Origin: Promicromonospora umidemergens
GTDB lineage: Bacteria; Actinomycetota; Actinomycetes; Actinomycetales; Cellulomonadaceae
Length of the DNA stretch: 64,000 nt
Direction of reading: 5' to 3'
Assembly: GCF_024171995.1 (NCBI RefSeq)
Contig: NZ_JAMTCT010000006.1
Location: 62,001-126,000, forward strand
Shown here: in pieces, positions 1 through 64,000 of the stretch
Layout: each line of letters starts with the position of its first letter
How positions within the stretch are numbered: the first letter of the stretch is position 1
Notes under the pieces: model-generated
What the model saw: only the letters and a program-made list of their open reading frames with translations
Database searches by the model: none
What the model was told of the DNA's origin: nothing
Translations under genes and position numbers: made by a program

Positions 1-3
1 GGC

Positions 4-702
4 TCACGCCTCGTCGTCGGCCAGCTTGTAGCCAAGGCCGCGCACCGTGAGGAGGTACTTGGGCGTACCGGGGTCCGGCTCGATCTTCGAGCGGATGCGC
101 TTCACGTGGACGTCGAGCGTCTTGGTGTCGCCCACGTAGTCGGCACCCCAGACGCGGTCGATGAGCTGCCCACGGGTCAGCACCCGGCCCGCGTTCCGCA
201 TCAGCAGCTCGAGCAGGTCGAACTCCTTGAGCGGCAGGGCCACGCTCACCCCGGAGACGGCGACGGTGTGCCGCTCCACGTCCATCCGGACCGGCCCGAC
301 CTCGAGCACCCCGTCCTCGTCGTGCTCCGCCGAGCCGCCCGGCTGCCGGCGGCGCAGCACCGCGCGCACGCGGGCCAGCAGCTCCCGGTACGAGTACGGC
401 TTGGTCACGTAGTCGTCGGCGCCGAGCTCCAGGCCCACCACCTTGTCGATCTCCGAGTCCTTGGCGGTCAGCATGATGACCGGGACGTCGCCGCGTGCCC
501 GCAGCTCCCGGCACACCTCCGTGCCCGACAGCCCCGGAAGCATCAGGTCGAGCAGCACCAGGTCCGCTCCCTCCGCGTCGTACGCAGCGAGCGCCGAGTT
601 GCCGTCGGCGGCCTCGACCACCTCGAAACCCTCGCGGGTCAGCTGGTACGTCAGCGGGTCCCGGTACGACTCTTCGTCCTCTACCACCAGGATGCGCGTC
701 AC
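4..702 (-). CDS. regX3: Two-component response regulator RegX3 (OmpR/PhoB family)
   Basis: The 232-residue protein has a receiver domain (about 1-118) followed by an OmpR-type winged helix (about 132-230). The acidic pocket, phosphoacceptor Asp52 (LLDLMLPG) and Lys101 (VTKPY) are intact. The family activates phosphate-starvation genes when phosphorylated by SenX3. The GTG start at 702 was chosen because the receiver begins there, a GAGGAGGT ribosome site lies upstream, and the GTG overlaps the senX3 stop by 4 bp (GTGA). The longer frame reading upstream is only senX3 in another frame. Position next to senX3, phoU and gpmA matches the mycobacterial order. Confidence 0.95.
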   Translation of the reverse strand: MTRILVVEDEESYRDPLTYQLTREGFEVVEAADGNSALAAYDAEGADLVLLDLMLPGLSGTEVCRELRARGDVPVIMLTAKDSEIDKVVGLELGADDYVTKPYSYRELLARVRAVLRRRQPGGSAEHDEDGVLEVGPVRMDVERHTVAVSGVSVALPLKEFDLLELLMRNAGRVLTRGQLIDRVWGADYVGDTKTLDVHVKRIRSKIEPDPGTPKYLLTVRGLGYKLADDEA

Positions 703-1937
703 GCACCTACCTCCTCGTTCTTCGTGGCCGCGTCGTCCGCGGCCTTGTGCTGGCCCTGCTGGTCCTGTCGCCCCGCGTACTCGGGCGAGGAGCCGGCCGT
801 GTCGGGCCGGTCCGCGGACGGGATCCGCAGGGTGAAGGTCGAGCCCCGACCGGGCTCTGACCACATCGTGACGTCGCCACCGTGGTCGGCCGCGACGTGC
901 TTGACGATACTGAGCCCGAGCCCGGTACCACCGGTGTCGCGCGAGCGCGCGGGATCGACCCGGTAGAAACGCTCGAAGACGCGGTCCTGCGCGTCCTCGG
1001 CGATCCCGACGCCCTGGTCGACGACGGCGATCTCGACGAGACCGCCGCGCTCGTTCACCCCGACGCCCACGCGGCTGGCGGGCCCGGAGTAGGCGACGGC
1101 GTTGTCGACCAGGTTGCGGACCGCGGTGACCAGGAGGTTGTGGTCGCCGTAGACCTCGGTGTCCAGGTCACCGCCCATGGTGATCGCGATGTTCTTGGAG
1201 TGCGCGGTGGTGCGGGCCCGGTCGACCGCCTCTTCCACGACCTCGCGGATCGGGACCGGGGTCAGCTTCGGCACCGCGCCGGCGCCCTGCAGGCGCGACA
1301 GCTCGATGATCTCCTGCACCAGCGCCGACAGCCGGACCGCCTCGCGCTGCATGCGTCCGGTGAACCGGCGCACGGCGACGGGGTCGTCCGCCGCGTCGCC
1401 CACGGTCTCCGCCAGGAGTGCCAGGGCACCCACCGGCGTCTTCAGCTCGTGGGAGACGTTGACCACGAAGTCCCGGCGGATCGCCTCGACGCGGCGTGCT
1501 TCCGTACGGTCCTCTGCGAGCACCAGCAGCCGTTCGAGGCCCAGCGGCGCCACGCGCACCTGCAGCAGCACCGTGCCCTGGCCCACCGGGCCACGCGGCA
1601 GCTCCAGCTCCTGCTCGCGGATGACACCGTCGCGTCGCACCAGGGCCACGAGGTCGGTGATAGCCGGGTGTACCAGCGCGTCGTTGCGCACCACGCCCAG
1701 CGCGTAGGCCGGCGGCGACGCCCGGATCACCTCGTCCTCGCCGTCGAGCACGACGGCGGCGGAGCGCAGCACGGAGAGCACCCGGACGAGACCCGCGTCG
1801 AGCTCGTCGGGTTCGGCCTGAGCGAGGGCGTGCTGCTGCCGCTCGGAGACGCGGAACGCCACGGTGGCGACCACGCCGACGACCACGCCGAGGATCCCGG
1901 CGGCCAGCACCGGTACCCCGGAGATGATTCCGTCCAC
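699..1937 (-). CDS. senX3: Sensor histidine kinase SenX3
   Basis: Membrane-bound kinase partner of RegX3. One hydrophobic segment (about residues 7-27) is followed by a PAS-like region, then HisKA with the H-box VNVSHELKTP, an N-box NLVDNA, and G-boxes GVGI and GGTGLGLSIVKHV. The GTG at 1937 gives 412 residues and puts the membrane helix at the extreme N terminus, as in mycobacterial SenX3. An in-frame ATG at 2015 is the alternative; it would overlap the candidate PHO-box repeats and also lacks a convincing ribosome site. A low-complexity tail follows the ATPase domain. Confidence 0.9.
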   Translation of the reverse strand: MDGIISGVPVLAAGILGVVVGVVATVAFRVSERQQHALAQAEPDELDAGLVRVLSVLRSAAVVLDGEDEVIRASPPAYALGVVRNDALVHPAITDLVALVRRDGVIREQELELPRGPVGQGTVLLQVRVAPLGLERLLVLAEDRTEARRVEAIRRDFVVNVSHELKTPVGALALLAETVGDAADDPVAVRRFTGRMQREAVRLSALVQEIIELSRLQGAGAVPKLTPVPIREVVEEAVDRARTTAHSKNIAITMGGDLDTEVYGDHNLLVTAVRNLVDNAVAYSGPASRVGVGVNERGGLVEIAVVDQGVGIAEDAQDRVFERFYRVDPARSRDTGGTGLGLSIVKHVAADHGGDVTMWSEPGRGSTFTLRIPSADRPDTAGSSPEYAGRQDQQGQHKAADDAATKNEEVGA

Positions 1938-2009
1938 GACTCCAGGGTAGGTCGACGTTTCAACCGCAGGACGACGTCGGCGGGCGCTCGGACGATCGTG
2001 TCGCCTACT

Positions 2010-2049
2010 GTTCATGTCAGGGAGGAAGAGCGTTAACCTCCCGGTACAT
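2010..2049. promoter_or_regulatory. Candidate PHO-box direct repeats between senX3 and phoU
   Basis: Four heptamers recur with an 11-nt period: GTTCATG (2010), GGAGGAA (2021), GTTAACC (2032) and GGTACAT (2043). Actinobacterial PhoP/RegX3 sites are typically GTTCACC-like heptamers on an 11-nt period, so the first and third units are the best matches. The site lies in the divergent promoter region and would suit autoregulation of senX3-regX3 and control of phoU. This is inferred from spacing and similarity only. Confidence 0.4.
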
Positions 2050-2210
2050 CGCGCCGTCGAACCTTGGCGGGTGCGGGCGGTAGCTGTGCCGTGCGCCGTT
2101 CCGGTAATCGTCCGGGCGGTCGGCCCGGCCGCGCGTCGGCCCCGCCGCCCTTCGGCGGCGCGACAGCGGACGCGTACCCGTCCGTGCGCCCCGAGTGCGA
2201 GAGGAAACCG

Positions 2211-2858
2211 ATGCGACAGATCTTCGAAGCTGAGCTCCAGCAGGTCGGAGACGACCTGACCGAGATGAGCAGGCTCGTGGAGTCCGCCATCACCCGTGCC
2301 GGCACAGCGCTGCTGGAAGCCGACCTCCAGCTGGCTCAGGAGGTGATCGCCTCCGACAAGACCATCGACGCCATCGAGGACTCCCTCGACGCACGGTGCG
2401 TGCACCTGCTGGCGCAGCAGGCCCCTGTCGCCACCGACCTGCGGATCGTCGTGAGCGCCCTGCGCATGAGCGCCTCCCTCGAGCGCATGGGCGACCTCGC
2501 CCGGCACGTGGCACAGGTGGCGCGCGGACGCTACCCGGCGCAGGCGATCGTGCCTGAGGCACGAGAGACCTTCGTGAACATGCACGACGCCGCCGTGCGC
2601 GTGGCCCAGCGCACCACCAAGCTGCTCGCCACACGCGACCTCACGGTGGCCGAGGCTCTCGAACGGGAGGACGACCGGCTCGACGAGCTGCACCAGGAGT
2701 CGTTCAACAAGCTGCTGGCGCCGGAGTGGCAGGGCACCGTCCAGGAGGCCGTCGACGTGACGCTCGTGGCTCGTTACTACGAGCGGTTCGGCGACCACGG
2801 TGTGTCGGTGGCGAGGCGCGTGACGTTCCTGGTGACAGGCGACTTCCACGACGAGTGA
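2211..2858 (+). CDS. phoU: Phosphate signalling protein PhoU
   Basis: The 215-residue all-helical protein carries two PhoU repeats, each with an acidic metal-binding signature of the E-x-x-x-D type (SLERMGDLARH and YYERFGDHGVS). PhoU restrains the Pst transporter and its cognate sensor kinase. ATG 2211 is preceded by GAGAGGA with a 5-nt gap; an in-frame upstream ATG at 2064 would add a low-complexity leader and was not used. It is divergent from senX3 and convergent with gpmA. Confidence 0.95.
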   Translation: MRQIFEAELQQVGDDLTEMSRLVESAITRAGTALLEADLQLAQEVIASDKTIDAIEDSLDARCVHLLAQQAPVATDLRIVVSALRMSASLERMGDLARHVAQVARGRYPAQAIVPEARETFVNMHDAAVRVAQRTTKLLATRDLTVAEALEREDDRLDELHQESFNKLLAPEWQGTVQEAVDVTLVARYYERFGDHGVSVARRVTFLVTGDFHDE

Positions 2859-2880
2859 CGCGTCCCGGACGAGCGAGTCT

Positions 2881-2944
2881 CGCCCGAGAACGACCTGAGG
2901 GGCCGGTTCCTGTCGGAATCGGCCCCTCAGGTCGTTCTCGGGCG
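2881..2944. terminator. Bidirectional terminator hairpin between phoU and gpmA
   Basis: Arms 2881-2905 and 2920-2944 are perfect 25-bp inverted repeats. Pairing continues inward to about 30 bp, including one G-T pair, leaving a TGTC tetraloop. It lies between convergent stops, so it can serve both genes. Confidence 0.85.
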
Positions 2945-2961
2945 GACTGGTGATCGGCGCG

Positions 2962-3702
2962 TCAGCGGCCCTGGTTGGCGACCGCGGCGATCGCGTCCTT
3001 CGCGGCCTCCGCGTCCAGGTAGGTGCCGCCCGGCTTCACCGGGGCGAGGGTCTCCTCGTCCAGCTCGTAGACCAGCGGGATGCCCGTCGGGATGTTCAGC
3101 CCGGCGATGGCCTCGTCGGAGACACCGTCGAGGTGCTTCACCAGGGCGCGCAGCGAGTTGCCGTGGGCTGCGACGAGCACCGTCTTGCCGGCCTTGAGGT
3201 CGGGCACGATCTCGCTCTCCCAGTACGGCAGGGCGCGCTCGAGGACGAGGTTGAGGGCCTCCGTGCGGATGACGGGGGCGTCGGCGTAGCGGGGGTCCGC
3301 GTCCTGGCTGAACTCCGAGCCCAGCTCGATCTCCGGCGGCGGCACGTCGTAGGAGCGGCGCCACAGCATGAACTGCTCCTCGCCGAACTCGGCGAGCGTC
3401 TGCTTCTTGTCCTTGCCCTGCAGCGCGCCGTAGTGGCGCTCGTTGAGGCGCCAGCTGCGCTTGACCGGGATCCAGTGGCGGTCGGCGACGTCGAGCGCCA
3501 GGTTCGCCGTCATGATCGCGCGGCGCAGCAGCGACGTGTGCAGGATGTCCGGGTGCACGCCCGCCTCCTTGAGGAGCGCGCCACCGCGCTTTGCCTCCTC
3601 GACGCCCTTCTCGGAGAGGGGTACGTCCACCCAGCCGGTGAACAGGTTCTTCGCGTTCCACTCGCTCTCGCCATGGCGAAGCAGCACAAGGTTGTAGGTC
3701 AT
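2962..3702 (-). CDS. gpmA: 2,3-bisphosphoglycerate-dependent phosphoglycerate mutase
   Basis: The 246-residue enzyme interconverts 3- and 2-phosphoglycerate in glycolysis. The phosphohistidine motif [12 protein letters not shown] is at residues 5-16 and the second catalytic His is in [16 protein letters not shown] (about 176-190). The catalytic Arg (SLLRRA) and Glu (LNERHYG) are present. The start is fixed by the conserved [12 protein letters not shown] terminus. It lies next to senX3-regX3 and mshA as in mycobacteria. Confidence 0.96.
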
Positions 3703-3766
3703 GCCCCCATCTTGCCGCACTCGCCGAGGGCTTGAGCGTGACGCCCGCGCGGGGCCGCCGTCGGCG

Positions 3767-5110
3767 TCAGACCGACGCGCGGCGGTGCTTTCTTGCCTCC
3801 TCGTAGACGTCCAGCATCTCGTCGGCCGCGCGGTCCCAGGCGAACCTGGTCGCCGAGGCGCGAGCGCCCACGGCCAGGCGGGCCCGGAGCGCGTCGTCGT
3901 CCAGGAGGCTCTTGAGGACCAGCGCCCAGCTCTCGGGCTCGTGGTCGGGCACGAGGACACCCGAGACGCCGTCCTCGACCACGGTGCGCAGCCCGCCCAC
4001 CGCTGCCGCCACCACCGGGGTCCCCGACGCCTGCGCCTCTGCCGCGACCAGGCCGAACGACTCGCTGTGCGACGGCACCGCCACCAGGTCGGCCGCACGG
4101 AAGTAGCCGGCCAGCGTCCGCTGCGGCACCGGCGGACGTACCCGCACGTGGGCGGCCACTCCCTCCTGGTAGGCGAGCGCCTCGAGCTCGCGGACCGCCG
4201 TCGGCCGGCCGGACGCGCCGCCCAGCACCACGAGCAGCGGTGGCTGCCCGTCCCCCTGTGACCAGATGCGCTCCCCCAGCGCCCGCACCAGCACGTCAGG
4301 CCCCTTGAGCAGCTGCACGCGGCCGGCGAACAGCACGATCTGCCGGTCGACCGGCAGCGCGAGGTGCTCCCTCAGCTCGGCTCGCTGCGCGGCTCGCTGC
4401 CGGTCCGGCTCCGCCGGATCCCCTCCCTCGGCCTTCGGGAACGGGGAGAACACGCCGAGGTCCACGCCAGGCTGCACCACGCGCACCCGGTCGGGGTCGG
4501 CCCGGTAGTCCCGCACCAGCTCGCCTGCCTCCTCCTCGGTGTTCGCGACCAGGGCGTCGGCCTCGGCGACCACCTGCTCCTCGCCGATGATCCGGCCCTG
4601 CGGCTCGGGTGCGTCTCCCGGTGCGAGGGACGCGTTCTTCACCCTGGCCATGGTGTGCATGGTGTGCACCAGCGGGACGTCCCAGCGCTCCGCGGCGAGC
4701 CAGCCCACCTGGCCCGACAGCCAGTAGTGGGTGTGCAGCACGTCGTACCAGCCCTCCGGCCGGTGCGCCTCGGCGCGCAGCACGCCTGCCGCGAACGCGC
4801 ACAGCTGGCCCGGCAGGTCGTTCTTGTCCAGCCCCTCGTACGGCCCCGCCGAGACGTGGATGACGCGGATCCCTGGCTCGGCGTCGGTCACCTTCGGCTG
4901 TGCGGACGACGTCGCCCGCGTGTAGATCTCCACCTGCGCGCCACGCCGGGCGAGCGCCCGGGACAGCTCCAGCACGTACACGTTCATGCCGCCGGCGTCG
5001 CCAGTCCCGGGCTGCTCCAGCGGCGACGTGTGCACGGAGACCATCGCGATCCGGAGCGGACGGGGCACGTCCGGCTCGGCGAGGCCTGGCGGCAGGCTGT
5101 CGCGCATCAT
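3767..5110 (-). CDS. mshA: D-inositol-3-phosphate glycosyltransferase (mycothiol synthesis)
   Basis: This GT4-type enzyme transfers GlcNAc to inositol-3-phosphate, the first step of mycothiol synthesis. The 447-residue protein has the N-terminal signature [23 protein letters not shown] shortened here to [10 protein letters not shown], the HTHYWLSG motif, and the C-terminal donor motif [20 protein letters not shown] (20 residues). ATG 5110 overlaps the upstream lactonase stop by 4 bp (ATGA); a second ATG at 5107 has better spacing from GGAGG. Coupled translation with the lactonase is likely. Confidence 0.94.
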
Positions 5111-6192
5111 GCCTCCAGGACGCACGCAGGCACGGGCAGCTCCAGTCGGTCCGTGATGTCGCCCTTGCCCGACGCGCGGTCGAGCCGGACCGCGATCAGC
5201 TCGCCGGTGTTCTGCGCCGCCACGATCACGACGCCGCTGTCGGCCAGGACCGCGTGGTGGCGCGGCCACGCACCCGCGCCCAGCTCGACGTCGGACACGT
5301 TCTCGATGGTCAGGTGCCCCACGTGGCCGGGGCCTGCGGCCTCGGCCACGGCCTCACGGACCCGGAGCACCGACAGGACGTCCGGGCCGCGCACGCCCAC
5401 GTGCACCAGGTCGCCGGCGACGGTGATGTGCGAGGGGTAGCCGGGGGCGCCGTCGGGCATGGTCCGCCCCGTGATCGCCACGGAGCCCACGTGCTCGAGG
5501 CGGCCGGGGCCCGCGGGGACCAGGACGTGCAGGCGGCAGTCCAGCTCGCCCACGAGCAGGATCGTGCCGTCGGCCAGCTCGACCAGGTGACGCGGGCCCG
5601 TCCCCGGTGGCAGGACGGCGGCGACCTCGCCGCGCGACGGCTCCGCGACAGCGGAGCCGGGCAGCTCGAGGGGGTAGGTGCGCAGCTCGTCGGTGCCGAG
5701 ATCGGACACCAGGACGCGGTCGCCCCAGACGTGCGCGAAGTGGGCGTGCGACCCCTCCTGCCGGTCGGCGACCGGGCCGGAGCCCTCGTGCGCGAAGGTG
5801 CGTGGCGTACCGAGCCCGCCGGCCGGGCCCAGCGCGACCACGGCCGCCGTCCCGTCGCCGTAGTTCGCCACCCAGGCAGCGGTGCCGGTCGTCACCACGT
5901 GGCACGGGCTCGCGCCGCCCGAGGCGACGCTCCCGGCGGGGGCGAGCGCACCGGCGTCGGACACACGGAAGGCGCTGACTACACCTTCGTCCGCCTCGGT
6001 CACCGCCAGGAGCGTTCCTCCGGAGGGGTCCAGCGCCAGGAACGACGGCGCGGCGACCGGCGCGACGAGCTCGCCGCCCGCGAACCGGCCGTTCGGGTCG
6101 ACGCCGACGCGCCAGATCCCCTCGCCGCCGCCGGGCGCGCTCCCCGCCGTCGGATAGGTACCGATCCACAGGGCAGCGGTAGGGATGCTCAT
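5107..6192 (-). CDS. Lactonase-family beta-propeller protein (6-phosphogluconolactonase-like)
   Basis: The 361-residue protein resembles the seven-bladed propeller lactonase family (Pgl of the E. coli YbhE type). It has the family start LWIGTYP, the [15 protein letters not shown] repeat-type blade, and the HAHFAHV and GTGPRHL motifs. It could hydrolyse 6-phosphogluconolactone, but many homologues have untested substrates. It heads a two-gene unit with mshA. ATG 6192 is six bases after a TAGGCT box, so the message is probably leaderless. Confidence 0.8.
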
Positions 6193-6198
6193 GCATCC

Positions 6199-6204
6199 AG
6201 CCTA
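6199..6204 (-). promoter_or_regulatory. -10 box of a leaderless promoter (lactonase-mshA)
   Basis: TAGGCT is followed by six bases and then the ATG at 6192. The spacing puts the transcription start at or next to the start codon. The same hexamer and spacing precede cofD at 47384. Confidence 0.6.
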
Positions 6205-6240
6205 ATGACGTTTCGCCGGTGCTCTCGCCGGAATGCACGA

Positions 6241-6276
6241 CGCCCCGGCCGCCCCCGTCATGGGGGCGCCGGGGCG
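6241..6276 (-). terminator. Terminator hairpin after lsr2
   Basis: GC-rich arms 6241-6256 and 6262-6276 pair with one bulged base around a GTCAT loop, 27 bases beyond the lsr2 stop. Confidence 0.7.
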
Positions 6277-6302
6277 CAATATGCCGTCGTGTCGGCGACG
6301 CG

Positions 6303-6632
6303 TCAGCCGTTGGCCTTCGCGTATGCCTCCTGGACCTCGGCCGCGATACGGCCACGGTCGCTCACGGTGTAGCCATTGGCCTTGGCCCATTCACGGACCG
6401 CTGCCGTATCGCTGCCCGAACGCGACCGCCGCGTGGTGGCAGTGCGCGCGACCGGCGACTTCACCTTGCGTGCGTGGCCGACCCACGAAGCGAGCGCGTC
6501 ACGCAGCTGAGTCGCGTGCTCGGCGTTGAGGTCGATCTCGTAGGAGACGCCGTCGAGGCCGAAGTTCACGGTCTCGTCAGCGGCACCGCCATCGATGTCA
6601 TCTTCGAGAACGAGCTGAACCTTCTGAACCAT
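6303..6632 (-). CDS. lsr2: Nucleoid-associated protein Lsr2
   Basis: The 109-residue protein is an H-NS-like DNA-bridging xenogeneic silencer of actinobacteria. It has the dimerisation start MVQKVQLVLEDD and a C-terminal DNA-binding domain with the AT-minor-groove motif RGR (SDRGRIAAEV). ATG 6632 fits the family N terminus exactly. The upstream region is AT-rich compared with its surroundings, which is usual for an autoregulated lsr2 gene. Confidence 0.96.
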   Translation of the reverse strand: MVQKVQLVLEDDIDGGAADETVNFGLDGVSYEIDLNAEHATQLRDALASWVGHARKVKSPVARTATTRRSRSGSDTAAVREWAKANGYTVSDRGRIAAEVQEAYAKANG

Positions 6633-6693
6633 ACGGGTACTTCCCTTCCACGCCACTAATACCGGGGTTAGTTCGTGAGCATGCCGCACTCAA

Positions 6694-6709
6694 TATTGAC
6701 ATGTCAATA
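6694..6709. promoter_or_regulatory. 16-bp perfect palindrome upstream of lsr2
   Basis: TATTGACATGTCAATA is perfectly self-complementary and lies 62 bases before the lsr2 ATG in an AT-rich patch. Each strand presents a TTGACA -35-like hexamer. It may be a promoter element, an operator, or an Lsr2 nucleation site; no strong -10 hexamer follows at ideal spacing. Confidence 0.45.
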
Positions 6710-6807
6710 ATGGGCATGTGACACCGATCACGAAAACTTCACCCCGGGCTGGTGAAGTGCGTGGATTTGGTCCGGATGGTCAGCAGGGATAACCTCGGCC
6801 GCGCGGA

Positions 6808-6990
6808 TCAGCGCGAAGGGGAATTCGCCGCGTTTTCTGCTGTCGCCGTCATGCCTTCGCGATCCATTCGGTCGAGAGCCTCGCGCTCGTGGCGGTCGGC
6901 GCGAAAGATCTTGCGCATCGAAAACCAGAACAACAGGCCGACACCCACCGAGGGCGTGAGCCCGGCGAGTACTGCAAGCGTCGTATCCAT
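6808..6990 (-). CDS. Small single-pass membrane protein
   Basis: This 60-residue protein has one hydrophobic helix (about residues 5-24, ending GVGLLFWF) followed by a basic, charged cytoplasmic tail (RKIFRADRHERE). GAGGA stands 7 bases before ATG 6990; the adjacent GTG at 6993 is an alternative start. No function is recognised. It lies between lysS and lsr2 on the same strand. Confidence 0.7.
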   Translation of the reverse strand: MDTTLAVLAGLTPSVGVGLLFWFSMRKIFRADRHEREALDRMDREGMTATAENAANSPSR

Positions 6991-7029
6991 CACAAGATCC
7001 TCACAAACTCGTCTGCACCGATTGAAATC

Positions 7030-8559
7030 TCAGGCCTGCGGCTTCACCAGCGGGAAAAGGATGGTCTCGCGGATGCCCTGGCCCGTCAGCGCCATGAGCA
7101 GGCGGTCGATCCCCATGCCCATTCCGCCCGAAGGGGGCATCGCGAATTCCATCGCGGTCAAGAAGTCCTCGTCCAGCAGCATGGCCTCGTCGTCGCCGGC
7201 CGCGGCCATCCTGGCCTGCGCCTCGAGACGCTGGCGCTGGATCACCGGGTCGACCAGCTCGGAATAGCCGGTGGCCAGCTCGACACCACGGATGTACAGG
7301 TCCCACTTCTCGACCTGTCCCTTCTCCGAACGGTGATCCCGGGTGAGCGGTGACGTCTCCACCGGAAAGTCCATGACGAACGTCGGCGCCGACAGGTGGT
7401 CGCCCACGCGGTGCTCCCAGAGCGTCTCGACGAGCTTTCCATGATTCAGGATCTTCTTGTTGCCGACCTCGACATCCAGACGCTCGGCGATCTTCTCGAG
7501 CTCCTCGACCGACGTGTCGCCGGTGATCTCCTCGCCCAGGCTTTCGGACAGCGAGGCGTACATCCGCAGGTTTGCCCATTCTCCGCCGAGCTCGTACTCG
7601 GAACCGTCCGGAAGAGTCACCAGCGTGGTGCCGAGAACGTCACGGGCCGCCGTCTGCACCAGATCCTTGGTGAGCGCGCCGATGGTGTTGTAATCCCCGT
7701 AGGCCTCGTACGCCTCCAGCATGGCGAACTCCGGCGAGTGCGACGAGTCCGCGCCCTCGTTGCGGAAGTTCCGGTTGATCTCGAAGACCTTCTCGACACC
7801 GCCGACGACCGCCTTCTTGAGGAAGATCTCCGGCGCGATGCGCAGGAAGAGCTCCAGGTCGTACGCATTCATGTGCGTCGAGAAAGGCCGGGCCGTGGCA
7901 CCCGAGGCAATGGTCTGCAGCATGGGCGTCTCGACCTCGAGAAAGCTGCGACGGTGGAAGTTCTCACGCAGAGAACGCACTACGCCGGCGCGCAGGCGCA
8001 CCATGTCGCGGGCCGCGGGCCGTGCGATCAGGTCGACGTAGCGCTGTCGCACGCGCGCCTCCTCGGACAGGTCCTTGTGCAGGACCGGGAGGGGGCGCAG
8101 CGACTTCGCCGCCATCTGCCACTCGTCCGCGAAGATGCTCAGCTCACCACGCCGCGACGAACCGACGCGGCCGTGCAGGAAGAGGTGGTCGCCCAGGTCG
8201 ACGTCGGTCTTGAAGGCCGCGAGCGCCTCCTCGCCGAGCACGGCAAGGCTCAGCATGCCCTGGAGGCGGTTGCCCTCGCCGTCCTGCAGCGTGACGAAGC
8301 ACAGCTTGCCGCCGATGCGGATGAAGACCACCCGGCCGGCGACGCCGACGACGTCGTCCGTCTCCTGCCCGGCCTCGAGGTGGTCGTAGGCCGTGCGGAC
8401 CTCGGTGATGGCGTGCGTGACCGGCACGGTGACCGGGTACGCCTCGGTGCCGCGCGCCAGGAGGCGCTCACGCTTCTCGCGCCGGATCCGCAGCTGCTCG
8501 GGCAGGTCGTCGGTCGGCGGGGCAGCGGTGCTCTCGGCAGCGGAGTTCTCGTCAGTCAC
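7030..8559 (-). CDS. lysS: Lysyl-tRNA synthetase, class II
   Basis: The 509-residue enzyme charges tRNA-Lys. It has an N-terminal OB-fold anticodon-binding domain (about 60-170) and a class II core with motif 2 [14 protein letters not shown] and motif 3 [15 protein letters not shown]. The GTG start at 8559 is preferred over the ATG at 8622 because TAGAAT lies seven bases upstream, which predicts a leaderless message starting at the GTG. Confidence 0.95.
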
Positions 8560-8566
8560 CCGAGCG

Positions 8567-8572
8567 ATTCTA
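8567..8572 (-). promoter_or_regulatory. -10 box of the lysS leaderless promoter
   Basis: TAGAAT matches the consensus at five of six positions and ends seven bases before the GTG start codon of lysS. Confidence 0.6.
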
Positions 8573-8636
8573 TCGGGGCCACCAGCTGATTCCTTCCCGC
8601 TGTGACGCACCTCCCCAGCCATCGGTCGTCGGCGGG

Positions 8637-9566
8637 TCAGGCGCGCAGGTCCAGGGCCAGGTCCAGGATTCCGGCGCTGTGGGTCAGGGCGCCCACCGAC
8701 AGGAAGTCCACGCCCGTGCTCGCGACCTTCCGCGCCTTGTCGAGCGTCAGGTTGCCGGTCGCCTCCAGCTCGACGTGCGCGGGGACGCCGTCGCGCCCCT
8801 CCCGCTCGCGGACGGCGGCCACCGTCTCCGCGAGGCGGTCCGGCTCCATGTTGTCGAGCAGCAGGAAGTCCGCGCCAGAGGCCAGGGCCTCGAGGGCCTG
8901 AGCGGTCGTGTCTGCCTCGACCTGGATCTGCACGTCGGGGAACGTCTCCCGCACGGCACGGACCGCCGCGGCGACCGACCCGGCGGCGACCACGTGGTTG
9001 TCCTTGACCATGGCGACGTCGTACAGGCCCATGCGCTTGTTCGTGCCGCCGCCTGCGCGCACCGCGTACTTCTGCAGCGCACGCAGACCAGGTGTCGTCT
9101 TGCGGGTGTCGAGCACCTGCGCCCCTGTGCCCGCGAGCTCGCGGGCGAAGGCCCGCGTCGCCGTGGCGACGCCCGAGGCGCGGCTCGCCAGGTTGAGCAG
9201 GGTCCGCTCCGCGACGAGCAGCACCAGGGTGCGGCCCTCCAGCGTCGCCAGAACCTGGCCCGTGGTGACCGCGTCGCCGTCCTGCGCGTGGAAGGTGACG
9301 CTCGGCGGCTCGAGGCCCAGGCGGTTCGCCACCTGGTCCAGGACTTCCCCCACCACCACGAGCCCCGCGACGACGCCGTCCTCGCGTGCCGCGAGCTCGG
9401 CAACCCCCGTGGCCGACGGCGGGATGGTCGCCTGCGAGGTCACGTCGCGCCCCGGCGCCGGGCCCAGGTCCTCGTCGAGGGCGACCTCGACGGTGCGGGC
9501 CACCCAGGCGGCGTCGAGCCCCGGTGTGACCGTCGAGGGGGTGGCGAAGACGGGGAGAGTGCTCAC
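8637..9566 (-). CDS. nadC: Nicotinate-nucleotide pyrophosphorylase (carboxylating)
   Basis: The 309-residue quinolinate phosphoribosyltransferase makes nicotinate mononucleotide in de novo NAD synthesis. The active-site region [20 protein letters not shown] (20 residues) and the KDNH, VEAD, LLDNM and EATGN motifs are intact. The GTG at 9566 overlaps the GntR stop by 4 bp. Its pathway partner nadB lies 8.2 kb away beyond the pyroglutamate block, although the two are usually adjacent. Confidence 0.95.
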
Positions 9567-10240
9567 GGGGTCACCGTAGCCGCAGGACCGGGTGCCCCTG
9601 CGCCGTCCACGATGGCCTGGAGCATGCGCTCGGAGTCCGTGAGATACCGGTTCAGGTCGGCCGCGGCGCCGTCGGCGTCACCCGCGAGGAACCGGCGCAG
9701 CAGGCCGGCGTTGCGGTCGACGAAACCATCGAAGAAGCTCCCGTCGTCGCCCAGCAGCCCGAACGAGAGGCGCAGCTCGGCCGAGAGGTTCGCGTGCACG
9801 CGGTCGAGGCGCGGGCTGCCGGCCAGCGCCACGATCCCCGAGTGGAACCGCATGTTCGCTGCCGCGATGTCGTGCCAGTCGCCGCCGAGCCGGGCGGCGA
9901 GGGCAGCGTCGACGGCGTCCCGCATGGTGCGGGCTCCCGGGTGCGCCGGGTCGCCCGCCGCGAGCACCGGCACCTCGATGAGGCGCCGCAGCCGGTAGAT
10001 GTCGACGACGTCCGCGAGGGTCGGTCTCGCCACGGCGACGCCTGCGTTGGGGCGCCGGACCAGGAGTCCCTCGTGGACCAGGATCCGGAAGGCCTCGCGG
10101 AGGGTGTTGCGGGACACGTCGAGCGACTCGCTCACGGACTGCTCCGAGAGCCGCTGCCCCGGGGTCAGGCGCCCGGTGACGATGAGCTCGCGGATGGCGT
10201 CCGCGCTCCGCTCGGCCCGATCGGTGGTCACTGGACCCAT
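9563..10240 (-). CDS. GntR/FCD-family transcriptional regulator
   Basis: The 225-residue protein has an N-terminal winged helix (residues about 10-70, with [19 protein letters not shown]) and a C-terminal FCD ligand-binding domain. FCD regulators usually sense small carboxylates and repress nearby catabolic genes. It sits between nadC (4-bp overlap) and the pyroglutamate genes, so it is the best candidate regulator of the pxp block; a role in NAD synthesis cannot be excluded. ATG 10240 lacks a clear ribosome site. Confidence 0.88.
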
Positions 10241-10270
10241 CCTACGGACCGCCCGCCGTCGGTACGGGCC

Positions 10271-10337
10271 TTGGTTGTGGGCGTGATGGTTGCGACTACG
10301 CGTCCGTCACAGGCGCAACGATCGCGCCCACAACCAG
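10271..10337. repeat. Intergenic palindromic repeat, copy A
   Basis: Arms of about 24 bp (10272-10294 and 10314-10336) pair with one wobble and one mismatch. The right arm contains CGCAACGATCGCGCCCAC, of which 16 bases recur exactly in copy C (43414-43429). It begins just after the stop of the leftward secreted peptidase and can act as its terminator. A related copy B follows ppa at 36621. Confidence 0.75.
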
Positions 10338-10343
10338 GAGGAG

Positions 10344-11861
10344 TCAGTCGATCGTGTCCAGGACCGCGTGGGTCAGGTTGGTCGCCTGGGCCGTGATCGA
10401 GGTGCGCCACGCGTCGAACGTCGGGTCGCTCACCGCGAAGTCGGTCTCGAAGCGCTGCATGTCCGGGGTGTGGATGTGCCCGGCGGGGATGTCGAGCCCC
10501 GCACGGTCACGCAGCAGCGTGTTGCGGTACGCGCTCTCGTTCGACAGGTAGTTGCCTCCGCCGCCGCTGTACGAGCAGGAGTCCTCGGCCGGCGGGACCG
10601 GCGGGGTGGACGGCGGGTAGATGACGGGCGGCGGGCTGTTGAACCGCTCCAGCTCCGGTGACGTGCAGTCGGGGAACTGCGTGTAGCTGGTGTTCCAGAC
10701 CACGCCGAAGGCCACCGACGGGTCGGGCCAGGTGTCCCCCGGCGGGCGCGGAACGTCGGCGCCGGTGTCCGCGGCGATCATCTCCGCGATCGGCAGGCTC
10801 GCGGCGGTCCACTGCGGCGGGTCCGTGAGCCCGTCGCCGCCGCCCCAGCGGTCGACGACCTGGATGTTGCACGCCGGGTTGTCGACGGCCAGCTGCGGCA
10901 CGCCGCCAACGGTCGGGCACGGCGCACCGTTGTCGTTGCCCGGGAAGGTGCCGTGGTAGCGCGCGTTCCACTGCTCGAGGTTGAACTGCGACCCGCCGGC
11001 CTGGCTCACGGTGAGGGACGCGTCGACCTGGCGCGGGCCAGGCTCCATGAAGGGCCCGACGGTGTCCTCGAGATAGCCGCGCTCGAACTCCGGGTAGCTC
11101 ACGGGCAGCGTGTACGCCTCGACGTGGGCGACCTTGCCGTCGTCGGTGCGGTAGGTGGTGCCGTCCAGGGCGAGGGCCGTGGCACCCGACGGGTTGCCGT
11201 GCCGGATGTTGTTGCCGACGGTGCCCGGCGCAGCACCGGTGGTGCCGCCGTCGAGCGTGTAGACGTCGAACCCGCTGACGATCACGCGCAGGACGTCGTC
11301 GCCGCGCGGCAGGTCGATGTCGGACATGCCGCGTGCCGCCTTGTCGAACGTCTCGACCAGCTCGGCGCGCTCGGCGTCGGTGAGCCCACCTTCGGGCGCC
11401 CACTGACGCAGCACCGACATGGCCTCGACCCTGGTCCAGTACAGCGGACGGTCGTCGCTGGCGGGCAGGTCGCCGCGGACGGCGCCGTGGGCCTGGGCCC
11501 TGCGGACCGCGGCGTCCCACAGTGCCTCGCCCTTGCGCTCTGCCAGTGCCGTCGCGCCGTCGAGCGAACGGGTGCGGCACAACGCCGCCGTGAGGGCCGA
11601 CGTGTACCCGCCGAACCCGCCGCCCTCGATGATCGTCCTGGCATAGGTCCGGTCGGCGGGGACCGTCGGATCGGCGGCGTCGGGCAGGTGGGCGGCCAGG
11701 CGGCCCTCCTCGACCGACAGCGGGATGCTCGGGTCGAGGCAGTCCGGCCCGGGGCCGGGCGTGGCCTGGGCGGCCCCTGGCGCCGCGAGCGCAGTGGTGG
11801 CACAGAGCGCGAGGGCGACGGCGCCTGCTCTCACCCTGGCAGCGGTACGTGGTGTCGACAT
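10344..11861 (-). CDS. Secreted pyroglutamyl-peptidase-like (C15-type) protein
   Basis: The 505-residue precursor starts with a clear signal peptide (cleavage after about AAQA, residue 33). The body resembles pyroglutamyl peptidase I: NNIRHGNPSGATALALDG, then near the C terminus YLSNESAYRNTLLRD and HIHTPDM. In the classical enzyme the block reads YLCN with the catalytic Cys; here Ser440 stands at that place, while the distal His464 is kept. It is divergent from the 5-oxoproline transport and ring-opening genes, which suggests release of pyroglutamate from extracellular peptides. Activity with Ser is unproven. A GAGGGG site lies about 11 bases before ATG 11861. Confidence 0.72.
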   Translation of the reverse strand: MSTPRTAARVRAGAVALALCATTALAAPGAAQATPGPGPDCLDPSIPLSVEEGRLAAHLPDAADPTVPADRTYARTIIEGGGFGGYTSALTAALCRTRSLDGATALAERKGEALWDAAVRRAQAHGAVRGDLPASDDRPLYWTRVEAMSVLRQWAPEGGLTDAERAELVETFDKAARGMSDIDLPRGDDVLRVIVSGFDVYTLDGGTTGAAPGTVGNNIRHGNPSGATALALDGTTYRTDDGKVAHVEAYTLPVSYPEFERGYLEDTVGPFMEPGPRQVDASLTVSQAGGSQFNLEQWNARYHGTFPGNDNGAPCPTVGGVPQLAVDNPACNIQVVDRWGGGDGLTDPPQWTAASLPIAEMIAADTGADVPRPPGDTWPDPSVAFGVVWNTSYTQFPDCTSPELERFNSPPPVIYPPSTPPVPPAEDSCSYSGGGGNYLSNESAYRNTLLRDRAGLDIPAGHIHTPDMQRFETDFAVSDPTFDAWRTSITAQATNLTHAVLDTID

Positions 11862-11909
11862 GTGGTCTGTTTCCCCTCGGTAGTGGGTCGTCACGACCGT
11901 AGGGGTTCG

Positions 11910-11921
11910 TTGAACAATCCG
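11910..11921. promoter_or_regulatory. Candidate GntR operator, copy 1
   Basis: TTGAACAATCCG occurs here, 48 bases upstream of the secreted peptidase start. Its core TTG-N2-CAA is palindromic. An identical 12-mer lies at 12040-12051 before the divergent transporter gene. Confidence 0.45.
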
Positions 11922-12039
11922 ACAGACCTGCCCAGGTAAACATCTCGTGTCCCAGGCTGCGCCCCAGCGGCTGAGCCGTGTCATGATCGACAATGTTCCG
12001 CAATGCGGCGGAAACATCCGACGAGGACCATCCTGACTG

Positions 12040-12051
12040 TTGAACAATCCG
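12040..12051. promoter_or_regulatory. Candidate GntR operator, copy 2
   Basis: Second exact copy of TTGAACAATCCG, 27 bases upstream of the transporter ATG. The two copies flank the divergent promoter region. A bulged inverted repeat (about 11994-12019) lies between them. Confidence 0.45.
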
Positions 12052-12078
12052 GCTCACCCCAACGACGAGGAGGACACA

Positions 12079-13359
12079 ATGTCCGACACGAGCCACGAGC
12101 CCACTGCCCCGCAGGCGGCGCCACCGCCCGGCGCCCCTGCCGCCCCCCGGGTAAGGCGGTTCGCCTCCGCCCGCAGCCGGTCCCTGCTGGGCGCCCTGTT
12201 CCTCATGGCGACCTCCGCCATCGGGCCGGGCTTCATCACGCAGACCGCCACGTTCACCCAGCAGCTCGGGGCGGCCTTCGCGTTCGGCATCCTGGTGTCG
12301 ATCCTCCTGGACCTGGCGGTCCAGATGAACGTGTGGCGCATGATCACGCTGACCGGCAAGCGCGCGAGCGTGCTGGCCAACGACGCCCTGCCGGGCAGCG
12401 GGTACGTCCTGGCCGTGCTGATCGTCCTCGGCGGCCTCATCTTCAACATCGGCAACACGGCGGGTGCCGGCCTCGGCATGAACGCCCTCTTCGGCATCGA
12501 CCCACGGCTGGGCGGCGCGCTCAGCGCCGCTGTCGCCATCGCCATCTTCCTGGCCAAGCGCGCGGGCGCCGTCGTCGACCGGGTGGTGATCGTCGCCGGG
12601 CTGGTGATGATCGTGCTCACGGTGATCGTCATGATCATGTCCGACCCGCCCGTCGGCGACGCGCTCAAGCAGACGGTGCTGCCCGACACCATCAACTTCG
12701 CCACGATCACCACCATCGTCGGTGGCACCGTCGGCGGGTACATCACCTACGCGGGCGCGCACAAGCTGCTCGACTCGGGCACCGCGGGGCCCGAGAACGT
12801 CCGCGAGGTCAACCGGGCAGCCGTCAGCGGGATCATCGTCACCGGGATCATGCGGTACGTCCTGTTCCTGGCGATCCTCGGGGTCGTCGCCTCCGGCGTC
12901 GTGCTCGACGTGACGGGCAACCCAGCGGGCGACGCGTTCGGCGCGGCGGCCGGCGAGACGGGCCTGCGCATCTTCGGCGCGGTCTTCTGGATCGCGGCGA
13001 TCACCAGCGTCATCGGCGCCGCCTACACCTCGGTCTCGTTCCTGCCCGTCTTCTCCGCGCGGATCACCGGGCGCACCGCAGACCTGTGGACCGTCGGCTT
13101 CATCGTGGTCTCGCTGGCGGTCTACCTGGCGATCGGCACCGCGCCGGCCACGCTGCTCGTGTTCGTGGGCGGCGTGAACGGCCTCATCCTGCCCATCGGC
13201 CTGACCCTGTTCATGTACATCGGCTGGTTCCGCGGCTCGCTGCTCGGCAGCACCCGGTACCCGCGGTGGCTCCTGGTGGTCGGCAGCCTGGCCACCGTGG
13301 TCACCTGGTACATGGCGGTCAACGCAGTGGGCCCGATCTTCGACCTGCTGTCCGCCTGA
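12079..13359 (+). CDS. NRAMP-fold membrane transporter of the pyroglutamate cluster
   Basis: The 426-residue protein has about 11 hydrophobic helices and resembles NRAMP-family permeases found beside pxpA (YcsG of Bacillus). The metal-binding DPGN motif of true NRAMP helix 1 is replaced by IGPGFITQT, and helix 6 reads VGGYITYAGAHKLLD, so metal transport is unlikely. Context suggests uptake of 5-oxoproline or a related amide. GAGGAGG stands five bases before ATG 12079, and an upstream in-frame ATG at 12040 is not supported. It is the first gene of the pxp operon. Confidence 0.85.
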   Translation: MSDTSHEPTAPQAAPPPGAPAAPRVRRFASARSRSLLGALFLMATSAIGPGFITQTATFTQQLGAAFAFGILVSILLDLAVQMNVWRMITLTGKRASVLANDALPGSGYVLAVLIVLGGLIFNIGNTAGAGLGMNALFGIDPRLGGALSAAVAIAIFLAKRAGAVVDRVVIVAGLVMIVLTVIVMIMSDPPVGDALKQTVLPDTINFATITTIVGGTVGGYITYAGAHKLLDSGTAGPENVREVNRAAVSGIIVTGIMRYVLFLAILGVVASGVVLDVTGNPAGDAFGAAAGETGLRIFGAVFWIAAITSVIGAAYTSVSFLPVFSARITGRTADLWTVGFIVVSLAVYLAIGTAPATLLVFVGGVNGLILPIGLTLFMYIGWFRGSLLGSTRYPRWLLVVGSLATVVTWYMAVNAVGPIFDLLSA

Positions 13360-13401
13360 GCTCCGGCCCCGGCAACCCGTCACACCGAAAGGAAACGCAC
13401 C

Positions 13402-14187
13402 ATGAGCGCCGTCGACCTGAACAGCGACCTCGGCGAGGGCTTCGGCCGCTGGAGTCTCGGCGACGACGAGCAGATGCTCGGCATCGTCTCCAGCGCCAAC
13501 GTCGCCTGCGGGTTCCACGCCGGCGACCCGGCGACCATCCGCCGCACCGTGCGGTCCGCCGTGGCGCACGGCGTCACCATCGGCGCGCACGTCGGGTATC
13601 GCGACCTGGCCGGCTTCGGCCGGCGCAACATGGACGTGCCGGACGACGAGCTCGAGGCCGACGTCGCCTACCAGATCGGCGCGCTCCGCGGTCTGGCCGA
13701 CGCCGAGGGGGCCGCCGTCACGTACGTCAAGCCGCACGGCGCGCTGTACAACACTGCGGCGGTCGACGAGCGGGTGGCCACGGCGGTGGCGGCGGCCGTC
13801 GCCGCCGTCGACCCGGGGCTCGTGCTGCTGGGGCTGCCCGGCAGCGCGGCCCTCGCCGCGGCGTCCCGCGCCGGTCTCGCGACCGCCACCGAGGCGTTCG
13901 CGGACCGCGCGTACACGCCGGAGGGCCGGCTCGTCTCCCGGCGCGAGCCGGGCTCCGTCCTGCACGACGCCGACGACGTCGCGCGACGCATGCTCCGCCT
14001 CGTCACCGAGGGTGTGGTGACCGCGGTGGACGGGTCCGACGTCGCCGTGCGCGCCGACTCGGTGTGCGTGCACGGCGACTCCCCCGGTGCGGTCGCCATG
14101 GCCCGGCGGATCCGTGAGGTGTTCGACGCCGAGGGCATAGAGCTCACGGCCTTCGCCCCGGCGTCGGGCAGCGGCCCCGTCGCGTGA
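13402..14187 (+). CDS. pxpA: 5-oxoprolinase subunit PxpA (LamB/YcsF family)
   Basis: The 261-residue protein carries the family hallmarks [24 protein letters not shown] and [15 protein letters not shown], then [10 protein letters not shown] and [15 protein letters not shown]. PxpA works with PxpB and PxpC in ATP-dependent opening of 5-oxoproline to glutamate. A ribosome site AAGGAAA precedes ATG 13402. The stop overlaps the next start by 4 bp (GTGA), which points to coupled translation with the PxpBC fusion. Confidence 0.95.
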
Positions 14188-15911
14188 TCCGTGTCCTGAC
14201 CGCGCGCGACGACGCTCTCCTGGTCGAGCTCGACGACCTCGACCAGGCGGTCGCGCTCTACGAGTCCCTCACGACCGACCCGGTGCGCGGCGTCGGGGTG
14301 CCCGTGCCGGGCGCCCGGACGCTGCTCGTGCCGTTCCGGCCCTCGGCGATCACTGCGCACGCCCTGGCCGCCGAGCTCCGGACGCGACCCCTGGAGCGCC
14401 GCGCCACCTCCGCCGCCCGCACCGTCGAGATCCCCGTCCGGTACGACGGCGCCGACCTCGCCGAGGCTGCCGAGCTGATCGCCTGGAGCACCGACGAGCT
14501 GGTCCGGCGACACACCGCCGCGGCGTGGACCGTCGGCTTCGTCGGCTTCGCGCCCGGCTTCGCCTACCTCACCAGCGACGACCCCGAGCTGGTGGTCCCC
14601 CGCCGCGCCAGCCCGCGCACCAGGGTGCCTGCCGGATCGGTGGCGCTCGCCGGGCCGTACAGCGGCGTCTACCCGCGGGAGAGCCCTGGCGGCTGGCAGC
14701 TCGTCGGCCGCACCGACGCCCTCGTCTGGGACGTGACGCGCGAGCGCCCGGCCCTGCTGCTCCCTGGCGACGAGGTCCGTTTCGTAGCGGTGCGGGCGAC
14801 CGCGGAAGTCCGCCTCGACCATGCTGCTGGGCACGGATCCGCGGCCAGAACCGTGCCTGATCGCATGGTCGAGGCGGACCTTCCGGAGACGGCCGGCCCC
14901 CGACCGGGTGGGGTCGAGATCGTCAGCCCCGGAGTACTGGCCCTCGTGCAGGATCTCGGGCGGCCCGGCTCCGAGGGTTCCGGGGTGTCGGCGTCCGGGG
15001 CGCTGGACCGGCCGAGCCTGCGCGCGGCCAACCGGGCGGTCGGCAACCCGCCCGACGCCGCCGTCGTCGAGTCGGTGGGCGGGCTACGGCTGCGTGCCCA
15101 CGGGCCGCAGGTGCTCGCCGTGACGGGGGCTGCGGGCGAGATCGTGGTGCGGCCTGGCGCGGGTACCGGGCCGGGCGGCGCTGCGCCGGTCGCCGGTGCT
15201 CCCGACGAGCCGGCGCGCCACGACCGCCGCCTGCGGTCCGGGGAACCGTTCGCGCTGGACGACGGCGACGTGCTGCGCCTCGCGGCACCCGGCCGCGGGC
15301 TGCGCGCCTACGTCGCGGTGCGCGGCGGGATCGACGTGCCGCCCGTGCTCGGCAGCCGGGCCACCGACGTGCTCGCCGGGCTGGGGCCGGATCCGCTCGG
15401 ACCCGGTGACCTGCTGCCGGTCGGCGCACCGGAGCGCGGCGTGCCCGCTGCGGTGCCGCGTTCCGCCCCGGCGTCGGACGACCTGCCCGCGCCGGGCGAG
15501 ATCACCGTGCTGCCCATCGTGCTCGGACCGCGCGACGACTGGTTCGACACCGCGGCGATCGCGCGGCTGACCGGCCAGGACTGGCTCGTGACCCCGCGCT
15601 CCAACCGGATCGGGCTCCGGCTGGACGGTGACCCGCTCGCCCGGGTCCCTGAGCAGGACGGGGCCGAGCTGCCCAGCGAGGGCTGTGTGACCGGCGCTGT
15701 CCAGGTGCCGCCGGACGGGCTGCCCGTCCTCTTCCTCGCCGACCATCCCCTGACCGGCGGGTACCCCGTGGTCGGGGCGGTCGTCGCCGACCACGTCCCG
15801 CTCGCCGGACAGCTGCCTGCGGGGGCCCTCGTTCGCTTCGAGGTCCGCGGGCGCGCACCGGCAGCGCTCCCGTCCGACACTGTTCAGCACCACCCAGGAG
15901 GCACCCCATGA
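14184..15911 (+). CDS. pxpBC: Fused 5-oxoprolinase subunits PxpB-PxpC (KipI-KipA / AHS1-AHS2)
   Basis: The 575-residue protein joins an AHS1 domain (about 1-205; [11 protein letters not shown] and [17 protein letters not shown]) to an AHS2 domain (about 243-560; [30 protein letters not shown], and [10 protein letters not shown]). In most bacteria these are separate subunits. The junction (residues about 207-234) is encoded by a DNA palindrome. The GTG at 14184 overlaps the pxpA stop, and the fusion's TGA overlaps the next ATG. AHS1-AHS2 is also the carboxyltransferase module of urea carboxylase. Confidence 0.92.
14804..14884. repeat. In-frame palindrome at the PxpB-PxpC junction
   Basis: GTCCGCCTCGACCATGC (14808-14824) has an exact inverted copy at 14863-14879, extended by GGAA/TTCC with one bulge. 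A nested pair GGCACGG/CCGTGCC lies at 14830-14836 and 14851-14857. The 81 bp keep the reading frame and encode the interdomain linker. Confidence 0.8.
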
Positions 15912-17716
15912 TCCGCACCGTGCTCATCGCGAACCGAGGCGAGATAGCGGTCCGCGTGGCCCGTGCGTGCGCCGACCTGGGGATCCGCTCCGTCGCGGTG
16001 TACGCCGACGGCGACGCCGACGCCCTGCACGTCCGTCTCGCCTCCGATGCCTGGGCCCTGGACGGGCGCACCGCCGCCGAGACCTACCTGTCGGTGGACA
16101 AGCTGCTCGACGTCGCACGCCGGTCCGGTGCCGACGCCGTCCACCCCGGATACGGCTTCCTGTCCGAGAGCGCCGCCGCAGCGCGGGCCGTCGAGGAGGC
16201 AGGGCTGGTGTGGGTGGGGCCGACGTCGGCCACCATCGAGCTCCTCGGCGACAAGATCGCCGCCCGCGACCTGGCCCGGACGGTCGGTGCGCCCCTGGTG
16301 CCCGGCTCGGACGGCCCGGTGCCCGACGCCGCCGCCGCGCTCGCCTTCGCCGAGGAGCACGGCCTGCCGCTGGCCATCAAGGCGGCGCACGGGGGCGGCG
16401 GGCGCGGCATGCGCGTGGCGAGGACCCTCGACGAGGTGCCCGAGCTGTTCGACGCCGCCCGGCGTGAGGCGGAGGCCGCCTTCGGACGGGGCGAGTGCTA
16501 CCTCGAACGCTTCCTTGACCGGCCCCGGCACGTCGAGGCGCAGATCATCGCCGACGAGCACGGGCACGTGGTGGTCGCGGGCACCCGGGACTGCTCCCTG
16601 CAGCGCCGCAACCAGAAGCTCGTCGAGGAGGCGCCCGCACCGTTCCTCGACCCAGGTGTGCGCAAGCGGATCCACGAGTCCGCGCGCGACCTCTGCGCGG
16701 CCGCCGGGTACCGCGGCGCGGGGACCGTCGAGTTCCTGCTCGGGGCCGACGGCACGTGCTCGTTCCTCGAGGTGAACACGCGGCTCCAGGTGGAGCACCC
16801 CGTCACGGAGGAGACCACCGGTCTGGACCTCGTGGTCGAGCAGCTCCGCGTCGCGAGCGGCCTGCCGCTGTCCGTGACCGAGGACCCCGAGCCCCGCGGG
16901 CACGCGATCGAGCTGCGGCTCAACGCGGAGGACCCTGCGCGCGGGTTCCTGCCCGGCCCGGGCCGCATCGAGCGGTTCGTCGCGCCCAGCGGCCCCGGCG
17001 TCCGGGTCGACGCCGGGGTCGAGTCCGGGTCGGTGATCCCCGGCGAGTTCGACTCGCTGTTCGCCAAGGTCGTCGTGTGGGGGGCCACCCGGGAGGCGGC
17101 GCTCGCGCGGGCGCGGCGAGCCGCGGCCGAGACCGTGGTGGAGGGTGTGCCGACAGTACTGCCGTTCCACCGTGCGGTACTGGCGGACCCGGCGTTCACG
17201 GGTACGGCCGGGCCGGGGTTCGCCGTCCACACCCAGTGGATAGAGACGGAGCTGCTCGCCTCGATCGACCCGCAGGCCCTGGCGGAGCCCGTGGCCGAGC
17301 CCGGGGTCGTGGACACGTGGGTCGAGATCGACGGGAAGCGTCACCGGGTGCGCACGCCGGGTGAGATCGGGTTCGGGGGCGTAGGGCCGACGACGGGCTC
17401 CGGTGCGGCGGCGGGTGCTGGTGCGGCACAGGCTCAGGGCGCACCGCCGGCGTCGGGCAGCGGGGTGGACGACGCACGCGTGCCGCTGCTCCCCGCCATG
17501 CCCGGAACCCTGGTGCGCTGGCTGGTGCCCGACGGCGAGACCGTCGCCGACGGCCAGCCGCTCGCCGTCGTCGAGGCCATGAAGATGGAGACCCAGCTCG
17601 TCGCGGAGGCCGCAGGAACGCTGGAGCACTCCGTGGCAGAGGGAAGCCGGCTGACGACGGGCGAAGCGATCGGCTATGTGCGTGTTCCGCGAGATGAGCT
17701 CGGTCGGATGGGATGA
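15908..17716 (+). CDS. Biotin carboxylase / biotin carboxyl carrier protein (AccBC type)
   Basis: The 602-residue protein has biotin carboxylase (about 1-445; [14 protein letters not shown], the ATP-loop [27 protein letters not shown]) and a C-terminal carrier domain with VEAMKMET and biotinyl Lys559, joined by an Ala/Gly-rich linker. It resembles acyl-CoA carboxylase alpha chains, but no carboxyltransferase beta gene is nearby. AGGAGG precedes ATG 15908, which overlaps the PxpBC stop (ATGA). In this operon it may pair with the AHS1-AHS2 protein, as in urea carboxylase. Confidence 0.88.
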
Positions 17717-17764
17717 GATCGGTCAGTCAACCGACCGATCTCATCCCATCCGACCGAACTCATC
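17693..17764. terminator. Bidirectional hairpin between the pxp operon and nadB
   Basis: Arms 17700-17724 and 17733-17757 are perfect 25-bp inverted repeats with an 8-nt loop; after one mismatch six more pairs extend it to 17693-17764. The inner arm is GAGATCGGTC (17715-17724) facing GACCGATCTC. The left part overlaps the last codons of the carboxylase. The same decamer arms with an 8-nt loop occur inside tilS. Confidence 0.85.
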
Positions 17765-17772
17765 TGCCACCC

Positions 17773-19473
17773 TCAGCAGGCCTGCAGCACTCCGTCGTCG
17801 TCCAGCCAGACCCGGACGCGGCGCTTCCACGCTTCGTCCGGTCTCGGGAAGTCGGTGCGGTAGTGGCCGCCGCGGGTCTCCTCCCGCAGGGCGGCCGCCC
17901 GGGTCAGGATGCGGGCCACCTGGTGCACGTTGGTGGTCTCCCACTCGGCGGCCTGGGGCTCGGCCACCACCTCGGTCGTCCGGTGCGCGTCGGCGCGGAC
18001 GGCGGCGAGCCGCTCGTCGACGTCGGCCAGCGAGCGCGCCGAGCGGATCACGCCGGACCCGGCGGACGTCACCTTCTGGATCCGCGACCGGGCGGCGGCC
18101 GCGACCAGCGCGGACCCGCCGCTGCGCTCGGCAGGCGTGCCCGGCCTGAGCTCGCCGGCGGCGAACCGCGCAGCGACGTCCCGTGCCGCACGGGAGGCGA
18201 ACACCAAGCCCTCGAGCAGCGAGTTCGACGCGAGCCGGTTCGCCCCGTGCACGCCGGTGCAGGCGACCTCGCCGACCGCGTACAGCCCGTCCACCGAGGA
18301 CCGCCCGTCGAGGTCGGTCACGACGCCGCCCGAGTGGTAGTGCTGGGCGGGCGCCACGGGCACGGGCTCTTCCGACCAGTCGATCCCGGCCTCCAGCAGC
18401 CGCCGGTTGATCGTCGGGAACCGGGTCCGCAGGAACTCGCGGCCCAGGTGGCGGGCGTCGAGCAGCACGTTGTCGGCTCCTGTGGCAGCCATCTGCCGCA
18501 CTATCGCGTGCGCGACGACGTCCCGCGGCGCCAGCTCCGCCATCTCGTGCACGGCCGGCATGAACCGGTGCCCGTCGACGTCGAGGAGCAGCGCTCCCTC
18601 ACCGCGCACGGCCTCCGAGATGAGGGGCACCTGGCCCTTGGCGCCCGTGCCCAGCCACAGGACGGTCGGGTGGAACTGCACGAACTCCAGGTCCCCGAGC
18701 ACCGCGCCTGCCCGGAGCGCCGCGGCGATGCCGTCTCCCGTCGCACCGGACGGGTTGGTCGACGACCGGAACACCTGCCCGATCCCGCCGGTAGCCAGGA
18801 CGACCGCCGGGGCAAGGACGGCGCCGACACCGTCCCGCGAGCCGGTACCCCGCACGTGCAGGGTCACACCGCAGGCACGCGCTCCGCTCCCCTTCGACCC
18901 ACCCCGACCACCCAGGGGTGCCGTCGTCAGCACGTCCAGCACCAGGGCGTTCTCGACGACCTCGATGCCGGGGTCGTGCCGGACCGCCTCGATCTGCGCC
19001 ACGAGCGCCCTGGAGATCTCCGCACCCGTGGCGTCACCGCCGGCGTGCGCTATCCGGTCGGCGTGGTGGCCGCCCTCGCGGGTGAGCGCGATGTCGCCGT
19101 CGGCCGCCTTGTCGAAGACCGCCCCGCGCGCCACGAGCTCGCGCACCCGCTCAGGGCCCTCGGTGACCAGCACCTGCGCGGCCTCCGGGTTGGACAGGCC
19201 TCCGCCTGCGACGAGGGTGTCCGCGAGGTGCGCCTCGGGCGAGTCGGACGGGTCGAGCGCCGCGGCGATGCCGCCCTGTGCCCACACGGTCGAGCCCGAC
19301 AGGAGCCGCCCCTTGGTCACGAGCAGCACCCGCGGCACGTGCGTACGCAGCTCGAGCGCCGCCGTCAGACCGGCGATGCCGGAGCCGACGACTATCGCGT
19401 CGGCCTCAGCGGTCCAGCCGGGCGCCGGTGCGGCGAGGGAGCGTGCGAGACGAGGTCCGGGACCGGCGCTCAC
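17773..19473 (-). CDS. nadB: L-aspartate oxidase
   Basis: The 566-residue flavoenzyme oxidises L-aspartate to iminoaspartate for quinolinate synthesis. It has the FAD motif [35 protein letters not shown] (20 residues), LEFVQFHPT, and [17 protein letters not shown]. The GTG at 19473 overlaps the panD stop (GTGA). A Gly/Ser-rich loop ([11 protein letters not shown]) sits where family members have a shorter turn. nadA is not in the window, and nadC is separated by the pxp block. Confidence 0.95.
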
Positions 19474-19976
19474 GCGCGGCCCGACGCTGTGCGCACCAGG
19501 CCGGCCTGCTGGAACGGCTCGATCGCGAGACCGCTCTCCTGCAGGCCGTACCCGTCGGGCACGTGTCCGGGCTCGTCATGGATCTCGACGATGCGGTTCT
19601 GCTCGTCGACGAACACGACGTTCGGCAGGAAGGTCCGCGCGTCGTGGTCCGAGAGCATGCCGTAGGCGATCAGGATGACGACGTCGCCGGGCGTGACCAG
19701 GTGGGCGGCCGCGCCGTTGATGCAGATCTGGCCGGAGCCGGGCTCACCAGGGATCACGTAGGTGGTCAGCCGCGCGCCGTTGGTCACGTCGACGACGTCG
19801 ACCTGCTGGCCCGGCACGAGGTCGGCGGCGTCGAGCAGGTCGGCGTCGACGGTGATGGACCCGACGTAGTGCAGGTCCGCCTGCGTCACGGTGGCGCGGT
19901 GGATCTTCGCGATCATCATGGGCCGCTGCAGCGATGCGGGGCGACCGACGGGCGGGCGGTGCTCGGTGGAGCTCAT
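19470..19976 (-). CDS. panD: Aspartate 1-decarboxylase
   Basis: This pyruvoyl enzyme makes beta-alanine for pantothenate. The self-cleavage site is Gly39-Ser40 ([12 protein letters not shown]), giving the pyruvoyl group on Ser40. GAGGT lies seven bases before ATG 19976, so the protein has about 15 more N-terminal residues than the usual Gly24-Ser25 enzymes. The internal MM at residues 20-21 would restore normal length but has no ribosome site. It starts 4 bases after the panC stop. Confidence 0.95.
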
Positions 19977-19980
19977 GGCG

Positions 19981-20943
19981 TTACCTCTGGTCTGGCGAGA
20001 CCTCGACGGCCTGGTTGTCGATCAGGCGGGTGGTACCCACCCGTGCGGCCACGAGCAGCAGCGCATGGCCGGAGAAGTCGTCGGCGACCGAGCGGGCGGT
20101 CACCGGATCGACGAGCGCGAGGTAGTCGACCACGACGCCGTCGGCCTCGTCCAGCACTTGCCGCGCGGCGTTGATCACACCTGCTCCGCCGCTGTCGGGG
20201 GCCGCAGCACCCGCCCCCAGCGCGCGGGACAGGGCCAGGGCGTGCTCCCGCTCCTCCGGCGAGAGGTAGGCGTTGCGGGAGGACAGGGCGAGTCCGTCGG
20301 CCTCGCGGACCGTCGGCACGCCTACCACCTCGACCGACACCTCCAGGTCGCGCACCATGCGCCGCACGGCCAGGAGCTGCTGGGCGTCCTTCTCGCCGAA
20401 GAGGGCGACGTCGGGACGCACCAGGTGCATCAGCTTGAGCACCACGGTGAGGACGCCGTCCAGGTGCCCGGGACGGTGCTCGCCCTCCAGCACGTCGCCG
20501 ATGCGTCCCGCGGCGACCCGGACCACGGGGTCGCCGTCGGGGTAGACGACGTCGGGCGTCGGCGCGAAGACGACGTCAGCCCCGACGCCGGCGAGCTTGG
20601 CGACGTCGCCGTCCAGGTCCCGGGGGTAGGCGCCGAGGTCCTCTCCCGCACCGAACTGCAACGGGTTAACGAAGATCGTGACGACCACCTGGCCGTTCGG
20701 CCCTGCCTCCGCACGCGCCCGGCGCACGAGCTCCAGGTGCCCGTCGTGCAGCGCCCCCATCGTCATGACCACCGCGCGCCGGCCGGGGTCCGCGTCGAGC
20801 CCCGCCGGCACCAGGGGACCTGCGATGGCCCAGCGCATCTGCGCGTCGCGCAGCTCCGAACGGGTGCGGACCACGAGCGGCGTGCGCTGCGCGGACCCAG
20901 CATCGGCCGGCGTGTCGGGCGGGGTGAGAGCCTCTGCGGTCAC
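19981..20943 (-). CDS. panC: Pantothenate synthetase
   Basis: The 320-residue ligase joins pantoate and beta-alanine. It shows [16 protein letters not shown] (class I HIGH-like), [21 protein letters not shown] and the [13 protein letters not shown] motif (KMSKS-region equivalent). It has about 35 extra N-terminal residues of low complexity. The GTG at 20943 overlaps the DUF2520 gene stop by 4 bp, so translation of panG-like, panC and panD is probably linked. Confidence 0.95.
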
Positions 20944-21914
20944 TGTGTCTTCCTTCCTGCGCGCGACTCCCCTGTCGCGCCGTCCAGCGCGTCCAGCAGC
21001 GCCTGTGCGGCGGAGTCGTCGATGCGGTGGCTCGCCAGCGCACGGCGCGTGGCGCCGCGGGCGAGCTCTGTGTAGCTGTCGGGTACGTCGGTGGCGCCGC
21101 TGGCGGCGGCCAGGTTGCTGAGCTCTGTCAGGTGACGGCGCACGGTGCCGACGTCGCCCCGCGAGACCGGCCCGGTGAGCGCGGAGATGGCCCCCGGGCC
21201 GACGCCGTCGCGCGCGTCGGCCGACCGCGTCGCCGACTCGAGCGCCGCCGAGAGCAGCGGTGCGAGCACCCGGCCGGGCGCCTCGATCCCAGCCGCCTCC
21301 AGCGCCTGCGCCGCCTGCGCGACGAGCACCACCAGGTGGTTCGCGCCGTGCGCGAGGGCCGCGTGGTAGAGGCCGCGGAGCTGCTCGTCGACGATCACGG
21401 GCTCGCCCCCGATCTCGACCACGAGGGCCTGCCCGATCGGCTGCACGGGGGCCGGGGCGGTCACGGCGAACGTGCAGCCCTCCAGGCGCGCCAGGTCGAG
21501 CGACGTACCGGAGAACGTCATGGCGGGATGCACAGCGAGCGGGATCGCGCCGCCGAGCCGGGCGGGCTCAAGGACGGCGGTCCCGTAGCGGCCGGACGTG
21601 TGGACAGCGAGCTGTCCCGACTGCCAGGCACCGGTCTCGGCGAGGCCCGCGACCAGGGGGCCCAGTGCGTCGTCGGGCACCGCGAGGAGGACCAGCTCCG
21701 CCCGCTCCACGACCTCCGGCACCTCGAGGTTGGGAACACCTGGCAGCAGCATCTCGATGCGCTCCCTCGAGTCCTCCGAGATGCCGCTCGCGCCGACGAC
21801 GGCGTGGCCCGCCGCGCGCAACGCGTTGCCGAGCACGGCACCCACGCGGCCCGCGCCGACCACGCCGACGCCCAGCCGGCCGGGCCGGCGGCCTGGCTCG
21901 TCGGAGGCGCTCAC
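20940..21914 (-). CDS. Rossmann/DUF2520 protein, candidate ketopantoate reductase PanG
   Basis: The 324-residue protein has an NAD(P)-binding [20 protein letters not shown] (20 residues) motif and a C-terminal all-helical DUF2520 domain ([28 protein letters not shown]). PanG enzymes of Francisella and some Firmicutes belong to this family and replace PanE. The position directly upstream of panC with a GTGA overlap supports ketopantoate reduction here, but this is inference. The GTG at 21914 is three bases after the upstream gene's stop. Confidence 0.8.
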
Positions 21915-21917
21915 CGG

Positions 21918-23573
21918 TCAGTCTCCCGGTCTGTCACCCTGGTTCTCCATCCATCGTTCGGGACCCGCTGCCGCGCGTGCGGTGCGGGCGCGCGTGGCCT
22001 GCTCGGCCATGAGCCGTGCGGCGTCGGCCGCGTCGAGGTGCGATGCCACCGGACCCACCGGGCCCTGGGTGGAGTGCGCCTGGAACGAGGCGACACCCAG
22101 CCGGCGCTGCCACGGACCCTGGCTCAGGCCCAGCGACTGCGTCCGCTCATGAGGTACCACGTCCAGGATCTTGACCATGCGGCCCCTGCGCAGCAGCAGC
22201 GCGCGGCCGGTCACCGTGAACCCGTTGCGCCGCCACGCCACCGGATCAAGTATGCGCGTCCGACGGGGAGCTGCGACGTACGCGCTCTCGGTCCGGGAGT
22301 CGCCGTCCAGCCCCGCGTCGAGGATGCGGCGCGGCTCGTCGACGCCGAGGTCCGGCAGCACGAGCGACAGCACCGTCAGCGCCTCCTCGCGGGTGCCGAC
22401 GGGCAGGAGCACGCTGTTCTTGTCGTCGCTCTCGCCACCGCCGTAGCCTGCGACGTTGACCTGCACGCGCCACCAGTCGCGGCCGCGCCACAGCACGCTC
22501 TGCACCAGACGGACCGCCTGCACCCGGCCGGGCGGGATCGTCTGGGACCGCGTCTCCAGCATGCCGTGACGCAGCCGGACGCCGTCGGGCGAGATCGCCA
22601 CCCGGAAGTCGAACTCGCCGGTGAGCCGGCCGAACAGGTACCCGCCTGCCCCCAGCACGGCAGGCAGCGAGGCGGTCATCACGGCGAACTCGCCCGTGAC
22701 GATCATGACCACCACCACGGCCAGCGCCCACAGGACCAGCGTGATCATCGCCCCCGAGCGCACCACCGAGGCGACCAGACGCCCCAGCGGCACGGTGAGC
22801 ACCGGCACCTGTGGTGCCTCGACGGCCGCCGTGGCGTGCGCGTCCGCCGGAGCGCCGGCTGCTGTGTCCGGTGCACCGGGCGCACCCGGCGCGCCGGTGG
22901 GCTCGACGGCGCCGTGCGGCCCGGCGACCTGCGGCCCGCCCTCCGGCGTCGGAGCGCCGACAGGAGCTGCCACCGTGCCGGAGGCCGGCTGGGTGCCTGC
23001 TTCGGCAGGGCGGGCCTTGGTCACCTTGAGACCGGCCGCACGCGCGAGGAGCTCGGCCCGCAGCTCGTCGGCGTCGGACCCCTTCAGGAATCCGATGGCG
23101 ACGCCCGAGTCGGTGCCGCCGGCAGTCTCGAGGGTGAGCTCGCACAGGCCGAAGAACCGGGCGACGAGCGGCTGCCGGATGTCTACCGACTGCAGCCGGT
23201 CCAGGCGGGCGTGCCGCTGCTGGCGGAACAGGATTCCGCGCCGCAGGTGCACGGTCTCCTCGCCGATGGCGTAGGTGGTCATGCGCCAGGCCAGCACCGA
23301 GTAGCCCCAGCCCACCAGCGCGACGGCGGCGAGCGCGGCCAGCACGGTCCACCAGTACTCGCTGGTGATCAGCTCGACGACACCGCCGCGCGGCCCACCG
23401 TCGAGACTCTGCTGGCCAAGGATCACGATGGCCGCACCGACCACCGCCCAGCCCCGGACCAGGGGCGTGACCGGGTGCACGCGTCGCCAGTCGAGCTCCT
23501 CGGCGTCAGGCTGTGCACGCTGGGCGGCAGAGCCGGGACCGCTCTGTTCGAGGTCGTGCTCCGGAGTGCTCAC
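21918..23573 (-). CDS. Multi-PH-domain membrane protein (YdbT-like)
   Basis: The 551-residue protein has paired hydrophobic helices near 40-52 and 72-95, a bPH2 domain (YAIGEETVHLRRGILFRQQR), a Pro/Ala/Gly linker (about 190-250), more helices near 270-310, and two further bPH2-type modules. This matches YdbT of Bacillus, which works with YdbS in envelope antimicrobial resistance. The partner gene directly upstream encodes the YdbS-like protein. The GTG at 23573 overlaps that gene's stop. Confidence 0.8.
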   Translation of the reverse strand: MSTPEHDLEQSGPGSAAQRAQPDAEELDWRRVHPVTPLVRGWAVVGAAIVILGQQSLDGGPRGGVVELITSEYWWTVLAALAAVALVGWGYSVLAWRMTTYAIGEETVHLRRGILFRQQRHARLDRLQSVDIRQPLVARFFGLCELTLETAGGTDSGVAIGFLKGSDADELRAELLARAAGLKVTKARPAEAGTQPASGTVAAPVGAPTPEGGPQVAGPHGAVEPTGAPGAPGAPDTAAGAPADAHATAAVEAPQVPVLTVPLGRLVASVVRSGAMITLVLWALAVVVVMIVTGEFAVMTASLPAVLGAGGYLFGRLTGEFDFRVAISPDGVRLRHGMLETRSQTIPPGRVQAVRLVQSVLWRGRDWWRVQVNVAGYGGGESDDKNSVLLPVGTREEALTVLSLVLPDLGVDEPRRILDAGLDGDSRTESAYVAAPRRTRILDPVAWRRNGFTVTGRALLLRRGRMVKILDVVPHERTQSLGLSQGPWQRRLGVASFQAHSTQGPVGPVASHLDAADAARLMAEQATRARTARAAAGPERWMENQGDRPGD

Positions 23574-24061
23574 AGCCCCGCCAGCCGAGCCTCACCGCGG
23601 GACGCCAGGCGGTCGCGCAGGCGCGCCGCCTCGTCCGGCGGCAGGCCGGGGATCTGGGCGTCCGTGCCGACGGACGCCGTGTGGAGCTGGACCTTCGCCA
23701 GGCCCAGCTTGCGGTCCAGGGGCCCCGCCTCGACGTCGACGTACTGCATCCGGCCGTACGGCACCACGACCATCGCCTTGAACAAGACCCCCTTGCGGAT
23801 GAGGAGATCGTCGTCGCGCTCGGCGTAGCCGATGGCCCTGACCTGGCGCGGGACCAGCAGGAGCGACCACAGCAGGAAGGCGGCGGGAACACCGGCGAGG
23901 AACCAGAACCACGGGCTGACGGTCACGGCGAGCACGACGCCGACGACCACCGGTATGCCGAGGCTGATGGCGGCCGGCACCAGCATGGCCGTCACGAGGC
24001 GCGGGGACACGCGGTTCCAGGTCACATCGTGTGGTTCGAAGGGGCTGGTCATGTTGGCCAT
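23570..24061 (-). CDS. PH-domain membrane protein (YdbS-like)
   Basis: The 163-residue protein has two adjacent hydrophobic segments (about 24-47 and 50-71) followed by one bPH2 domain (RDDDLLIRKGVLFKAMVVVP, 20 residues, then YGRMQYVDVEAGPLDRKLGL). It pairs with the larger protein downstream. ATG 24061 was chosen; ATG 24052 is possible and has GGAA upstream. Longer upstream frames are not supported. Confidence 0.8.
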   Translation of the reverse strand: MANMTSPFEPHDVTWNRVSPRLVTAMLVPAAISLGIPVVVGVVLAVTVSPWFWFLAGVPAAFLLWSLLLVPRQVRAIGYAERDDDLLIRKGVLFKAMVVVPYGRMQYVDVEAGPLDRKLGLAKVQLHTASVGTDAQIPGLPPDEAARLRDRLASRGEARLAGL

Positions 24062-24096
24062 TGTTCCGCAGAGGGCAAGCCATGGACAGCGCGGTC

Positions 24097-24582
24097 TCAG
24101 GCAGGGGCCGGGGACTCGCCCTCGTCCGAGCTCGCTCGGTCCTTGTCGGACGGCGGGAGCTCGCAGAACTTCTCGACGATCAGTCCGACGACGGCGAGCA
24201 CCACCGAGCACAGCACCGCTATGCCTGCCGCGATCGCGTGGTCCCGACGCGACTCGATCGCGAGGTCGCCCAGCACGACCAGGACCTGGGCGAGGTACCA
24301 GCCGCCGAGGAGGGCGCCCGTCAGTGCGGCCGCCTTGGCCAGGACGAGCGTCCGAGCGGCCCGGAGGCCGTCGAGCGAGGGCCGTTTCCCCTTCTGGTAC
24401 GACCGCACCCCCCAGCCCGACCAGAACACCGCTCCGGCCAGCACCAGGATCGCCACGTCGACCAGCCACGGCACCTCCGGCAGGTACACGCCGCGCGCCT
24501 CCAGGGCGCGCAGGACGAGCCAGCCGACGAACGCGACGGCCACGAGAACTGCGATCAGCGACCCGATCGGCGTCCTGCGCAT
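24097..24582 (-). CDS. DUF3180 family membrane protein
   Basis: This 161-residue protein has four hydrophobic segments (about 7-26, 40-56, 82-106 and 117-138) and a charged tail. It belongs to an actinobacterial family of unknown function that follows folK in many Micrococcales. It begins one base after the folBK stop, so it is part of the folate operon transcript. Confidence 0.8.
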   Translation of the reverse strand: MRRTPIGSLIAVLVAVAFVGWLVLRALEARGVYLPEVPWLVDVAILVLAGAVFWSGWGVRSYQKGKRPSLDGLRAARTLVLAKAAALTGALLGGWYLAQVLVVLGDLAIESRRDHAIAAGIAVLCSVVLAVVGLIVEKFCELPPSDKDRASSDEGESPAPA

Positions 24583-24583
24583 G

Positions 24584-27409
24584 TCAGGCGTCGCGCCCCC
24601 GCTCGTCCCGGACCGGAACCCAGGAGGGGACCGAGTCGATCGGACCGTCCGACGGCGGCGGGGTCCGCTGGTCGCCGACGAACCCGGGGACCCGGATCAC
24701 GGTGTGGTCGTTGTCGTAGGCCTCCTGCTGGCCGTTCGGCTGCCCGTTGCCATGGCCGTTCGGCTGGTCGTGCTGGGCCTGGTCCGACACACCGTTCGGC
24801 GGGGTGCTGACCGGCGCGAACATCGGACCGCCCGGCTCCTGGGCGCCACCGCCGTTCATGGGCGGGAACACGCCGCTCTGCTGGCGCGACGGATTGACCG
24901 GCGCGAACACCGGCTTGGGCTGCGACGACGCCGGCGGCAGCTCGTGTGCCGGCAGCTCGTGCGCCGTGTCCCGTACCGCCCGAGGTGCGATGGGCGCCGG
25001 GACGAGGGCCTCCTCAGGAGGCGGGACGGCCGAGCCGTTGCCCTGCCGTGCACCACGCGCGGGCAGGGGCGACCCCTGCGCGGCCTGCTGCTGGACCTGC
25101 ACCGAGCCGTCAGCGCCCGGCACCGGCCCGCTGGAGTAGCCCTGCGGATGGGTGCCGCCCGGGTACGCCTCCTGCTGCTGGGGCGCTCCGCCGTGCGGCT
25201 GACGGTCGAGCTCGATCTGGCCGCTGTGCTGCCCCTGCGGGTGGCCACCGCCAGGTACCTCGACCACCGGCCCACCGGGCGAGGCCTGCGGCCGACCGCT
25301 CGGCGGGAGCGACGGGGGCAGCGCCGGCGGCAGCTCGCCCGCGTGCGCGTCCTGGCCCGGGTTCCCGCCGTCGTCGGACACCGGTGGCTGGTTCGAGGCG
25401 GTGGTCCCGCCGCCCTGCTCCGGCTCCGGGTCGGTCAGCCAGTCGAGGGCGAGCCACCGGATGCCCGCGCGGTCGGGCGCCGTGGCCGCGAGCTGCGCCA
25501 CCGGACCGCCGCCGAGGCCGGGCAGAACCGCGTCCAGCGCGATCTGCGACCACGGTTCCAGGACGAACGCTCGCTCGTGCGCGCGCGGGTGAGGCACCTC
25601 GAGGTCCTCGGCGGAGTCCGTCAGGGTGCCGTACGTGATCAGGTCGACGTCGAGCGTGCGCGGACCCCAGTGCTCCTCACGGACCCGGCCGTGCACGTTC
25701 TCGACCTCCTGGCAGAGGTGCAGCAGGCCGCGTGCCGAGAGCGTGGTGCGGGCCAGCAGCACGGCGTTGAGGTAGTCGGGCTGCTCCTCTGGACCGCCGA
25801 CGGCGGCCGTGCGAGCCAGTGGCGACACGTCCGTGATCTGCAAGCCCGGCATGCGGTCCAGCTCGGCGACCGCCGAGCGCATGGTCGCCTGCGGGTCGCC
25901 AAGGTTGGCGCCGATCGCGATGACCACGTCCACGTACCCGGCGGGGACCTCGTCGAACCGGTCGCGCGGCTCGGCCTGGTACTGCTCCGGCTGGTGCTGC
26001 TCGGACTGGTACTGCTGGGACTGGTACGACTCCTGCGCGTACTGCTCGGGCTGCCCGACGGCGGAGTCAGGGACCGCTGCTGCCACCTGGGTGGTCCGCA
26101 TGTCGTCCTGCTGCTCGAACAGCTGGTCGTACTGGTTCTGCTGCGGGTCGAGCTGCTGCTGGTCGAGCTGCTGCGGCGGCTGCTCGTAGCCGGGCTGTGC
26201 GCGCTCGAAGCGCTGGGCCTGCTCGAGCTGGTCCGGCTGCGCGAACTGGTCGTACTGCTGCTGCTCGAAGCCGTTCGGCAGGTCGTGCCGCTGGTCGAGG
26301 CCCTGAACCGACTCATACTGCTGGACCGACTCGTACTGCTGGACCGGCTCGAAGGCCTGCTCGGGCAGGAACTGCGCGTCCGGCCGGAACGCCGGCTCGT
26401 GGCCGGGCTCGTCGCGCTGCTCGGTGTGCGCAGGACCGTCGGACGGCAGCTCCCAGGCGGCGGGAACGACCTGGAGCGGTTCGGGCGCGATGAGCTCTGG
26501 CACCGGGGCCGGCTCCGGCTCCGCACCAGGTGCCGTCGAGGCCGGGACCCGGTCCACGAGCTGCTCTGGCTCGAACGTCTCCGCCCGGAGCTGGGCAGGC
26601 TCAGCCGGCTCCTGCTGGTACGGCTCCGGCTCGAACTGGGCCGGTTCAAACTGGGCCGGTTCAAACTGGGCCGGTTCGAACTGCGCCGGTTCGAACGGGG
26701 CTGGCTCGAACTGAGCCGGCTCGTCGTGTGCCGGACGGGCGACGGGCTCGAAGCCCTGCGCCTCGGGCTCGGCGGCGAACGACGCGCTGTCGAGGCCGCT
26801 GCGCGTACGCTCGGCCGCTTCGTTCCACGATTCGGTGGGCAGGCTCACCGGGAAGAGGTCCTGCGGACCGGACTCGTAGCCGCGGGCCTCGGCGGCAGGC
26901 TCTGGAGCCTGACCTAAGGCTGCCGCCTCCGCGCCCGAACCGGACCCCGGCACGACGTCGGCGGAGCCGGCCGCTGACGGCGGGGCGATCACGACGGGCA
27001 TGTGGCTACGGTCGCGACGGATCGCCACCTCGACGTCGGCGAACGGTACCGGGATGGGCGCCTGCGGCTTGTGCACGCGAACGTCCACCGCCTCGACCAG
27101 CGATCGAGCGAGCACCACCGCGGCGATGCGCTCGGCCACCGTCTCGACGAGGTCGGCAGGCTCGCCCGCCAGGACGTCGTGGACGTCCTGCGCGACCTCC
27201 GCGTAGCTCACCGTCTGCGCCAGGTCGTCACCGGCAGCCGCCGGGCGCGTGTCCAGGTACAGCACGACGTCGGCCAGGAACTCCTGGCCGGCCTGTCGCT
27301 CCGACGGCAGCACACCGTGGTACCCCCGCGCGCTCACGCCTGTCAGCTGGACCTGGTCCAGGGACCGGCCGTCCAGGCCCGTGACGCCCGTTCCGAACGC
27401 TGTGGTCAC
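24584..27409 (-). CDS. folBK: Bifunctional FolB-FolK with very long low-complexity linker and tail
   Basis: The 941-residue protein has dihydroneopterin aldolase at 1-133 (VSARGYHGVLPSERQAGQEF, 20 residues) and HPPK at about 493-658 (VDVVIAIGANLGDPQATM; WGPRTLDVDLITYG; VPHPRAHERAFVLEPW). About 350 residues of Gln/Glu/Pro/Tyr-rich sequence separate the enzymes, with PAQFEP repeats at 231-261 and SVQQYE repeats near 360. About 280 Pro/Gln/Gly-rich residues follow FolK. Together these enzymes convert dihydroneopterin to its pyrophosphate. Usual FolB and FolK are about 120 and 160 residues. The GTG at 27409 overlaps the folP stop. Confidence 0.92.
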   Translation of the reverse strand: MTTAFGTGVTGLDGRSLDQVQLTGVSARGYHGVLPSERQAGQEFLADVVLYLDTRPAAAGDDLAQTVSYAEVAQDVHDVLAGEPADLVETVAERIAAVVLARSLVEAVDVRVHKPQAPIPVPFADVEVAIRRDRSHMPVVIAPPSAAGSADVVPGSGSGAEAAALGQAPEPAAEARGYESGPQDLFPVSLPTESWNEAAERTRSGLDSASFAAEPEAQGFEPVARPAHDEPAQFEPAPFEPAQFEPAQFEPAQFEPAQFEPEPYQQEPAEPAQLRAETFEPEQLVDRVPASTAPGAEPEPAPVPELIAPEPLQVVPAAWELPSDGPAHTEQRDEPGHEPAFRPDAQFLPEQAFEPVQQYESVQQYESVQGLDQRHDLPNGFEQQQYDQFAQPDQLEQAQRFERAQPGYEQPPQQLDQQQLDPQQNQYDQLFEQQDDMRTTQVAAAVPDSAVGQPEQYAQESYQSQQYQSEQHQPEQYQAEPRDRFDEVPAGYVDVVIAIGANLGDPQATMRSAVAELDRMPGLQITDVSPLARTAAVGGPEEQPDYLNAVLLARTTLSARGLLHLCQEVENVHGRVREEHWGPRTLDVDLITYGTLTDSAEDLEVPHPRAHERAFVLEPWSQIALDAVLPGLGGGPVAQLAATAPDRAGIRWLALDWLTDPEPEQGGGTTASNQPPVSDDGGNPGQDAHAGELPPALPPSLPPSGRPQASPGGPVVEVPGGGHPQGQHSGQIELDRQPHGGAPQQQEAYPGGTHPQGYSSGPVPGADGSVQVQQQAAQGSPLPARGARQGNGSAVPPPEEALVPAPIAPRAVRDTAHELPAHELPPASSQPKPVFAPVNPSRQQSGVFPPMNGGGAQEPGGPMFAPVSTPPNGVSDQAQHDQPNGHGNGQPNGQQEAYDNDHTVIRVPGFVGDQRTPPPSDGPIDSVPSWVPVRDERGRDA
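26635..26715 (-). repeat. 15-bp minisatellite inside folBK
   Basis: About five to six tandem units of a 15-bp sequence (GGTTCAAACTGGGCC type) encode repeated P-A-Q-F-E steps in the linker. Units nearest the centre are almost identical, which suggests recent slippage. Confidence 0.85.
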
Positions 27410-28455
27410 CGTGGTCTCCCCCCGTCGTCATTGCGTGCACCGGAATCCTGCCAGGTCGGCATGCCCTGTTCCGCGGCCATCCACGATTCTGTGGTCAAGG
27501 CCACGGTGGAAGTCAATGGCTCCGGTGCGGATCGGGGAGAGGTACCCGAAGACCCTACCTGGGGCAGGTCGGTCGCGGCGGCCCAGGCAGCCGCGACCTT
27601 GACGGCATCGGCGCTGGCCCGGACGCTGTGCACCCGTACGCACCAGGCACCGGCAGCGGCAGACAGCGCCGAGATCGCGGCGGTGGCGTCGTCCCTCGCC
27701 CGCGGCGGTGCCGTATGGCCGGCGGAGTCCGCCAGCAGGTGGCCGAGGAACCGCTTGCGAGACGCCCCGACGAGCACCGGGCGGCCCAGCTCGTGCAGGG
27801 CGTCGAGGTGGGCCAGCAGCGGCCAGTTCAGCACCCCGGCCTTGGCGAAGCCGAGCCCTGGGTCGAGGATCATTTGCTCGGGCCGCACCCCGTCGTCGTG
27901 CAGGGCGGCCATGCGGGCCGCGAGCTCGTCGCGGACGTCCGCCACGACGTCGTCGTACGTCTGGCGCTGGTCCATGACGTCGGCATGCCCCCGCCAGTGC
28001 ATCGCCACGTACGCGGCGCCGGTCTCGGCGACGGCGCGGCCCATCTCCGGGTCGGCGAGGCCACCCGAGACGTCGTTCACGATGCGTGCTCCCGCGGCCA
28101 CGGCACGCTCGGCCACGGCCGCGCGCGTGGTGTCAACGCTCACGGTCGCTCCGCGCGCGGTGAGCTGCTCGATCACGGGCAGCACGCGTGCCAGCTCCTG
28201 GTCCTGCGGTACGCGGACCGACCCGGGGCGGGTGGACTCCCCGCCCACGTCCAGGATGTCCGCGCCCTCGCCGAGCAGCTCCAGCCCGTGCGCCACGGCG
28301 GCCGAGGGCTCGAACCACTCGCCGCCGTCCGAGAACGAGTCAGGGGTGACGTTCACGACACCCATCACCAGGGTGCGGCCCACGCCGGAGAGCTCCGGCA
28401 GACCGAGCACCCGGGCGTCCCGGGCGGGATGGCGCGCGGTGGGAGCCACCGTCAC
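27406..28455 (-). CDS. folP: Dihydropteroate synthase
   Basis: The enzyme condenses 4-aminobenzoate with the pterin pyrophosphate. Family motifs are [46 protein letters not shown] and [13 protein letters not shown] 28455 overlaps the folE stop by 4 bp and gives 349 residues; GTG 28449 is an alternative. About 45 residues beyond the usual C terminus look unstructured. The stop overlaps the folBK start (GTGA). Confidence 0.95.
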
Positions 28456-29075
28456 TTCCCGAGGATGAGGCTCATCGCCTCGGCTCGCGTGGCGCCGTCC
28501 CGCATGACCCCGCGCACCGCCGACGTGATGGTCCGCGAACCGGGCTTGCGCACGCCACGCATCGACATGCACAGGTGCTCGCACTGGACCACCACGAGCA
28601 CGCCGCGCGGCTCGAGGATCTCCACGAGGGAGTCCGCGATCTGGGTGGTCATCCGCTCCTGCACCTGCGGACGGCGTGCGTAGACCTCGACCAGCCGGGC
28701 CAGCTTGCTCAGCCCCGTGATGCGCCCGTCCGTGTTGGGGATGTACCCGACGTGCGCGACGCCGTGGAACGGCACCAGGTGGTGCTCGCAGGTCGAGTAC
28801 ACCTCGATGTCCTTGACCAGCACCATCTCCTCGTGTCCGAGGTCGAAGGTGGTGGTCAGCACGTCCTCGGGCTCCTGCCGCAGACCGGCGAAGATCTCGC
28901 GGTACGCCCGAGCTACCCGGGCCGGGGTCTCCCGCAGACCTTCGCGCCCGGGGTCCTCGCCGACGGCGATGAGAAGCTCCCGCACCGCCGCCTCGGCCCG
29001 TGCGGCGTCGTAGGGCGGAATGTCCGCCGCACGCCGCACGGGCGTCGAAACGGGGGTGACTGACCCATCGGTCAT
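28452..29075 (-). CDS. folE: GTP cyclohydrolase I
   Basis: The 207-residue enzyme opens the folate pathway. Zinc ligands are in [11 protein letters not shown] (Cys96, His99) and [14 protein letters not shown] (Cys165 area), and the family block [20 protein letters not shown] (20 residues) is present. GGAG lies eight bases before ATG 29075. It is 26 bases downstream of ftsH and overlaps folP. Confidence 0.96.
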
Positions 29076-29101
29076 CGTGTTGCTCCGGTCTTCGTCACTG
29101 C

Positions 29102-31141
29102 TCAGTTCGGCGTATCCGTCGGCGCCACGTCCGACGGGGGCGCCACGTCGAGCACTGCCTCGTCCTGCGGCACGGTGGTGTGCCCGTTCTGGACCGCCAG
29201 CTCCTTGGCCGTCTGCACCGGGCCGCGGGTGTGCACGGTGCGCTGCTCGCTGGACAGCCAGACGTCGCGCGCAGGGCGCTTCTCGACGGCCCGGAAAACC
29301 TCCGCGAGCTCCTTCTGGTTCAGCGTCTCCTTCTCGAGCAGACCCAGCACCAGCTCGTCGAGCACGTCGCGGTACTGGCTCAGCACCTCCCACGCCTCGT
29401 CGTGCGCGGCATCGACGAGCTTGCGCACCTCGTCGTCGATCATGCCCGCCACGGACTCGGAGTAGTCGCGCTGGTGACCGTAGTCCCGGCCCATGAACGG
29501 CTCACCGGCGCTCGTGCCGAGCTTGATGGCGCCGACCTGCTCGCTCATGCCGTACTCGGTCACCATCTTGCGGGCGATGGCCGAGGCCTTCTCGATGTCG
29601 TTCGAGGCACCCGTCGTGGGGTCGTGGAACACGAGCTCCTCGGCCACCCGGCCGCCCATCGCGTACGCGAGCTGGTCGAGCAGCTCGTTGCGCGTGGTCG
29701 AGTACTTGTCCTCGAGCGGCATCACCATGGTGTAGCCCAGCGCGCGACCGCGCGGCAGGATCGTCACCTTGGTCACGGGGTCCGTGTACCGCATCGCCGA
29801 GGCGACGAGGGCGTGCCCGCCCTCGTGGTACGCCGTGATCTTCTGCTCCTTGACGTTCATGACCCGGGTGCGCTTCTGCGGGCCGGCGATCACGCGGTCG
29901 ATGGCCTCGTCCAGTGCGCGGTCGTCGATGAGCTGTGCGCCGCTGCGTGCGGTGAGCAGCGCGCCCTCGTTGAGCACGTTCGCCAGGTCGGCGCCCGTGA
30001 AGCCGGGCGTGCGGCGGGCGACGGCCTCAAGGTCGACCTCTGGGACCATCGGCTTGCCCTGCGAGTGCACCTTGAGGATCGCCGCACGACCCTTGAGGTC
30101 CGGGGCCTCGACAGCGATCTGGCGGTCGAAGCGGCCCGGGCGCAGCAGCGCCGGGTCGAGGATGTCGGGACGGTTGGTCGCCGCGATGAGGATGACGTTC
30201 GTCTTGACGTCGAAGCCGTCCATCTCGACGAGCATCTGGTTCAGCGTCTGCTCGCGCTCGTCGTGCCCGCCGCCCATGCCGGCGCCGCGGTGACGGCCTA
30301 CCGCGTCGATCTCGTCCACGAAGATGATCGCCGGCGAGTTCTGCTTGGCCTGCTCGAACAGGTCACGGACACGGCTGGCGCCCACGCCGACGAACATCTC
30401 GACGAAGTCCGAGCCGGAGATCGAGTAGAACGGCACGCCGGCCTCACCGGCGACGGCGCGCGCGAGGAGGGTCTTGCCCGTACCAGGCGGGCCGTAGAGC
30501 AGCACGCCCTTCGGGATCTTGGCACCGACGGCCTGGAACTTGGCCGGCTCGGCGAGGAACTCCTTGATCTCGTGGAGCTCCTCCACCGCCTCGTCCGCAC
30601 CCGCGACGTCGGCGAAGGTCACCTGCGGGGTGTCCTTGGTGGCCAGCTTCGCCTTCGACTTGCCGAAGCCCATCACCCCACGGCTGCCGCCGCCCTGGGC
30701 CCGCGAGAGCAGGAACCAGAACACGACACCGATCAGGAGGAACGGGATCAGCACCGACAGCATGGAGGACCAGAAGCTGGGCTGCGGCACCTCCGAGTCG
30801 AACCCGTCGGCCGGGTCGGACTTCACGATGGCGTCCTCGACCCGGTCGCCCTGGGGCAGCGTGTAGAAGAACTCGACGGTCGTGCCCTTGTCGACCTCCT
30901 CGGCGTCCTCACCCTCACCCTCGGTCACCGAGTACGCCTCGGAGAGCTCGAGCTCGACCCGCTGCTCGCCGTCGACCATGAGGGCGTGCTCGACTGTGCT
31001 GCCGTTCAGCAGCTCGATTCCCTGTGACGTCTCGATTCGCGAGACATTGGTCTGGTTCAGTGCCGAGATGGCCAGCGTCACCACGACCAAGGCGACCAGG
31101 ATCCAGATGACAGGGCCACTCAGAAGCTTCTTGATGTTCAT
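29102..31141 (-). CDS. ftsH: ATP-dependent zinc metalloprotease FtsH
   Basis: The 679-residue membrane protease has two transmembrane helices (about 10-27 and 124-146) flanking an extracytoplasmic domain, an AAA module with Walker A GPPGTGKT (217-224) and Walker B IIFVDEID (272-279), the SRH region, and the zinc site HEGGH (439-443). The C-terminal tail beyond about 630 is divergent, as in other actinobacteria. It degrades membrane and regulatory proteins. The start matches the first membrane helix. Confidence 0.97.
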
Positions 31142-31325
31142 CGGCGACGGGGACCGTGCCCCGTTTCCCTCCGCTCGCGCAGTATGTTTCCGTCGAAACT
31201 ACATGGTCTCCCTGACAGGAGCCCCGGGTGTTCGCCCAGAGCATGTGATGCCTGGGTTACACCGCGCCCAGACGTGACGAACCGCCCGGGATGGGCATTC
31301 CGCGGCGTCGAGCGGTGCTGACGAG

Positions 31326-31880
31326 TCAGCCTCCGTAGACGTGCGGTGCCAGGGTGGCAACGAACGGCAGGTTGCGATAGTTCTCCGCGTAGTCGAGGCC
31401 GTAGCCCACCACGAACTCGTTGGCGATGTCGTACCCCAGGTACTTCACGTCGACGTCGGCCTGCGCGGCGTCCGGCTTGCGCAGCATGGCAGCGATCTCG
31501 ACGGACTCGGGACCGCGCGAGCGCAGGTTCGACACCAGCCAGGACAGGGTCAGGCCGGAGTCGATGATGTCCTCGACGATGATGACGTTGCGGCCCGTCA
31601 GGTCCGCGTCGAGGTCCTTGAGGATGCGGACGACGCCAGAGGACTTGGTGCCCGAGCCGTACGACGACACCGCCATCCAGTCCATCTGGACCTGGTGGTG
31701 GAGCCTGCGCGACAGGTCCGCCATGACCATGACCGCACCCTTGAGCACGCCGACCAGGAGCAGGTCCTTGCCCGCGTAGTCCGCGTCGATCTGGGCTGCC
31801 AGCTCGTCGAGCTTCTTGGTGAGCTGCTCCTCGGAGAGCAGGATCTCCGCGAGGTCGGGTCCGACGTCGGACTGGTCCAC
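31326..31880 (-). CDS. hpt: Hypoxanthine phosphoribosyltransferase
   Basis: The 184-residue purine salvage enzyme has the PRPP motif VIIVEDIIDSGLTLSWL and the flexible-loop SSYGSGTKSSG. The C-terminal YGLDYAENYRNLPFV is typical. AGGAG is six bases before the GTG at 31880, and the gene begins only 3 bases after the tilS stop. The tilS-hpt-ftsH order is conserved in many bacteria. Confidence 0.95.
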   Translation of the reverse strand: MDQSDVGPDLAEILLSEEQLTKKLDELAAQIDADYAGKDLLLVGVLKGAVMVMADLSRRLHHQVQMDWMAVSSYGSGTKSSGVVRILKDLDADLTGRNVIIVEDIIDSGLTLSWLVSNLRSRGPESVEIAAMLRKPDAAQADVDVKYLGYDIANEFVVGYGLDYAENYRNLPFVATLAPHVYGG

Positions 31881-31883
31881 GAG

Positions 31884-33227
31884 TTACTCCTGAGTTGTGC
31901 TGGGGGGCGGGACGCCGGTCCCGCCGTCCGAGATACCGGTCGGCGCGGCGCGCAGGAAAAGACTGCCACACGCACGACGGGCTCGTGCGCCGCCCGGGAG
32001 ATGGACGGGGCCTTGACCGCTCCATGACACGACGAGGGCGTCCAGCGCGTCGACGTGTCGGGTGGTGGTGTCCGTCGGCCGGCAGCCGGCAGCGAGCGCG
32101 GCGAGCCGGAGGGCACGACGCCGGAGCGCCGGGTGTGCCTGCTCCAGCACGGCGACGTCGAGGGTGCGCACGACGTCGCTCTCCCCCGCCGTCGGCCGGC
32201 CAGGGGCTCCCGTGCCTTGTGCCGCCTGGGCCGCCGCCGGGGCCCTGCCGGCCCGCTCGAGGAGCTCCGCGGCGAGGGCGTCCAGCAGGTCCGCGTCGTC
32301 GCGCAGCTGGTCCGCGCTCCGCCCGAGGGCCTCGGCTACACCAGGGCCCAGCGTGTCCTCCAGCACCGGCAGCACGCGCCCGCGCACCTGCGAGCGCAGC
32401 GGCGTGAAGGTTCCGCGCGATCGGTCCGTTGCATCGCGCTGAACCTGAGATCGGTCCGTCGACCCGAGATCGGTCGATCGATGGACCGATCTCGAGTCGC
32501 CCGACCGATCTCGGAGCAAGGCGCCGGCCGGGGGGCCGGTCGGCAGCAGGTTGGTGGGGTCCGTCCAGAACTGCAGGCCCGACGCCGCACACACCGCCTC
32601 GGTCTGCGCCCGGCGCAGTCCGAGGAACGGCCGGCGGAAGATCCCCCGCTCGCGCGGCATCCCGGCCAGCGAGCGTGCCCCGGCACCCCGGGCGAGCCCG
32701 AGCAGCACCTGCTCCGCCTGGTCGTCGAGGGTGTGCCCGAGCAGCACCAGGGCGGCGCCGGCCTCGGCGGCGAACACCTCCAGCGCGGCGTACCGGGCAT
32801 CCCGGGCAACCGCCTCCGGCCCTCCGCCGCCGGACGTCGGCCCGGTCGAGTCATGGACGTCCCGAACCAGACCAGGCCTTCGTTCGGCTGCCGCATCGGG
32901 ACCGCCGGCGGCAGGCCGGTCCGCACGCCGGACCACCACCGGGTCGAGGCCCAGCGAGCGGCACTGCTCCGCCGCCCGCGCGGCCACCTCGGCGGAGCCG
33001 GCCTGCAGCCCGTGGTCGACGACCACCGCGCCCGCCCGCACGGCGTGGCCCCGCGACCGGACCGAGCGCCCCACCCGCCGGGCCTCGAACGCCAGCGACG
33101 CGGCGAGAGCGAGGCTGTCCGCACCGCCCGAGCAGGCGACCAGCACCAGGTCGTCCGGGCCGAGGCCGGCCAGCACCTCCCGGACCGCGTTCCGGGCCGC
33201 TGCGACGGCGGGGTCGACACGGGCCAC
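31884..33227 (-). CDS. tilS: tRNA(Ile)-lysidine synthase, with in-frame insertions
   Basis: TilS modifies C34 of tRNA-Ile(CAU) to lysidine, an essential step for reading AUA. The ATP pyrophosphatase loop is SGGADS (33-38), followed by [29 protein letters not shown] and the FWTDPTN motif. Between that motif and [17 protein letters not shown] about 35 extra residues (238-272), rich in Arg, Ser and Asp, are encoded by a palindromic repeat. A second insertion (about 104-138) is rich in Gly, Arg and Pro. The 447-residue length exceeds typical actinobacterial TilS. GTG 33227 is the first start in frame. Confidence 0.9.
32447..32512. repeat. In-frame nested palindrome inside tilS
   Basis: GAGATCGGTC occurs at 32447 and 32466, and GACCGATCTC at 32484 and 32503. 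The inner pair is separated by an 8-nt loop and the outer spacers are both 9 nt, so the 66 bp form a symmetric cruciform. A third, partial GATCGGTCC copy lies at 32419. The decamer arms and loop length equal those of the terminator at 17715-17742. Confidence 0.88.
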
Positions 33228-33300
33228 GGTCAGGCGTTCCCGCCGTCGGACGAGTGGGGCACGGAGCCCGCCGTCCCCGTCCGCGCCCCCGTCCCCGTCC

Positions 33301-34377
33301 TCATCCGTGCACCCGGCGCACCCAGGCGCGGGCGTCGGCGATCTCCCGGGCGGTCGGCAGGTTCTCCGGGGCGGCCCACACCGCGTTGAGCCCGTCGCGT
33401 CCTACGGCCCGCTCCACGGTCCGCACGAACACCGCCCCGTCGCGGTACTGGGCGAGCTTGGCCTCCATCCCGAGCAGCTTCTGCACCACGGTGTCGAACG
33501 TGTTGCGTCCCTCGCCGTCGCGACGGCGCTCGAACCGGGCGCGGATGCGGCGCACCGACGGCACCACCCGGGGCCCCACCGCGTCCATCATCACGTCCGC
33601 ATGCCCCTCCAGGAGGGCCATGACGGCCGTGATGTCGGCCAGCTCGTCCTTCTGCTCGTGCGTGAGCATGCCGTCCATGAGCGTGCCGCCCTCGCCGCGC
33701 AGGGTGGCGAGCACGTTCCGCCCGATCGCGACCACCTTCTTGTCGAACCGCACCTTGGCCAGCTCCGCCGACGTCCGGGCCATGCCGGCGATCAGGTCCT
33801 GCGTGCGGCCGCTGAGGTGGCCAGCGAGCCATGGCGCCGCCGCGAACTGCAGGGCGTGCGTCTGCTCGTGCAGGCACACCCACAGCCGGAAGTCGCGCAC
33901 CGGGACCCGCAGCGCCTGCTCCGCCTGCAGCACGTTGGGGGCGACGAGCAGCAGCCGGCCGGGGCCGGAGTACGGGTCGAACTGGCCCAGCACCCGCCCG
34001 CTGAGCAGGGCGAGGACCGCCCCGATCTCAGCGGCGCCTGCCAGCTGGGCGCCGGGCGACGTGGCCCCCTTCGACACCTCGGCGACGACCGCACCGATCC
34101 CGTCGGTCATGGCGGCCATCGACTGCGTGTTCGCCCGTGCCCAGGTCGCGCGGTCCACGACCACCACAGGGCTCAGCGTCACGTTGCCGTCGTGCGGCAC
34201 CATGCGTGTCGTCTCCAGCACGTGCCCGACGGCGTCTCCTGCCGCGGCGCGGAGCCCGCTCACCAGGGAGTCGAGCTCGTCCCGCGGTGCTTGGGGCCCT
34301 GGCGCGGCAAGGCGCCCGGCGATCTGTCCTGCCGCCGACCAGTCGACGACCTGCGGGGCGGTGGAGGCCTGTGTCAC
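33301..34377 (-). CDS. DUF2342-type zinc-dependent metalloprotease (F420-associated family)
   Basis: The 358-residue protein has the zinc motif HEQTH (170-174, in [11 protein letters not shown]) and a downstream [12 protein letters not shown] that can supply the third ligand. The family is actinobacterial and often co-occurs with coenzyme F420 genes; no substrate is known to me. It lies between dacB and tilS, as in related genomes. TACCGT six bases before the GTG at 34377 predicts a leaderless start. Confidence 0.85.
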
Positions 34378-34383
34378 CGGACC

Positions 34384-34389
34384 ACGGTA
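34384..34389 (-). promoter_or_regulatory. -10 box of a leaderless promoter (DUF2342 gene)
   Basis: TACCGT is followed by six bases and the GTG start codon. No ribosome site is visible. Confidence 0.5.
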
Positions 34390-34410
34390 ACCGTCGTGGC
34401 CGGCGGGGCG

Positions 34411-35838
34411 TCAGCCCTGGGTCGAGTACGCCGCGAGGTCGCCGACGAAGCTGTCGTAGATCTGCGTGGCGCCGACGGTCCTGTCGGCAGGGATCGAGTC
34501 GGCGAGGATCGAGAAGACGAGCAGCCGGCCGTCGGCCGTGATCACCGTGCCTGCGAGCGCGCGAACCTTGGGCAGGCTGCCGGTCTTGGCCCGTGCCAGG
34601 CCGCGGGCCGGGTTGGTTCCGGTGAACCTCCCGAGGCTGCTGTCGAGAGTGCCCGACAGGCCAGCGATCGGCATGCCGACCGCCTCGCTGCGCAGCTTGG
34701 GGTGCGCGGGGTCGACCATGATCCCGAGCAGGTCCACGAGCTGCTGCGAGCTCAGGTAGGAGCCGTCACCGAGGCCGGAGCAGTCCCGCAGGCGAGCACC
34801 GGTCATGTCGACGCCGAGCCGCCGCGCACTCGCGATCACCGCCTGGGTGGCGCCGTCGTTCGAGCCGGGCAGGCCGGCGTCCACGGCGACGAGGCGCCCG
34901 AGCACCTCGGTGATCGTGTTGTCGGAGTACTGCATGGCGAACCCGACGACCTCCGCGAGCGGCGCGGAGCTGACCTGACCGAGCACCTGGGCGTCGTCCG
35001 GTGCGGTCTCGTTGACCACGGCACCGGCGGTCTGCAGGCCCTCGGCCTCCAGCGCCGCGGAGAAGACCTCCGCGGCGTACTTGCCGGGGTCCGACGCGCG
35101 GGGCCCGTTGTCGGTGTACTCGTCGGACAGCAGCCCGACGTTGATCGCCACGGACGAGACGGGTGCCACGTAGCCGGCCGCGATGTCCGGGCTCGCCACG
35201 GTCGGTGCGATGTCGTCGCCGGTGAAGAGCGTGTCGTCGAGCGCGACCCGCACCTCGGTGGTGCCGGTGACCTTCACCTTGGCGGCGACCTGCTGAGCGA
35301 GGTCGGCCAGGCCGGCCCGCCCGTTGACGGCGTCGGGGTCGCCCTGCCCCTCCGCCAGCATCATGTCTCCACCACCCACCAGGACCACGGTGTCGTCCTC
35401 GGCGAGGACGGCCTTGGTGTCCAGCGTGGTGCCCGCGATCGAGGAGAGCGCGGCGACGCCGGTGAAGAGCTTCTGGGTGGAGGCAGGGGTCATGAGCTTG
35501 TCCGGGCTCGACGAGCCGAGCACCTCGCCGGTGCTCCCGTCGGCCACCATGACGCCGACCCGGGAACCGAGCCGCTTGTCCTTGGCCAGGCCCGTCACCA
35601 GGCGCTGCATCTCGGCGCTGTCCGGTACCGGCGCATCGTCCGGGAGGCCCTCGAGGAGCGCGACGGGAGCCGGCCCCTCGACGGCGCCGGGAGCCGACGG
35701 GAAGGGGCTCGGCTCTGGCCACGGCTCGGCCGTGGTGAGCATGCCGGGAACGACGTCGTACGCATCGGCGACGAGGTACCCGCCGAACAGTGCGACGACC
35801 GCGGCGACGGCAGCGCCGGAGCGCAACCCCCACTCCAT
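34411..35838 (-). CDS. dacB: D-alanyl-D-alanine carboxypeptidase / endopeptidase (S13, PBP4 type)
   Basis: This exported peptidoglycan hydrolase has an N-terminal membrane anchor (about 8-26) and the three penicillin-binding motifs: STQK in TPASTQKLFTG, SDN in MQYSDNTITEVLG, and KTG in RAKTGSLPKV. GAGAGG is six bases upstream of ATG 35838, which gives 475 residues; GTG 35859 and ATG 35844 are less well placed. A Pro-rich spacer follows the anchor. It is divergent from ppa. Confidence 0.92.
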   Translation of the reverse strand: MEWGLRSGAAVAAVVALFGGYLVADAYDVVPGMLTTAEPWPEPSPFPSAPGAVEGPAPVALLEGLPDDAPVPDSAEMQRLVTGLAKDKRLGSRVGVMVADGSTGEVLGSSSPDKLMTPASTQKLFTGVAALSSIAGTTLDTKAVLAEDDTVVLVGGGDMMLAEGQGDPDAVNGRAGLADLAQQVAAKVKVTGTTEVRVALDDTLFTGDDIAPTVASPDIAAGYVAPVSSVAINVGLLSDEYTDNGPRASDPGKYAAEVFSAALEAEGLQTAGAVVNETAPDDAQVLGQVSSAPLAEVVGFAMQYSDNTITEVLGRLVAVDAGLPGSNDGATQAVIASARRLGVDMTGARLRDCSGLGDGSYLSSQQLVDLLGIMVDPAHPKLRSEAVGMPIAGLSGTLDSSLGRFTGTNPARGLARAKTGSLPKVRALAGTVITADGRLLVFSILADSIPADRTVGATQIYDSFVGDLAAYSTQG

Positions 35839-36116
35839 GGGCATCCTCTCGATCGTCACGTGAAAGCCATAGGCAACTCTAGTGGCGGCAAACCATGCGA
35901 TGGGTACGGCGACGGCGATTCACGGGTAATTTCACCCGCTCGCGAGACCGGCTCGCGCGCGCGGCGCACACGCTGCGAATTATGCCCAACCCGGAGAGTG
36001 GTGCTGACCACAGGTAACGGTCGGGACACAGGACACATGGCACACTGGACAGGCGCAAGGCCGCCGCCGCGGTAAGACACTTCGGCGACCATCTTCGAGA
36101 ACTGGAGCACATCGAC

Positions 36117-36617
36117 GTGGAGTTCGACGTCACGATCGAGATCCCCAAGGGTCAGCGGAACAAGTACGAGGTGGATCACGAGACCGGACGTATCCGCCTC
36201 GACCGCATGCTCTTCACCTCGACGCGCTACCCGGACGACTACGGCTTCATCGAGGGCACCCTCGGCGAAGACGGCGACCCCTTGGACGCACTCGTCCTGC
36301 TGGAGGAGCCCACCTTCCCGGGCTGCCTGATCAAGTGCCGTGCACTCGGCATGTTCCGCATGCGCGACGAGGCCGGCGGCGACGACAAGGTGCTCTGCGT
36401 GCCGACGGGCGACCAGCGCGCCGCGTGGCGCCAGGACATCGACGACGTCTCGGACTTCCACCGCCTGGAGATCCAGCACTTCTTCGAGGTCTACAAGGAC
36501 CTGGAGCCGGGCAAGTCCGTCGAGGGCGCCCACTGGGTGGGCCGTTCCGACGCCGAGGCCGAGATCGTTCGCTCGATCCAGCGCGCCGAGGACACCGGCT
36601 ACTACGCCAAGCACTGA
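36117..36617 (+). CDS. ppa: Inorganic pyrophosphatase
   Basis: The 166-residue family I enzyme hydrolyses pyrophosphate. Acidic metal ligands are in [20 protein letters not shown] (20 residues), and [12 protein letters not shown] is the usual C-terminal block. The GTG start at 36117 has GGAG about nine bases upstream and matches the family N terminus ([18 protein letters not shown]). It is divergent from dacB, an order common in actinobacteria. Confidence 0.97.
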
Positions 36618-36620
36618 CGC

Positions 36621-36686
36621 CTCGGTTGTGGGCGTGACCGTTGCGACGGCCTGCCCGTCATAGGCGAAGCTCACGCCCACAGCCAA
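36621..36686. repeat. Intergenic palindromic repeat, copy B
   Basis: GGTTGTGGGCGTGA (36624-36637) pairs with TCACGCCCACAGCC (36671-36684), with one wobble pair. The left arm matches copy A (GGTTGTGGGCGTGA) exactly. It begins four bases after the ppa stop and can act as its terminator. Confidence 0.7.
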
Positions 36687-36706
36687 GGATCAGGGGCGGT
36701 CGTAGA

Positions 36707-36910
36707 TCAACGACGACCAGCTACCGCGAGCGCGCCACCAGCCGCTCGGGCCCCCTCCGCGGTGGGCGGACCCGCCGGCGGGTCGGCCCTGGCCGTCGGG
36801 CCCCATGGGATCACCAGGGCGAGCACGAGCACCAGGACCCCGAGCGCGCGCAGCGCCAGCGCTGCGCCGTGACCATGCCTCGGCTCCTCCAGATCTCGGG
36901 CCCGTCCCAT
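36707..36910 (-). CDS. Possible small exported or membrane protein
   Basis: A 67-residue frame starts at ATG 36910 behind a strong GGGAGGAGG site. It encodes one hydrophobic stretch (about 20-38, ALRALGVLVLVLALVIPW) and a possible signal-peptidase site ARADPP near residue 40. The rest is Ala/Gly/Pro-rich. It lies alone between ppa and metY. No family is recognised, so it may be spurious. Confidence 0.4.
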   Translation of the reverse strand: MGRARDLEEPRHGHGAALALRALGVLVLVLALVIPWGPTARADPPAGPPTAEGARAAGGALAVAGRR

Positions 36911-37082
36911 GGCCCTCCTCCCGATCGGCGCACCCATCGGCGTGTCGCCTTGCGCGGATCGCGTGAATCACTCCCGCGCCACGTTCCAATGTCGCCCAGG
37001 CCGCCGTCTCGCGCTACCGGGGCGTCCGCGGCCCGACGGGCGGCGCCTCCGGACACGGTCCGGCGCCCGTCTCATTTTCCGA

Positions 37083-37097
37083 TCTCACGATATAAGA
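37083..37097. promoter_or_regulatory. Candidate operator/promoter element upstream of metY
   Basis: TCTCA and TAAGA form an imperfect inverted repeat with a 5-nt spacer, overlapping the -10-like TATAAG (37091-37096). The region is AT-richer than its surroundings. Apart from this, copy B of the repeat, the small frame and the leader below, I see nothing in 36618-37328. Confidence 0.3.
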
Positions 37098-37126
37098 CAT
37101 GGCTTTCGGTGCCGTCCAGGGCCGTC

Positions 37127-37132
37127 TACGGT
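37127..37132 (+). promoter_or_regulatory. -10 box of the metY leader transcript
   Basis: TACGGT ends six bases before the leader ATG at 37139, the spacing seen at other leaderless starts in this window. It implies that the leader peptide is translated from the 5' end of the mRNA. Confidence 0.5.
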
Positions 37133-37138
37133 CACACC

Positions 37139-37165
37139 ATGACTCGTCGAATGTGTAGTTGCTGA
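37139..37165 (+). CDS. Leader peptide MTRRMCSC upstream of metY
   Basis: An eight-residue frame encodes MTRRMCSC. It contains two Cys codons (TGT 37154, TGC 37160) and two Met codons directly before the stop. ACT, CGT, CGA, TGT and AGT are rare codons in such GC-rich DNA. The frame lies 163 bases before metY and is followed at once by hairpins. Cys-rich leaderless frames act as cysteine-responsive attenuators in mycobacteria; this one has the same design. Confidence 0.65.
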   Translation: MTRRMCSC

Positions 37166-37169
37166 ACCA

Positions 37170-37216
37170 GCGCACGTTCGCCTGCCCTCGGCCGTTCGGC
37201 CGACTCCCGCGTGCGC
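37170..37216 (+). promoter_or_regulatory. Candidate attenuator hairpins after the leader peptide
   Basis: GCGCACG (37170-37176) pairs with CGTGCGC (37210-37216), enclosing a tight CGGCCG/CGGCCG hairpin at 37189-37202. A ribosome stalled at the Cys codons would cover the left arm. Further down, CTCCTG (37237-37242) can pair with CAGGAG (37319-37324), the metY ribosome site. Confidence 0.45.
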
Positions 37217-37328
37217 GCCACCCCGCCGCGGACCACCTCCTGATGCGCAGGCCCCATGGGGCACGCCGCGGCACATCTCGGCCAGTTCCGCCCGAAGCAC
37301 GCCACCAGCTACAGGAAGCAGGAGAGCC

Positions 37329-38666
37329 ATGACTCAGCCCCAGTGGTCGTTCGAGACCCGCCAGATCCACGCCGGCCAGGAGGTGGACCCCACCACGGGA
37401 TCCCGCGCCCTGCCGATCTACCAGACCACGTCGTTCGTCTTCCCCGACGCCGAGGTCGCCGCCGACCGGTTCGCCCTCAAGGACCTCGGCCCCATCTACA
37501 CCCGCATCGGCAACCCGACGACGCAGGTGGTCGAGGACCGGATCGCGAGCCTCGAGGGCGGCGTCGGCGCGCTCCTGGTGGCGTCGGGCCAGGCGGCCGG
37601 CTCCATCGCTCTCCTCAACCTCGCGCAGGCGGGCGACCACATCGTCGCCTCCGCGAGCCTCTACGGCGGCACGTACAACCTGCTCCACCACACTCTGCCG
37701 AAGTTCGGCATCGAGACCACGTTCGTCAACGACCCGCACGACCTGGACGCATGGCGCGCCGCCGTCCGGCCGAACACGAAGGCGTTCTTCGGCGAGACCA
37801 TCCCGAACCCGCGCTCCGACGTGCTCGACATCGAGGGCATCGCGGCGGCGGCGCACGAGGCCGGCATCCCGCTGATCGTCGACAACACCGTCGCGACGCC
37901 GTACCTGATCCGCCCCTTCGAGCACGGTGCCGACTTCGTGGTGCACTCGGCGACCAAGTACCTGGGCGGTCATGGCACCACGATCGGCGGCGTGATCGTC
38001 GACGGCGGCCGGTTCGACTTCGCCGCCGACCCGGACCGCTTCCCCGGTTTCAACACGCCGGACCCGAGCTACAACGGCCTGGTCTTCGCGCGCGACCTCG
38101 GCGTCGGCTCGGCGCTGGGGGCGAACCTCGCGTTCATCCTCAAGGCACGGGTCCAGCTCCTGCGGGACCTCGGTGCGGCGATCTCACCGTTCAACGCCTT
38201 CCTCCTGGCCCAGGGCATCGAGACGCTGTCGCTGCGGATCGAGCGACACGTCGCCAACGCGCAGCACGTCGCCGAGTGGCTGGAAGCACGGGACGACGTC
38301 GGCACGGTCCACTACGCGGGCCTGCCGAGCTCGCCCTGGCACACGAACGCGCAGAAGTACGCGCCGAAGGGTGCCGGCGCCGTGCTCGCCTTCGAGCTCG
38401 ATGGTGGTGCCGATGCCGGGAAGGCCTTCGTGTCGGCCCTGGAGCTGCACTCCAACGTGGCGAACATCGGCGACGTCCGGTCGCTCGTGATCCACCCGGC
38501 CTCCACCACCCACTCGCAGCTCACGGCCGAGGAGCAGGCGCTGTCGGGGGTCACCCCCGGGCTCGTCCGCCTCGCCGTCGGCCTGGAGAACGTGGAGGAC
38601 ATCCTCGCCGACCTGGAGCTGGGCTTCACCGCGGCCAAGGGCCTCCTGGGCGAGGAGACCAAGTAG
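37329..38666 (+). CDS. metY: O-acetylhomoserine sulfhydrylase
   Basis: The 445-residue PLP enzyme of the Cys/Met metabolism family makes homocysteine from O-acetylhomoserine and sulfide. The PLP lysine is Lys210 (SATKYLGGHGTTIGG), with YTRIGNPT and SGQAAG upstream. GGAG precedes ATG 37329. metX follows 71 bases later and supplies its substrate. The Cys/Met leader suggests feedback by sulfur amino acid supply. Confidence 0.96.
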   Translation: MTQPQWSFETRQIHAGQEVDPTTGSRALPIYQTTSFVFPDAEVAADRFALKDLGPIYTRIGNPTTQVVEDRIASLEGGVGALLVASGQAAGSIALLNLAQAGDHIVASASLYGGTYNLLHHTLPKFGIETTFVNDPHDLDAWRAAVRPNTKAFFGETIPNPRSDVLDIEGIAAAAHEAGIPLIVDNTVATPYLIRPFEHGADFVVHSATKYLGGHGTTIGGVIVDGGRFDFAADPDRFPGFNTPDPSYNGLVFARDLGVGSALGANLAFILKARVQLLRDLGAAISPFNAFLLAQGIETLSLRIERHVANAQHVAEWLEARDDVGTVHYAGLPSSPWHTNAQKYAPKGAGAVLAFELDGGADAGKAFVSALELHSNVANIGDVRSLVIHPASTTHSQLTAEEQALSGVTPGLVRLAVGLENVEDILADLELGFTAAKGLLGEETK

Positions 38667-38737
38667 CAGCGATGTGACGTCGCCGTCCGCGCCGGGGCCA
38701 GGCCCCGAGCTCACCACACCGAGCCGCAGGAGACACC

Positions 38738-40024
38738 ATGGCCATCACCACCCCGAGGGCCCCGCACGACGCGCCGGACCAACCGGTCCGCTCGGTGCTC
38801 GTGCCCTTCCCTGCGCCGGACGGCGCGCACGGCGGGGACGGCGGCGCACCACCGAGCCCCGCCGACCCGGTGCAGACCTCACGCTCCCGCAGCAAGCCGC
38901 CGGTGCCCGCGAGCGGTGCGTGGCACGAGGGCGACGACCCGGGGCACCGGCTGTTCGCCGACGTCGGCGCGTTCGACCTGGAGGCGGGCGGTCGCCTGCC
39001 CGCCGTGCGTGTGGCCTACGAGACCTGGGGCACCCTGAACGCCGACGGCTCCAACGCCGTGCTGGTGCTGCACGCCCTGACGGGCGACTCGCACGTGACC
39101 GGTGCCGCGGGCCCTGGCCACGTGACCGACGGCTGGTGGGGCGAGACGGTCGGCCCCGGCAAGCCCATCGACACCGACCGGTACTTCGTGGTGGCGCCCA
39201 ACGCGCTCGGTGGCTGTCAGGGCACGACCGGCCCCTCCTCCATCGCCCAGGACGGGCGGCCGTGGGGTGGGCGGTTCCCGTACATCACGACGCGCGACCA
39301 GGTGGCCGTGGAGATCGCGCTGTCCGACGAGCTCGGGATCCGGTCGTGGGAGCTGGTGGTCGGCGCGTCGATGGGCGGGCTGCGCGTGCTCGAGTGGGCG
39401 CTGCTCGGGCCCGAGGCCGGCATCGAGGTGCGGAACGTGGCTGCCATCGCCACGACCGCCCAGACCGGGGGCGACCAGATCGCGTGGGCGCACCCGCAGC
39501 TCGCCGCGATCCGCGTGGACCCTCGCTTCCGGGACGGCGACTACTACTCGGCCGCCGACGACGACGGCCCGCACACCGGTCTGGGCATCGCCCGGCAGAT
39601 CGCCCACACCACGTACCGCACGGGCTACGAGCTGGACCAGCGCTTCGGTCGGCTGCCGCAGGGTGGCGAGGATCCGTTCGCGGGCGGCCGGTTCGCCGTG
39701 CAGTCGTACCTCGAGCACCACGGCGACAAGCTCGTCCGGCGGTTCGACGCCAACTCCTACTTGGTTCTCACCGAGTCGATGCTGTCGCACGACCTGGGGC
39801 GCGACCGCGGCGGCGTCGAGGCGGCGCTCAGCCAGATCACCGCTCGGGCGCTCGTGGTTGCGGTGGACAGCGACCGGCTGTTCCCGCCCGCGCAGTCCGC
39901 GCGGCTCGCCCAGTGGATACCGCAGGCGGAGTCGCTGCGGATCGTCACCAGCGACGTGGGCCACGACGGGTTCCTGGTCGAGGCCGACCAGATCGGTCCC
40001 ATGGTGAGTGAGTTCCTCGGGTAA
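38738..40024 (+). CDS. metX: Homoserine O-acetyltransferase
   Basis: This alpha/beta-hydrolase-fold enzyme acetylates homoserine. The nucleophile is Ser211 (GASMGGLRVLEW), the Asp is in VAVDSDRLFPP and the His is in DVGHDGFLVE. NALGGCQGTTGP and HALTGDSH are conserved. CAGGAG lies five bases before ATG 38738. About 60 low-complexity residues precede the usual start of the fold; no better internal start is seen. It forms an operon with metY. Confidence 0.95.
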   Translation: MAITTPRAPHDAPDQPVRSVLVPFPAPDGAHGGDGGAPPSPADPVQTSRSRSKPPVPASGAWHEGDDPGHRLFADVGAFDLEAGGRLPAVRVAYETWGTLNADGSNAVLVLHALTGDSHVTGAAGPGHVTDGWWGETVGPGKPIDTDRYFVVAPNALGGCQGTTGPSSIAQDGRPWGGRFPYITTRDQVAVEIALSDELGIRSWELVVGASMGGLRVLEWALLGPEAGIEVRNVAAIATTAQTGGDQIAWAHPQLAAIRVDPRFRDGDYYSAADDDGPHTGLGIARQIAHTTYRTGYELDQRFGRLPQGGEDPFAGGRFAVQSYLEHHGDKLVRRFDANSYLVLTESMLSHDLGRDRGGVEAALSQITARALVVAVDSDRLFPPAQSARLAQWIPQAESLRIVTSDVGHDGFLVEADQIGPMVSEFLG

Positions 40025-40052
40025 CCATCCTGCGTTCCGGCGGCGCCAGGAC

Positions 40053-40058
40053 TAGCGT
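40053..40058 (+). promoter_or_regulatory. -10 box of a leaderless promoter (VOC gene)
   Basis: TAGCGT is followed by six bases and the ATG at 40065; no ribosome site is present. Confidence 0.5.
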
Positions 40059-40064
40059 GGCCGT

Positions 40065-40490
40065 ATGGCAAAGCTCAATCCGTACCTCAGCTTCAGGTCC
40101 GAGGCCAAGGCTGCCCTGGACTTCTACCAGTCCGTGCTCGGCGGTGAGCTCGACGTCAGCACCTTCGGTGGCACCCCGATGGAGGGGATGCCCACACCCG
40201 ACGAGGACAAGGATCTCGTCATGCACGGGCAGCTCGACACCCCGGGCGGCCTCACGATCATGGCGTCGGACACGCCGTCGTTCATGGAGTACGTGGCGCC
40301 CTCAGCTGGCGTCACCGTCGCCCTGACCGGCGGACCCGACGACCACGACTACATCAAGGGCGCCTACGAGAAGCTGTCCGACGGCGCGACGCCGGGTCAG
40401 CCGTTCGAGCTCGCACCGTGGGGCGACTACTACGGGCAGCTCACCGACAGGTTCGGCATCTCCTGGATGTTCGACGTCGCCGCCAAGTGA
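40065..40490 (+). CDS. VOC/PhnB-like glyoxalase-fold protein
   Basis: The 141-residue protein matches the PhnB-like branch of the vicinal oxygen chelate fold: NPYLSFRSEAKAALDFYQSV (20 residues) at the start, then MHGQLDTPGGLTIMASD and a C-terminal WGDYYGQLTDRFGISWMF. Proteins of this branch often lack a known reaction. It is 40 bases downstream of metX but probably has its own promoter. Confidence 0.85.
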   Translation: MAKLNPYLSFRSEAKAALDFYQSVLGGELDVSTFGGTPMEGMPTPDEDKDLVMHGQLDTPGGLTIMASDTPSFMEYVAPSAGVTVALTGGPDDHDYIKGAYEKLSDGATPGQPFELAPWGDYYGQLTDRFGISWMFDVAAK

Positions 40491-40514
40491 CCTGCCGGCC
40501 GGTCCCGGGTCGGT

Positions 40515-40520
40515 TAGGGT
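40515..40520 (+). promoter_or_regulatory. -10 box of a leaderless promoter (dehydrogenase gene)
   Basis: TAGGGT is followed by six bases and the ATG at 40527. Confidence 0.5.
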
Positions 40521-40526
40521 CGCCGC

Positions 40527-41486
40527 ATGCTTGCCGCCTACGTGACCAGCTTCTCGCCCGACAGCCCGCTCGACGGCCTGGAGGTGGGTGACCGCCCCGA
40601 ACCGGACGCCGTGGAGCACTGGACCACGGTGGACGTGCGAGCCGCGAGCCTGAACCACCACGACCTCTGGTCGCTGCGCGGGGTGGGCCTGAAGGAGCAG
40701 CAGCTCCCGATGATCCTCGGCACCGACGCAGCGGGCGTGACGCCGGACGGCACGGAGGTGATCGTGCACGGCGTCATCGGGGCCGACGGCCACGGCGTCG
40801 GGCCGAAGGAACCGCGCTCGCTGCTCTCGGAGCGCTACCAGGGCACCCTCGCCGAGCGGGTGTCGGTGCCGACGGCGAACCTCGTGCCCAAGCCCGCTGA
40901 GCTCACGTTCGAAGAGGCGGCGTGCCTGCCGACGGCCTGGCTCACCGCGTACACCATGCTCTTCACGGCGGGCGGCCTCACTCCGGGCGACCGCGTGCTC
41001 GTGCAGGGTGCGGGCGGAGGGCTCGCGACGGCGGCGGTCACCCTGGGTGCGGCGGCCGGCCTGGAGGTCTGGGTGACGTCACGCTCCGCCGAGAAGCGGG
41101 AGCGGGCCGTCGCCCTGGGGGCGGCGGGCGCCGTCGAGACGGGCGCGCGCCTGCCTGCCCGCGTCGACGCAGTGCTGGAGTCGGTGGGCCAGGCGACGTG
41201 GGCCCACTCGATCCGCTCGGTGCGGCCCGGCGGCTCGGTGCTGGTCTGCGGTGCCACGTCGGGTGACGCTCCCCCCGCCGAGCTGACCCGCATCTTCTTC
41301 CAGGAGCTCCGCGTCCAGGGCGTCACGATGGGCTCGCGGGACGACCTCGGCGCGCTCGCCCGGTTCTGCGCCCGCACGGGTGTGCGCCCGGTGATCGACG
41401 CCGTGGTCCCGCTCGCCGAGGCCGCCGAAGGCCTGGCCCGGCTGGACCGGGGCGACCAGTTCGGCAAGGTGGCCGTCCGGCCCTGA
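40527..41486 (+). CDS. Medium-chain dehydrogenase/reductase (quinone-oxidoreductase type)
   Basis: The 319-residue protein has the GroES-like N-terminal domain (NHHDLWSLRGVG, LGTDAAGV) and a Rossmann domain with GAGGGLATAAVTLG. The structural-zinc Cys cluster is absent, which fits the zinc-free NADPH:quinone reductase-like branch. The substrate is unknown. It ends 23 bases before a strong terminator. Confidence 0.85.
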   Translation: MLAAYVTSFSPDSPLDGLEVGDRPEPDAVEHWTTVDVRAASLNHHDLWSLRGVGLKEQQLPMILGTDAAGVTPDGTEVIVHGVIGADGHGVGPKEPRSLLSERYQGTLAERVSVPTANLVPKPAELTFEEAACLPTAWLTAYTMLFTAGGLTPGDRVLVQGAGGGLATAAVTLGAAAGLEVWVTSRSAEKRERAVALGAAGAVETGARLPARVDAVLESVGQATWAHSIRSVRPGGSVLVCGATSGDAPPAELTRIFFQELRVQGVTMGSRDDLGALARFCARTGVRPVIDAVVPLAEAAEGLARLDRGDQFGKVAVRP

Positions 41487-41509
41487 GCCGTCCGCTCGTC
41501 CCGCGTGTC

Positions 41510-41543
41510 AGACGCTCAGGTCACTCCGGTGACCTGAGCGTCT
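41510..41543 (+). terminator. Terminator after the oxidoreductase gene
   Basis: Arms 41510-41524 and 41529-41543 form a perfect 15-bp stem with a TCCG loop, followed by TGCTT. Confidence 0.85.
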
Positions 41544-41579
41544 TGCTTACAGGCCTGTCAGCGAATTCCAGCCAAACCC

Positions 41580-41609
41580 TTGACCGCTGGTCCGCCGGTC
41601 CGCGACAGT
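41580..41609 (+). promoter_or_regulatory. Candidate laminarinase promoter
   Basis: TTGACC (41580-41585) could be the -35 box, with GACAGT (41604-41609) as a weak -10 box at 18 nt. The operator palindrome starts five bases later. Confidence 0.4.
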
Positions 41610-41613
41610 GTCC

Positions 41614-41629
41614 GAGAGAGCGCTCTCTC
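41614..41629. promoter_or_regulatory. LacI-family operator upstream of the laminarinase gene
   Basis: GAGAGAGCGCTCTCTC is a perfect 16-bp palindrome with the central CG and GAGCGCTC core typical of LacI/CebR-family operators. It lies 45 bases before the laminarinase ATG, just after the putative -10 box, and a LacI-family regulator is encoded directly downstream of the enzyme. Confidence 0.7.
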
Positions 41630-41673
41630 ACTCTCGTCCATGTGCCAGTCCGACGTTCGAAGGAGCACGTCAC

Positions 41674-43362
41674 ATGCGCAGACACCTCCGCCTGCTCGCC
41701 GCCGGGGCCACCGCAGCCTCCCTCCTCGCCCTAGGAGCGTTTACCCAGGTCACCACGGCATCGGCCGCCGAAGAACCGCTCTCCCAGGGCCGGGCCGTCA
41801 CCACGTCCAGCGCCGAGTTCACCTGGAGCACCGGGGCCAACGCCGTCGACGGCGATCCAGGCACCCGCTGGTCCAGCACCTCCGCCGACGACCAGTGGAT
41901 CCGCGTCGACCTGGGCTCCGTGCAGTCCATCGACCAGGTGGTCCTCGACTGGGAGACGGCGTACGCGTCCGGCTACCGCATCGAGGTCTCCGACGACGGT
42001 GCCGGCTGGTCCACCATCCACTCGACCACCACCAGCACCGGCGGTGACGAGAACATCGACGTCGACGGCAGCGGACGCTACCTGCGCCTGTGGGTCACCG
42101 AACGGGCCACGCAGTGGGGCGTCTCCCTGTGGGAGCTGCAGGTCTTCGGGCCCGGCGGTGACACGCCGCCGACGGACACCGGGTCCCTCCTGTCCTTCAA
42201 CAAGGCAGGCAGCGCCTCCAGCTCGCAGAACGACGGCACGTGCTGGCTCTGCACCCCCGACAAGGCGTTCGACCTCGATCCAGCCAGCCGCTGGGCCGTG
42301 AGCCCTGACACCGGCTGGGTCGACGACGGCTGGATCGCCGTCGACCTCGGGGCCACCGCGCACATCAGCAGCGTGGTGCTGCAGTGGGACCCGGCGTTCG
42401 CCGCAGCCTTCGACATCGAGGTCTCGGCCGACGGTGCCGCCTGGCAGACCGTCCACTCGGTCACCGACGGTACCGGCTTCAAGCAGACCATCCCGCTGGA
42501 CGCCGACGGCCGCCACGTCCGCGTGCACCTGCGCGACCGGAGCGGCCCGTACGGGTACTCGCTGTGGGAGTTCCAGGTCTACGGAACGGGCGGCGCACCG
42601 ACGGCTCCCCCGGCCGAGCCCGCCGACCCGGACTTCGAGGACCTGGACCTCGTGTGGAACGACGAGTTCGACGGCCCGGCAGGTGCCCCGGCCGACGCCG
42701 CCAGATGGACCATCGACCCAGGGCTGCCGCAGAACAACGAGCAGCAGGTCTACACGCCCAGCGGCAACGGGTTCCACGACGGCCAGGGCAGCTTCGTGCT
42801 CGAGGCCCGGCAGGAGGAACGCGAGGGCAGGCAGTACACGTCGCACCGGATGAACACGTCGGGCACGTTCAACACGCAGTACGGCCGGTTCGAGGCCCGC
42901 GTGAAGGTACCGGAGGGCCGAGGGCTGTGGCCCGCGTTCTGGATGATGGGCTCCGACTTCCTGGAGGGCCGTCCGTGGCCGTACAACGGGGAGATCGACA
43001 TCATGGAGTTCATCGGACAGGACCCGACGAACGCCCACTCCACCCTGCACGCCCCCGCGTACAACGGCGCCGGTGGCCACGGCGGCTCGTACACGCTGCC
43101 CGACGGCTGGAAGATCTCGGACGGGTTCCACACCTGGGCCGCCGAGTGGGACAGCGAGGGCATCCAGTTCTCGCTCGACGGGCGGGACGTCTTCTACGCG
43201 GACAAGGACGAGGTGGAGTCCACCCGCGGCCCGTGGGTCTACGACCACGACTTCTACATGATCCTCAACCTCGCGGTCGGCGGTGACTGGCCCGGCCCGC
43301 CGGACGCGAGCACCCCCTTCCCGTCCCGCATGCTCGTGGACTACGTCCGCGTCTACCAGTAG
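41674..43362 (+). CDS. Secreted GH16 beta-1,3-glucanase (laminarinase) with two discoidin-like CBM domains
   Basis: The 562-residue precursor has a signal peptide (cleavage near residue 32, TASAAEE), two F5/8-type-C/CBM32-like domains (about 35-160 and 172-305; AVDGDPGTRWSS and WIAVDLG), and a GH16 domain (about 325-562). The catalytic motif GEIDIMEFIG (439-448) supplies nucleophile Glu440 and acid/base Glu445. It should cleave beta-1,3-glucans outside the cell. AAGGAG precedes ATG 41674; the ORF extends upstream through the operator and that part is not coding. Confidence 0.92.
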   Translation: MRRHLRLLAAGATAASLLALGAFTQVTTASAAEEPLSQGRAVTTSSAEFTWSTGANAVDGDPGTRWSSTSADDQWIRVDLGSVQSIDQVVLDWETAYASGYRIEVSDDGAGWSTIHSTTTSTGGDENIDVDGSGRYLRLWVTERATQWGVSLWELQVFGPGGDTPPTDTGSLLSFNKAGSASSSQNDGTCWLCTPDKAFDLDPASRWAVSPDTGWVDDGWIAVDLGATAHISSVVLQWDPAFAAAFDIEVSADGAAWQTVHSVTDGTGFKQTIPLDADGRHVRVHLRDRSGPYGYSLWEFQVYGTGGAPTAPPAEPADPDFEDLDLVWNDEFDGPAGAPADAARWTIDPGLPQNNEQQVYTPSGNGFHDGQGSFVLEARQEEREGRQYTSHRMNTSGTFNTQYGRFEARVKVPEGRGLWPAFWMMGSDFLEGRPWPYNGEIDIMEFIGQDPTNAHSTLHAPAYNGAGGHGGSYTLPDGWKISDGFHTWAAEWDSEGIQFSLDGRDVFYADKDEVESTRGPWVYDHDFYMILNLAVGGDWPGPPDASTPFPSRMLVDYVRVYQ

Positions 43363-43373
43363 GAAGTCTTCGA

Positions 43374-43430
43374 CGTGGGCGCGATCGTTGCGCCTGAAGC
43401 GGTCAGGAGGACACAACGATCGCGCCCACG
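43374..43430. repeat. Intergenic palindromic repeat, copy C
   Basis: CGTGGGCGCGATCGTTG (43374-43390) has an exact inverted copy at 43414-43430 around a 23-nt loop. The right arm shares 16 bases with copy A. It lies between the laminarinase stop and the LacI promoter, so it may end the first transcript. Confidence 0.78.
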
Positions 43431-43449
43431 ACGAACCGCGACGGCGGGG

Positions 43450-43455
43450 TATAAC
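43450..43455 (+). promoter_or_regulatory. -10 box of the LacI-family regulator promoter
   Basis: TATAAC is followed by six bases and the GTG at 43462, so the message is probably leaderless. Confidence 0.6.
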
Positions 43456-43461
43456 TGGCCG

Positions 43462-44514
43462 GTGCAGATGCAGCGTTCCGTGCGGCCCACACTGGAGGCC
43501 GTCGCCTCCGTCGCTGGGGTCTCCCGCGCCACCGTGTCGCGGGTGATCAACGAGGTGCCCACCGTTGACCCCGAGATCGTCGCGGTCGTGAGCCGGGCGA
43601 TCGAGCAGACCGGATACGTGCCGAACCTCGCGGCCCGGTCGCTCGTGACGCGACGCACCGGTTCGGTGGCCCTCGTGGTGTCGGAACCGCCGGAGCAGCG
43701 CTCACCGCTGCCCTTCCTGGAACGACTCTTCACCGATCCGTACGTAGGGCGGGTGACCGCCGGGGCGCAGGCCGTGCTGCGGCCCCGCGACATCCATCTC
43801 GCGATCATCCCTGCCGACCCTCCCACCCACGACCAGGTCGTGCGGTACGTGCGCCAGGGTCACGTCGACGGGGTCCTGCTCATCACGTCCAGCTCCACCG
43901 ACCCGTTGCCGGGCCGCCTGGCCGAGCTGGCGGTGCCGCTGGTGCTCTCGACCCGCACCACCGTGCCGGGCGTCGCGTGGGTCGACCTGGACCAGGCCGC
44001 AGGGGGTCGGCTCGCCGCCGAGCACCTGGCCGGTTCCGGCCGCACCCGGCTCGCGGTCGTCGCAGGACCGTCCGACGCACCGTTCGGGCACGCGCGGCTG
44101 CAGGGCTTCCTGGACGGGGTACGCGCCGCCGGGCTGCGCGAGCCCCAGGTTGTCGCCGCCGACTTCACCCGCCCCGGCGGTGAGGCCGCTGCCCGCGCGC
44201 TGCTGACGGCGGTGCCCGACGTCGACGGCGTCTTCGCAGCGAACGACCTCATGGCCGACGGCGTGTCCACGGCGCTCCGTACCGCCGGCCGGGACGTGCC
44301 GCGGGACGTCGCCGTCGTCGGGTTCGACGACTCGAGCGTCGCGGCGCAGGCCCACCCGCCGCTCACGACGGTGCGTCAGCCCGTCGAGGACATGTCGGGC
44401 GCCATGGCCCGGCTCCTGCTCGCGGCCCTCCGGCAGGCCGAGGAGCCGGACGCCGAGCCAGCCGGGCGCTCGGAGACGTTCATGCCCGAGCTCGTGGTGC
44501 GCGCGTCCGGCTGA
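43462..44514 (+). CDS. LacI-family transcriptional regulator
   Basis: The 350-residue protein has an N-terminal HTH (TLEAVASVAGVSRATVSRVI, 20 residues, then NEVPTVDPE) with hinge TGYVPNLAARSLVTRR, and a periplasmic-binding-protein-like sensor domain ending in GFDDSSVAAQAHPPLTTVRQ. It follows the laminarinase gene, whose promoter carries a LacI-type palindrome, so it most likely represses that gene until a glucan-derived sugar binds. GTG 43462 is used rather than the upstream frame because of the TATAAC box. Confidence 0.92.
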   Translation: MQMQRSVRPTLEAVASVAGVSRATVSRVINEVPTVDPEIVAVVSRAIEQTGYVPNLAARSLVTRRTGSVALVVSEPPEQRSPLPFLERLFTDPYVGRVTAGAQAVLRPRDIHLAIIPADPPTHDQVVRYVRQGHVDGVLLITSSSTDPLPGRLAELAVPLVLSTRTTVPGVAWVDLDQAAGGRLAAEHLAGSGRTRLAVVAGPSDAPFGHARLQGFLDGVRAAGLREPQVVAADFTRPGGEAAARALLTAVPDVDGVFAANDLMADGVSTALRTAGRDVPRDVAVVGFDDSSVAAQAHPPLTTVRQPVEDMSGAMARLLLAALRQAEEPDAEPAGRSETFMPELVVRASG

Positions 44515-44576
44515 CGGATATCGACAGGCTCGACCGGCGAGATGCCGACCGGCGGGTGCGACCGGCGGCGGCGGAA

Positions 44577-44754
44577 CTCAGGCTCTACTTGCATCGCGTG
44601 AGCTTGCGGTTCCGCTCCAGGCGCGTGCCTCGTTCCTCGGCCCGCACCCTGCGCTGCACCTCCGGCTCAGGCTCTACTTATATCGCCTGAGCCTGCGGTT
44701 CCGCTCCAGGCGCGTGCCTCGTTCCTCGGCCCGCACCCTGCGCTGCACCTCCGG
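44577..44754. repeat. 89-bp tandem direct repeat, two copies
   Basis: Copies 44577-44665 and 44666-44754 differ at four positions near their left ends; the last 60 bases are identical. The first letters of a third unit (CTCAGG) overlap the stop of the next gene at 44755-44760. On the minus strand the second copy contains GGCTCAGGC and GCCTGAGCC, a 9-bp hairpin that could end that gene. Read leftward in one frame each unit encodes an Arg/Glu-rich peptide, probably by chance. Confidence 0.85.
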
Positions 44755-44755
44755 C

Positions 44756-46930
44756 TCAGGCGAACCGGCGGGAGAACTCCTCCACCAGCGTGGGGCCGGT
44801 GTCGCCGATCCGCCAGACGTTCCAGCCGTCGGCCGTGTACGAGCCCGACGCCGCCGTCGCCGCCGTGTCCGGGTGCCGGTAGCGAGCGCCGTTGGCCAGC
44901 TCGATGGCGCCGTCCGGCAGGAGCATCGCCTCGAAGTGCTGGTTGCGGCGCGGGCGGGACCACACGATGCGCGTGGGCGTGCCCACGCTGCGGGCGAGCG
45001 CCTCCAGGTCCGGGTCGTCCTCCTCCTCGAACAGCATCGGGGTGCTGGCCCGGATGCTCTCGCTCGGCGGGACGGGGCGGGCCGGGGCCTCGGGAGCGCT
45101 CGACTGGTACGGGTCCGCCACGAACGCCGGCTGCCCGTAGCCGTCGTCGGGTCCGGCCAGGTAGCCGCCGGACTCCCAGGGGTTGGGCTCGGCAGCCGCC
45201 GGGGCCGCGTTGTCCTGGTAGGGCGACTCGTACCCTGGCTGCTCGCCGTAGCCGTAACCGTTCTGGTCGCCGTAGCCGGCTGCCGGCTCGGGCGGGTAGC
45301 CGTACGACGGCGCTGCGGGCGCGAAGCTCGACCCGGCACCGTAGGGGGGCTCCGGCGTGTAGCGAGGCTGGGTGGCGTCGAAGTCGGTCGGCTCGTTCGA
45401 GCCCGCCCGGGAGGCGGGCGCCGCGTCGTACGACGGCGGCTGCCACAGGTTCTCCTCCACCGGCGGCTGCGGCGCGGGCGGCGGCGGGTAGCTCGATCCA
45501 GGCGTCGGGGCCGATGGCGGATAGGCCGACGTCGGGTCCTCCTGCTGCGCGGACGCCGCGAACCGGTCGGTGCGCGAACGACGACGCGTCGCCGGCGCCG
45601 GCTCGGCGGCGGGCTCGGTGCGCACGGGGACCGCGGCGTCGCCGAGCGAGGACCGGCTGGCGGCGAGCCGCGGCGGGGTGCTCGGCGTCGGGCGGGACTC
45701 CGCACCGGGTCGCACCGAAGAGACCGGGGCGCTCGGCAGGCTGCCGCTGCCAGGTTCGCTCGGGGCGGGCGGCACGGCGTCGGGCCCCGCGGCGGCGGCC
45801 TGGGCACGGCGTGCGGCACGGGTCCCGGCCGCGCGCTCGGGCGTACCGCCACCGGCCGCACGCTCGGCCGCACCGCCACCGGCCGCACGCTCGCGTCTGC
45901 CGCCGTCAGCCGTGCGCTCGGACGTGCGCTCGGGCGTGCCATCGCCCGCCGCACGCTCAGGCGAACCACCGTCTACCGCACGCTCGGGTGTACCGCGGGG
46001 CGCAGCCCCGCGGAGGCTGGACCGCAGGCCGGTCGCCGCGTTGGTCGGGCCGGCGGACGGGTTGTCGGCGAGCGGCGGTGGCGGCGGGGCCGCGGCGCGC
46101 ACCGGTGTCTTGCGCGCGCGCTCGGCGCGGGAGAGGGGCGCCTGCGGGGAGCGAGTCTGCGGCGACTGCGCGACGACCGGCATCTTGCCCGTGAGCGCGT
46201 AGCCGACCTTGACGCCCTCCTCGAACGCGTCCTTGGGCGCCGCGGAGCCACCCACGACCCCGCCGGTGACGCCCGTGTCCATCGAGCTGCTGACCGGACC
46301 CCCCATCGAGCTCGTGATGGAGCCGCCGATCGGCGCCGACTTGGTTGCGGGCAGACCCGGCGGGAGGTGCACCACGAGCGGCGAGACGTCGAGGAACTTG
46401 CGGCCGTCGTCCGAGTTCACGACGCCCATCTTCAGCACCTCGACGGGCATCGTCGGCTGGCGGAGGAAGTCGACGGCATTGAGGATCTCGTCGGGCGCGT
46501 TCTGGCAGATGATGATGAGCCGGGCGCCGCTGCCACCGTTCTTGCCCGACTGCGTGCGCGTGATGGGCACGCTGTCGTAGAAGGCGGCGACGTCGTGCTG
46601 GAACGAGCTGGCGCCGCCGCTGTACCGCGCAGCGAGGTCCGCCCGCGTCAGCCGGCCGGCGGCGCCGGCGTGGTCGAGCGCCTTGGCGAGGTTCTCCCGG
46701 TCGAGGTCCGCGACCAGCTCGACGACGACGGGCGAGCCCGACGCGTCGAGCGCGAGCAGGTGCGGTTCGTCCGGGCCGGAGCCCTGTGCGATCGGGAAGA
46801 CCTCTTCACCGAGGAGTCCGTCGATGTGGGAGTCGACCACCTGGTTGGCCGTGGTCTTGAGTCCTGGTTCCGAGCCGTTCGCGGACGTCACGAGGAGGGG
46901 CCGCTGGGTATCGACCTCGAACAATGGCAT
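44756..46930 (-). CDS. Large protein with NucS/PD-(D/E)XK-like N terminus, disordered middle and C-terminal RAMA-like domain
   Basis: In this 724-residue protein residues about 20-185 resemble a degraded restriction-endonuclease-like fold (LLALDASGSPVVVEL; the catalytic Lys of the E-x-K motif reads Val). Residues about 190-625 are low complexity, with PERA/AGGG repeats and then Pro/Tyr/Gly-rich sequence. The last 90 residues resemble the RAMA domain (FEAMLLPDGAIELANGARYR and the GWNVWRIGD end), a module tied to DNA methylases and restriction. No known function. It may bind DNA or a modified base. Confidence 0.72.
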   Translation of the reverse strand: MPLFEVDTQRPLLVTSANGSEPGLKTTANQVVDSHIDGLLGEEVFPIAQGSGPDEPHLLALDASGSPVVVELVADLDRENLAKALDHAGAAGRLTRADLAARYSGGASSFQHDVAAFYDSVPITRTQSGKNGGSGARLIIICQNAPDEILNAVDFLRQPTMPVEVLKMGVVNSDDGRKFLDVSPLVVHLPPGLPATKSAPIGGSITSSMGGPVSSSMDTGVTGGVVGGSAAPKDAFEEGVKVGYALTGKMPVVAQSPQTRSPQAPLSRAERARKTPVRAAAPPPPPLADNPSAGPTNAATGLRSSLRGAAPRGTPERAVDGGSPERAAGDGTPERTSERTADGGRRERAAGGGAAERAAGGGTPERAAGTRAARRAQAAAAGPDAVPPAPSEPGSGSLPSAPVSSVRPGAESRPTPSTPPRLAASRSSLGDAAVPVRTEPAAEPAPATRRRSRTDRFAASAQQEDPTSAYPPSAPTPGSSYPPPPAPQPPVEENLWQPPSYDAAPASRAGSNEPTDFDATQPRYTPEPPYGAGSSFAPAAPSYGYPPEPAAGYGDQNGYGYGEQPGYESPYQDNAAPAAAEPNPWESGGYLAGPDDGYGQPAFVADPYQSSAPEAPARPVPPSESIRASTPMLFEEEDDPDLEALARSVGTPTRIVWSRPRRNQHFEAMLLPDGAIELANGARYRHPDTAATAASGSYTADGWNVWRIGDTGPTLVEEFSRRFA

Positions 46931-47040
46931 CTCGTGATCTCCCGGGGTCCTGCGGCATCGGTCCGCCTTAGCCTAAAGGCCGCGCGCACGAGACCGGAAA
47001 CACCAGGGTGAAGGTGTCGTGTTGCTTGTCCGAGCGGGTG

Positions 47041-47364
47041 TCAGGAGTGACCCGTCTCCGCCTCGTCGGCGGTGAGCCGCTCCTCGACCCGGGCGATCTT
47101 GCTGTCGATCTGCCCGGCGGGCGCACCCGGCCGGATGTCGGCCTTGATGACGAGCGACACCCGGTGGCCGCCCCGGGCGACGGCGTCGGTGGCGCGCTGG
47201 ATCACCGGCATCACCTCGTCCCAGGATCCTTCGATCTCGGTGAACATCGAGGTCGTCCGGTTCGGGAGCCCCGATTCCCGGACGATGCGGACAGCCTCGG
47301 CAACCTGCTCGGCGACGGACTCGCCTGCGGTCATGGGGGCGACGGAGAACGCGAAGACAGCCAT
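47041..47364 (-). CDS. MTH1187/YkoF-family thiamine-binding-type protein
   Basis: The 107-residue protein matches the MTH1187 family: [20 protein letters not shown] (20 residues), an [20 protein letters not shown] block and the [12 protein letters not shown] strand. Members bind thiamine or related ligands as small oligomers; the function is poorly defined. ATG 47364 lies six bases after CAGACT, so a leaderless start is possible. It is divergent from cofD across 31 bases. Confidence 0.85.
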
Positions 47365-47383
47365 GGGTCCAGTCTGCCCCGCG

Positions 47384-47389
47384 TAGGCT
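47384..47389 (+). promoter_or_regulatory. -10 box of the cofD-cofC leaderless promoter
   Basis: TAGGCT is followed by six bases and the GTG start of cofD at 47396. Confidence 0.6.
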
Positions 47390-47395
47390 CGACGT

Positions 47396-48316
47396 GTGAA
47401 CGTCACCCTCCTCGCGGGCGGGGTCGGCGGTGCGCGGCTCGCGCACGGCCTCGATCTCGCGCTCGGCGCACAATCCCTGACCGTCGTCGTGAACGTCGGC
47501 GACGACACCCGGCTCCACGGCCTCGACATCTCCCCCGACATCGACACCGTCGTGTACACGCTCGCAGGGCTGAACGACGAGGACCGCGGCTGGGGCCTGC
47601 GCGGCGAGTCCTACGCGACCCTGGCCGCCCTGCGGGACCTCGGCGAGGACACCTGGTTCATGCTCGGCGACCGCGACCTCGCCACCCACATCGTGCGCAC
47701 CGCGCGCCTGCGGCGGGGCGAGACGCTGTCGGCCGTCACCGCGGAGCTCGCCCGCTCGATGGGCGTCCGGCCGCACGTCGTGCCCGCCACCGATGACCAC
47801 CTGGCCACCTTCGTCGACACCCCGTCGGGCCGGCTCGGGTTCCAGGAGTACTTCGTGGGGCGGCAGCACGCGGACGCCGTCCTCGGCCTGCACTTCGAGG
47901 GGGCCGACGCCGCCCGTCCCGCCCCCGGCGTGCTCGACGCCCTGGCCGCCGAGCTGGTGGTGCTCGCGCCGTCGAACCCGTTCCTGTCGATCGAGCCGCT
48001 GCTCGCGGTGCGCGGCGTCCGCGAGGCGCTGGTCGCGGCCCCGGGACGCCGCGTGGCGGTGAGCCCGATCGTGGGCGGGCAGGCGATCAAGGGCCCGGCC
48101 GCCCAGATCCTGGAGACGCTGGGGCACGAGGTGTCGGCCCTTGGCGTGGCCCGGATCTACGCGGACCTCGTGGACGTCATGGTGATCGACGAGCGCGACG
48201 CCGACCTCGCCGGGCCCGTCGCGGACCTCGGCCTGACCGTGCACGTCACCGACACGGTGATGGGCGGCCCGCCCGGCCGCGAGCGCCTGGCCCGCGAGCT
48301 GCTGGCGCTGGCGTGA
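47396..48316 (+). CDS. cofD: 2-phospho-L-lactate transferase (coenzyme F420 synthesis)
   Basis: The 306-residue enzyme (FbiA in mycobacteria) transfers a phospholactate-type group to Fo. It shows [35 protein letters not shown] (20 residues), GDRDLATHI, and [13 protein letters not shown] followed by [13 protein letters not shown]. The GTG start at 47396 fits the family N terminus. Its TGA overlaps the cofC GTG (GTGA), so the two F420 genes are coupled. Confidence 0.95.
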
Positions 48317-49092
48317 CCGGGTTCCGGCCGGGGAGCCGGGGCACGACGGCGGTGGTGCCGCTCCGTGACGGCGTGTCGGGCAAGTCGCGGCTGGCAGCGG
48401 TGCTCGACGCCGGTTCGCGGCGTCGGCTCGTCCGGGTGCTGGCCCGGCACGTGGTGACGACGCTGCTCGCCACCGGAGGGATCGGGCGGGTGGTCGTGGT
48501 GACGGCGGACCCGGTCTTCACGCGGGAGACGCTGGCGGGGCTGGACGTCGAGGTGCTGGAGCAGCCCGCCGGCCGGCCGGGGCTGAACGCCGCGCTGGAG
48601 CACGCGCGCGAGGTGCTCGCGGCGAGGTCGCCGGGTCTGCCGCCCGGGACGCCGAGCCTCGGGACGCCGGTTCCTGGGCCCGGCCGGCTCCTGGTCGCGC
48701 ACGCCGACCTGCCCGCCCTGACCCCGGAGGACGTCGGAGCCCTCCTCGCCGAGGCCGCCCCGGTGGTGGTCGCGACGGACCGCTACCGGTCTGGGACCAA
48801 CCTCCTGCTCCTCCCCTTCGAGACCGAGGCTGATCCGCTCTCAGCGGCCGCAGAGCGAAGCAGCCTAGGTCTCGAAGGGGACAGGGACGAGGTCGAGGTC
48901 AGTGGCTTCCGGTTCCGGTTCGGCCTCGGGTCGCTCGCCGCGCATCTTGCGGAGGCGGAGGCGCGTGGCCTCGACGTGACGGTCGTGCACCGGCCCGGCA
49001 CCGCCGTCGACCTGGACACTGCCGACGACTGGTCGCAGCTCCCGGATGAAGTTCGCGCCGCCGTCGGCCAACAGGTGCCTGGTCTGCTGTAA
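48313..49092 (+). CDS. cofC: 2-phospho-L-lactate / phosphoenolpyruvate guanylyltransferase, with in-frame insertion
   Basis: The 259-residue enzyme (FbiD) makes the GTP-activated donor used by CofD. It has VVPLRDGVSGKSRLAAVLDA (20 residues), LLVAHADLPALTPEDV, and the closing DLDTADDWSQL. Between RSGTNLLLLP and FRFRFGLGSLAAHL about 35 residues (167-200) are extra; their first 24 are encoded by a 70-bp palindrome. Another short Pro/Gly insertion with the repeated GTP unit is at about 110-125. Confidence 0.9.
   Translation: MTGFRPGSRGTTAVVPLRDGVSGKSRLAAVLDAGSRRRLVRVLARHVVTTLLATGGIGRVVVVTADPVFTRETLAGLDVEVLEQPAGRPGLNAALEHAREVLAARSPGLPPGTPSLGTPVPGPGRLLVAHADLPALTPEDVGALLAEAAPVVVATDRYRSGTNLLLLPFETEADPLSAAAERSSLGLEGDRDEVEVSGFRFRFGLGSLAAHLAEAEARGLDVTVVHRPGTAVDLDTADDWSQLPDEVRAAVGQQVPGLL
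48812..48881. repeat. In-frame palindrome inside cofC
   Basis: CCCCTTCGAGACCGAGGCTG (48813-48832) has an inverted copy at 48861-48880 with one mismatch; one more base pair extends it outward. A nested CGCTCT/AGAGCG stem lies at 48836-48841 and 48852-48856. The frame is kept through all 70 bp. Confidence 0.85.
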
Positions 49093-49153
49093 TTTGCCCG
49101 GTATAGACGGGTTCATTCCGTCCGTCGATCCGCCCCCGGACCAGGGAGTCACC

Positions 49154-50296
49154 GTGAGTGCTGTGCAGAACGTCGGGATCGTGGGTGCAGGGGCCGCTGG
49201 GCTCGCGACCGCCATCCTGTTGGCCGAGGCAGGTGCCGACGTCGTCGTGTACGAGGCGAAGCCGACCCTGGGCGCCCTCGGGTCCGGCATCACGCTGCAG
49301 GGCAACGCGCTGCGGGCGCTCGACCGCCTCGGCGTCTGGGACCAGGTGCGGGAAAGGTCGTTCTCCTTCGACCTGCTCGGCATCCGTGCTCCCGGCCCGG
49401 AGGCGCCGCTGGTCGCCGAGATGCCCGACAACAAGATGGGCGGCCCCGACTACCCGGCGACGGCGGGCATGTACCGCCCCGACCTGGCCGAGATCATGCT
49501 GGCTCGCGCGCGAGAGCTCGGTGCCACCGTCCGCTCCGGCACCCGGGTCACGGCGCTGACCCAGACCGACGGCGCCGTGACGCTCGCCCTGGAGACGGAC
49601 GCCGGGGCCGAGCAGGTGACCCACGAGCTGGTCGTCGGGGCGGACGGGCTGAACTCCGCCGTCCGCGACCTGATCGGCATCGAGACCAGGCCGGAGCCGA
49701 ACGGGATGGGCATCTTCCGAGCCTTCGTCAGGCGGCCCGCGGAGGCCGACCACACGGAGCTCGTGTTCGGCGGCCCGTCCTACATCGCGGGCTTCTGCCC
49801 TACCGGCGAGGACACGATGTACGCGTACCTGGTCGAGGACAAGCAGGACCGTCAGGGCATGACGCCCGAGGAGGGCTCGAAGATCATGGCCGAGATGGCC
49901 CGCCCCTACGGCGCCCACTGGAACGCCATCCGGGCCCAGCTCGAAGAGGGCGTAGAGCACCTCAACTACACATGGTTCACCAGCCACGTCGTCGCCGAGC
50001 CGTGGAACCGCGGGCGCGTGGTCATCATCGGCGACGCCGCCCACTCCTGCCCGCCCACCGTGGCGCAGGGCGCCGCGCAGGCCCTGGAGGACGCTCTCGT
50101 GCTGGGCGACGTGCTGACCAGGCACGCAACCGTCTCCGACGAGCTGTGGGCAGAGTTCCACGAGCGCCGGGTCCCGCGCGCGACGACGGTGGTCGAGGCG
50201 TCGAACCAGATCGCCTCCTGGCTGCTGGCACACGAGCGGGGCGACGTGCAGGGCATGCACACGACGATCTCGGACCTGGTCTCCCAGGAGCCCTGA
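49154..50296 (+). CDS. FAD-dependent monooxygenase
   Basis: The 380-residue flavoprotein of the p-hydroxybenzoate-hydroxylase-like group has GXGXXG in VGIVGAGAAGLATAILLAEA (20 residues), the DG motif LVVGADGLNSAVRD and the GD motif GRVVIIGDAAHSCPPTVAQG (20 residues). The substrate is unknown. GGGAG is five bases before the GTG at 49154, and a TATAGA promoter-like box is near 49102. The frame upstream of that GTG overlaps cofC and is not used. Confidence 0.88.
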   Translation: MSAVQNVGIVGAGAAGLATAILLAEAGADVVVYEAKPTLGALGSGITLQGNALRALDRLGVWDQVRERSFSFDLLGIRAPGPEAPLVAEMPDNKMGGPDYPATAGMYRPDLAEIMLARARELGATVRSGTRVTALTQTDGAVTLALETDAGAEQVTHELVVGADGLNSAVRDLIGIETRPEPNGMGIFRAFVRRPAEADHTELVFGGPSYIAGFCPTGEDTMYAYLVEDKQDRQGMTPEEGSKIMAEMARPYGAHWNAIRAQLEEGVEHLNYTWFTSHVVAEPWNRGRVVIIGDAAHSCPPTVAQGAAQALEDALVLGDVLTRHATVSDELWAEFHERRVPRATTVVEASNQIASWLLAHERGDVQGMHTTISDLVSQEP

Positions 50297-50303
50297 CCGC
50301 GTA

Positions 50304-50323
50304 GCGGGTGGCTCACCACCCGC
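50304..50323. terminator. Compact bidirectional terminator between convergent genes
   Basis: GCGGGTGG (50304-50311) and CCACCCGC (50316-50323) form a perfect 8-bp stem with a CTCA loop. It overlaps the last codons and stop of the nitroreductase gene and lies 7 bases after the monooxygenase stop. Confidence 0.7.
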
Positions 50324-50927
50324 CGCGGTGGATGACCTCGTCCAGAGGCTTGCGCTTGCGGCGGGTGGGTGAGCCCTTCGCCCCGCCGTCGGCCGGGTGC
50401 CCGACGGCGACCACGCCGGTGATCTCGAACTCGTCCGGGACGCCGAGCTCTGCCCGGACGGCGGCCACGTGCTCCGGCGGGACGCCGAAGAAGCAGGCGC
50501 CCAGCCCCTCGTCGACGGCGGTCTGCAGCATGAGCAGCGACGCCATGCCGACGTCGATGTGCCAGAAGGGCACCGGCCAGCGGGACTCGTCGAGGTCTTC
50601 CCAGCCCTTGTCCTTCTCGGCGTACCGCCGCAGGTAGGCAGCCTTGGACGCGAGCGCGAGGATGATCACCGGCGCGGTGCGCATACCGGCGAGCCACGTC
50701 GACATGTCACGCTCCGAGCGCTCCGTGGTGCCCGGCGTCGAAGCCGCCCAGAACCGGTCCCGGTCCTGAGGCGTCTCCAGCACCACGAACGCCCACCCCT
50801 GGCTGAACCCCGCGCTGGGGGCGCGGACGGCGTTGCGGGTGATGCGATCGACCGCCTCGGCCGGTACAGGCTCGCCGGTGAACTTGCGGTGCATCCTGCG
50901 CGTGCGGACGACGTCCTGGAATTCCAT
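50313..50927 (-). CDS. Nitroreductase-family protein
   Basis: The 204-residue FMN-fold protein has RTRRMHRKFTGEPVPAE, the RAPSAGFSQGWAFVV nucleotide site and GLGACFFGVP. ATG 50927 is preferred because GACAAT lies seven bases upstream (leaderless); ATG 50936 is in frame. Related nitroreductase modules complete F420 synthesis (C-terminal domain of FbiB), and cofC/cofD are 1-3 kb away, but the link is only positional. Confidence 0.85.
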   Translation of the reverse strand: MEFQDVVRTRRMHRKFTGEPVPAEAVDRITRNAVRAPSAGFSQGWAFVVLETPQDRDRFWAASTPGTTERSERDMSTWLAGMRTAPVIILALASKAAYLRRYAEKDKGWEDLDESRWPVPFWHIDVGMASLLMLQTAVDEGLGACFFGVPPEHVAAVRAELGVPDEFEITGVVAVGHPADGGAKGSPTRRKRKPLDEVIHRGGW

Positions 50928-50934
50928 GGGTCTC

Positions 50935-50940
50935 ATTGTC
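50935..50940 (-). promoter_or_regulatory. -10 box of the nitroreductase leaderless promoter
   Basis: GACAAT ends seven bases before ATG 50927; four of six positions match the consensus. Confidence 0.4.
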
Positions 50941-51026
50941 GACCCCTCTGCTCGTCGACGTTCGGCCGGCCACGACTTGCGTTGGACGGCAGCTTCGAGG
51001 GGTATCTCAACGGTTGGAGTGAACCG

Positions 51027-52316
51027 TCAGCAGGTGGCCTCCATCAGCAGGAGCAGCGCGCTGTTCCAGTCGTACAGGGGCTCGTCGGTGTAGACCGGGT
51101 AGGCGTTGTCCCGCCCGGTCACGCCCATGGACACCTGCCGCTCGCCGTCGGGCGACGTGAAGGTGAAGGAGAGGGTGCCGAGCGACGCGCCGTCGTGCCC
51201 GTAGAGCCAACCGCCGGGAACGCACGGGTCGGGGACGCGGTAGACGCCCAGACCGTACCCGGCCCCGCCCGCGGTCCGCGGATCCAGCATGTCAGCGGTG
51301 GTCCCCGGGGCGACCAGGCGGTTCGTCACCAGGGCCTCGGTGAAGTCGGCGAGGTCCTCGGTCGTGCTCGTGACCGCGCCCGCCGCGGCGAACAGGCTCG
51401 GGTCGAAGTGGTCGAGGTCGTACCAGCCGGCGCCCTCCGGGCCCGTGTACGCCGACTCGTGGAGGAACGGGCCGCGCACGCCCGGGTCGTCGGGGTAGGC
51501 GCTCTGTCGCATTCCCGCAGGGGCGAACACCCGGTGCTCCAGCAGGTTCTCGACGCTCCGTCCGGTGACCTCCTCGAGCATCAGGCCGAGCACCACGTAC
51601 CCGGCGTTCGAGTAGGAGAAGTCGGTCCCTGGTTCGTGCACCCACGGTGCGGCCTGCAGGGCCTCGATGTGGTCGGCCGGCGTGACCTCCTGGCCCGTCA
51701 CCTCGAAGTACTCGTCCAGCGACGTCGGATCGGTCATCCGCAGCCCGATGATCCAGTTGGTGGCGGTCGGCGCGCCCGAGCGGTGGCTCAGCAGCTGCTC
51801 GATCGTCACGCCCGCCGGCATGACGCCGGGCAGCACGTCCTCGACGGGAGTGTCGAGCGTCCAGGTCCCCTTCTCGACCTCCTGCATCACGAGCGTGGCG
51901 ACCATCGGCTTGGTGTTGCTCGCGGCGCGGAACCGGTCGCGCGGCTTGGCCGGAGCGCGGCCCTCGCGCTCCCGGGTCCCAGCGGCACCGCTCCAGGTGT
52001 CCGACGGCGTCTCGACCCGCGCCGTCACGCCCACGGCGCCGCCTGCCACGAGGGTGTCCAGCGCTGCGTCGAGCTCGGCATCGGCCGGCGTCTTCAGGCC
52101 CTGCTCGAGCGCCCGGCTCTTGGCGATGTCGCGCTGGGCCGCACGTGCGGCGTCGGCCACCTCCGCGGACAGGGTGGCAGGAGCGTCCGCTGCCACGAGC
52201 ACCGACGGCGGTTCGTCGGCGCTCGTCGCGTGGGCGGAACCCGCCACCACCAGCGGCGCCGCGAGCGCCAGCGTCGCGCTCAGAGCGAGCGCCGCCCGGC
52301 GATTCGTGCGATCCAT
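51027..52316 (-). CDS. Secreted serine hydrolase (class C beta-lactamase / DD-carboxypeptidase fold)
   Basis: The 429-residue precursor has a signal peptide (to about SAHATSA, residue 30). The active-site SxxK is SNTK (133-136), with YSN in DFSYSNAGYVVLG, and HDG in LYGHDGASLG in place of KTG. These fit the Streptomyces R61-like peptidase/esterase group rather than a true beta-lactamase. AAGGAG is five bases before ATG 52316, and the ORF upstream of it is not coding. Confidence 0.88.
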   Translation of the reverse strand: MDRTNRRAALALSATLALAAPLVVAGSAHATSADEPPSVLVAADAPATLSAEVADAARAAQRDIAKSRALEQGLKTPADAELDAALDTLVAGGAVGVTARVETPSDTWSGAAGTREREGRAPAKPRDRFRAASNTKPMVATLVMQEVEKGTWTLDTPVEDVLPGVMPAGVTIEQLLSHRSGAPTATNWIIGLRMTDPTSLDEYFEVTGQEVTPADHIEALQAAPWVHEPGTDFSYSNAGYVVLGLMLEEVTGRSVENLLEHRVFAPAGMRQSAYPDDPGVRGPFLHESAYTGPEGAGWYDLDHFDPSLFAAAGAVTSTTEDLADFTEALVTNRLVAPGTTADMLDPRTAGGAGYGLGVYRVPDPCVPGGWLYGHDGASLGTLSFTFTSPDGERQVSMGVTGRDNAYPVYTDEPLYDWNSALLLLMEATC

Positions 52317-52435
52317 GGGAGTCTCCTTCGTCTCGGCTGTGCTCCCATCCTCACGACGGACGCCCGCGGGCGGATCAGCCGGGCGACGGATATCGCTCCG
52401 ACCAGCGGCGGACCTGTCCACCCGGCGACCTCGCC

Positions 52436-52526
52436 AAACGTAGGCCTCATCGCACCACGCTGCCGAACGTAGGCCTGATCGCTTCAAGAGCGCTCAGAGA
52501 GCGACTACTCCTACGTTCGGCAGCGT
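52436..52526. terminator. Hairpin with direct repeat after the FAD/Fe-S gene
   Basis: ACGCTGCCGAACGTAGG (52457-52473) has an exact inverted copy at 52510-52526. A second, direct copy of the AACGTAGGCCT core lies at 52436-52446. The hairpin begins about 10 bases beyond the leftward stop at 52536 and can end that transcript. The remaining sequence up to the serine hydrolase start shows nothing else. Confidence 0.7.
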
Positions 52527-52535
52527 CACGCCGTC

Positions 52536-55500
52536 CTACAGGCGGTCCGCTATGACCTCCAGCAAGGACTTGCCCTCTACGCCCGCCAGGTCCAGCGCCT
52601 GCGTGCGGCACGAGAAGCCGTCGGCCAGGTACGTGGTGCCGGGGGCGGCCTCGCGCAGCGCGGGCAGCAGGGCGTTCTCCGCGACCGCCACCGACGTCTC
52701 GTAGTGCCCCTTCTGCATGCCGAAGTTGCCGGCCAGGCCGCAGCAGCCCGCGAGGACCTCCACCTTCGCCCCGCCCTTCTCGAGCAGGTTCTGGTCTGCC
52801 TCGAACCCCATCACCGAGTGCTGGTGGCAGTGCGGCTGCACCACCGCGGACACGTCCGCAAGGGAGGGCAGCTCCCACTCGTCCGGGGTGTCGGCCGAGG
52901 TGAGCAGCTCGGCGGGCGTCCGCGTCATGCGGGCGACGGCCTGCGCGCGCGGGTCGTCAGGGAACAGGTCGAGCAGGTCGGAGCGCAGCACCGCGGTGCA
53001 GGACGGCTCCAGCCCCATGATCGGGATGCCGTTCACGGCGTACGGGCCGAGCACCTCGAGCAGCTTGAGCAGGCGGCGCCGTGCGCCGTCGAGCTGGCCC
53101 GTCGAGATCCAGGTGAGGCCGCAGCAGGCCTGCTCGTCGGGCACGATCACCGAGAACCCCGCCGCCGTCAGCACCTTCACGGCCGCCTGCGGCACCGTGG
53201 GCGAGAGGGCGTCGCTGAACGAGTCGGTCCAGAGCACGACCTTCGGCTTGGTCGCGAGCCGGGCCGCCGTCTCGCCCTCGCGCCCGGGCACGCCAAGCCC
53301 CTCCTCGTCCGTGACGGGCAGGCCGGGGACGCCGTGCGTCGCGCCGCCGCGCGCCCACCACTGCCGGAACGGGACCTCGGCGAACTTCGGCATCGACCGG
53401 CGCGTGTCCATGCCGCCCGCCCGCAGCACCGCCTTGCCGATCCACCTCACGCCCAGCAGGCCGTTGACCAGCTCGGGGACCGCACCGGCGAGGCGGGCCC
53501 AGCGCGGCAGCCAGCCGAGGGCGTAGTGGTCGACGGGACGCAGCTTGCCGCGGTAGGTCCGGTACAGGACCTCCGACTTGTACTGCGCCATGTCGACGCC
53601 TGCCGGGCAGTCGCTCGAGCACGCCTTGCACGACAGGCACAGGTCGAGCGACTCCCGCACCTCCGGCGCAGCGAGGCCACCGACGAGGGTCCCGTTCACC
53701 GCCTCCTGCAGCACACGGGCCCGTCCACGGGTGACGTCCTTCTCGTCCTTCGTCGCCTGGTAGCTCGGGCACATGAAGCCGCCCGACGCCGAGGTGTCCG
53801 CCCGGCACTTGCCGACGCCCACGCAGCGGTGCACCGCCGTGGACAGGTCGTTGTGGTCGTGCGCGAACGAGAATCCCTCGTACCCGGACTTGCGCCGGAC
53901 ACCATGGCCAGAGCCCTTTCCGGCCAGCGGCAGCATGGTGCGCACCGGGGCGGCCTGGGGGCGGCGCAGGTCCGCGTCCACGGCCCGCGGCCGCACGACG
54001 ACGCCCGGGTTCAGCAGGTCCTCCGGGTCGAACAGGGCCTTGAACCGTTCCATCAGCGCGATGGCGTCGGGCGAGTAGATGAGGGGCAGCAGCTCGGACC
54101 GGGCACGACCGTCACCGTGCTCGCCGGACAACGACCCGCCGTAGCTCGCGACGAGCTGCGCCGCCTCGATCATGAAGGTGCGCAGCACCGACCCCGACGT
54201 CTCCAGCGGGATGTCGATCCTGAGGTGCACGCAGCCGTCGCCGAAGTGCCCGTAGGGCAGGCCGTCCACGCCGTAGCGGTCCATGAGCGCCTGCAGGTCG
54301 CGCAGGTACGGCCCCAGCTTCTCCGGCGGCACTGCCGAGTCCTCCCAGCCGGGCCACGCCTGCTCGCCGGCGGGCGTGCGGCCGGCGAGCCCGGCGCCGT
54401 CAGCCCGGATCTGCCACATCTTGGTGGCGTCCGGCCCGGCGGGAAGGACCAGGGAGTCCAGTGCCGTCGACGACGCGACGATCGCGTCCGCGCGCCCCAG
54501 CGCCTCGGCCTGGGACGAGCCGCCGACCTCGATCATCAGCCAGCCCGAGACGCCCCGGGCACCGGCACCGGGCAGCGGGGGCACCGAGCCGTCGCCCTTG
54601 GCGCGCCGCACGACGTCGACCAGGCGGGCGTCCATGCCCTCTATCGCGAGGGGCTTGTGGTCAAGGAGGCGCGGGACGTCGTCGGCGGCCGTGGCCATGT
54701 CGGGGTACGCCAGGACGACGAGCGTGGGTGCGCCCGGCGTCTCCACCAGCTTGAGCTCCGCCTCCAGCACCGTGACGAGCGTGCCCTCAGTGCCGACGAG
54801 GGCACGAGCGAGGTTCGATCCGTTCTCGGGGAGCAGGTGTTCGAGCGAGTAGCCGGACACCTGCCGGCCGAACCGGCCGAACTCCGTACGGATCAGCGCG
54901 AGGCTGTCCCGGACCAGCTCCTTGAGCCCAGGCACGTCGGCGAACTCGGGGTCGCCGGAGCCGGCGGTGAACCGCCTGCCGGCGCCGTCGACGACGTCGA
55001 GCGACACCACGTTGTCGGCGGTGCGCCCGTACGCGACAGCGTGGGGGCCGCAGGCGTTGTTGCCGATCATGCCGCCGAGCGTTGCGCGGTTCTGCGTGCT
55101 GGGATCCGGGCCGAACCGCAGGCCGTGGACCTTGGCCTCCGTCTGGAGGGTGGACATGATGGTGCCCGGCTGGACCCGCGCCGTGCGGTGCTCCGGGTCG
55201 ATGCTCAGCACCCGGTCGAGGTTTCGTCCCAGGTCGAGGACGACGCCCGGGCCCACAGAGTTGCCGGCGACCGAGGTGCCCGCACCACGCGCCGTGATCG
55301 GGACCTTGAGCTCGCGCAGCACCTCGAGCGCCGCGACGACGTCGTCCGTGCTCGTCGGGAAGAGCACACCCTGCGGGACGACCCGGTAGTTGGACGCGTC
55401 CGTCGAGTACTCGGCGCGGCGGCGGGTGCTGGTGTCGACGGCGCCGTCCATAGCGGTCCGCAGCGCGTCGGCCACCGCCTCGCGGGCGGCCTCGGCCGCG

Positions 55501-55709
55501 TGGTCCGCCTCCCGGCGCGCGGCCTTGCGCCGCTCCTCGCTCTCGGCGCGGCTGCGTTCCATCTCCTCGGCGGCGCGGGCCTCGGCCTTCTCGCGCGCGG
55601 CGCGGGTGGCCTCGGCGTCGTCGGCCGTGTGGCCCGTCGAGCCGTGCGCAACGCGTTCGTCGTCGTTCATACCGTTCCGGGACGGGGAATCGTTGGTCTG
55701 CGATGGCAC
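52536..55709 (-). CDS. FAD-linked oxidase fused to Fe-S/CCG domains (GlcD-GlpC-like)
   Basis: In this 1,057-residue cytosolic or membrane-associated dehydrogenase an Ala/Glu/Arg-rich coiled segment (about 30-85) precedes a VAO-type FAD domain (ITARGAGTSVAGNSVGPGVV, 20 residues), a C-terminal FAD-oxidase domain (GHFGDGCVHLRI; SGEHGDGRAR), two Cys clusters (CVGVGKCRAD and CLSCKACSSDCPAG) and two CCG modules (QACCGLTW, AGCCGLAGNFG). Relatives oxidise D-2-hydroxy acids such as D-lactate or D-2-hydroxyglutarate. GTG 55709, six bases after GAGAAT, is chosen over ATG 55670. Confidence 0.9.
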   Translation of the reverse strand: MPSQTNDSPSRNGMNDDERVAHGSTGHTADDAEATRAAREKAEARAAEEMERSRAESEERRKAARREADHAAEAAREAVADALRTAMDGAVDTSTRRRAEYSTDASNYRVVPQGVLFPTSTDDVVAALEVLRELKVPITARGAGTSVAGNSVGPGVVLDLGRNLDRVLSIDPEHRTARVQPGTIMSTLQTEAKVHGLRFGPDPSTQNRATLGGMIGNNACGPHAVAYGRTADNVVSLDVVDGAGRRFTAGSGDPEFADVPGLKELVRDSLALIRTEFGRFGRQVSGYSLEHLLPENGSNLARALVGTEGTLVTVLEAELKLVETPGAPTLVVLAYPDMATAADDVPRLLDHKPLAIEGMDARLVDVVRRAKGDGSVPPLPGAGARGVSGWLMIEVGGSSQAEALGRADAIVASSTALDSLVLPAGPDATKMWQIRADGAGLAGRTPAGEQAWPGWEDSAVPPEKLGPYLRDLQALMDRYGVDGLPYGHFGDGCVHLRIDIPLETSGSVLRTFMIEAAQLVASYGGSLSGEHGDGRARSELLPLIYSPDAIALMERFKALFDPEDLLNPGVVVRPRAVDADLRRPQAAPVRTMLPLAGKGSGHGVRRKSGYEGFSFAHDHNDLSTAVHRCVGVGKCRADTSASGGFMCPSYQATKDEKDVTRGRARVLQEAVNGTLVGGLAAPEVRESLDLCLSCKACSSDCPAGVDMAQYKSEVLYRTYRGKLRPVDHYALGWLPRWARLAGAVPELVNGLLGVRWIGKAVLRAGGMDTRRSMPKFAEVPFRQWWARGGATHGVPGLPVTDEEGLGVPGREGETAARLATKPKVVLWTDSFSDALSPTVPQAAVKVLTAAGFSVIVPDEQACCGLTWISTGQLDGARRRLLKLLEVLGPYAVNGIPIMGLEPSCTAVLRSDLLDLFPDDPRAQAVARMTRTPAELLTSADTPDEWELPSLADVSAVVQPHCHQHSVMGFEADQNLLEKGGAKVEVLAGCCGLAGNFGMQKGHYETSVAVAENALLPALREAAPGTTYLADGFSCRTQALDLAGVEGKSLLEVIADRL

Positions 55710-55715
55710 GCCGCG

Positions 55716-55721
55716 ATTCTC
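55716..55721 (-). promoter_or_regulatory. -10 box of the FAD/Fe-S gene
   Basis: GAGAAT is followed by six bases and the GTG at 55709. Confidence 0.45.
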
Positions 55722-55762
55722 GCACCACGAGCCGCCGGATCGCGCACCCGTCCGGCCCCGTC

Positions 55763-55823
55763 GTCGAGTGCTGGGTATCTGTCGGGCTCCGGTCGCGAGC
55801 TCCACGAACACCCAGCACCCGAC
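55763..55823 (-). terminator. Terminator hairpin after osmC
   Basis: Arms 55763-55776 and 55810-55823 pair at 13 of 14 positions around a 33-nt loop, eight bases beyond the osmC stop. Confidence 0.65.
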
Positions 55824-55830
55824 GCGGTGG

Positions 55831-56274
55831 TCAGCCCTCGAAGGTGACGGTCAGCGTGATCTCGCCCACGCCGGTCAGCGCCTTGGAGATCGGGCAGCCG
55901 ACCTTGGCGGCCTCGGCAGCTGCCTTGAAGCCGGCCTCGTCGACGCCGGTGGCGAACCCGCGCACGGTCAGCGCGCTCTTGCTGATGTAGAGGCCGCCGG
56001 CCGGATCCGGCCCGAGGGTCACCTCAGCGGTGACCTCGATCTGCTCGGGTGTGCCACCGGCAGCGCCCAGCTCGTTGGTGAACGCCATCGTGAAGCAGGA
56101 CGAGTGCGACGCCGCGAGCAGCTCCTCGGGGCTGGTGACGCCGTTGGCGTCGTCGGCGGCGCGGGCCGGGAACGACACGTCGTACGTGCCGACGCCCGAC
56201 GACGACATCTCGACCTGTCCCGACCCTTCCTTGAAGGTGCCGTTCCAGGCGGTGCGGGCGGTACGTGCTGGCAT
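55831..56274 (-). CDS. OsmC-family peroxiredoxin
   Basis: The 147-residue protein has both catalytic cysteines: Cys60 in SHSSCFTMAF and Cys127 in KVGCPISKAL. The SPEELLAASHSSC block is typical of OsmC proper, which reduces organic hydroperoxides. AAGGAG is six bases before ATG 56274. It lies downstream of an ECF sigma/anti-sigma pair and may belong to its stress regulon. Confidence 0.93.
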   Translation of the reverse strand: MPARTARTAWNGTFKEGSGQVEMSSSGVGTYDVSFPARAADDANGVTSPEELLAASHSSCFTMAFTNELGAAGGTPEQIEVTAEVTLGPDPAGGLYISKSALTVRGFATGVDEAGFKAAAEAAKVGCPISKALTGVGEITLTVTFEG

Positions 56275-56349
56275 GTTGCACTCCTTGACTGACGAGAAGA
56301 AATCTCGGACGGGTCCTGCCTTCTCGACACTACCGGGCAAGCGCCCACG

Positions 56350-57285
56350 TCACGGCGCGAGGTCGAGCAGCTCCTCGTCGACGGCCATGACGGTCCAGCT
56401 GTTGCCGTCGGCGTCCGCGAGATCGTAGGCGGGGACGAGCAGCTCGGTGCCGTCGGACACGGTGTAGCGCACCTCCGTGAGCGTCGCCGTGACGATGGTC
56501 ACGTCCTCGACGGGCCAGGCGATCGGCCCGCCGGGCTCCGGCACGCTGCGAGGCCCGGTCCCCGGTGAGGGCTGAGCCTGTCGAGGCAGGCCCAGCGCCG
56601 CACCGGCGAACCGCGGATCGCCCAGCCGCGCGACGGCCTCCGCCTCACTGACGACCGGGTACGAGCCGAGGGCCTCGGGCGGGGAGCCCGTCCTGGCGAC
56701 GCGTACCTGCGCGGTGGTCGGCGCGTCCGACAGCGCGGCACCCGCGTGGAACACGAACCCCGTAGCCGTCGACAGGTCGCCGGTCGCGTCGAGCGGCTCC
56801 ACCCCGGACTTGGACTCGGCTTCGGCCTCGGGATCGGCCTCGGGATCGGCTTCGGGATCGGCCTCGGGATCGGCCTGGTCCGGCGCCCCGAGAAGCGACG
56901 GCGTCTCATCGCTGGACTCGACCGCCATGTCCGCGGTCGACGGTGCCCCCAGGCCGTTCTCTCCGGCTACGTAGCCACCACCACCCGCCGCGACGATCCC
57001 GGCCACGGCTGCCGCGACCAGCCACGGCGTCCGACGCCGGTGCCGCCGAACCGCCAGGTCGTCCGGCTGCTCGCGCTCTGCCGGTCCTTGCCCGGCCTGC
57101 TCAGCGCCGGCCTGCTCTGTGCCTGCCTGCTCTGTGCCTGCCTGCTCTGTGCCTGCCTGCTCCGCGATCAGCGCGTCGACCTTGGCCCGGAGCACGCCCT
57201 GGGCCGGATCCGGCGCACGCCTCGCGGGGTCCGCCGCCACCAGGCGGTCGAACGCCGGGTCCTCCAGCCGCTCGTGCTCGTTCAT
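56350..57285 (-). CDS. Anti-sigma-factor-like membrane protein with repeats
   Basis: The 311-residue protein has a cytoplasmic N terminus with four EQAGT-type repeats (about 42-65), one transmembrane helix (about 88-107, TPWLVAAAVAGIVAAGGGGY), a stalk with five acidic DPEA-type repeats, and an extracytoplasmic domain. Topology and position directly after an ECF sigma gene suggest a RskA-like anti-sigma factor, although no zinc HxxxCxxC motif is present. GGAGG is seven bases before ATG 57285. Confidence 0.7.
   Translation of the reverse strand: MNEHERLEDPAFDRLVAADPARRAPDPAQGVLRAKVDALIAEQAGTEQAGTEQAGTEQAGAEQAGQGPAEREQPDDLAVRRHRRRTPWLVAAAVAGIVAAGGGGYVAGENGLGAPSTADMAVESSDETPSLLGAPDQADPEADPEADPEADPEAEAESKSGVEPLDATGDLSTATGFVFHAGAALSDAPTTAQVRVARTGSPPEALGSYPVVSEAEAVARLGDPRFAGAALGLPRQAQPSPGTGPRSVPEPGGPIAWPVEDVTIVTATLTEVRYTVSDGTELLVPAYDLADADGNSWTVMAVDEELLDLAP
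56823..56876 (-). repeat. 12-bp acidic repeat (DPEA) in the anti-sigma gene
   Basis: Four to five tandem GGATCGGCCTCG-type units encode DPEA steps in the extracytoplasmic stalk. Confidence 0.75.
57105..57165 (-). repeat. 15-bp repeat (EQAGT) in the anti-sigma gene
   Basis: About four tandem 15-bp units (GCCTGCCTGCTCTGT type) encode EQAGT repeats in the cytoplasmic part. Confidence 0.8.
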
Positions 57286-57340
57286 CGCCGTCCCTCCGTG
57301 CCGTGCTCGGCTACGCACCGCGCACACCCCTTACATGTGC

Positions 57341-57895
57341 TCATGCGTCCACCGCTTGCTCCTGGCCGTCCCACGCGTCGCGGAGCCGGGCCCGGGCGCG
57401 GGACAGCGCGGCGTCGGCCCCACCACGGGAGACGCCGAGCACCTGGGCGAGCTCGTCACCCGACAGACCGTCCCAGGCGACCAGCAGCAGGATGCGCCGG
57501 TCGCGCGGGGTCAGCCGGGACAGGACCTGGCGCACGGCGTCGTCGGCCGCTGCGAAGGTCGCGGGGTCCACGTCGTCCGGCTCGTCCGGGACGACGGCGA
57601 CAGGGAGCGCCCGCATCTTGCGCCGATGGTTCGCCAGGACGTAGCCGGCGGTCCGGTACATCCACGGCAGCTCGGCGCCGTCCGGCACGTCGTCGCGACG
57701 GCGCCACGCTGTGGCGAGCACCTCGGCGGCAAGGTCCTCGGCGTCGGAGGCCCGACCGCCGTCGGGCAGCCGGCGGACGAAGTACGAGTAGAGAGCGCGC
57801 GAGTGCGCTTGGAAGAGCGCGCTGAACCAGGCGTCGTCGTGCCGCGGCCAGGTGTGCGGCGGCTCGTCCTGCGGGGCGCCGGGGCTGTCGTCCAC
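57341..57895 (-). CDS. ECF RNA polymerase sigma factor
   Basis: The 184-residue protein has sigma region 2 (LFQAHSRALYSYFVRRL, AEDLAAEVLATAWRR) and region 4 (LTPRDRRILLLVAWDGLSGD, 20 residues, then ELAQVLGVSRGGADAALSRAR). GTG 57895 is six bases after CAGAGT and gives a normal-length protein; GTG 57931 would add 12 residues. The anti-sigma gene follows after 55 bases, presumably on the same transcript. Confidence 0.92.
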   Translation of the reverse strand: MDDSPGAPQDEPPHTWPRHDDAWFSALFQAHSRALYSYFVRRLPDGGRASDAEDLAAEVLATAWRRRDDVPDGAELPWMYRTAGYVLANHRRKMRALPVAVVPDEPDDVDPATFAAADDAVRQVLSRLTPRDRRILLLVAWDGLSGDELAQVLGVSRGGADAALSRARARLRDAWDGQEQAVDA

Positions 57896-57944
57896 ACCCC
57901 CACTCTGTCGCGAACGGGTCCCCGCTTGCACGCGGCGCCACGTT

Positions 57945-58011
57945 GTGGTCGGTAAAAAGTCAGGTGGTCGGCACCCCCGGGGTGCCGACCACCTGACGTT
58001 CTACCGACCAC
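57945..58011. terminator. Nested terminator hairpin between chitinase and sigma genes
   Basis: An inner 19-bp perfect stem (57959-57977 and 57979-57997) is enclosed by GTGGTCGGTA (57945-57954) and its exact inverted copy (58002-58011), with 4-nt internal loops. The sequence GTGGTCGG is also repeated directly within the left side. It follows the chitinase stop in the leftward direction. Confidence 0.75.
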
Positions 58012-58026
58012 GCGATGTCGCCCCGA

Positions 58027-59694
58027 TCAGCAGGCGCCCTGGTCCTCCCATACTCCCCATTCGCCGGTGGTGCCCGGTGTCTCGTTCGTCGTCCACCACT
58101 TGGCACGCCACTCGTGCTCGTTGTGCGACACCGTGTCGCCACCCACGTAGACCTCCGAAGCGCTCCAGGCGTCCGAGGCGCACACATCGCCCGGCGGGTC
58201 TGTCGGCGGGTCGGTCGGCGGGTCGGTCGGCGGGTCGGTCGGGCCGTCGTCCTCGACGGGGCCCGGCGTGCCGGAGCCGAGCACACGCTGCAGGGCTCCG
58301 GTGAGCGTGCCGGACCGGTCACCCGACAGGTCCCACCACATGGCTCCGCCCAGGCCCTGCGCCCGGATGTAGTCGGCCTTGGCGGTCACGGACTGCTCGT
58401 TGTCGTACGACCACCAGGTGTTGCCGTCGTGCCGCCAGGCGGCCCCGAGCTCGGCGTCGTAGTACCCGGTGCCGGCGTTCTTGATGACGTCGTAGTCGTT
58501 GATGCCCGCCTCCCACTGGCCGGAGGCCGGCCCGGTCGCGGTGCCCCACGCCTCGGACGACGAAGCACCCGTCCAGCCGCGCCCGTACATCGCGAGGCCG
58601 AGGCCGAGCTGCGCCGGGTCGATCCCTGCGTCCGTGTACGACCGCACCGCGAGGTCCACGCTGAACTGCCGGGCGGGCTCCCGCGGGTCCGCGGGGTCGT
58701 GGTAGAGGTTGCCCTGATGGCCCGTGAGCGCCGGGTCCCAGGCGCCGTGCAGGTCGTAGCCCTGGACGTTGCCGAAGTCGAGGTAGTCGAAGATCTCGGG
58801 GTCGTTCCAGCCGCCCGCCTCGATGTCCGCTGGGTTGGCGGGCAGGAACGCGGAGAGCTCGTAGTCCTTGCCCGTCGTCGCGCCGAGCGCGTCGAGCTGC
58901 TCCCGGAACTCCGCGAGCAGGAGCTTGAAGTTGCGCGCGTCGTTCACGGGGTCGACGTGGTTGCCCTCGGCGCCGTTCGGCGAGCCGGGCCACTCCCAGT
59001 CGATGTCGAACCCGTCGAAGACGCCTGCGGCGGCACCTGCGCCGCCGCGGCCGTCGATGACCGGCAGGTTGCCCTTGATGAACATGTCGATGCAGCTCGA
59101 CACGAGCTTCTCGCGCGAGGCGTCCGTCTTGGCCGCGAGCGAGAAGTTCTTGGACCAGGTCCACCCGCCCATCGACATCATGACCTTGAGGTCCGGGTGC
59201 TTCGCCTTGAGCTGCTTGAGCTGGTTGAACGACCCTGCCAGCGGCTGGTCCCACGTGTCGGCGGTGCCCGACACCGAGTTGGCGGCCGTGTAGCCCATGC
59301 CGTAGTCGGCCCAGGCGTCGCCGGCGCCGTCGGAGCCGTTGGGCCCGGGGCTCTGTGCCTTGTTGGCCTCGAAGCACTCGAGGTTCTGGTGGTGGATGTT
59401 CGCGAAGGCGTAGTTGATGTGGGTCAGCTCGTCCGCCACGCCGGACGTGTCGAGCTGCTTGACCTGGTAGCCGCGCCCGTACACGCCCCATTGCGTGAAG
59501 TAGCCGACGCTGCGGAAGCCGTTGATGGCAGAGGAGCTCGCTGCGGTAGCCGGCTCCGCCTCTGCCGCGTTCGCCGCGCGCAGGCCGACGCCCGCCACGG
59601 CGGCGGAGGCGACCACGGCGAGCGCCGCCACCCCCGCGAGGATTCTCCTGGTCGTCCTGCTGGCGCCTGACGCCGGTTCGTACGTCGAGTCCAT
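58027..59694 (-). CDS. Secreted GH18 chitinase with chitin-binding module
   Basis: The 555-residue precursor has a twin-Arg-containing signal sequence (SRTTRRILAGVAALAVVASA, 20 residues; cleavage near residue 43-45), a GH18 barrel with SMGGWTWSKNF and the catalytic FDGFDIDWEW (Glu234), a DPPT repeat linker, and a C-terminal CBM5/12-type module (SASEVYVGGDTVSHNEHEWR, 20 residues). It hydrolyses chitin outside the cell. A GAGGGAAG site precedes ATG 59694. Confidence 0.95.
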   Translation of the reverse strand: MDSTYEPASGASRTTRRILAGVAALAVVASAAVAGVGLRAANAAEAEPATAASSSAINGFRSVGYFTQWGVYGRGYQVKQLDTSGVADELTHINYAFANIHHQNLECFEANKAQSPGPNGSDGAGDAWADYGMGYTAANSVSGTADTWDQPLAGSFNQLKQLKAKHPDLKVMMSMGGWTWSKNFSLAAKTDASREKLVSSCIDMFIKGNLPVIDGRGGAGAAAGVFDGFDIDWEWPGSPNGAEGNHVDPVNDARNFKLLLAEFREQLDALGATTGKDYELSAFLPANPADIEAGGWNDPEIFDYLDFGNVQGYDLHGAWDPALTGHQGNLYHDPADPREPARQFSVDLAVRSYTDAGIDPAQLGLGLAMYGRGWTGASSSEAWGTATGPASGQWEAGINDYDVIKNAGTGYYDAELGAAWRHDGNTWWSYDNEQSVTAKADYIRAQGLGGAMWWDLSGDRSGTLTGALQRVLGSGTPGPVEDDGPTDPPTDPPTDPPTDPPGDVCASDAWSASEVYVGGDTVSHNEHEWRAKWWTTNETPGTTGEWGVWEDQGAC

Positions 59695-60019
59695 CGTCTT
59701 CCCTCTCTGTTCCGGTCGCGCTGCTCCAGAAACGGTGTTCCGCTAAAAGTAAGGAAACCTGCGTTAATGGGAAATAAGGGAATTCCACACGATGGGACTA
59801 CGTAGTGGAACCACCTGGTACCGCACGAGGTTGTTTCGGCCCGGCCGTGAGGGCACCGAAACAACGTCGTGCGGTATCAGGTACATCGATCGTCCGGCGG
59901 GGCAGGATGGCAGGTCGATCGGTGTATCGCAGCAAAAGTCGTGGGCCCAGGTTGATGCGGGTGAAACATGAGGAGGCCATACTTGCGAGCACCGTGAACG
60001 AATCCGGGGAGGGTCAACG
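59695..60019. promoter_or_regulatory. Divergent chitinase / LuxR promoter region
   Basis: This 325-bp region is AT-richer near the chitinase start. It contains GGAATTCC (59779-59786) and ACTACGTAGT (59797-59806), both perfect palindromes, and a large hairpin at 59813-59882. I see no consensus DasR-type site. GGGAGGG lies six bases before the LuxR gene ATG. Confidence 0.5.
59813..59882. repeat. Long palindrome between divergent genes
   Basis: Arms 59813-59839 and 59856-59882 pair at all but three of 27 positions around a 16-nt loop. Because both flanking genes read away from it, it cannot be an ordinary terminator. Confidence 0.8.
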
Positions 60020-62212
60020 ATGACCGCGCTGCCGCTGCAAGTCGTTTTTCCACTCTCTCTCGGTGACCGCACCGTGGCGCCCGACGTCGCGTGTGAGCTC
60101 AGCCGAGTGGTGGGTGACGAACCTGGATGTGTAGACCAGACAGCCCGGATGCTCGACGACGAGCATCTGCTCGGGACGGCTCTGATGCCGGACCCGCTAC
60201 CCGCCGCGCGCGCGGTCCGCGAAGCCGTTGGCCCGCTCGGGCTCGACGACGACGCGCGCCGCGTGCTGCTCGTCGCCGCCGTCGCCGTGGTGGACCGCAC
60301 CGAGGTGCTGCTCGCCGCGTCGGGCACCGACATCGACACGCTCATGGCCGGTCCGGCCGGGCACCACCTGCATCTCGTGGGAGGCCGGTTCCGGTTCCAC
60401 CATCCACGCGTCCGCTCGGTGGTGCACGACGACGCCGACCTGGCCACCCGCACCGCCGCCCACGTCGCCCTTGCGGATGTGCACCGCAAGGCCGACGAGC
60501 CGCTCATCGCGATATGGCACACGGCCCTGAGCACGCTCGCCGGTGATCCCCTGCTCGCCGACGGCCTGGTCGAGCTCGCCGAGCAGCACCTCGCCCGCGG
60601 CGACGTGCACCGTGCGCACGAGGTCGCCCGCGAGGCCGCGAGCCACGGCACCGGCGCGGTGCGAGCACGCGCCTTCGCGGTCGCCGGTCGGGCGGCGCTG
60701 TGGGCGGGGCACGTGCACGACGCCGTCGTGCACCTCCGCCGCGCCACCCACCCGGCCGACACCGGCTCGTCCGCCATCGGCGTGCCCGACGCCGCGCGCC
60801 CGCTCGGGATCGCGCTCGCGCTCCTGGACGGCCGGCCCGACGCCGTCCTGCCCGACGACGCCAGTGGTGTCGACCGTGCGGCGATCGCCGCGGCGCGCAC
60901 GACGATCCGCCTGCTCGACGGCGCCCCCGGCGAGGCCGCCACCCTCCTGTCCGAGGTCGCGGAGCTGGCCCCCGCCCGCCCGGCCGGCCGGTGGTTCGAC
61001 GGCCCCGACGAGGCGATGAGCCCGCTCGCGGAGGCGCACCTGCGCGTGGCGCAGTCCTACCTCGCGCTGCGCCTCGGCGACATCACCGAGGCCGCCTCCG
61101 TGCTCGACGACGCCGTCGAACGCCTCCCCGTGGCCCTCGCGTTCGGCGGGCTCGGGATCGCGCTCGCGCGACGCCTCGACCTGGTCCGCGACGGACACCT
61201 CAGCCGGCCGACGGCGGCGCTCGAGGCGGCGGTGCCGGGGCAGGTCGCGCCCGTCGTGCGTGCGGCCACGCTCGGCGACCGGGCCCAGACCGCCGTGTTC
61301 GACGGGCGCTGGGTCGAGGCCGCCACGCTGCTCGGGCTCGCGGCCGAGCGGGGCGGCGACGACCTGCACCGCCTCTGGCTGCCCACGTCCGACCCGGTGG
61401 AGCTGCTGGTGCTCGCCGGGCAGGACCGGGCGGCCCGGCGCTCCTACGAGCGCCTGCGGCTCCGCGCCCTGCCGCCGGTCGGGCCGGAGTCCGGGAACGG
61501 GTTCTCCGGCGGGCCGGTGCGCCGTCGTCGGCTCGACCTGGCGCGCGCCGAGCTGGCCCTCGCCGATGCCTCCGGCGTCAACCGGGCACGGGAACGGGCC
61601 GTCGAGGCCTCGCTCCGCGTGGGCTCCACGTTCGAGCGCGGGCTCACGGAGCTGGTCGCCGCCCGGGCCTTGGCCCGCCTCGGCCTGCCCGTGGATGCCG
61701 CTGCGCACCTGCTCGGTGCGCACGAGCTGTTCGAGGAGTCCGGGGCGAAGGCCTGGGAGCATGTCGCCGAGCAGGCCCTCAGGACGCCGGACTTCGTGCC
61801 GACGGGCGCGGGACGTGCCGCGCCGCGTGCCGGCGGCACGGCCCTCCGGAGGGCGACGCCGGGCGAGCCCGACGAGACGACCACCCAGGCGCGCTCGACC
61901 AGCCGCTCGACCGGCCGCTCGGCCGGCGAGACCCGGACGACCGGCGAGACTGCCGGGCGGGCGCCGGGCGAGTCGACGGGAGGGGCTGCCTCCGACACCG
62001 GGCAGGAGGAGCCGTGCGTGCAGTGGAACGGCCTGCTCACCGAGCGCGAGCTCGACGTGGCGAGGCTCGTGGTGCAGGGCCGGACCAACCGGCAGGTCGC
62101 CGCGAACCTCTACGTGTCGGTCCGCACCGTGGAGGTGCACCTGGGACGGGTCTTCCGCAAGCTCGGGGTGCGCTCCCGCACTGAGCTGGCGGTCCTGGCG
62201 CTGCGCGGCTGA
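60020..62212 (+). CDS. LuxR-family regulator, LAL-like but without an ATPase domain
   Basis: The 730-residue protein begins with the post-ATPase helical part of LAL regulators (RRVLLVAAVAVVDRTEVLLA, 20 residues; FRFHHPRVRSVVHDDADLAT, 20 residues), continues with TPR-like helices, a Thr/Ser/Arg-rich linker (about 615-665) and a C-terminal LuxR HTH (LLTERELDVARLVVQGRTNR, 20 residues, then QVAANLYVSVRTVEVHLGRV). No Walker A motif is present. It is divergent from the chitinase gene and may control it. Confidence 0.85.
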   Translation: MTALPLQVVFPLSLGDRTVAPDVACELSRVVGDEPGCVDQTARMLDDEHLLGTALMPDPLPAARAVREAVGPLGLDDDARRVLLVAAVAVVDRTEVLLAASGTDIDTLMAGPAGHHLHLVGGRFRFHHPRVRSVVHDDADLATRTAAHVALADVHRKADEPLIAIWHTALSTLAGDPLLADGLVELAEQHLARGDVHRAHEVAREAASHGTGAVRARAFAVAGRAALWAGHVHDAVVHLRRATHPADTGSSAIGVPDAARPLGIALALLDGRPDAVLPDDASGVDRAAIAAARTTIRLLDGAPGEAATLLSEVAELAPARPAGRWFDGPDEAMSPLAEAHLRVAQSYLALRLGDITEAASVLDDAVERLPVALAFGGLGIALARRLDLVRDGHLSRPTAALEAAVPGQVAPVVRAATLGDRAQTAVFDGRWVEAATLLGLAAERGGDDLHRLWLPTSDPVELLVLAGQDRAARRSYERLRLRALPPVGPESGNGFSGGPVRRRRLDLARAELALADASGVNRARERAVEASLRVGSTFERGLTELVAARALARLGLPVDAAAHLLGAHELFEESGAKAWEHVAEQALRTPDFVPTGAGRAAPRAGGTALRRATPGEPDETTTQARSTSRSTGRSAGETRTTGETAGRAPGESTGGAASDTGQEEPCVQWNGLLTERELDVARLVVQGRTNRQVAANLYVSVRTVEVHLGRVFRKLGVRSRTELAVLALRG

Positions 62213-62216
62213 GCCG

Positions 62217-62263
62217 CTCGGCAGCAGCGTTGCCCAGCAGCGTTGCCCGGAGGCGTTGCCGAG
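62217..62263. terminator. Repeat-containing terminator between LuxR and dtd genes
   Basis: CTCGGCA (62217-62223) pairs with TGCCGAG (62257-62263). Inside, CAGCAGCGTTGCC occurs twice in tandem (62222-62234, 62235-62247), followed by a third partial unit. It separates convergent genes. Confidence 0.55.
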
Positions 62264-62266
62264 GGC

Positions 62267-62692
62267 TCAGGCCTCGAGAAGGATCGTCACCGGGCCGTCG
62301 TTCACGAGCTCCACCTGCATGTCCGCACCGAACCGTCCGGTCTCGACAGTCAGCCCACGCTCCCGGAGCGCGGTGACGACGGCGTCCACGAGGGGCTCGG
62401 CGACCGGTCCTGGTGCGGCCTGGTTCCACGTCGGGCGGCGCCCCTTGCGGGCGTCGCCGTAGAGCGTGAACTGGCTGACGACGAGCACCGGCGCGCCGAC
62501 GTCGGCGACCGACTTCTCGTCGTGCAGGATCCGCAGGTCGGCGATCTCGCGGGCGATCGTCTCGACCTGGGCGGGGCCGTCGTCGTGCGTCACACCGACC
62601 AGAGCCAGGATCCCGGGCTTGTCGATGGCGCCCACCACCTCGCCGTCGACTATCACCGACGCGCGGGTGACGCGCTGGAGCACCGCCCTCAT
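62267..62692 (-). CDS. dtd: D-aminoacyl-tRNA deacylase
   Basis: The 141-residue enzyme removes D-amino acids from tRNA. The conserved [16 protein letters not shown] and [10 protein letters not shown] (GP motif) blocks are present, and [13 protein letters not shown] is the usual N terminus. ATG 62692 overlaps the asparaginase stop by 4 bp (ATGA). Confidence 0.96.
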
Positions 62693-63780
62693 CGGCGGCC
62701 CTCGGTGTAGGCGTCGGCGAAGACCGCCCGGACCTCCCCGACCGGCCGTCCGCCGCCGAGCACCGGCACGCGACCCAGACCGTCGAGCCCACCCGGGTAC
62801 ACCCCCGGCAGACCGGCAGCACCCGCCGCGCGCAGGGCGGCGGCGAGGATGGCCGGACGCGACCGGGCGGAGCCGTCGAGCACCTTGAACGCGATGGCCG
62901 AGCCGTCGGGCAGGCCGGCGGCGTAGACGCCCTCGGCGCCGTCCTTCGCGACGAGGCCCGGCACCGCCTGCATGGCGAGCGTGGCGTCGCGGCCTGTGCC
63001 GCCCACCATGTCGGGGTGCGCGGAGACCGCGCGACCGACGCGTGCCTCGTGCGAACGGAGGTCGACGGTGGGCGCGGCGCTCAGGACCGAGAACGCGCGT
63101 GCCAGGCCGAGCAGCGTGGTGGAGAACAGGGGCGCGCCGCAACCGTCCACGGTGGCGTGCATGACCACCTCGGCGTCGCCGGTCAGGTCGAGGATGGTCG
63201 CCCGGACCGCACGCTGCAGCGGATGCTCGGACGACAGGTAGGTCTCGATGTCCCAGCCCTGCGTGAGGCAGGTGGCGAGCATCGCGGCGTGCTTGCCCGA
63301 GCAGTTCTGCGCCAGCGGCGCCGGACCCGGCCCGCCGGCCAGCGGCGCCATGTGCCACTCGAGCGCGGCCGGCGGGTAGAGCGGCAGGTCGGGCGTGTTC
63401 CGCAGGGCGTCGGGCCCCAGGCCTCGGGACGCGAGGATCTGCAGCACGCCCTCCAGGTGGAACCGCTCGCCGTTGTGGCTCGCGGCGGCCAGCGCCAGCA
63501 GGCGGTCCGGCAGCTCCAGGCCGGCACGCAGCATCGCGACGAGCTGCAGCGGCTTGAGCGACGACCGGGCCCAGATCGGCGTGGTCGGGTTGCCCACCTG
63601 GATCACCGGCCGGCCGGCCGGGTCGAGCACCACGAGGTGCCCCAGGTGCACCGACTCCACGAGGTCGCCGCGGATCACCTCGGCGAGCGGTGCGGCGTCG
63701 TCGAGCACGCCGCCCGACGCTGTGCTGCCCGGCCGGGACATCGACGACGCCGCCGGCCCGGCCGGCATGGGCGCCGTCAC
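62689..63780 (-). CDS. Asparaginase (thermolabile Rhizobium AnsA type)
   Basis: The 363-residue protein belongs to the AnsA-like family that is unrelated to type I/II asparaginases: [35 protein letters not shown] and [10 protein letters not shown] carry the conserved Ser-Lys and Cys residues. It should deamidate L-asparagine in the cytosol. The GTG at 63780 overlaps the upstream gene's stop; about 25 low-complexity residues precede the conserved part. Confidence 0.92.
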
Positions 63781-63992
63781 CAGCCGCTCTGCGGGCCGCG
63801 CGGCTTGTTGCCCGTGCCGTACGGCTGGAGGCGGGGCCGCACGCTCACCCAGTAGATGATCGCCGGCGCCACCGCGATGATGTTGAGGAAGGAGCCGAAC
63901 ATGAACCCGCCCGCCATCCAGCCCTGGGGCAGGCCGAGGAAGCCGAGAGCCGCTGCGAAGCCCAGGATCGCCAGCCAGCCGGCCTTGGGCAC
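63777..63992 (-). CDS. Small two-helix membrane protein (start near window edge)
   Basis: The 71-residue protein has two hydrophobic helices (about 5-24 and 28-50) and a basic C-terminal tail. GTG 63992 follows GAGGG closely, but only eight bases of upstream sequence are available, so the true start could lie outside the window. It overlaps the asparaginase start (GTGA). No family is recognised. Confidence 0.65.
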
Positions 63993-64000
63993 GCGCCCTC

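Follow-up and report, generated by a model that had tools for sequence, protein, structure and literature searches.

The tilS gene of Promicromonospora umidemergens, which encodes a tRNA(Ile)-lysidine synthetase of 447 aa (31884–33227, minus strand, in the window, i.e. the whole 64,000-nucleotide stretch of DNA analysed here), contains a long palindrome within its coding sequence. The best-known examples of in-frame coding palindromes come from Rickettsia, and the initial annotation of this locus proposed a comparable element in an actinobacterium. This raises the questions of what this palindrome is, whether it belongs to a wider family and how it came to be lodged in a protein-coding gene.

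Within tilS, positions 32447–32512 (minus strand) form a 66-bp quasi-palindromic core with a 10-9-10-8-10-9-10 layout, composed of a 10-mer arm, a 9-nt spacer, a second 10-mer arm and an 8-nt loop, followed by the mirror image. The arm GAGATCGGTC is found exactly at 32447–32456 and 32466–32475, and its complement exactly at 32484–32493 and 32503–32512, confirming that the four decamers first noticed at this locus were exact and correctly placed. The two 33-nt halves meet at the junction 32479/32480 with a complementarity of 88%, and model R1 scores the core at 81.3 and 80.0 bits on the two strands. The core is accompanied by a single 30-bp outer unit (32417–32446, minus strand; GCGATCGGTC CGTTGCA followed by 13 nt), also coding, whose arm bears one mismatch and which is of the type flanking many other cores at a spacing of ~30–31 bp. 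The range initially attributed to the element (32419–32518) contains the 66-bp core, but also takes in most of this outer unit. Scanning the window against Rfam returned no match, and 11 matches to microRNA families obtained by E-value for 7 core loci were all under the gathering scores; a known RNA family was thus rejected for the core, no Rfam match reaching its gathering score.

The frame 31884–33227 is open throughout and the core is flanked by the two TilS domains, PF01171 (residues 28–227) and PF09179 (residues 356–423), in a protein whose TIGR02432 match exceeds the cut-off, confirming an in-frame palindrome in an intact gene. The core alone represents ~22 residues (239–261) of a hypervariable linker of 53 residues (227–279; 32391–32549, minus strand) that runs from the DPTN motif to the end of PLRS, as delimited by comparison with congeners and by alignment with the solved TilS 3A2K. 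In this alignment, the linker counts 51 residues versus 6 in 3A2K, the second aligned stretch being at chance level and the placement resting on the motif. Searches of 12 other Promicromonospora genomes yielded 11 readable tilS linkers, the gene being incomplete in the twelfth, and the core was absent from all 11. Nine of these linkers, read directly, were 16, 23, 24, 25, 29, 29, 30, 30 and 51 aa long, and a 12-nt gap separated the two TBLASTN matches in both P. panici and P. sukumoe. The ~35 extra residues first estimated for this protein consequently depend on the yardstick, the linker of 53 aa being longer than the 16–30 aa of eight of the nine congeners, but close to the 51 aa of P. citrea, which lacks the core. 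In Promicromonospora sp. AC04, a single element arm of the outer-unit type (GCAACTGACCGATCTC) lies at the equivalent place of the linker, as either a remnant or a seed. Because the linker is so variable, there is no clean empty-site boundary for the insertion. The tilS copy thus sits in an inter-domain linker tolerant of length change, and the inserted residues would form an exposed surface loop, which fits a site between two domains in a length-variable linker; most likely, the copy is only a tolerated inter-domain loop. Elsewhere in TilS, alignment with several relatives also fails over residues ~103–131 (32835–32921), a second such stretch situated after the N-terminal part and before residue 132.

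The P. umidemergens genome (6.6 Mb, 65 contigs) contained 37 matches to the two-arm pattern with up to 3 mismatches, versus 1 for the reversed pattern, in line with the genome-wide enrichment of the arms anticipated from the tilS locus. Seventeen copies of this genome served to build a covariance model, which recovered all of them at 65–90 bits, together with 11 weaker relatives at 37–58 bits among 150 candidates scored. Extending the search to 13 Promicromonospora genomes, the inner hairpin (up to 1 mismatch) was found 264 times versus 0 for the reversed control, in 12 of the 13 genomes and with 2 to 47 copies each, using a pattern that takes in a sister family, hereafter family B, and leaves out copies with two changes. 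Family B, observed in P. umidemergens at C2:381544, C3:322158 and C30:33478 (loci L027, L028 and L025), displays the same 66-nt layout with outer arms TCGGCA and loops mostly of the form CCAG...CTGG. The existence of a genome-wide, coding-tolerant palindromic repeat family in an actinobacterium is therefore supported, and the best explanation overall is that the tilS palindrome represents one member of a REP-like family of palindromic repeats in Promicromonospora, which we regard as probable.

A scan of named genomes gave at least 108 stretches, of which, among the matches listed, 107 were from Promicromonospora and 1 from Isoptericola. Covariance-model matches were obtained in 20 of 59 relatives (8 of 46 genera) and in at least 14 of 297 genomes of the order, P. 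umidemergens included, the latter being a lower bound given the strict filters and the few candidates scored. Outside the genus, the matches often kept the 66-nt layout with other arm words (e.g. GAGCTCGGCA or CGGGTCGGTC), which represents a lead only, since the fixed length of the model favours such matches. In a genome from another family of the order (G054), near-identical 68-bp palindromes (GAGACCGGTCGAAAATAGGAG...) were observed at three loci (L075, L212 and L280), with model matches at 12 places, and appear to be either a relative that spread recently or a family of independent origin.

A second core, which the initial annotation did not mention, occurs in the window at 17696–17761, between two convergent genes and with the same 19/18/19 spacing as the tilS core. 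The gene on its left (15908–17716, plus strand), presumably biotin-carboxylase-like from its sequence, has its final codons inside this core, whose GATGAG supplies its stop codon (TGA, 17714–17716). The convergent neighbour (17773–19473, minus strand) is a gene that we take to be L-aspartate-oxidase-like. The orthologous sites of P. thailandica (L101) and P. iranensis (L171) also hold cores, with other spacers. An uptake-sequence role was considered for the arms and dropped, exact arms being confined to these two cores in the 64-kb window.

The anatomy and placement of the family were examined on 115 distinct copies, after discarding those less than 700 nt from the end of a locus and those duplicating another in their 146-nt context; the underlying pattern demands a T at arm position 5 and leaves out shifted-arm copies. 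Inner arms were nearly invariant and spacers variable, with 68 kinds of spacer among the 115 copies. A spacer was perfectly complementary to its own partner in 57 of 115 copies, versus 1.8% between copies. Among the 17 P. umidemergens copies, 12 of 29 pairs were changed on both sides, and both-side changes amounted to 40 cells versus a mean of 16.6 after shuffling and at most 11 with the partner slid. The stem of the hairpin is thus maintained by compensatory paired changes, and its predicted stability averages -55 kcal/mol. Many cores are bordered, either on a single side or on both, by inverted outer units of ~30–31 bp carrying the motif CGGTCnnTTGC, and arrays of outer units also exist.

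These copies are depleted in genes, only 6 of 115 lying inside predicted genes versus 1570 of 2000 random 66-bp windows of the same loci (Fisher P ~2e-60, overstated since orthologous copies among the 115 are not independent), with gene calls made by a simple codon-score caller built for this analysis. The share inside genes was uneven between genomes, with 1 of 17 tilS-type copies in P. umidemergens and 5 of 25 in P. sukumoe. The 109 remaining copies were located between tandem (52), convergent (44) or divergent (13) genes; for the 96 tandem and convergent copies, the nearest stop codon was at a median distance of 50 nt, and in 5 of the 115 copies the stop codon of a neighbour fell within the core. 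The family is thus dispersed, mostly within ~100 bp 3' of stop codons. Furthermore, many core positions were common to several species, and spacer identity reached 0.70 in 97 orthologous copy pairs versus 0.59 in random pairs, so that copies persist in place.

Such a placement 3' of stop codons and between convergent genes, together with a very stable hairpin and paired changes in its stem, could also be expected if the cores terminated transcription in both directions or stabilised mRNA 3' ends, and were selected for their RNA hairpin, the tilS copy then being a stray. We nevertheless hold this explanation to be doubtful. In 108 of 115 copies, no T-run exceeding 2 was present in the 20 nt flanking either side, and sense-strand G-U combinations (24) were not clearly above A-C ones (18) in tandem copies, which, within the limits of these small counts, argues against selection at the RNA level. 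In addition, the sequence of the arms is conserved, and not their pairing alone, and a terminator inside tilS would cut the tilS mRNA. An intrinsic terminator was rejected, U-tracts being lacking and no clear G-U excess being found.

The dispersed, palindromic and, at orthologous sites, patchy nature of the cores also recalls classical REPs or MITEs mobilised by a dedicated transposase. According to the main text of PMC3733652, REPs are many-copy palindromes found mostly between tandem or convergent genes near their 3' ends, where they sometimes supply stop codons. The location of the Promicromonospora copies matches this description (PMC3733652), since they are likewise intergenic and 3' of genes (96 of 115 tandem or convergent), but their core is longer (66 nt versus 20–40 bp for REPs as given there) and has two repeated arms per side. 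By contrast with the GTAG/CGTC super-families of REPs, no tag was enriched near the core ends, CGTC occurring in 31 and GTAG in 5 of 115 copies versus 699 and 134 of 2000 random windows, and no RAYT was detected, the Y1_Tnp profile (PF01797) matching 0 of 13 Promicromonospora genomes while the same search was positive in 5 of 14 control genomes. As in MITEs, the cores are non-autonomous and dispersed with inverted symmetry; unlike them, no parent transposase was identified in the search for Y1 enzymes, and there is no unique centre beyond the 8-nt loop. Among the 30 largest clusters of neighbouring genes, sharing was nearly all orthologous, which also speaks against transposition of this kind; the main exception was short-chain dehydrogenases (5 members), found beside cores in more than one context, which we ascribe to how large this gene family is. 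Mobilisation by a dedicated transposase consequently seems rather unlikely, and a RAYT-mobilised REP was rejected for this genus in view of the missing PF01797 match. Inspection by eye of the sequences beside cores revealed neither a target-site duplication nor a clean empty site.

In the preferred reading of a REP-like repeat family, copies would be spawned by some copying process, selection would purge most of those landing in genes, and survival within a gene would occur only where the 22 added codons are free of stops in the frame used and fall within a variable linker. As 66 is a multiple of 3, the reading frame is kept. Movement of copies is deduced only from their presence and absence. 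Points that weigh against this reading are the lack of any mobilising enzyme in the Y1 search, the uneven in-gene share between genomes, the missing clean boundary of the tilS insertion and the coreless 51-aa linker of P. citrea. The tilS palindrome might otherwise have grown in place from a short linker arm by template switching, with no copy inserted, as the single arms in the tilS linker of AC04 and in the hemG of P. panici and the existence of outer-unit arrays could suggest. However, local growth would not be expected to produce a 66-nt match to the genome-wide consensus with both arms and fixed spacing, and single arms are equally explained as remains of lost copies, making this scenario improbable. 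Finally, an ordinary low-complexity TilS linker that is palindromic by chance, for which only the hypervariability of the linker could speak, has a negligible probability and is refuted by the identical 66-nt structure at 17 sites of the same genome, the 37 versus 1 pattern matches and the 264 versus 0 hairpins of the genus.

The tilS copy is not the only one read in frame: there are 14 such copies, distributed over seven genes, namely tilS, hemG, recD, Ada/AlkA, a sacsin-type ATPase, an MPAB oxygenase and a GDSL lipase; these 14 belong to a set of 172 in which hemG loci were fetched deliberately, and do not define a rate. The hemG-type protoporphyrinogen oxidase holds an in-frame core in six genomes, and a seventh, slightly degenerate one in P. 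thailandica. No hemG core was found in P. umidemergens, AC04, P. panici or genome G006, and the gene was incomplete in two genomes. The hemG linkers of P. umidemergens and P. panici retain arm remains, arguing for loss in addition to gain. For recD, the core is present in P. thailandica and absent from the 7 other genomes having this gene. In-frame cores are found in two species for the Ada/AlkA fusion, the insert of P. sukumoe lying at residues ~202–223, between HTH_18 (115–194) and AlkA_N (235–382), and in two species also for the sacsin-type ATPase. Beside the core of the AC04 sacsin-type ATPase (L145, ~1277–1342), the arm-encoded peptide GQPTDLASIA is repeated several times in tandem. Reading in frame thus concerns a minority of copies, which fall in linkers or loops of proteins that are otherwise intact, as for tilS.

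One and the same reading frame is used by five of the seven host genes, giving a recurring 22-residue peptide, and the tilS copy is read in another frame. This preferred frame carries a TGA in most copies and, depending on the strand, is open in 33 or 37 of the 115; the TGA is removed in six tabulated in-gene copies by a C at position 19. Under openness-weighted chance, at least five of seven genes sharing a frame has P ~0.001, for seven genes only and with a test framed after seeing the data.

Palindromes within genes are, as such, already known, since REP copies lie inside genes in several species, recBCD genes included (PMC3733652, main text); that text does not contain the words actinobacteria, actino-, Streptomyces or Mycobacterium. 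As for Rickettsia palindromic elements (RPEs), described in the available text of PMC10969869 as ~150 bp long with nearly half of them in ORFs, the Promicromonospora family comprises in-frame, coding-tolerant palindromes in unrelated genes, seven here, with a preferred frame and a recurring peptide. It differs from them in its shorter length (66 bp) and in its rarity in genes (6 of 115, and 5 of 25 tilS-type copies in P. sukumoe, versus the RPE figures of PMC10969869). The comparison with Rickettsia made in the initial annotation therefore holds for the in-frame, coding-tolerant character of the element, but not for its avoidance of genes (6 of 115 versus 1570 of 2000), its shorter size and the lack of CGTC tag enrichment; by the features tested, a Rickettsia-type element is not supported as stated.

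In P. sukumoe, a search with relaxed arms retrieved 35 cores, comprising 25 of the tilS type and 10 of family B, a split made by our own reading of the outer arms (the loop label would place L247, L251 and L253, which have tilS-type outer arms, otherwise). Of the 25 tilS-type copies, 15 show GAGACCGGTC in place of GAGATCGGTC in both inner arms, 6 in a single inner arm and 4 in neither, the spacers remaining specific to each copy. In family B of this species, 9 of 10 copies show GAGATCGGTC in both arms and the last has one changed arm. At 12 tilS-type positions common with other species (both flanking genes alike, or same host gene), 9 carry GAGACCGGTC in P. sukumoe and the compared copies GAGATCGGTC, with the exception of one GAGACCGGTC arm in the hemG of genome G005, a comparison biased by the retrieval of most of the other loci with a pattern demanding GAGATCGGTC. 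In P. umidemergens, searched with up to 3 mismatches, a single tilS-type copy has one changed arm. The changed arms of P. sukumoe include its in-frame hemG and sacsin-type ATPase copies.

The conserved arms, free spacers and concerted arm difference of P. sukumoe point to a putative trans-acting DNA- (or RNA-) binding factor that would recognise the arms. We tentatively propose, at less than even confidence, that the arms are sites read by this factor and that the set of sites follows the drift of its specificity in place, even within coding sequence. Spacer identities of P. sukumoe (0.63 in orthologous, 0.55 in random and 0.59 in within-genome comparisons) weakly favour such a change in place, the alternative being that the arm difference reflects the recopying of new variants.

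No description of the 66-nt Promicromonospora family was found in the literature searched (titles and abstract openings of part of the matches, most subscription papers lying outside). Its interest lies in its occurrence in a free-living soil actinobacterial genus, its fixed 66-nt geometry, its lack of a known mobiliser and its recurrent in-frame copies, to which is added the apparent genome-wide coordinated difference in arm sequence of one species, P. sukumoe. The dozen related genomes provide a tractable system for the spread of repeats without RAYT and for a possible protein reader.

A cargo gene was also considered and rejected, the sole gene framed by two cores in several genomes encoding a 320-aa protein known from one locus only in the fetched loci. 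This protein, which we presume to be AbiEi-like, had no Pfam or NCBIfam match at E 0.001. Five relatives (L191–L195) have its gene bracketed by a pair of cores, with an aminopeptidase P gene on one side and a YflT-type stress gene on the other. The gene is inverted in P. sukumoe (L193), and the corresponding site of P. umidemergens (L012, 7875–7940) has one core and lacks the gene, suggesting recombination between cores at this site.
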